A DNA stretch of 20,578 bases. Origin: a virus. Within the stretch, counting starts at the first letter, position 1. Each line of letters opens with the position of its first letter. Below the pieces are notes generated by a model. It was not told the DNA's origin, did not search any database, and worked only from the letters and a program-made list of their open reading frames with translations. Positions 1-20,578 of this stretch are shown here, in pieces. Location: positions 1 to 20,578 of IMG/VR virus record IMGVR_UViG_3300042288_001058. One strand, written 5' to 3'. The translations under genes were made by a program, and so were the position numbers.

Positions 1-207
1 CGGCTGCGGAACGTCATCGCAGGACGCGCACACGTAGAGCCCCAGCCCAACGGGAGCCGATCCGCCGCGATAGTCTTTCTTCTCGCGAAGGGTTTCGTGC
101 TGAACCATGAAGCCGCAGCCGTCGCAGATCGCCAGAGCACGCGGGCTCTTGGCGTCGAAGTTCGGCCACTCTCGGAATTTGCGGCCTGCGCCGTGACCGT
201 ACTGCAT
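1..207 (-). CDS. Zinc-ribbon phage protein, partial (C-terminus beyond window)
   Basis: I translated this from the ATG at 207-205, whose A is shared with the TGA stop of the gp4-like gene (TGATG junction). The frame stays open for 69 codons to the window edge, so the 3' end is missing. The protein begins MQYGHGAGRK and has two cysteine pairs: CDGCGF around residues 30-35 and VCASCDDVP near residue 60. That spacing fits a four-cysteine zinc ribbon. Small zinc-ribbon proteins ending in a CxxC-DVP type motif are often found next to tail-adaptor genes in phages, but I know of no proven role. A structural or DNA/RNA-binding function is equally possible. Being a real gene is well supported by the coupled start and the paired cysteines. 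Confidence 0.8.
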   Translation of the reverse strand, partial: MQYGHGAGRKFREWPNFDAKSPRALAICDGCGFMVQHETLREKKDYRGGSAPVGLGLYVCASCDDVPQP

Positions 208-890
208 CAGGACAACCACCCGTCGATGGTGATGCGCAGCGGAACGCGCTCGCGGTCTTCCGCAGCAGCGATGTCGTAGGACTTCTGTGCCAGTATCTGA
301 AGCGTCGCCTGCCGCTCGGGCGCGAACTTCACCGCCAGTTTCGCCGAGAGGCCGGATGCGATGGCTTCCATCCAGCGGTTCGGCGCGTTCAGGCTATCGG
401 TGAAAGCCCCGGCGTCTTCCTGCATTTTCATGCGGTAGTAATACACAGTGACCGTCGCATCCTGCGGCACCGGCCACACAAATATCGACGGCGTGATCGT
501 GCGCTGGAAATAGAACTGCGTAGGACGCGCGCCCTGCTGCGCCTTGTTCGGCAGCGCCGCGTACTCGGCTCGACTGATCGGCGAGAGCATCAGATCGGTA
601 TTGATGCCGCCTGACGTCGTGCGCGCGAAGACCTGAAGCAGATTAACGGTACGCTCCTGGAGTGCGTATTCCGCCGTGCCAGCGACCAGAGACACGGACT
701 GTAGGTCTACTTCCCAGAGATTCGGCCCGTTATTGGCCCACTCCGAGAACATGAAGTTGATCGACCGGCGCGCGCTGTCGATGTCATTTGCCGAGAGAGA
801 CGATGGCGCACGTCCGCACCGCTCGAACGCTTCAGTGATGAAGTCGATCTGCGCGAGGCTAGAGAACGTGTATGTCCCACTCGACGTCAT
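207..890 (-). CDS. P22 gp4-like tail adaptor / head-completion protein
   Basis: The 227-residue protein resembles the P22 gp4 family of head-to-tail adaptors, which bind the portal ring after packaging and stabilise the packaged DNA. The N-terminal part (residues about 12-60) is helical, with a run of the type ITEAFERCGRAP followed by SARRSINFMFSEWANNG, typical of this family. It is followed by a beta-rich middle (LVAGTAEYAL, then SPISRAEYAALPNKAQQGARPTQFYF) and an IFVWPVPQD segment that matches the family's WP-P strand. An AAGG element lies a few bases upstream of the ATG. It follows the tailspike gene by 53 bp and overlaps the next gene by one base. Its place at the end of the structural cluster fits a late step in assembly. 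The family call rests on pattern recognition only. Confidence 0.8.
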   Translation of the reverse strand: MTSSGTYTFSSLAQIDFITEAFERCGRAPSSLSANDIDSARRSINFMFSEWANNGPNLWEVDLQSVSLVAGTAEYALQERTVNLLQVFARTTSGGINTDLMLSPISRAEYAALPNKAQQGARPTQFYFQRTITPSIFVWPVPQDATVTVYYYRMKMQEDAGAFTDSLNAPNRWMEAIASGLSAKLAVKFAPERQATLQILAQKSYDIAAAEDRERVPLRITIDGWLS

Positions 891-943
891 CAGCCAGCCT
901 TTTTCTTTAGCCTCGCCTACTTATCAGATTTTTCAGCAACCGC

Positions 944-3055
944 CTACGAGAACGACCCAGAGCCGATCTTGGCGAATTGGGTAGCCGCACCGCCCGTTCC
1001 GGTGCCATTCCCTAGGTTGAAGCCAGTCCCGTTCCAGGCAGCAGCATTGCCCTGTAGCCAGATAGCCCAAGTGGAACCAAGGATATCAACCCCAGCAACG
1101 CCGAGGTAGGCCAGTTCACCGGACGTGTTGACGACAGCGTCAAACACAGCAGGATCGTCCATATCCAAGAAGTCGTCAGTCTGCGCGTACAGATCAATCG
1201 CATCGACCCAGGCCGTTGTGAAGCCAGTAGACGATAGATTGGAGTACCCGACGGTTATGTTTTGGGCGTTGCTGAACCCAGGATCGTCTGAGACGAAGTT
1301 TGTAATATCAGGCCAGTCGCTTTGCACGTCTCCGTTAACTAGCTGGACGAGAGACATTTTGGCTTGGTCAAAGTCAAAGCCGATTATCAATGTCACCAGA
1401 CCATCCGCGCTGGAACATGCCACATTGCTAGTCGCGTTAAGGATCGCGGACCCAGCGGCGTTCTCAACGAGGAACCTCCAGTTATCGCCGGACAGCCGCT
1501 CTATAGAGCAGCGGGTATTGTGATACGTCATCGCGTACCTAGTCGTATTGTCAATCGCAGAGCCAACTTGCAGCCGGAATATAATCCCACCCACTCTGGG
1601 CGAACTCGGTATCCAGGCTATGTTTGACCCAGTCGGATCAGACCTTACCGCCACATCGTTTGTCTTGGTTACAGTGCTAACTGTTTGCGATGTCACGTTC
1701 GTCGTCGATGGAGCAACTACCGCAGGCCAAGACTCAACTCCAGTCTCGAAGTCGTAGTAGTTCGTCGCGCCCGGCTTAATTGACCAGGAGGAGGCTGGGT
1801 GAGCAGGGTTTAGACCAAAAACAACAATGGCGTCTTCTGGTGTTGATATGAGCCCGAATGAAGGCCCTTCAAACGTATTCGCATACGTTACAAGATTTGT
1901 GGCACCAGTAGATGTGTTGTTGGCTGAAAGGTTGTTGAAAAATGAATTGCCAGAACCCCAGCCCTGCGCTCCAACGCTAATGTTGGCGCAGATGTTCCCG
2001 TAAGACTGTATATCAACCCAATCGTTTACGTAAAAGTTTGGCTGGTTGGACCCGATCTGCGCCGTGTCTGCGGCGAAAGTGTTCCAAGCAACGAGACAAT
2101 CCGTGCCAACATCAATCTCAAAAGCCTGCGTATCCGCGACGACAATGAGGTTATTCAGCACGTCGATCCGACGATGCCTAAACCCGGTCGCGAACATATC
2201 ATTAAACTTCATGCCAGATGCGGCTGGCGTTTGACCGTCGTGATCATACCTAGCGCGCCCAGGAAGGGCGATACACCCCTGAACGATAATGTCAGTCATG
2301 TCCGACGATCCGGACGGCTGCGGACTTATGGGGCCGCAACTTGCGTGCGGTAGCCCAGGATCGCTTCCGGCGGCCCAAACATTCCAACTCCAGTTGTTCC
2401 GGAAGGTCTGGTTGCTACCGACGTTAACGATTGGGTTTTGGTAAAAGTCGTGAATCCGGCAAAACTCAACGAGAACATCCGATCCGCTGACCGTCATACC
2501 TCTGTTGACATTGTAAATGTAGCAAGACGTAACAGTCAGGTTGTCGCATTTTCCAGAACCGCTTTCAGCAAACCCGCGATACACCCCGATCCCGTAGCCC
2601 ATCGTCTTCCCGGACAGGTCGTCATCGTGGAACTCGCAGTCATCGAACGTGATGTAACTGCTCGTCGTGCTGTCAAAGGAAATTATTCCTGACGTGATCG
2701 GGATATTCCCAGATGGGTTGTAAGCCGCGCCATACGACTCATAAAACTCAAGCCATCTGAATGTTATGGGGTCGCCTGCGGAGCCATCGCAGTTATTGAA
2801 CCCTATTCTCGGCATAACGCTTTTGGCCGCAGACGACACCCCACGGATCAATAGGCCGGGCCACGTCTTTCCACTTAGGGATATCCTCGCACCGGAGCAG
2901 TTACCATCTACAAGAACCGTCGCGCCGCTAAGGTCGGCTGGCCCCGTCAGAAGATCGTTTAGCTCTGTCCAGTTGCTAACCGTATAGTCGGGCGGAGTTG
3001 GCGGAGCGGGCGTCAGTCGAACGCCTAGTTTTATCAACTGCGCCAAAGTCGCCAT
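944..3055 (-). CDS. Tailspike-like protein: parallel beta-helix plus LamG-like C-terminal domain
   Basis: The 703-residue protein starts in a TGATG junction with the upstream fibre gene. After a short proline-rich start (PAPPTPP near residue 20), residues about 25-430 show the irregular Asn/Asp/Gly-rich strand pattern of a right-handed parallel beta-helix. Examples are FDDCEFHDDD, VEFCRIHDF and VLNNLIVVADTQAFEIDVG. Residues about 435-640 look like a LamG/concanavalin-type beta-sandwich. The end (LDMDDPAVFDAVVN, LAYLGVAGVD, AIWLQGNAAAWN, then Gly/Thr-rich) matches a layout common at the ends of phage receptor-binding proteins. The likely role is host-surface glycan binding or depolymerisation. 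I see no catalytic site I could name. The stretch 944-3888 is visibly less GC-rich than the terminase region, as is common for exchangeable receptor-binding genes. Confidence 0.78.
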   Translation of the reverse strand: MATLAQLIKLGVRLTPAPPTPPDYTVSNWTELNDLLTGPADLSGATVLVDGNCSGARISLSGKTWPGLLIRGVSSAAKSVMPRIGFNNCDGSAGDPITFRWLEFYESYGAAYNPSGNIPITSGIISFDSTTSSYITFDDCEFHDDDLSGKTMGYGIGVYRGFAESGSGKCDNLTVTSCYIYNVNRGMTVSGSDVLVEFCRIHDFYQNPIVNVGSNQTFRNNWSWNVWAAGSDPGLPHASCGPISPQPSGSSDMTDIIVQGCIALPGRARYDHDGQTPAASGMKFNDMFATGFRHRRIDVLNNLIVVADTQAFEIDVGTDCLVAWNTFAADTAQIGSNQPNFYVNDWVDIQSYGNICANISVGAQGWGSGNSFFNNLSANNTSTGATNLVTYANTFEGPSFGLISTPEDAIVVFGLNPAHPASSWSIKPGATNYYDFETGVESWPAVVAPSTTNVTSQTVSTVTKTNDVAVRSDPTGSNIAWIPSSPRVGGIIFRLQVGSAIDNTTRYAMTYHNTRCSIERLSGDNWRFLVENAAGSAILNATSNVACSSADGLVTLIIGFDFDQAKMSLVQLVNGDVQSDWPDITNFVSDDPGFSNAQNITVGYSNLSSTGFTTAWVDAIDLYAQTDDFLDMDDPAVFDAVVNTSGELAYLGVAGVDILGSTWAIWLQGNAAAWNGTGFNLGNGTGTGGAATQFAKIGSGSFS

Positions 3056-3888
3056 CAGGACAGCCCATAAACCGCGATACGGGCATTGTCAGTACCCGGA
3101 GTCGCGGCCCTGACCTGAGCGGAGACTCGCGTTCCAGAGGCGATGCTTCTGTATATGACTGGAGACTGCCCCCGAGAGATTGGCGTGGCGCTCGCGGCAG
3201 CGCCAACAAACCACTGAAAATAAAGAACCTCAGAGGCCGCCGCTCCAGTACCAATCATAAACGTCATAGCCTGAGCCGCGCCGAAGGCAGTTCCGTTTCC
3301 AGCCCCAACCGCCATTACCGCCCCATAGGTGCTAGCCGTGCTGGCGATCAACTCGGTCCATCCAGACGATCCATCGTCGTCCAGCGGAACATTTGTCGAG
3401 GACGGCAGCGTGTTGGCTGTGTCCGCATTCAGGGCGGCAAATGTCGTGAAGCCTGGAGCGTCGTCAGAGCTTCCGATAATCCCCGTTACTGCGACACGTA
3501 TAGTCGCGGAACCAGAGTTCGACTGGCAGCGAGCTACAACCTGAGCGCCATTGCCAACGATTATCGGAATCATGATCGGAGCCATACTAGCAGTAGATGA
3601 CGCCGGGAGCATGAAGAAGTTCGAGACGGCCCAAGTTGACCCATTGTCAAACGACAGATCAATTAGATACCGGGACGATGTCGAAGACGCTGTTGATGCG
3701 TACAAGAAAATTCCGACATACGCAGACGTGGTGGTGCCAAGGCTTACACCAGTGCCCTTGTTGTTGGCTGACCCTGATTGAATACTGGTTCCGCTGCCAT
3801 CCGTGGCAAAACCAAGGTTCTCATAAGTGTAAGTCGGATTAGATGGCGATCCGCTTCCAGACCCCGGAAAGAGTTGGATGCCGCTCAT
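3055..3888 (-). CDS. Beta-rich virion protein, probable fibre or fibre-associated
   Basis: This 277-residue protein is dominated by Ser, Thr, Gly and Ala with alternating hydrophobic strands and few charged residues, a composition typical of phage fibre or appendage proteins. A recognisable phage-fibre block spans residues about 175-277: GWTELIAS, TYGAVMAVGAG, FMIGTGAAASEVLYFQW, then SGTRVSAQVRA and the terminal RIAVYGLS. The start shares its A with the previous TAA (TAATG junction), and the stop overlaps the tailspike start (TGATG). The three proteins are therefore translationally coupled and probably made in fixed ratio. The likely role is a connector or minor fibre that carries the tailspike. 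I do not recognise a named family. Confidence 0.65.
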   Translation of the reverse strand: MSGIQLFPGSGSGSPSNPTYTYENLGFATDGSGTSIQSGSANNKGTGVSLGTTTSAYVGIFLYASTASSTSSRYLIDLSFDNGSTWAVSNFFMLPASSTASMAPIMIPIIVGNGAQVVARCQSNSGSATIRVAVTGIIGSSDDAPGFTTFAALNADTANTLPSSTNVPLDDDGSSGWTELIASTASTYGAVMAVGAGNGTAFGAAQAMTFMIGTGAAASEVLYFQWFVGAAASATPISRGQSPVIYRSIASGTRVSAQVRAATPGTDNARIAVYGLS

Positions 3889-4886
3889 TACGCACCCTTT
3901 ACGTAGTCGATGATTCCCTTGACCGCAGCGGCGCTGGAGGTCGTGATCTGAAACGCCTCATTGTTTGCCGTCTTGAACCACCAATACGGGCTGTAATCAA
4001 ACACGATGCTACCGCCAGTGTTCGGAATATCGAAGGCCCCCAGGACCGTTGATGCGCTCTGGAAGGTGATCGTTTGAGCGGTGCCGGATGCTACGGTCAG
4101 GGCTATACGATGAGCCCGCGTGCTTTGGGCGGTGGTGGCGCTGACGATAGACGTGGTTGTCGCAGATGAAATACTGACGGTGACACGCGTCAAATCGGTG
4201 TCGCTGGACGCCACGGGGACCATAGGCGGCAACTCGGTCGCCGGAGTATTCAGAGCGTCCACGGTCGCTTTGCCGAGCGCGATGAGAGTCCCGTCTCCGC
4301 TCGCCCAGGCTGCATCAGCCTTAGCCCCTAGCGCGACGTCAGCCCCGTCGGCAATCGTAACGGCCCCACCACCACCGCCACCACCAGCCGATGATCCACT
4401 GGCGTAGAAGGTTGGGGTCACAACCAAGGTGCCCCCAACGTAGGCCGTCGTGATGATTCTCAGATATCGACCGCCGGATGCCGCCGCGTATTGGCCGTTG
4501 GCCGTTATGGATGTCGCGGTAGCGCCAGAACCTACAGTCGAAACAGAGCCAGCGACGAAACCAGAGGCGGGAAGATTCGACCACTGAACTTGTATCGTGG
4601 CGGCGCCGAATCCGCTGACCGTGAGATTAACACCCTCGAACCCCATGGTATCGACAACGATGCTCTCGTTGTTAGCCCCAATGGTAACGGACCCGTCAGA
4701 CACAGTTGCTCCGGTTAGGGAGTAGATGTTCCCCTCGGAGGCCACCTCGGATGTTAGTCCAGTTCCCGACGCACTGACGACCATTTGAGCATAGCCCTGA
4801 ACGGCCTTCTTCGGGTTGCTTTCCCCGGAGGTCTCAACCAGAACGCCTGCGGTCTGGAAAGCGCCGTTGATGCGTTCAGCGGACAT
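3888..4886 (-). CDS. Virion structural protein with polyglycine linker
   Basis: This 332-residue protein is Ser/Thr/Ala/Gly-rich. An N-terminal half of beta strands (to about residue 165) is followed by a flexible linker of seven glycines near residue 170. Next comes a segment of the type DGADVALGAKADAAW, which recurs in phage surface and tail proteins, then a C-terminal beta-sandwich-like part (HRIALTVASG, TITFQSAS, SIVFDYSPYWWFKT). The two-domain layout with a mobile linker suggests an appendage or minor virion component displayed on the particle. It starts in a TAATG junction with the basic protein gene and ends in a TAATG junction with the next fibre gene. No specific family is recognised, so the virion assignment is an inference from composition and context. 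Confidence 0.62.
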   Translation of the reverse strand: MSAERINGAFQTAGVLVETSGESNPKKAVQGYAQMVVSASGTGLTSEVASEGNIYSLTGATVSDGSVTIGANNESIVVDTMGFEGVNLTVSGFGAATIQVQWSNLPASGFVAGSVSTVGSGATATSITANGQYAAASGGRYLRIITTAYVGGTLVVTPTFYASGSSAGGGGGGGAVTIADGADVALGAKADAAWASGDGTLIALGKATVDALNTPATELPPMVPVASSDTDLTRVTVSISSATTTSIVSATTAQSTRAHRIALTVASGTAQTITFQSASTVLGAFDIPNTGGSIVFDYSPYWWFKTANNEAFQITTSSAAAVKGIIDYVKGA

Positions 4887-5071
4887 TACTTCATTCCTCT
4901 CAGCGTCTGCGCCAGTCGAGCGCGCTGGCCGATCTTACCGGGTTTCTTCGCTGCCGCAGCAAGTTTCGCAGCCGGGATGGGCTTGCCGGGTTTTGCGCCA
5001 AGTTCCTTACGGAGCGCGCCTTTATTCTCCGGCTTGATCGCCCCCGCGATCCAGTTCTTCTTCGACCGCAT
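4886..5071 (-). CDS. Small lysine-rich phage protein
   Basis: This 61-residue, strongly basic protein starts MRSKKNW and continues with GALRKELGAKPGKPIP, then AAKLAAAAKKPGKIGQRARLAQTL. Proteins with this KGALRKELG / GQRARLA layout recur in phages, often next to the DUF6321-like gene found here, but I know of no demonstrated function. The high net positive charge suggests binding to DNA or to an acidic partner. It begins one base after the preceding stop. Its first five codons repeat those of its neighbour almost exactly (14 identical bases). An overlapping minus-strand frame starting at 5085 is a shadow. Being real is likely because the motif pattern is conserved in my recollection and the gene is tightly packed between two others. 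Confidence 0.75.
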   Translation of the reverse strand: MRSKKNWIAGAIKPENKGALRKELGAKPGKPIPAAKLAAAAKKPGKIGQRARLAQTLRGMK

Positions 5072-5072
5072 C

Positions 5073-5318
5073 TCAGCAATCCCATTTCTTGCGGGCGAGC
5101 CGCAGTCTGCTGTTCGGGTCTTTAGCAGCTTTCGGGAACATTTTCATCTGTCCCTCTGATCGAGCGCAGAAACTCTTCTTGCGCGATCCGCCTTCAGGCT
5201 GCGGGGGTTTCAGATTGCTGCCGGTCGCACGGTTATACGCAGCACGGCCCTTTTCATTCAGTCCACCGGACGGGCTCTTGTGCTCCGCCTTGAACTGGAA
5301 ATCCTTCTTCGACCGCAC
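5073..5318 (-). CDS. DUF6321-like small basic phage protein
   Basis: This 81-residue basic protein has the hallmark order of the DUF6321 family: SPSGGLNEKGRAAYNRATG, then LKPPQPEGGSRKKSFCARS, then MKMFPKAAKDPNSRLRLAR and a terminal KKWDC. The family occurs in many tailed phages, and its function is unknown to me. The start is a GTG at 5318-5316, chosen because GGAGG lies about 10 bases upstream in the intergenic segment and because MRSKKDF matches the start of the next gene. The SFCARSxGQM block with its cysteine and the terminal WDC are the most conserved-looking parts. A strong hairpin separates this gene from the virion protein gene upstream. The family call is from memory of the motif order. 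Confidence 0.78.
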   Translation of the reverse strand: MRSKKDFQFKAEHKSPSGGLNEKGRAAYNRATGSNLKPPQPEGGSRKKSFCARSEGQMKMFPKAAKDPNSRLRLARKKWDC

Positions 5319-5336
5319 ATCAGCCTCCGAAGTGGC

Positions 5337-5358
5337 GGGGCGGCCCTAAGGCCGCCCC
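5337..5358 (-). other. Strong intergenic GC hairpin without U-tract
   Basis: On the minus strand GGGGCGGCC, loop TTAG, then GGCCGCCCC forms a perfect 9-bp stem with a 4-base loop, 7 bases after the stop of the gene ending at 5365. The following bases (GCCACTTCGGAGG) hold no U-run, so a classical intrinsic terminator is unlikely. It could slow decay of the upstream mRNA, act as a processing site, or partly attenuate transcription. Confidence 0.7.
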
Positions 5359-5364
5359 ATGTAG

Positions 5365-6042
5365 TTAGCCGTTGAACTGCGTGACGCCGTAGAGGCCCGC
5401 GCGAGTGTCGGTGTCCTTCAGGAACATCCACAGCGTGAAGCGAACGGTGCCATTGCAGGCGGTGTTCGGATCGAAGGTGCCGCGAACATCGCCGGTCGTG
5501 GCGGTCGCCGTGGTGGCATCTGCGGCGACGAACGTACCGTTAGTCACCTGAGCGCCGTTATCGAAGGTCACCATGTAGTTCCGCGTGGAAACCACATATG
5601 GAAGGCCGAGAACGTCGGTGGTGCCCGCGCTGCCGTTGCCAGCCAGAGCCGCCGAGATCGCGACGCGAGTCACGGTCTTGAAAGCCTTCTTGCCGGAAAT
5701 CGTTGCGGCCCCGTTGAACGCGATGTTCTCCTGGATGGAGACGCCGTAAGCGTCAGTGCCATACACCGTCGCGGTTTGCGTGGTGTCGCCCCCGTTGGAG
5801 GATGTCACCGACACGCCACGAGGCACGTCGAAGGTCGCGACACCGCCAGAAGCCAGAGCGCCGTTGATGGTCAGGTTGCCAGCGCCAGCAACGGCCTGAG
5901 CTTGAGCGATACCGTCAGCGTCCAGCGTGGCCGGAACGATGTCGTAAATGAAGATCGGAGACGTGGGGCCACCCGCAAGGGCCGCCGAGCCATTCAGGGT
6001 GAAGCTCCGCCCGACACGCACGCCGTCAGAGAAATGAGTCAT
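5365..6042 (-). CDS. Virion protein downstream of major capsid protein
   Basis: This 225-residue protein is rich in Ala, Thr, Gly and Val, with short alternating strands and almost no long helices. It starts MTHFSDGVRVGRSFTLNG, continues with SPIFIYDIVPATLDADG, and ends with GTVRFTLWMFLKDTDTRAG. This is the make-up of a capsid- or tail-associated beta-sandwich protein. Its gene directly follows the major capsid gene, uses the same GGAGA-type ribosome site (TGGAGAATAACG before ATG), and is bracketed by two similar strong hairpins. That context suggests a high-copy virion component such as a decoration or capsid-vertex protein. No named family is recognised. A minor tail protein is the main alternative. 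Confidence 0.68.
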   Translation of the reverse strand: MTHFSDGVRVGRSFTLNGSAALAGGPTSPIFIYDIVPATLDADGIAQAQAVAGAGNLTINGALASGGVATFDVPRGVSVTSSNGGDTTQTATVYGTDAYGVSIQENIAFNGAATISGKKAFKTVTRVAISAALAGNGSAGTTDVLGLPYVVSTRNYMVTFDNGAQVTNGTFVAADATTATATTGDVRGTFDPNTACNGTVRFTLWMFLKDTDTRAGLYGVTQFNG

Positions 6043-6064
6043 CGTTATTCTCCAGTGGCAAGAC

Positions 6065-6086
6065 GGGGGTGGCCGGAGCCACCCCC
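6065..6086 (-). other. Strong intergenic GC hairpin after the capsid gene
   Basis: On the minus strand GGGGGTGGC, loop TCCG, then GCCACCCCC makes a perfect 9-bp stem with a 4-base loop, 7 bases after the capsid gene stop. The sequence that follows (CGTCTTGCCACTGG) has no U-run. It has the same geometry as the hairpin at 5337-5358. The likely role is mRNA 3'-end protection, processing or partial attenuation that sets the high capsid yield. Confidence 0.7.
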
Positions 6087-6093
6087 AATCGGG

Positions 6094-6999
6094 TTAGGCA
6101 GCGCCCGAAGAACCCCAAGCCGAGCGGAAGTTGGACACGCCGAAGCTGTATCGCTCAATCGCCTTGGCCTTCAGGTTATCGGTGTCGAAGTCCGTGTAGA
6201 CGTCCGTCTCAAGGGCTTCGCGCTCGTAGTACTTCAGCCCGTTCGGAGCGTCGGTGAGCAGGTACCATGCCTTGGTGGAGGTCAGGAACATGTTCACGCG
6301 ATGACCCTGCGGGACCGCCGAGTTGCTGTAGATCGCGTTGATGTCGTTGTTCGCCGTGTCAACGCGGAACTGCGATTGCAGCAGTCGAGTCGCCGTCCAC
6401 TGAAGGTCAGGCGGCACGATCAGCTTGGTCGGCTTGGTCATGACACGCAGGCCAGCCGCGTCTCTGAACCGCTGGATGCCGACGATGGCGTCCTGAAGCG
6501 AGGTTTCGTTCAGGTCCGACTGCGTAGAGAAGGTGTTCGCCACGGTGCCGTTGCTGATCGGGTGAGACGTCGAGAAGAACGCCTGACCGTCGCCAATCGG
6601 GAAGTTGCCCGAGAAGCCGTTGTTCAGCACGCCAGCGCCGAGGACTTCCTTGGTCTGAGCCATCGACTGCTTCAGGGCCTTGGCCTGGAGCGGGAACGAT
6701 GACTGGTACAGGTTGTCCTTGATCGCCTGACGGGTGATGATGAAACCGATGGAGGTGTAACGATTGATGTAGTTCGTCACATACTGCTGGCCCATCTCGC
6801 CGTAGGCGGTCGAAGCGCCTTCCGACTTGATCTGAGCGAGGCCGAGCAGCTTCACTTCCACTTCGATTTCCACCGCCTTGTCGGAGGTGTGCTTCTCGAA
6901 GATTTCCGACCACTGACCCGGATACATCGGGTAGTCGCCGAAGACCGCTGCCAGTCCGGGGCGGAGCAGGTCGCGGATCGCGGTGGTATTGATAGCCAT
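6094..6999 (-). CDS. Major capsid protein (Mu gpT-like, HK97 fold)
   Basis: This 301-residue protein starts MAINTTAIRDLLRPGLAAVFG, continues with YPGQWSEIFEKHTSDKAVE, and then has the block YTSIGFIITRQAIKDNLYQ, which fits the Mu gpT-like coat family. The FFSTSHPISNGTVANTFS segment (middle) and the KPTKLIVPPDLQWTATRLL segment are further landmarks of such coat proteins. The end, GLKYYEREALETDVYTDFDT, gives the beta-rich axial part. It forms the icosahedral shell. Unlike many coat genes it carries no obvious N-terminal delta/protease domain, consistent with use of the separate scaffold gene at 11079-12086. GGAG lies 8 bases before the ATG. It sits between the decoration gene and another virion gene. 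The P22-like portal with a gpT-like coat is a mixed pattern. Confidence 0.88.
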   Translation of the reverse strand: MAINTTAIRDLLRPGLAAVFGDYPMYPGQWSEIFEKHTSDKAVEIEVEVKLLGLAQIKSEGASTAYGEMGQQYVTNYINRYTSIGFIITRQAIKDNLYQSSFPLQAKALKQSMAQTKEVLGAGVLNNGFSGNFPIGDGQAFFSTSHPISNGTVANTFSTQSDLNETSLQDAIVGIQRFRDAAGLRVMTKPTKLIVPPDLQWTATRLLQSQFRVDTANNDINAIYSNSAVPQGHRVNMFLTSTKAWYLLTDAPNGLKYYEREALETDVYTDFDTDNLKAKAIERYSFGVSNFRSAWGSSGAA

Positions 7000-7023
7000 T
7001 GCTGTGTCTCCGTGCCTGTGCCG

Positions 7024-7620
7024 TTAGATGCCCAAGATGCCGCTGCGATACAGGTGGTTGTTGATCAGGACCAACCAGTTCGCGAAGCTACCGACCGCGT
7101 TATCCGGCGACGGATCGAGGTCGATGATCTTGAGGTTCAGAGTTGAGGTGTCCGCCTCACTCGCGTTGTTGATCGAGACGGCGGACTGACCCGTTGACGT
7201 GCTGCCAGCGGTGTAGAGGAAGTTCGCGTTCAGGCCGCGATCCGCCAGAGCGAGCGGGGTGCCCGCAGCGCCAGCAGCGTTGGTTTCCTGAATGGTGAAG
7301 ATGACGTTCGGGTCGTCGATGACGATGGCGTCAACGGTCGAGCCGGTCAGGACGCCGGGGTTGCCGGGCCAGAACGGGCTGAACTTCGGGACGCCGGTCG
7401 TGTCGATGTACTTGACGCCCATGAACACGCCGACGATGGGCGAACCGGCAGCGCCGCGCTCAAGATAGCCGCTGGTGCCGATGGTCACGGGGTCGTACTT
7501 GAAGATCGACGTCGCGTAGGTCGTCACGATCTGATACTTGTTTTCCGATGCGGTCCAAGCCGAACCGTCCATCTTACGAACGGGAACGAGGCCCGACGGC
7601 GCGTTCACATTGAACGACAT
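7024..7620 (-). CDS. Head decoration / capsid-associated structural protein
   Basis: This 198-residue protein is encoded immediately upstream of the coat gene. It has the order MSFNVNAPSGLVPVRKMDG, then YDPVTIGTSGYLERGA, then GSPIVGVFMGVKYIDTTG and PKFSPFWPGN. Proteins with this GVFMGVKY-D and FSPFWPG pattern are commonly encoded next to coat genes in phages, where they are annotated as structural or decoration proteins. The rest is short beta strands with an acidic VDAIVIDDPNVIFTIQE block. The likely role is binding to the outer capsid to stabilise it. The start is supported by GGAG in CTGGAGACATTCA directly before ATG. It is preceded by a 149-bp gap with a possible promoter. The decoration function is inferred from position and family resemblance. 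Confidence 0.78.
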   Translation of the reverse strand: MSFNVNAPSGLVPVRKMDGSAWTASENKYQIVTTYATSIFKYDPVTIGTSGYLERGAAGSPIVGVFMGVKYIDTTGVPKFSPFWPGNPGVLTGSTVDAIVIDDPNVIFTIQETNAAGAAGTPLALADRGLNANFLYTAGSTSTGQSAVSINNASEADTSTLNLKIIDLDPSPDNAVGSFANWLVLINNHLYRSGILGI

Positions 7621-7643
7621 TGAATGTCTCCAGGCATGTGATT

Positions 7644-7724
7644 TCAGGGTTCACGCCGCGCCAGGGGCGTTCGGCTCAGTGGGTACGTGACCACCATCGG
7701 GACCAGCGGATACGTGACCGCCAT
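7644..7724 (-). CDS. Possible 26-residue peptide with internal repeat
   Basis: In the 149-bp gap before the decoration gene, an ATG at 7724 opens 26 codons ending in TGA at 7644. The peptide begins MAVTYPLVPMVVTYPLSR, so a 9-residue unit (MAVTYPLVP / MVVTYPLSR) is repeated. At DNA level GGTCACGTA-CC is repeated 27 bases apart. The repeat could be a translated peptide, a leftover of a longer virion gene, or a DNA site that happens to be open. No good ribosome site is visible. Confidence is low. Confidence 0.3.
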   Translation of the reverse strand: MAVTYPLVPMVVTYPLSRTPLARREP

Positions 7725-7736
7725 CGAATTTCTATA

Positions 7737-7765
7737 GAAGTACGCTCACTCATAGAGCGCGTCAA
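7737..7765 (-). promoter_or_regulatory. Weak candidate promoter before decoration/capsid genes
   Basis: On the minus strand TTGACG (7765-7760) is followed after 17 bases by TACTTC (7742-7737). The -35 is good and the -10 is poor. The palindrome TTCTATAGAA lies next to it (7731-7740). Capsid genes often have their own promoter, and the location fits, but the sequence alone is only suggestive. Confidence 0.3.
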
Positions 7766-7769
7766 TGGT

Positions 7770-8045
7770 CTATCGTTCGCGGATTCTCAGCCTGACCGAT
7801 TGCTGGAAGATTCGACCCACCGCCGTCTCAATCGTATTCTCGACGGTGCAGGTTTCGTTCAGTGTTCCGCCGGACAGCCACACAGTCGTCGTCACGTTAT
7901 CTATGCTGCTGCTGTCTATGACAACGGAGCCGCTGAGAACGGCGAACGAAGATGAATCAATCGTGTCATTATCAAGCAGCGCAGACCAGTCGATCTGGTA
8001 ATCCAGCAACTCACCGGGGTCCTTGCTCGGCCAAGACAGCGACAT
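7770..8045 (-). CDS. Phage fiber-tail adaptor-like protein
   Basis: This 91-residue protein starts MSLSWPSKDPGELLDYQIDW, then has LLDNDTIDSSSF, TTTVWLSGGTLNETCTVENT and ends QSVRLRIRER. The W-P-KDP-E-LDY-IDW start followed by a VWLSGG-G turn and a VRLRIRE end is the recognisable pattern of small phage proteins annotated as fiber-tail adaptors. The predicted fold is a compact beta-sandwich that links virion parts. It is the last gene of the accessory module and follows the repeat protein by 8 bases. A 149-bp gap with a possible promoter separates it from the decoration and capsid genes. The family resemblance is strong to my eye, but the functional label of the family is itself tentative. Confidence 0.75.
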   Translation of the reverse strand: MSLSWPSKDPGELLDYQIDWSALLDNDTIDSSSFAVLSGSVVIDSSSIDNVTTTVWLSGGTLNETCTVENTIETAVGRIFQQSVRLRIRER

Positions 8046-8053
8046 GACGCCTC

Positions 8054-8908
8054 CTATGCGGCTATGACCATCCGGTTCTCCCCGGCAGGGAAGACGATCC
8101 GGTCAAGGTCGCCAAGATCAACGGCCCGATTACTCGGGGGAACCAGAACGAAGCGGCTCTCCGATAGCATTACCACAATACGGCTGTCGAACTCCACGTC
8201 CACCTGACGATTCTCACCAGCCAGGGTGAGTAATCTGTTCTCTGGTGCGACGTAAGCAATCCGATCCGCAGGCGTGCCGACATCAACGCCATACCGGGCT
8301 GCGGAAACGACGGTATCCGGGGCCTCAGTGATGTTCGCGGTGGCATGGATGGCGACATCTGAGATCGTTGCCGTTGCTGAGAGAGTGTCAGCGCCTTCAG
8401 TGACGGATAGGGCCGCTGTGATCGACAGCGCGCCGGTAGAGGAAAGCGAGTCTGCACCCTCAGTTACAGACAGCGACGCGGTAACAGTCAGCGCGCCGGT
8501 AGAGGAAACGGAATCAGCGCCTTCCGTGACCGATAGCGAAGCTGTGGCGGTCAGTATGCCAGTGGACGATACTGAGTCCGCACCCTCGGTGACGGAAAGA
8601 GAGGCCGCGACGGTCAGTATGCCGGTAGATGCTACCGTATCGCTGGCTTCAGTGATCGACGCCGAGGCAGTAAGAGTCAGCGTGCTCGCAGAGACTACGC
8701 TGTCAGGGCTTTCAGTGATGCTCGCATTAGCGGTGATACCCGACGCCGCCGGAACGCCGCCACGCAACCGGATGTCCGTTGGCGAGGCTTCCCCGGCGAA
8801 CAGATAGATGACATTCGAGACCGGCGTTGGAACCGGCGTGGGGCGTAGCCGGATGTCGGTCGGGCTGGCCTCGCCCGCGTAAAGGTTGAAGGCGGTTTGT
8901 GAGGGCAT
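8054..8908 (-). CDS. Multi-repeat virion protein (21-residue and 9-residue repeats)
   Basis: This 284-residue protein is made almost wholly of three repeat classes. First, AGEASPTDIRLR occurs twice (residues 11-22 and 38-49, 27 apart). Second, seven units of the type ASLSVTEGADSVSSTGALTV follow, with the Thr-Glu pair's Glu at residues 66, 87, 108, 129, 150, 171 and 195. The period is exactly 21 except for the last step of 24. Third, a nonapeptide repeat with Arg at 216, 225, 234, 243, 252, 261, 270 and 279 (ENR, DSR, ESR, SNR, LDR, ENR) has an exact period of 9. Such regular beta-forming repeats suggest an elongated or solenoid appendage. Similar Thr/Ser-rich phage repeats are known to me as structural proteins of unknown role. 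It sits between a carboxypeptidase-regulatory-like protein and the fiber-tail adaptor-like protein. Confidence 0.78.
   Translation of the reverse strand: MPSQTAFNLYAGEASPTDIRLRPTPVPTPVSNVIYLFAGEASPTDIRLRGGVPAASGITANASITESPDSVVSASTLTLTASASITEASDTVASTGILTVAASLSVTEGADSVSSTGILTATASLSVTEGADSVSSTGALTVTASLSVTEGADSLSSTGALSITAALSVTEGADTLSATATISDVAIHATANITEAPDTVVSAARYGVDVGTPADRIAYVAPENRLLTLAGENRQVDVEFDSRIVVMLSESRFVLVPPSNRAVDLGDLDRIVFPAGENRMVIAA
8066..8272 (-). repeat. Nonapeptide-coding array (8 units, 27-bp period)
   Basis: This covers residues about 213-281 of the repeat protein. The consensus is acidic-Asn/Ser-Arg-hydrophobic-x-hydrophobic with Arg every ninth residue and no break in phase. Bases diverge between units while the protein phase is kept, so the array looks old and selected rather than recently slipped. 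Confidence 0.8.
8312..8731 (-). repeat. 21-residue-coding tandem array (7 units, 63-bp period)
   Basis: This covers residues about 60-199 of the repeat protein. The four central units (around Glu 108-171) are nearly identical at protein level (SLSVTEGAD, then S/T-SST-G), and the outer ones are more diverged. This gradient fits growth by unequal recombination or slippage from the centre. Confidence 0.82.
8762..8878 (-). repeat. Duplicated AGEASPTDIRLR segment
   Basis: The same 12 residues occur twice, encoded at 8843-8878 and 8762-8797. They are separated by a proline-rich spacer (PTPVPTPV) and an IYLF strand. The motif probably marks an N-terminal anchoring element of this phage protein type. 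Confidence 0.75.
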
Positions 8909-8918
8909 TGGCGGCCCC

Positions 8919-9431
8919 CTAGGTGGGCGAACTCTGCGGGATCAGCGTATTGACCGTGGCCCCCGTCTGGTCAGGCGAACCCACGCGGTAGGCGACCAGA
9001 TAGTGAGCGTCGTTGAGGTAGATGGTCGGCAACGAATAACGCCCGTTGTTGTCCGAGCCCGTCTCCCCGACGTAAAGGTCATCCGAGGTGCGGAAGCCCT
9101 GAACCGTCGCGGCGATGGGAAGGCCCCCGCTATCCAACGTCTGGCCGACGATGAAGTTGGGCCGGGTGTAGCCGCCGAACGCCGCTTCCCACGGCTCGTA
9201 GCCCCAGGATGTGCGGCAGGTGCAGGCCCCATCCGCCGACAAGATCACCTCGGAACTACCCGACGCCATCCGCGAGCGCGACCACCCTTGCCACACCGCC
9301 GAGCCGAGGTCCGGCTTCCGCATCCGCGACATGAAGGCGTTCATCGGCCTGTAAAGCGCACCCGCGTCATTGTCGTGGATGGCAAGGTTCGCCTGCCCCA
9401 TCACCTGAGCCGTGCCGAGGTAGTAGCCCAT
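8919..9431 (-). CDS. Virion protein with carboxypeptidase-regulatory-like beta-sandwich
   Basis: This 170-residue protein has two parts. Residues 1-85 (MGYYLGTAQVMGQANLAI, then MSRMRKPDLGSAVWQGW) hold a Cys-containing segment, GACTCRTSWGYEPWE, with two cysteines one residue apart. Residues about 88-165 read as an Ig/CarboxypepD_reg-type sandwich: FIVGQTLDSGGLPIAATVQG, then DDLYVGETGSDNNGRYSLPT and HYLVAYRVGSPDQTG. Such domains serve as carbohydrate-binding or spacer modules in phage tails. The start is in a TGATG junction with the previous small gene. It belongs to the accessory module between terminator and capsid genes. A role in attachment is inferred. Confidence 0.68.
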   Translation of the reverse strand: MGYYLGTAQVMGQANLAIHDNDAGALYRPMNAFMSRMRKPDLGSAVWQGWSRSRMASGSSEVILSADGACTCRTSWGYEPWEAAFGGYTRPNFIVGQTLDSGGLPIAATVQGFRTSDDLYVGETGSDNNGRYSLPTIYLNDAHYLVAYRVGSPDQTGATVNTLIPQSSPT

Positions 9432-9649
9432 CAGTGCGCCAACGGGTTGTCGTGGGCGGGCATGATGACGCCCCCCTTGTTCGCAATGCGCGCGTGGTGA
9501 TTGATCACCGCGTCGCGCGCGCCGTCGATCAGGGCGAGAGCGTAGGCGCGGTCCTCGATGTTGCCACCGACCGACATCGCCCCGCTCGCAAACACGGTGA
9601 TGGTCAGTTTCGCCATCACCCGGTCGCCCTGTTCGTACTCGTCACTCAT
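9431..9649 (-). CDS. Small hypothetical phage protein
   Basis: This 72-residue protein has a clear core, LTITVFASGAMSVGGNIED, followed by RAYALALIDGARDAVINHHA, i.e. a beta hairpin and then a helix. The ATG at 9649 overlaps the previous gene by 8 bases. An internal ATG at 9616 (MAKLTITVF) is an equally possible start and would give 61 residues. It is coupled by TGATG to the next gene. Small proteins with this strand-then-helix layout occur in the same kind of phage tail module, but the function is not known to me. Confidence 0.65.
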   Translation of the reverse strand: MSDEYEQGDRVMAKLTITVFASGAMSVGGNIEDRAYALALIDGARDAVINHHARIANKGGVIMPAHDNPLAH

Positions 9650-10070
9650 CGACGACCCACCAAGCGTTCATCGAGTTGGAGTTGGTCGCGAGGTTCCAGA
9701 TCAGCATGGTCCCCGACGCCGCGAGCGTCAGGCCACGCGGGAAGGTCCAGATCACGCCCGAACCCGCCGTCGCCGGAAGCGACACACGCCGGAACATCTG
9801 CGTCGGAACCGTGGGTCCAACCGACCACGCCACCGCACAGCCAGACACACCCGCCGGATCGCCGGGGTTTTCCGCTTGCACCAGCACCGGAGCCGTCTGC
9901 GTGGGCGTGTTGCCCGAGCGACCCAGGCCGTAGGTCGAGGCCGTGGCGGTCAGGAGGTTGATACCCACCTCCATGATCCGGGGCGAGTTAGCCGCCGAGG
10001 CCCGAAGGTCCATCGCCGCCGCGCCGGTCGTGGTGACGGTGGTGTTGAGGGAGAGAGAATAAATCGCCAT
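9642..10070 (-). CDS. Beta-rich virion protein of accessory module
   Basis: This 142-residue protein starts MAIYSLSLNTTVTTTGAAAM, continues with RIMEVGINLLTATASTYGLG, and ends with LIWNLATNSNSMNAWWVVDE. The pattern of strands with small residues, a GxGRSGNTPTQ turn and a tryptophan-rich final strand resembles a conserved virion protein seen in many tailed phages, where it is found beside the preceding and following genes of this module. The exact position in the particle is unknown. It starts 9 bases after the upstream stop and overlaps the following gene by 8 bases. The assignment as a structural protein is by composition and context. Confidence 0.68.
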   Translation of the reverse strand: MAIYSLSLNTTVTTTGAAAMDLRASAANSPRIMEVGINLLTATASTYGLGRSGNTPTQTAPVLVQAENPGDPAGVSGCAVAWSVGPTVPTQMFRRVSLPATAGSGVIWTFPRGLTLAASGTMLIWNLATNSNSMNAWWVVDE

Positions 10071-10079
10071 CGTGATCCC

Positions 10080-10487
10080 CTAGGCGTTAGCAGCGGTAAG
10101 TGTGAACGTCGAAACCAAAAACGCCTGCCCGGTCACGAACGAAGTGTTGTCCACCGTCATGTCACCACCACCGCCGGTCAGCGTCACCGTGCCCTGAATG
10201 TGGCAAGTGGTCCCGGCGTTGTCGAAGATGCGGAAGTAGCCAGCCGTGCCGGTGCCGTTCGCGGACGTATCCTGCCACGTCCCGTTCTTGGTCATGGTGC
10301 CGCCCGAGGCCGCGTTCATCCAGTCCGAGGGAAGCGTACAGGACGCCAGAAGCGTCCCGCTGCTGGCAGTCGCGCAATCAGCAGGAGGAGAGCCTGTGCG
10401 AATCTCAAGGATCGCGCTCGCGCCGGTCGTGCTCTCGACCGCGTCAAGGCGAGCATTGCGGACAGCGACAGAGTATTGAAGCGCCAC
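10080..10487 (-). CDS. Conserved phage virion protein (first gene of accessory module)
   Basis: This 135-residue protein has the order AVRNARLDAVESTTGASAIL, then EIRTGSPPADCATASSGTLL, then LPSDWMNAASGGTMTKNGTW and CHIQGTVTLTGGGGDMTVDN. This layout (VRNARLDA-E-T-GASA-L-IRTG-PP) is one I recognise as widespread in phage genomes, annotated only as hypothetical or structural. The predicted fold is an all-beta sandwich. The GTG start at 10487 is chosen because GGAG in GGTGGAGATAACCT precedes it at suitable spacing. It is the first gene after a strong terminator, so it probably has its own promoter. Two cysteines (CATASS and TCHIQG) could pair but need not. Confidence 0.72.
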   Translation of the reverse strand: MALQYSVAVRNARLDAVESTTGASAILEIRTGSPPADCATASSGTLLASCTLPSDWMNAASGGTMTKNGTWQDTSANGTGTAGYFRIFDNAGTTCHIQGTVTLTGGGGDMTVDNTSFVTGQAFLVSTFTLTAANA

Positions 10488-10517
10488 AGGTTATCTCCAC
10501 CGCGAAACGTCGAAGGG

Positions 10518-10546
10518 ATACTACCACATCCCAAGCCGGTCCACAA
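10518..10546 (-). promoter_or_regulatory. Candidate promoter for accessory module
   Basis: On the minus strand TTGTGG (10546-10541) is followed after exactly 17 bases by TAGTAT (10523-10518), about 30 bases before the GTG start. Matches to the sigma70 consensus are only partial. It directly follows the terminator, where a new promoter is expected. GGGAT/ATCCC forms a small inverted repeat across the spacer and -10. Confidence 0.4.
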
Positions 10547-10574
10547 AAAAGACCCCGACATTTCTGCCGGGGCC
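10545..10574 (-). terminator. Strong rho-independent terminator
   Basis: On the minus strand GGCCCCGGCA, loop GAAA, then TGTCGGGGTC forms a 10-bp stem with two G-U pairs, followed directly by TTTTTT (10550-10545). The GNRA-type loop and uninterrupted U-tract are textbook. It lies 21 bases after the stop of the gene ending at 10596 and closes the head-assembly transcription unit. Confidence 0.92.
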
Positions 10575-10595
10575 AGTTTACCCACCCAACGAAAC

Positions 10596-11075
10596 CTATT
10601 CCTTGAAGGATGCCTGACGACTGATGCTGACGCCGCTGTCGTTATCCTCGAAGCGAGGCAGGTTCGGATCAGCCTGACCCGTCCACGCCACGTCCTGAAG
10701 GGCTTCGAGGTTATCAAGGTCGCGGTCAATGCGAGCCTGCTCGACCAGTTCCTTGCGCTTCTGGCACAGCATCAGGCCACCGCGCCGGATTACCTGAGCC
10801 TCGGTGCCCTCATAGCCCGGAAGCGGAGGCGGCACCATCTCAGGATGGCGAGCCGCAGGAACTGGCTCCCAGCCGTTGATCATGCGATCCGTCATGTTAT
10901 CCGGCGTCGGCTCGTTCAGAACGGACTCGGCAACCCAAGCATATTCGTACCCGTCAGGGATACGGTTCTGCGGGACGTACAGACGCGACTGATAGTGCAT
11001 CTGCGGCGGCGCACGTTCTTCGGCGCGGCGGGTCGATGCGTCGCGCGTTTCTGCTGTTCTGGAAATGCGAGGCAT
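10596..11075 (-). CDS. Conserved phage protein next to scaffold gene
   Basis: This 159-residue protein has a basic, disordered N-terminus (RISRTAETRDASTRRAEERA), then RLYVPQNRIPDGYEYAWVAE, then MINGWEPVPAARHPEM and GTEAQVIRRGGLMLCQKRKELVEQ. The order IPDGYEYAWV - GWEPVPA-RHP - GGLML is a pattern I associate with genes next to portal, scaffold and coat genes in podovirus-like phages. It is usually annotated as hypothetical. The tight spacing (3 bases) after the scaffold gene and the terminator after it suggest a late assembly factor or minor head protein. No enzyme motif is visible. Confidence 0.7.
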   Translation of the reverse strand: MPRISRTAETRDASTRRAEERAPPQMHYQSRLYVPQNRIPDGYEYAWVAESVLNEPTPDNMTDRMINGWEPVPAARHPEMVPPPLPGYEGTEAQVIRRGGLMLCQKRKELVEQARIDRDLDNLEALQDVAWTGQADPNLPRFEDNDSGVSISRQASFKE

Positions 11076-11078
11076 CGG

Positions 11079-12086
11079 TTATCCCTTGCTCTGCTTCATA
11101 CGCTGGATTGCGTAAATCTTCTCAGCCTGTTCAGGCGATGGCCGTGAGCCGTCACCGTTCTTGATCGCGCCATTGGCGGCCAGAGAGTGAGCCAAGCGGC
11201 GCTCATCAGCCGTGAGGCGGACGACGTTTTTGTTCGGGGCCACACCGCCATTCGCAGACCGCGTGACAGGAACCGCGTTGGCATCCCGCTTCATCGGCGG
11301 GGTACGCTTCTGAGGCGGCGCATCGTCGAACGCATCGGGGAACTCCTCGCGAATGTGCCGGTCGATGTCGGCAAAATAGTCATCGTTGCCGATGTCCTTC
11401 GCCTTCCCTGCCGCTTTCAGCCGACGCTCAAGGCGCTTCGCATACAGCGTCGCTTCCTCGTACATCTCAGCATCGAAATTATCCGACGACGGCTGGAACC
11501 ATTCGTTCTGCTCGATCCACGCCACCGTGCGCGGCTCGTAGGATACCTGCTGTTCGGCGGCAGGAGCAGCAGGCTTCGGATCAGCCTTTGGTTCCGCACG
11601 GCGCTCAGGCTCCGCAGCAGGCTCAGCGCCCAGCCACGACTTCACACCACGGAGTTCGGCCTGAACATCCGTCAGCTTGGTCATGGCCTCGATCTCGGCC
11701 TCGGAGTCGCCGACCGCCTTGGCCTCCGTGAGTTGCCGCTTCAGAGACGCGACGTCCGTCTCCAACCGCTTCTCGTAGTGGAACATCATCGCCCGGTCGG
11801 ACTGCTGCCGAACGCGCTCCGCCTCTTCCGCGCGAGCCATAGCCTCGGCAGCGCGACGCTCGGCCTCTTCAGCCTTCGCCAGCGCCGACGCCACGCGGTT
11901 ATCCGCGCGCGGCTTTTTCTTCGGCTCCGGTTCCGGCTCTGGGCCAGGATCGGCAGCCGTTTCCGGCTCCTGTTCCGCATCAGGCTCCGGCGGCGTCTCG
12001 CCCTCCAGTTCCTCTTCGGTCAGTTCGATATCGACGTCTTCGACCGGGTTCTCTTCGTGCGTCGGAAGTTCGAGGGTGTCGGACAT
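11079..12086 (-). CDS. Capsid scaffolding protein
   Basis: This 335-residue protein has the classic scaffold composition. Residues 1-60 are acidic and proline-rich (VDIELTEEELEGETPPEPD, then PEPEPEPKKKPRADNR). Residues about 65-150 form a long charged coiled coil (AKAEEAERRAAEAMARAEEA, then RLETDVASLKRQLTEAK). A flexible Ala/Pro-rich part and a helical C-terminus (RLTADERRLAHSLAANGAIK, then EKIYAIQRMKQSKG) follow. In P22-type assembly the helical basic C-terminus binds coat protein and directs procapsid formation, and the scaffold then leaves. It follows the Acb2-like gene by 9 bases. It is unusual that the coat gene is not next but 4 kb further on. A general coiled-coil protein is the only alternative, and context argues against it. 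Confidence 0.85.
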   Translation of the reverse strand: MSDTLELPTHEENPVEDVDIELTEEELEGETPPEPDAEQEPETAADPGPEPEPEPKKKPRADNRVASALAKAEEAERRAAEAMARAEEAERVRQQSDRAMMFHYEKRLETDVASLKRQLTEAKAVGDSEAEIEAMTKLTDVQAELRGVKSWLGAEPAAEPERRAEPKADPKPAAPAAEQQVSYEPRTVAWIEQNEWFQPSSDNFDAEMYEEATLYAKRLERRLKAAGKAKDIGNDDYFADIDRHIREEFPDAFDDAPPQKRTPPMKRDANAVPVTRSANGGVAPNKNVVRLTADERRLAHSLAANGAIKNGDGSRPSPEQAEKIYAIQRMKQSKG

Positions 12087-12095
12087 GACCTCTCC

Positions 12096-12314
12096 TTAAA
12101 ACGTCGTCGGCTGAGCGACCGACCGCACGAGAGCCATGAAGCCCTTCTGGAGATCAGTCTTCGCGATAGCGACCCACCGACCATCCACGCCAGCCGGGAG
12201 GCTTTCACACAACTCCCGAACCTCTTCGGCCTTGGCCTTGATCGCGTTCATGGCGGCGACCTCGGCTTCCGAAAGATCGCGATAGCCCTTGATGTGCTTG
12301 TGCTGGTTATCCAT
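12096..12314 (-). CDS. acb2: Acb2-family anti-CBASS cyclic-nucleotide sponge
   Basis: This 72-residue protein reads HKHIKGYRDLSEAEVAAMN, then IKAKAEEVRELCESL, then VDGRWVAIAKTDLQKGFMAL and ends RSVAQPTTF. This H-IKGYR-L, MN-IK, RW-AI-KTDLQ-GFMALVR-VA-P layout is that of the Acb2 family (T4 Vs.4 type, Acb2/Tad1-like hairpin domain). The small all-helical proteins form hexamers that bind cyclic di- and tri-nucleotides, blocking CBASS immune signalling. Tyr11 and Lys26, which I recall as ligand-contact residues in the characterised Pseudomonas phage protein, fall at exactly these positions here. It is 3 bases after the GroES-like gene and 9 before the scaffold gene, so it would be expressed with head assembly genes. 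The family call is strong. Activity and ligand range are inferred. Confidence 0.85.
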   Translation of the reverse strand: MDNQHKHIKGYRDLSEAEVAAMNAIKAKAEEVRELCESLPAGVDGRWVAIAKTDLQKGFMALVRSVAQPTTF

Positions 12315-12317
12315 GGA

Positions 12318-12872
12318 TCAATACCTATCCGCATCTTTAGCGCCCGAGACATCCTCGGGGCCGGTGATGACAGCCATGACGCGATCATCGGGCAGCATAC
12401 CCATCGCCACGCCACGGAACGAGATCGCGGTCATCTCGTAGCGCGGCACGACGATCCAGTCGCCGACATCACACCACCGCTGACCGTTGAATTTCTCGCC
12501 CTGATAGGCGTCGGGGCCGAGACCACAGACCAGGGCCACGCAGGACGAATACTTATCCTCCGCGCGAACCACGTCCGGCAGGTACAGCGTCACCTCGGTC
12601 CCGTCGTCGCGCTTGATCGTCTTCAAGTCTTCCGGGCGCACGTAGATTTTCAGCGCCAGCATGTAACCCGCAGGCTTCATGTCGAACGGCATACCCGTCA
12701 TCTCAACGAAGTGATCGTCGATCAGAGACTTCGCAAGTTCCCGCTCATGCGGCTCGATGTTGCTCAGTCCTTGAGCAAGGTCCCGGTCAGACACCTGATC
12801 GACACGATTGCTATAGACATTGGCAGGCTCCGCGCCCGTCCACGCCGCAATACTTTCCGCCACATCGGACAT
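12318..12872 (-). CDS. GroES-fold co-chaperonin-like phage protein
   Basis: This 184-residue protein has an N-terminal helical part (residues 1-62: AESIAAWTGAEP, then EPHERELAKSLIDDHFVEM). The rest resembles chaperonin-10 fold proteins of phages: KPAGYMLALKIYVRPEDLK, then SCVALVCGLGPDAYQG, then WCDVGDWIVVPRYEM and DDRVMAVITGPEDV. The PxGYxxLxK-Y-RPE start, the GLGPDAY block and the GDW-VV-R-Y block are the landmarks. T4 gp31 is the known example in which a phage GroES analogue helps host GroEL fold the coat protein. A similar role for the coat protein here is an inference. It starts in a TGATG junction with the preceding gene. The N-terminal extension is longer than in ordinary GroES (about 97 residues). 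Confidence 0.72.
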   Translation of the reverse strand: MSDVAESIAAWTGAEPANVYSNRVDQVSDRDLAQGLSNIEPHERELAKSLIDDHFVEMTGMPFDMKPAGYMLALKIYVRPEDLKTIKRDDGTEVTLYLPDVVRAEDKYSSCVALVCGLGPDAYQGEKFNGQRWCDVGDWIVVPRYEMTAISFRGVAMGMLPDDRVMAVITGPEDVSGAKDADRY

Positions 12873-13156
12873 CAGTATAAGTCCACCCTCTTCGGTTGTT
12901 GAATCTTGTCGTCGTCGGGCTGATGCATCCGACGGTAAACTTCGTTGATCGCATTGATCGCGATTGTCAGCGCGCGAACCTGCGCGTTCGCCTCGATTGC
13001 CGAGAAGGCGATCTCCTCCGCCGTCATCGCTGGCATGAAACCGTCGCCGGTCTGGTACATCGGGCGGTAGCGCAGATTAACAGCGACCTGCATGGCAGCA
13101 TCTCGGGTCTCCGAGATCACCTCAACAGACCGTCGCCGCAGTTCGTCCGCGCTCAT
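12872..13156 (-). CDS. Hypothetical helical phage protein
   Basis: This 94-residue protein is mostly helical: ADELRRRSVEVISETRDAAM, then AEEIAFSAIEANAQVRALTI and NAINEVYRRMHQP, ending in a charged tail DDDKIQQPKRVDLY. I do not recognise a family. It is the first gene after the candidate promoter at 13183-13212 and is coupled by TGATG to the GroES-like gene, so the two may act together. The short leader has only a weak ribosome site (CGGGGC). It is accepted as real because of tight coupling, length and coherent amphipathic helices. Confidence 0.7.
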   Translation of the reverse strand: MSADELRRRSVEVISETRDAAMQVAVNLRYRPMYQTGDGFMPAMTAEEIAFSAIEANAQVRALTIAINAINEVYRRMHQPDDDKIQQPKRVDLY

Positions 13157-13182
13157 AAATGCCCCGGTTATTACCTGCGGGC

Positions 13183-13212
13183 ACTATACGCCGAATAACT
13201 GGATGCTGTCTA
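13183..13212 (-). promoter_or_regulatory. Probable sigma70-type promoter for GroES-like / acb2 / scaffold operon
   Basis: On the minus strand TAGACA (13212-13207) is followed after 18 bases by TATAGT (13188-13183). Each hexamer matches the sigma70 consensus in five of six positions. The -35 overlaps the stop codon of the upstream gene. The expected start of transcription lies about 20 bases before the ATG at 13156. GTTATT/AATAAC forms an inverted repeat around the -10. Confidence 0.55.
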
Positions 13213-13884
13213 CACCCCAATTCCCTTATGGGGTTTCACACCCTTCATAGGGACATCGTGGCGCATCTTGCCAACGCCACCCATGGCTTTCTTCACGGGC
13301 TCGTTCTCAAGGTACTCTTTGATTTTTTTTCCCGTAAGCCGCTTTTCAAGCAACGCCCTTTTGGGCTTCACGCTCGACCCGCTCCCCATGATGTCCCGAG
13401 AATGAGCCTCAGAAACGCTCATGTGCTTGGCTCGCTCAGCGTCGTTGCGGAACGGCGGTCCGGGGACATAAAGGCCACCTTTTCTGCTACCACCGCCGTC
13501 TGCCTTCTTCACGGGCTTCGACGACTTCCGATCCTTCTCACCCGCGACGTAATCCCCGTACTCGGCGTCTTTCTTCGAGCCGTCCTTCACAGGGCCACCC
13601 ATGGCGCGCTTAATCGGGGCCTGCCCCTTGCGCGTCTTGCCAGCGCCGCCGACAGCACGCATGACCGGCGACGGCATCGCAGCGACGGCTTCGTCGAACA
13701 TACGCGCGTCACCGCCCATGGCTTTCTTCACGGGGCCGCCGACCTTATACGTCGGGATCGGGCGGCTGTTCGCCACCTTCTGCTGCGCCGTCGCGTAATT
13801 CTTCGCGGGAGGGGTCGGCTTGGCGGCGTCCATGAACGTCTTGCCAAACATCGCCGCAGCTTTACTGCGCTGTGGGTCGTTCAC
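13210..13884 (-). CDS. Basic low-complexity protein with KKAMGG-like repeats
   Basis: This 224-residue, Lys/Gly/Ala-rich protein is probably largely disordered. The heptapeptide [VI]-[KM]-[KR]-A-[MVD]-G-G recurs five times: VKKAMGG at 52, VMRAVGG at 74, IKRAMGG at 91, VKKADGG at 125 and VKKAMGG at 197. The start is the GTG at 13884, supported by GGAGG five bases upstream (TGGAGGTTCCC). It lies inside the 3' end of the portal gene (23-base overlap). Basic phage proteins with GG-VKKA-GG repeats are known to me in portal neighbourhoods, without a function. Binding to DNA or to acidic capsid surfaces is a guess from charge. An internal-head or ejection protein is another possibility. Confidence 0.7.
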   Translation of the reverse strand: MNDPQRSKAAAMFGKTFMDAAKPTPPAKNYATAQQKVANSRPIPTYKVGGPVKKAMGGDARMFDEAVAAMPSPVMRAVGGAGKTRKGQAPIKRAMGGPVKDGSKKDAEYGDYVAGEKDRKSSKPVKKADGGGSRKGGLYVPGPPFRNDAERAKHMSVSEAHSRDIMGSGSSVKPKRALLEKRLTGKKIKEYLENEPVKKAMGGVGKMRHDVPMKGVKPHKGIGV

Positions 13885-16210
13885 GGGAACCTCCAGTCAA
13901 CATAGCCTTCCGAGCCTCCGAGCGGGCTCGAATATTCGCGACCTCAAGATCGGTCTCTGCTTCGATTTCTGCAACAGTAATTTTCGTCGCCGCATCGCGC
14001 TCACTGTCGCGGTCGCGCTGCTGCAACTTCTGCGTCTCGACCACGGTGAACGGATCGGGCTGCGGCTGCTGCTTATACTGCGGACCCAACTGCTGCATCG
14101 CCTGCGCCGTCGCCATCGCGATCTGGTTCTCGACCTCGGGCGGCAGCGGCTGGCCCGGAGGCGGCAGCGGACCCGTGATCTGCTGCACCTGAACCCGCAT
14201 CTTCAGCGCGAGGTGTTCGTTGATGTGTGCCTGGAGCGCCGGATTGTTCTCCGCAATCGGCGCGTGCGACGCAATGTGCGCGTCGTGGTCCTGATACTCG
14301 CCAGCCTTCAGCGGCAGGTTCATGATCGCGTTCTGGTTCTCCGTCAGCGGGTCCAGCGGCCTCGCCTGCTGCTGCTTCTGCGGCAACAGCATCTCGATCT
14401 TCTGCGGATCGACGCCCATCTCCACGTACATCTGCTGCGTCGCCGCCCGCATATCGTGGATATCCGGCATCTGCGTCGCAAACCGCAGCAACGCCTCCGC
14501 GCGCATCATGCGCTGCGCCGACGACGAGATATTCGGGTCGGAAACCGGGATCACATCGACGTTCGACGAGAAATCCTGCCGCATGATCGCAGCCTGACCA
14601 CCGCGAACCGGGAACGGATACGGGCGATCCGGCAGATACTGACCAAACAGGTCCGCGATCATCTTCAGTTCGCGACCCAGCGACTTATGCGCTCGCTTCA
14701 GCGTCGCCGACTGCACGCGCGTCGCCGCTTCCATCAGCGCCACGGTCGTTCCAACCGGCGCATCCTGCCTGCCATCGCCCACAGCGATCTCAGCCGTGTT
14801 CGCAAGCTGCCGCGCGCCGTCTCGCGTCTCTTTCAGCAAATCCAACAGGACGACCGACGGCTCCTTATAGGGCATCGGCATGATCGCCTGCTGAATCGGC
14901 AGGCCACCCGTGTCGATCTCGCGGAATTCCGTGGGTCCGATGCCGAGGTTGTTATCCTCCAGCCGCATACCCTTGACCCGCAGGCCGCCGGGGAAGTTAT
15001 TCAGCGTGCCCGCGTCGATCAACTGGCGGTTCAGCGACGTCGCCGTCTTCGCCGTGTTGCCGAGAATGTGCGCGTATCCAAGCCCGTAGAACCCGAGGCC
15101 CGGCATGAACTTGAAATGCACCCAGCACTCGCGCTTCAGGTACGAAACGTCGCCTTCCTTCCAGTTCCGGCGGACGGCGAGCACTTTCTGCGAGGACTTA
15201 TCTATCGAAACCACATACGGCAGCGGCAGGCCGTCAGGGTGATCGAACGGCTCCGGCAGTTCGAGATCGGCATAGACCTCATAGACCTCGTATTCCTCGG
15301 TCCCTTCCGCGCCCGGACGCTGGCCGTTGACACCATCCACCTGAGACGTGATCGGGTCCTGCGACGACTGCGTATCCGGCTGTGGATCGCCCAATTCGAC
15401 GTCGCGATACGCCCCCGAAATCTGCGCCAGCCGCATCTGACGCTTCGTCAGGGGCACGATGTGGCAGAAACGCTGCGATGTCGTCAGGTCCGTCGTGCCG
15501 TAACTCACGATGAAGTTATCCGGCGTCACGAACCGTGACACGGGACGGCCCAATACCGGGTCCTGGTAGACTTTCTTGAACGTGCTACCGACCAGCGGCA
15601 GCCACATCAGCATCTGGTCGAACTCTTCGTAGTATTCCGGGGCCAGTTCCGTCAGATACAGGTTCATCCAGTCCTTAACGCGACTGGCCTGATCTTCCAG
15701 AGCGGCATTCGGAACCCCGATCACCTGCGTTTTCACAGGTCCGGCGGCAGGCATCAGTTCGCCACGCGCCACGGCCTGCCAGCGGATCACCGCCTCGGAC
15801 ATTACAGGGTCGAAAACGCCGCACGCACCCTGGAACGGCGTCGTCCGGTCCTCGATCTTCAGGCCCAGCAGTTCAATCCCGCGCTGCATCGTGGTTTCCC
15901 ACTCAGCCCGGCTGCGCTTGTCTTCCTCGACACCCGCCATGAGCGTCGTCGCGATGCCCGTCAGTTCTGATTCGTCAAGGATTTCAGCCAGATTGACGTC
16001 ATGCTCGCCCGGATCGGCGGCGTCTTCGTCCTGTGGCGAGAAATCAATGATCGAGCCGCCGTCTTCGTCCTCGGTGACGAGCGCGCCTTCGACCATCAGC
16101 CCTTCGTCGTCGGCGATTTCGATATCGACGTCACCCTCGACGTCATCCACATCCACGCCGATCTGCGGGCGCAAGGTATCCGAGAGCGTCAGGAGCGGTT
16201 TCCGAGCCAT
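13862..16210 (-). CDS. Portal protein (P22-like)
   Basis: This protein of about 782 residues, close in size to P22 gp1, forms the dodecameric vertex through which DNA enters and leaves. Residues 1-80 are very acidic (VDVDDVEGDVDIEIADDE, then IIDFSPQDEDAADPGEHD) and unusual. The portal body starts at RSRAEWETTMQRGIELLG, with the landmark TPFQGACGVFDPVMSEAVIRW. It then has EFDQMLMWLPLVGSTFKKVY, RFVTPDNFIVSYG, SLNRQLIDAGTLNNFPGGLR and ALMEAATRVQSATLKRAHKS. A Gln/Pro-rich C-terminus follows (QKQQQARPLDPLTENQNAIM). I chose the ATG at 16210 (MARKPLL). A GTG five codons upstream is possible, and neither has a good ribosome site. It follows terminase large subunit by 132 bases. Confidence 0.87.
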   Translation of the reverse strand: MARKPLLTLSDTLRPQIGVDVDDVEGDVDIEIADDEGLMVEGALVTEDEDGGSIIDFSPQDEDAADPGEHDVNLAEILDESELTGIATTLMAGVEEDKRSRAEWETTMQRGIELLGLKIEDRTTPFQGACGVFDPVMSEAVIRWQAVARGELMPAAGPVKTQVIGVPNAALEDQASRVKDWMNLYLTELAPEYYEEFDQMLMWLPLVGSTFKKVYQDPVLGRPVSRFVTPDNFIVSYGTTDLTTSQRFCHIVPLTKRQMRLAQISGAYRDVELGDPQPDTQSSQDPITSQVDGVNGQRPGAEGTEEYEVYEVYADLELPEPFDHPDGLPLPYVVSIDKSSQKVLAVRRNWKEGDVSYLKRECWVHFKFMPGLGFYGLGYAHILGNTAKTATSLNRQLIDAGTLNNFPGGLRVKGMRLEDNNLGIGPTEFREIDTGGLPIQQAIMPMPYKEPSVVLLDLLKETRDGARQLANTAEIAVGDGRQDAPVGTTVALMEAATRVQSATLKRAHKSLGRELKMIADLFGQYLPDRPYPFPVRGGQAAIMRQDFSSNVDVIPVSDPNISSSAQRMMRAEALLRFATQMPDIHDMRAATQQMYVEMGVDPQKIEMLLPQKQQQARPLDPLTENQNAIMNLPLKAGEYQDHDAHIASHAPIAENNPALQAHINEHLALKMRVQVQQITGPLPPPGQPLPPEVENQIAMATAQAMQQLGPQYKQQPQPDPFTVVETQKLQQRDRDSERDAATKITVAEIEAETDLEVANIRARSEARKAMLTGGSRERPTAQ

Positions 16211-16342
16211 GTGACTGTGTAGCACCGACGACGGCTGGCCTCAACCGGGGTTTACACACCCACCGCGCCCGATATATAACCGTCCTGCGGCTCCGGGGTG
16301 TCTCTCCTCGGCCTCCTCCTCCCTCCGCCTCGGGGCCGCTCC
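16211..16342 (-). other. Gap between terminase large subunit and portal
   Basis: On the minus strand this 132-bp gap begins with a purine-rich tract (GGCGGAGGGAGGAGGAGG) and has TTATATAT near 16275, which could be a -10 element. No convincing -35 lies upstream. A TTG-started frame runs through it into the portal gene but has no family resemblance. I see no hairpin terminator. Confidence 0.4.
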
Positions 16343-17878
16343 TCAATAAAACGCAGGCCGCTCACCCGGCGTATCATACGTCGGCACCGTCGGATCGTCC
16401 GTGTTCACGACCCAGCCGGATTGCTTAATCCGCAGGAAGACCTGCGTCATGGTGTCAACCCAGTCCCGACTATCGGCGGCTGGAAACTGCGTGCATTGCT
16501 CCATGAACGCCTCGGACCACGGCCTCAGACGATCAAATGTCGGGGGCATCGCAGGAAGCCACACCCTTCCATTCTCGATCAGGTCGGTAATCAGCCGCAC
16601 CCGTGCGATCTTGTCGCCAAATTTATCAGGGTTGAACGGCGTCGCGACCAGCCCAGCGCGAGCAAGGTCCCTGATCAGCATACCGCCAGATGCCTTCGCC
16701 TCAACAAGAACCGTATCTGGTTTGCGCCCGGCCTTTGGCTTGATGGGGACTTTGTAATTGTCATCCATGTAGTCGATAGCCATTCTCTGGGCCATCCTCC
16801 TGAGGACCGGCCACTCAGCGCGGTCTCTCCAGGCAGAGAGAAGAATTATATTCGGGATGTCGTTCTCATCGTCAAAGACACCCCACGTCGTACAGGCAGA
16901 AAACGCACTCGACTTGTTCGCGGTGAGCGCGGTGTCCCACGACTGGATGACATACTTCATCTGAGGCGGATCGGCCTGACGCCACCACTTCCACCAAGTC
17001 TTGTCGATGATCCCGCCGGATTCAATTACCGGGTTCTGCTGCCACAGAGAAGACCAGATACGAGTCGTCGTGGCGGGGTTCTTCCTGACCCTCTCAAGCT
17101 CATCTTCCGGGAACGCCTCAGGCCAAAGCGCCTCGCCCTCCTTTCGGCCAAGAGGGTCCTCCGGGCCAGCGATGGCGGGGAGAATTATGCGCCTCCACTT
17201 TTCTCCGCCACCATCTTTCTCTGCCTGATCCAAGCGCCCCATAAGGTCGGCAAGATTCCAACGAGTCCCGATCAGAATGATCGGAGTGTCCATATTCTTG
17301 CGGCGTGTAAAAAAGTCAGCAGCCCACCAAGACCACAAGTTATCTCTCTCTGAGGCAGACTCGGCGGCTTTAACGCCGGAGAGAAGATCGTCGCCAATCA
17401 GAATATCGCCACGACGGCCCGTGACATTTGCACCAACAGATGTCGCCAGATATCCACCACCGCCAAGTGTCATCCACTCGCCAGCCGCAGTCTTGTCTGT
17501 CGATATACCTATGTTCGGGAATAGCCTTTGGTGCTCATCTGATTTTATGGTGTTCCTGACTTTCAGGCCAAAGCTGTCTGACAACTCCTGCTTGTGAGTT
17601 GCGAAGATCAGGGTTTTTTCTGGAAACTTACTCAGGTAGTAGGCCGGAAAGAAATGACTGGCACACCAGGACTTACCGTGTCCGGGTGGCATAGAGATCA
17701 TGAGCCTCTTTGTTTTTCCGCTCGCGACCAAATCAAGTTCTTTGCAGACAAGCTGCAAGTGCTCCGGCGGAACTAGACCAGAAACGTAGCCGATGTACTT
17801 CGCCAACGAATTAATGGCCTCTTCTCTGGCCAGAAGCTCCTGTAGGAGTTCATCGTATTTTATCTTGTCAGCACTCAT
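16343..17878 (-). CDS. terL: Terminase large subunit
   Basis: This 511-residue protein is the packaging motor that pumps DNA into the procapsid and cuts the concatemer. The N-terminal ATPase has a Walker A, MPPGHGKS, near residues 63-70, a motif LIFATHKQELS near 90, and a Walker B, DILIGDD, near 158-164. The coupling motif ILIGTRW is near 202. The C-terminal RNase H-like nuclease shows SWDTAL near 313, VLVEAKASG near 391 and DWVDTMTQ near 473, supplying the expected acidic residues. Length and motif order are normal. Its ATG overlaps the stop of the HNH gene (ATGA). Its first half looks less GC-rich than the terminase small subunit region, hinting at a mosaic joint between the two subunits. 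Confidence 0.95.
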   Translation of the reverse strand: MSADKIKYDELLQELLAREEAINSLAKYIGYVSGLVPPEHLQLVCKELDLVASGKTKRLMISMPPGHGKSWCASHFFPAYYLSKFPEKTLIFATHKQELSDSFGLKVRNTIKSDEHQRLFPNIGISTDKTAAGEWMTLGGGGYLATSVGANVTGRRGDILIGDDLLSGVKAAESASERDNLWSWWAADFFTRRKNMDTPIILIGTRWNLADLMGRLDQAEKDGGGEKWRRIILPAIAGPEDPLGRKEGEALWPEAFPEDELERVRKNPATTTRIWSSLWQQNPVIESGGIIDKTWWKWWRQADPPQMKYVIQSWDTALTANKSSAFSACTTWGVFDDENDIPNIILLSAWRDRAEWPVLRRMAQRMAIDYMDDNYKVPIKPKAGRKPDTVLVEAKASGGMLIRDLARAGLVATPFNPDKFGDKIARVRLITDLIENGRVWLPAMPPTFDRLRPWSEAFMEQCTQFPAADSRDWVDTMTQVFLRIKQSGWVVNTDDPTVPTYDTPGERPAFY

Positions 17879-18411
17879 GGTGATCTAGAGAACTCACCGA
17901 AAAGCACAGACGCCGTTTCCGCATACGCGGCTGACGCCTGATCAATCGTGTCGAAATACCCTATGTGAATATCCCGACCGTCCTTTCTGATTCTTGCCGC
18001 CCATCTGCGCCCTATCTTGCGAACGCCCTTGGCCCCAGACGGATTGTCCGCCCGGAGCCTCTTGTTCGCCTCATTTAGGGATCGCGTGGCGACCCTCAGG
18101 TTCTTGATGGAGTTATCTGAGGGGTCCGTAGAGATGTGGTCAATCTCCTCTTCCGGCCACTCACCGTGACACATGGCCCAGATGACGCGGTGCTGGAGAT
18201 AGCCACGGCCAAAAATCCTCACGGTCCAGTAGCCGTCGTGTCTTTGGTGGCCTGCGTCGCTTCCAGCATAGCGCGTGTTCCACGATTTCGCCGCTCTAGA
18301 GTCTGGGAACATTTCAAGCGGCCTGGGTCGCCAGAACAACTTGCCTGCAAGCGCATCGCACTCCAGCAGTTGTCTTAGGGTATCGACGGAGATATCGTCT
18401 CTGGGCGTCAT
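17875..18411 (-). CDS. HNH endonuclease with AP2 DNA-binding domain
   Basis: The 178-residue protein starts at the ATG at 18411, supported by AAGGAAAG about 7 bases upstream. A longer frame to 18459 exists but lacks such a site. Residues about 50-115 form an HNH_3-type nuclease: HDGYWTVRIFGRGYLQHRVI, then IDHISTDPSDNSIKNLRVAT. Here His of HRV, His of DH and Asn of DNSIKNL are the expected metal/catalytic set. Residues about 122-175 are an AP2-type domain: GAKGVRKIGRRWAARIRKDG, then IHIGYFDTIDQASAAYAETA. This HNH+AP2 pair is typical of free-standing homing endonucleases in phages. Position next to terL also recalls the HNH proteins that assist terminase in HK97-type phages, but those lack AP2. 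I favour homing. Confidence 0.88.
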   Translation of the reverse strand: MTPRDDISVDTLRQLLECDALAGKLFWRPRPLEMFPDSRAAKSWNTRYAGSDAGHQRHDGYWTVRIFGRGYLQHRVIWAMCHGEWPEEEIDHISTDPSDNSIKNLRVATRSLNEANKRLRADNPSGAKGVRKIGRRWAARIRKDGRDIHIGYFDTIDQASAAYAETASVLFGEFSRSP

Positions 18412-18495
18412 CTGGCACTTTCCTTGCCTGAGGATGAAGTCCGCCGACGACAGCAGCAACTGTCTCGGCGGGCGATCCTCGCAGGATATACCAAC

Positions 18496-18696
18496 TTACA
18501 AATCCGCGCCAGCCTGCTCCGCCTCCCGCTCCCTGACCCACCGATCCGCAGCCTCCAGCCGCCCGACGATATCCATGGCTTCGTCAAACGACAGCGCGGA
18601 CAGGTCCAGACTGATCCGCTTGCTGTCGGTCATCAGCCACGAACGCATGGCGGTACGGGCGGCGGCGTAATCAGCCATCCGATGCGACGGCGGCAT
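18496..18696 (-). CDS. Small hypothetical protein
   Basis: The frame gives 66 residues from the ATG at 18696 (MPPSHRMADYAAAR) or 60 from the ATG at 18678 (MADYAAARTAMRSWL). Neither has a clear ribosome site. The core is RISLDLSALSFDEAMDIVGR followed by LEAADRWVREREAEQAG, a helical C-terminus. No family is recognised. It ends 84 bases before the HNH gene. That gap includes a small inverted repeat (ATCCT/AGGAT) and the HNH ribosome site. Being real is likely from the packed context, but the exact start is uncertain. Confidence 0.55.
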   Translation of the reverse strand: MPPSHRMADYAAARTAMRSWLMTDSKRISLDLSALSFDEAMDIVGRLEAADRWVREREAEQAGADL

Positions 18697-18706
18697 GGCT
18701 ACGATC

Positions 18707-18910
18707 TTACGCGAGGTAGTCACGGACCTCGACCCCCATATGCAGCAACTCAAGCCGAAACACACTCGCCCAAACGCTATCCGTCTCGACTCGCTTCGTC
18801 ATCTCTCTGTCGCCCTCGTGAACGACCACCACCATCTGATCCTTCTGCCACCCCTGACGGGTAAACACCGCGAACTCGCCACGCTCCGTCTGCGCCCCCG
18901 CGATCCTCAC
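18707..18910 (-). CDS. Small hypothetical protein
   Basis: This 67-residue protein starts with GTG at 18910, which overlaps the stop of the membrane microprotein gene (GTGA junction). It reads RIAGAQTERGEFAVFTRQGW, then KDQMVVVVHEGDREMTKRVE and ends LELLHMGVEVRDYLA. A strand-rich core (FAVFTRQG, QMVVVVHEG) suggests a small beta fold. I do not recognise a family. Support comes from translational coupling and its place in an unbroken chain of small genes between the terminase subunits. Confidence 0.6.
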   Translation of the reverse strand: MRIAGAQTERGEFAVFTRQGWQKDQMVVVVHEGDREMTKRVETDSVWASVFRLELLHMGVEVRDYLA

Positions 18911-19059
18911 CGCCGCTTACTCCCGCCAATCCGCCCATCGCCATCCCTATCGAACGGCGCAATCTCACGCCGCAACCGGCCAATCACCGACCGCGCGGCC
19001 AGCCATACGACCGACGCTCCAACCGTGAACCCCAGCACGGCTCCGACGATATATTCCAT
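18907..19059 (-). CDS. Membrane microprotein with EF-hand-like loop
   Basis: I translated this 50-residue protein from the ATG at 19059, whose A is shared with the previous TGA (TGATG). Residues about 3-21 (YIVGAVLGFTVGASVVWLA) form one transmembrane helix, followed by a basic stretch RSVIGRLRRE. Then comes FDRDGDGRIGGSK, which has the D-x-D-x-D-G-x-I pattern of a calcium-binding EF-hand loop, though the twelfth residue is Lys rather than Glu. Short phage proteins with a C-terminal DxDGDG-GG tail are familiar to me, but no function is established that I know of. With the positive-inside rule the loop should face the cytoplasm. A spanin or holin role is possible but unsupported. Confidence 0.68.
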   Translation of the reverse strand: MEYIVGAVLGFTVGASVVWLAARSVIGRLRREIAPFDRDGDGRIGGSKRR

Positions 19060-19163
19060 CACCGCCTCCAGCCCCGCACGATATTCACCGCCAGCGCGAC
19101 AAGCATCACAAACACAGCCACAGTAGCCAGCGCCGGACCCGCCAGCGACAATATCTCAGGCAT
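19059..19163 (-). CDS. 34-residue single-pass membrane microprotein
   Basis: This was found by following the overlap chain. The ATG at 19163 shares its A with the previous TGA, and the stop at 19059 shares a base with the next ATG. The peptide is MPEILSLAGPALATVAVFV, then MLVALAVNIVRGWRR: one hydrophobic helix ending in a basic tail, so the C-terminus probably stays inside. The size and pattern would suit a toxin-like, holin-like or regulatory micropeptide, but nothing confirms any of these. A longer frame starting at 19274 overlaps the Cys-rich gene and is rejected. The coupled starts on both sides are the main evidence. Confidence 0.65.
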   Translation of the reverse strand: MPEILSLAGPALATVAVFVMLVALAVNIVRGWRR

Positions 19164-19384
19164 CACAACCCCTCCCAGCATCCACACACCGCGCAATCGC
19201 GCTCGACATCCACCAACCCGCCCCACGCACGCCATACCGGCGGCGGAACCGCACCCACCGGCTTCCACGAACACATCGGCAGCACCGTCGGCTCCTCGGC
19301 GTCACCGATCACCGTCCACGCCTGCTCGTTCAGATAGCCGTGACGGCACTGTGAGTGCCGGGCCTCACCATCCCCCTCACTCAT
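19163..19384 (-). CDS. Small Cys-rich protein, possible metal binder
   Basis: This 73-residue protein has cysteines at 13, 38, 64, 67 and 69 and histidines at 10 and 15. They are arranged as HSQCRHG near the start, MCSW in the middle and DCAVCGCW at the end. This could make a small zinc site, but the spacing does not match a family I can name. A tryptophan/proline-rich middle (KPVGAVPPPVWRAWGG) is notable. The start at 19384 overlaps the terminase small subunit gene by 8 bases, and the stop is in a TGATG junction with the membrane microprotein. It is accepted as a gene from coupling and cysteine pattern. The function is unknown. Confidence 0.62.
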   Translation of the reverse strand: MSEGDGEARHSQCRHGYLNEQAWTVIGDAEEPTVLPMCSWKPVGAVPPPVWRAWGGLVDVERDCAVCGCWEGL

Positions 19385-19901
19385 CCCTCATATCCTCCAG
19401 CACCTCATACTCCGCGTCCACAACCCGCTCCCGCCCCTGCGCCACCAGCCGCCGCAACTCATCCAGCGGCAACTCCTGCGCCGTCATCCGAACATTCACA
19501 TTCACCGTCTGATCCATGAACCCCAGCAGCTTAGCCTGCGTATTCACCGCCGTAATCGCCGGGCCATACGCCCCCGCCTCCAGCGCCTTCTCATGAACCA
19601 TCTGTAACTCGTGCAACATCACTTCCCGCGTGTACTCCCCCACACGACGCTGCTTCCCAAACCCCGCCTTCCGATAGGCCCGGATGGCCGCCTGTATCTC
19701 AGGCCGCTCCAGCGTCCTCTGCGCCGTCACATCCATCGGATAACGCGGATCGCGAAACCCCGCCTTGCTACACGCCAGAAACGCATTCCCTGACCGGACG
19801 TATTCCTCGACGAACACAGCCTCCGGCGTCATCCGGTCATCCGCCTGGACACCCCAGATCGCTTCCGCGTCTTCGCCCGTGACGTCGGTCTCCACCGTCA
19901 C
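19377..19901 (-). CDS. terS: Terminase small subunit
   Basis: This 174-residue protein has the usual small-terminase layout. A helix-turn-helix-like N-terminal part reads TPEAVFVEEYVRSGNAFLAC then SKAGFRDP, with TLERPEIQAAIRAYRK after it. A central helical hairpin follows (YTREVMLHELQMVHEKALEA, then AITAVNTQAKLLGFMDQ). A C-terminal tail (DELRRLVAQGRERVVDAEYE) would contact the large subunit. The protein recognises the packaging site on the genome and stimulates the large subunit. The GTG start at 19901 overlaps the upstream stop (GTGA). An ATG at codon 24 is a weaker alternative. It is separated from terL by about 1.5 kb holding small genes and an HNH endonuclease. Confidence 0.85.
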   Translation of the reverse strand: MTVETDVTGEDAEAIWGVQADDRMTPEAVFVEEYVRSGNAFLACSKAGFRDPRYPMDVTAQRTLERPEIQAAIRAYRKAGFGKQRRVGEYTREVMLHELQMVHEKALEAGAYGPAITAVNTQAKLLGFMDQTVNVNVRMTAQELPLDELRRLVAQGRERVVDAEYEVLEDMRDE

Positions 19902-20095
19902 CGATTCCCACCCTCAACCACACCCCATGCCTCAATGCCATCACCCGTCAACACCGTGAGACGCCCCGTGTCACCGTCCAGCCACTCGCGTATCCACGGC
20001 TCGAACTGACCCTCAATCGACATCTCGCCGTCAGGACCCTCGATCCAGATACGGACGATATCCCCACGCAGCCTCTGCATCCGCAACGTCTTCAT
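19898..20095 (-). CDS. Small protein, paralogue of upstream neighbour
   Basis: This 65-residue protein starts at the ATG at 20095, in an ATGA overlap with the upstream stop. A 12-codon-longer frame is rejected because this start aligns with its neighbour's. It shares with the next gene upstream MK-LR--R at the start, then RI-I-G, an EG--E motif, RE-LDGD and LTVL-GD near the end. A 12-residue segment of the neighbour is absent here. The pair therefore arose by tandem duplication. The sequence DIVRIWIEGPDGEMSIEGQF suggests a small beta sheet followed by a helix (WIREWLDGD). No family is recognised. Linkage to terS through a GTGA overlap suggests expression with packaging genes. Confidence 0.7.
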   Translation of the reverse strand: MKTLRMQRLRGDIVRIWIEGPDGEMSIEGQFEPWIREWLDGDTGRLTVLTGDGIEAWGVVEGGNR

Positions 20096-20313
20096 TCGCC
20101 GAAGCCAAGCCCCGTCATCATATCCCCGCAAAGCACCGTCAGCGGCGTCCCGTCGCCATCCAGAAACTCGCGCAGGAGCGACTCCAGATCACCCTCGACC
20201 CACGCCTCGCTACCCTCTCCCGCAATCGAAATCCGCAGCCCCTGAACCGGGACGATCTTCAGGCCCTGAGCGTCCTCGGTGATCTCCACCCGCTTAACCC
20301 GCAGCACCTTCAT
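20092..20313 (-). CDS. Small protein, first gene of the packaging operon (paralogue pair)
   Basis: This 73-residue protein begins MKVLRVKRVEITEDAQGLKI, continues with GLRISIAGEGSEAWVEGDLE, and ends LREFLDGDGTPLTVLCGDMM plus a short tail. It is the first gene after the promoter at 20346-20374. Purine-rich sequence (GGAGGCGGGGG) lies 8-18 bases before the ATG. It aligns over nearly its full length with the next gene, so a duplication is clear, although the two have diverged well beyond recent copies. The acidic, compact strand-strand-helix-strand pattern does not match a family I know. A DNA-mimic or regulator role would suit its position but is only a guess. Confidence 0.7.
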   Translation of the reverse strand: MKVLRVKRVEITEDAQGLKIVPVQGLRISIAGEGSEAWVEGDLESLLREFLDGDGTPLTVLCGDMMTGLGFGE

Positions 20314-20446
20314 TCCGAAACCCCCGCCTCCGTTTCCGTCCGGCGAATATCACCATAAATTCGGTGCGCGTCAACCGTATTATTTTTCGGGTTTCGGAAT
20401 TTACGTTATATTACAGACAGGGTTTTTCGGGTTTGGGTTTCGGAAT
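20312..20446. repeat. Three copies of a 12-bp motif flanking the promoter
   Basis: GGGTTTCGGAAT occurs on the plus strand at 20389-20400 and 20435-20446, and as its exact complement ATTCCGAAACCC at 20312-20323. Both plus-strand copies are preceded by TTTTTCGGG, the second with one extra TTTGGG. The inverted copy covers the first start codon and its leader. The promoter lies between copies one and two. This layout would suit an operator or a terminase recognition site. Confidence 0.8.
20346..20374 (-). promoter_or_regulatory. Promoter of the small-gene / terminase operon
   Basis: On the minus strand TTGACG (20374-20369) is followed after exactly 17 bases by GATATT (20351-20346). It has a near-perfect -35 and a fair -10, ending 32 bases before the first start codon. 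It lies between copies of the 12-bp repeat, so binding of a protein to those copies would be expected to affect it. Confidence 0.65.
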
Positions 20447-20578
20447 ATATTTTCGGGGTAGGGTGCGGGGTTGGTAATTTTTGGGAGCGTGGGGAGGAGT
20501 GGCCGTACCTATATGTGCGCGCCCGCTTCCCTAGCAAAACGCCTGGGTAGGGGGTCCAGCGCGCCAGCTAACGCCATA
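20447..20578. other. G-run-rich intergenic end of the window
   Basis: The 265 bp right of 20313 hold no convincing gene. The plus strand carries closely spaced G-runs (GGGG TA GGG TGC GGGG at 20455-20470, with further runs at 20420-20437 and 20483-20494). At the edge, a short minus-strand frame (ATG at 20577, 22 codons, reading MALAGALDPLPRRFA) and another ending in TAG near 20530 could be the tail of an upstream gene. Neither can be confirmed. Confidence 0.4.

Follow-up and report, generated by a model that had tools for sequence, protein, structure and literature searches.

The locus described here raises the question of why a gene for a putative cyclic-nucleotide sponge of the Acb2 family should lie among the genes that build a phage head, and whether that position means anything. 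The window, which is the whole stretch of DNA analysed, is a complete IMG/VR virus record (IMGVR_UViG_3300042288_001058; 20,578 bases). The record is metagenomic and is probably itself a fragment. We used profile searches, structure prediction and comparisons among related viral contigs to address the identity of the protein, the origin of the gene in its present place, and the use of the same place in other phages.

Genomic context of acb2

The acb2 reading frame is real and runs from position 12314 down to 12096, encoding 72 amino acids (MDNQHKHIKGYRDLSEAEVAAMNAIKAKAEEVRELCESLPAGVDGRWVAIAKTDLQKGFMALVRSVAQPTTF); its strand, which an earlier note on this DNA had not given, is minus. The three motifs that had been picked out in the protein (IKGYR, MNAIK, and KTDLQKGFMALVR) are all present in the translation, and Tyr11 and Lys26 are at the positions named. 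The reported spacing also proved exact. Three bases (12315-12317) separate acb2 from the stop codon of the GroES-like (Cpn10) gene directly upstream (12318-12872, minus strand), and nine (12087-12095) lie between its end and the start of the 335-aa ORF directly downstream (11079-12086, minus strand). The upstream gene matches phrog_3188 (co-chaperonin GroES, E 1.9e-5), and its homologue in contig L213 (6607-7065) scores above the Pfam cut-off for Cpn10. The downstream ORF is a probable head scaffolding protein: it matches phrog_28737 (E 2.7e-15), its homologues in L213 and L220 match the head scaffolding family phrog_8865, and it sits between the portal and major head protein genes.

These genes belong to a late module that runs in one direction along the minus strand. 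In order, it comprises a probable terminase small subunit (19377-19901; phrog_51, E 1.1e-5), the terminase large subunit (TerL; 16343-17878; phrog_38, E 6.7e-93; Pfam Terminase_6C and 6N), the portal protein (13862-16225; phrog_1216, E 3.6e-32), a repeat-rich ORF of 224 aa, a small conserved head-operon gene of 94 aa that shares one base with the GroES-like gene (12872-13156; ORF and synteny), the GroES-like gene, acb2, the scaffold gene, a conserved 159-aa gene (10596-11075; synteny and the insert in L211 described below), and, at some distance, the major head protein (6094-6999; phrog_371, E 2e-20). The ORF map and the PHROG matches of the neighbours thus confirm that acb2 lies inside a head-assembly operon. 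A terminator-like stem-loop with a T run, found by consensus scan only, stands just after the 159-aa gene on the same strand (10551-10574).

The 224-aa ORF after the portal gene (13210-13884) carries repeated KAMGG-type motifs. Relatives differ widely in its length (about 170-510 aa), and blast comparison with contigs L082 and L083 suggests duplication or recombination at this ORF. An HNH endonuclease gene with a weak AP2-like match (17875-18459) has a 4-base overlap with the TerL start; in other relatives, the space from the 159-aa gene to the next head gene holds HNH genes encoded on the other strand. A GroEL-like gene (L140:10487-12127) was found between these same two genes in L140, which also has a GroES-like gene.

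Family assignment and predicted structure

The encoded protein is a true, ordinary member of the Acb2 family. Pfam PF24729 (Acb2_Tad1_hairpin) matches it at 72.2 bits (E 3.9e-20; curated cut-off, 27 bits), among solved sequences Acb2 8h2j, of the PaMx33/PaP2 type, comes nearest (phmmer E 6.9e-18), and 233 phage records match the protein at E <= 1e-3. Residues M22, R46, T53, Q56, and M60 are invariant in 35 aligned relatives, R46 corresponding to R67 of solved Acb2 by counting in the phmmer alignment. Y11 and K26, which we take to be ligand contacts in Acb2, are at least 90% conserved in the same set and occupy the same positions in solved Acb2. The short form is normal for the family, since 74 residues is the commonest length among related viral contigs. 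Searches of PADLOC and NCBIfam returned no match to the 72-aa protein, and because Pfam, PHROGs, and PDB all match, we regard this silence as a gap in those libraries. The Pfam search gave no PF11195 (Tad2) match for the protein. The label Tad1, defined by an N-terminal antiparallel beta-sheet followed by a helical hairpin (PMC12043709), was excluded: the N-terminal sheet is absent, the model consists of two helices only, and 72 aa leave no room for the sheet.

An AlphaFold model from the sequence alone reached a pLDDT of only 69.5; the AlphaFold2 model used here was built from 32 sequences (pLDDT 86.7). This model has two long antiparallel helices (residues 16-37 and 45-67); residues 1-10 are of low confidence, and the short N-terminal helix is not predicted. 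The earlier note had proposed comparing a predicted structure with known Acb2, and our single-chain model matches Acb2 and T4 Vs.4 best: the top Foldseek matches are Acb2 8h2x and 8h2j, apo and cGAMP-bound (E 1e-4, TM about 0.75), followed by T4 Vs.4. VIA-align gave Z values of 7.5 and 7.4 over 67 residues, which unrelated helical hairpins reach too. Because such values alone would not separate the protein from other helical hairpins, its identity as Acb2 rests on sequence. Taken together, the sequence profile, the closest solved sequence, the fold, and the two named residues bear out the proposed family membership.

acb2 is an accessory insert

Comparison with close relatives identifies acb2 as an accessory insert between the GroES-like and scaffold genes. 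Contig L083, whose GroES-like and scaffold proteins are 97 and 95% identical to those of the window, has no acb2, and only TT stands between its GroES stop codon and its scaffold ATG. Contig L082 matches the window upstream at 99.9% identity across 4.9 kb, and its GroES-like gene leads straight to a scaffold-like start, again with no acb2. Where these relatives (95-99% protein identity to the window) join GroES to scaffold directly, the window instead has 230 bases (12087-12316, minus strand; alignment of the window with L083 and L082), reading CC-ATG...TAA-GGAGAGGTC and ending exactly at the scaffold ATG. The insert is a start-codon-to-start-codon unit that consists of acb2 and the present ribosome site of the scaffold gene, a Shine-Dalgarno-like GGAGAGG. 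In other words, the upstream ribosome site, which in L083 would belong to the scaffold gene, goes to acb2, and the scaffold gene receives a new, stronger-looking one. The end of the L082 contig (6296-6371) is an inverted repeat that resembles an assembly artefact and falls exactly at the GroES-scaffold junction; the junction itself lies before this repeat.

A megablast search of the phage collection found no near DNA relative of the window. The nearest named phages of its major head protein (42-49% identity) include Pelagibacter phages HTVC027P and HTVC023P, Planktothrix phage Pag-Yong1, Phage DSL-LC04, and a Manatee Spring contig. In three of these (HTVC027P, DSL-LC04, and the Manatee Spring contig), the gene at the scaffold position comes immediately after a GroES-like gene, so that the adjacency of the two genes is old. 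The only cellular-genome matches of the head protein (90-91%) were to two contigs of one Actinomycetota MAG (L321, JAFMIT010000025.1; L322, JAFMIT010000166.1), which are probably binned phage; they are a weak lead that does not suffice to name a host.

The GroES-scaffold junction in related phages

We collected 63 distinct other GroES-scaffold junctions of the close lineage from loci that had been fetched by their head genes, not by sponges. The usual gap between the two genes is about 10 bases, and inserts were found in three junctions (L102, L213, and L270). The slot of L102 (the same contig as L220, L229, L343, and L386) holds Tad2 (85 bits). In L213, Tad2 (96 bits) comes first and then a PF24729 hairpin of another type (33.9 bits), and L270 has a 57-aa ORF of no known kind (L270:3290-3463). 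Apparent inserts in L160 and L288 turned out to be split or misjudged reading frames, and that in L145 a gap with no ORF. One junction downstream, between the scaffold and 159-aa genes, L211 carries a PF24729 hairpin (39 bits). A search of 50 whole lineage records (1.07 Mb) with PF11195 and PF24729 identified four genes only, the Tad2 genes of L102 and L213 and the Acb2-type genes of L213 and L211, and all four fall in the same interval.

Somewhat tentatively, we suggest that a widespread group of aquatic phages has a dedicated exchange slot for sponges in its head operon, which would take Acb2, Tad2, or both in tandem around the scaffold gene and by which the antidote would be made together with its trigger, an arrangement that would recur in unrelated phages, where sponges lie next to terminase, portal, or scaffold genes. 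The slot is not exclusive to sponges, however, as the ORF of L270 and a 152-aa ORF in the GroES-scaffold gap of the distant L275 (5747-6205) are both of unknown kind; each is a candidate counter-defence gene. Tandem pairs of Tad2 and an Acb2-type hairpin occur in many viral contigs (L213:7077-7349 and 7342-7581; L393-L396, L401, L406, L412, L416, L417, and L445; L323, which is phage PB119), suggesting a portable two-sponge cassette.

The unknown ORFs are also what one would expect if the gene were a sponge and its place merely a permissive gene boundary, open to any small gene, with the link to head triggers a coincidence. The same can be said of the very varied contexts of Acb2 genes elsewhere and of the number of independent slot events in the close lineage, which is only four. 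We nevertheless lean against a permissive boundary, a reading that remains a serious one, given that every Tad2 or Acb2 gene in 1.07 Mb of lineage sequence falls in this interval. The naive odds that three records would all have their inserts within an interval of roughly 1.15 kb are about 1 in 10,000, and about 1 in 100,000 for four events including the window, both figures being rough and post hoc, as they were computed after the pattern was noticed. The repetition of the pattern in distant lineages likewise argues against coincidence. Contig L039, whose portal and head proteins show 24 and 32% identity, has the order portal, Acb2, 91-aa ORF, GroES-like, two small ORFs, Tad2, scaffold position and, later, head protein, and the distant L414 and L462 have GroES-like, Tad2, scaffold. 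Related placements include Tad2 between TerL and portal (L387 and L388), a Tad2-Acb2-type pair upstream of the portal gene (L445), and the orders portal-Acb2-(402 aa)-major head in Vibrio phage D53 and TerL-Acb2-x-portal in Marinobacter phage PS6.

We rejected the broader statement that Acb2 genes always lie in head operons, because neighbour tallies for 69 groups of Acb2 loci showed varied contexts. Among 18 named records, hand-picked so that the proportion is not a rate, the Acb2-family gene lies in or beside packaging, head, or tail genes in 12 and in replication or early regions in five (PaMx41, B8b, MQM1, EcP1, and Ac42), with no clear context in the last (CHOED). Since acb2 also occurs in replication or early operons (PaMx41, Ac42, MQM1, and B8b), late expression is not required for Acb2 function.

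Timing of expression and proposed role

The earlier note had found the late position odd for a sponge, and had suggested virion entry or a second promoter as ways round it. The oddity did not hold up: in many unrelated named phages, Acb2 homologues belong to the packaging, head, or tail module, and two targeted defences are published as sensing head proteins. Head proteins are reported to be sensed by Thoeris (PMC11312562), a prohead protease engages a CBASS sensor (PMC12409349), and capsid mutants help phages lacking acb2 to escape CBASS (PMC10419184). A sponge made with the head proteins would thus be on time, so that the timing puzzle largely dissolves, and late expression of acb2 looks adaptive. 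A review also states that Acb2 acts on induction and not in the lysogenic state (PMC12043709). A second promoter has no support here, as a promoter scan, in which overall counts were near chance level, showed no site from the start of the GroES-like gene to acb2; for virion entry, our data offer no support either way.

Our preferred explanation, which we consider probable, is that acb2 encodes an Acb2-type sponge, that it is an accessory insert, and that the slot is kept for sponges with late head-operon expression. The protein would form a hexamer that sequesters the cyclic di- and trinucleotides that CBASS produces, so that the effectors stay off. The inserted unit uses the upstream Shine-Dalgarno-like sequence and supplies a new one to the scaffold gene. 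By this means the slot would place sponges under late head-operon expression, just when capsid and prohead proteins would trigger CBASS and Thoeris. A second reason for keeping the slot may be that the operon stays intact when a short in-frame unit is added at this point. Carrying the gene may also have a cost, as the Panoptes defence is set off by Acb2 (PMC12657218), which is a possible reason for the patchy presence of acb2.

A sponge whose main target is Thoeris, type III CRISPR, or some other cyclic-nucleotide system in place of CBASS would fit the pairing of Acb2-type genes with Tad2 in relatives, as well as the reported binding by Acb2 of cA3, which is common to type III CRISPR (PMC12043709). 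We think this improbable, because the Acb2 that was tested against CBASS is a close sequence relative (50% over the aligned part) and the N-terminal beta-sheet of Tad1 is absent. Still more doubtful is a reading in which the Acb2 hairpin fold belongs to a head-assembly accessory, for example an internal protein or one that helps the scaffold, and a structural role accounts for where the gene lies. Its position between the GroES-like and scaffold genes would suit that role, and short helical hairpins are common folds that give many middling structure matches, but near-identical phages do without the gene, the same slot holds Tad2 from an unrelated family known as a sponge, Acb2 homologues also occur in replication operons, and the presumed ligand-site residues are conserved. 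An assembly chimera that joined acb2 from another genome, which the absence of acb2 from the closest relatives and the artefact at this very place in L082 might suggest, is scarcely credible for an insert that is bounded precisely by start codons, disrupts no reading frame or ribosome site, and matches its neighbours in GC content (0.589) and GC3 (0.74).

The novelty of these results lies in the slot, adjacent to the scaffold gene, at which sponges recur, the protein being ordinary for its family; we found no report of such a slot in the literature searched. Acb2 and Tad2, two unrelated sponge families, both turn up in this one gap. If the slot is real, it explains how a counter-defence gene can be late, it makes small ORFs between portal and scaffold genes candidate sponges, starting with those of L270 and L275, and it offers a direct test of whether counter-defence genes match the moment at which their defence is triggered.

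Comparison with known sponges

A close known relative is Acb2 of Pseudomonas phages PaMx33, PaMx41, and PaP2 (p26; PDB 8h2j, 8h2x, and 8ixz), which shares 50% identity with the window protein over the aligned part and has the same helical hairpin. Common to both are the MDNQHK-IKGYRDLS start, the KTD-Q-G-MA--R--AQP--F end, and the aligned Y11 and K26. The PaMx-type proteins are longer (93-94 aa versus 72), with the window protein having about 21 residues fewer at the hairpin turn, and acb2 of PaMx41 closes a replication operon, whereas that of the window lies in a head operon. Homologues of 72-74 aa are found in Acinetobacter phage Ac42, jumbo Erwinia and Serratia phages, and IMG/VR contigs. 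These are about 60-78% identical to the window protein and of the same length, lacking the longer turn; we found no report of an assay on any of them. Unlike the window gene, the Ac42 copy lies between topoisomerase and RNA-ligase genes. T4 Vs.4, the Acb2 of T4 (PDB 7uq2), has the same fold (Z 7.5) and the IKGY motif in common with the window protein, but the sequence similarity is marginal (E 0.18); it is reported to bind 3'3'-cGAMP (PMC11722364).

Tad2 (PF11195), a sponge for Thoeris and cyclic-dinucleotide signals, reportedly sequesters both gcADPR and cyclic dinucleotides (PMC12043709). It is unrelated to Acb2 in fold and family and is absent from the window, yet it fills the same GroES-scaffold slot in L213, L102, L414, and L462. 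Comparable arrangements occur in two phages of different lineages, both of whose sponge genes carry only a hypothetical-protein annotation. Xanthomonas phage PB119 has the order Tad2-Acb2-TerS-TerL, and in Thiohalocapsa phage LS06-2018-MD04 an Acb2-family gene lies 15 bases before the scaffold gene.
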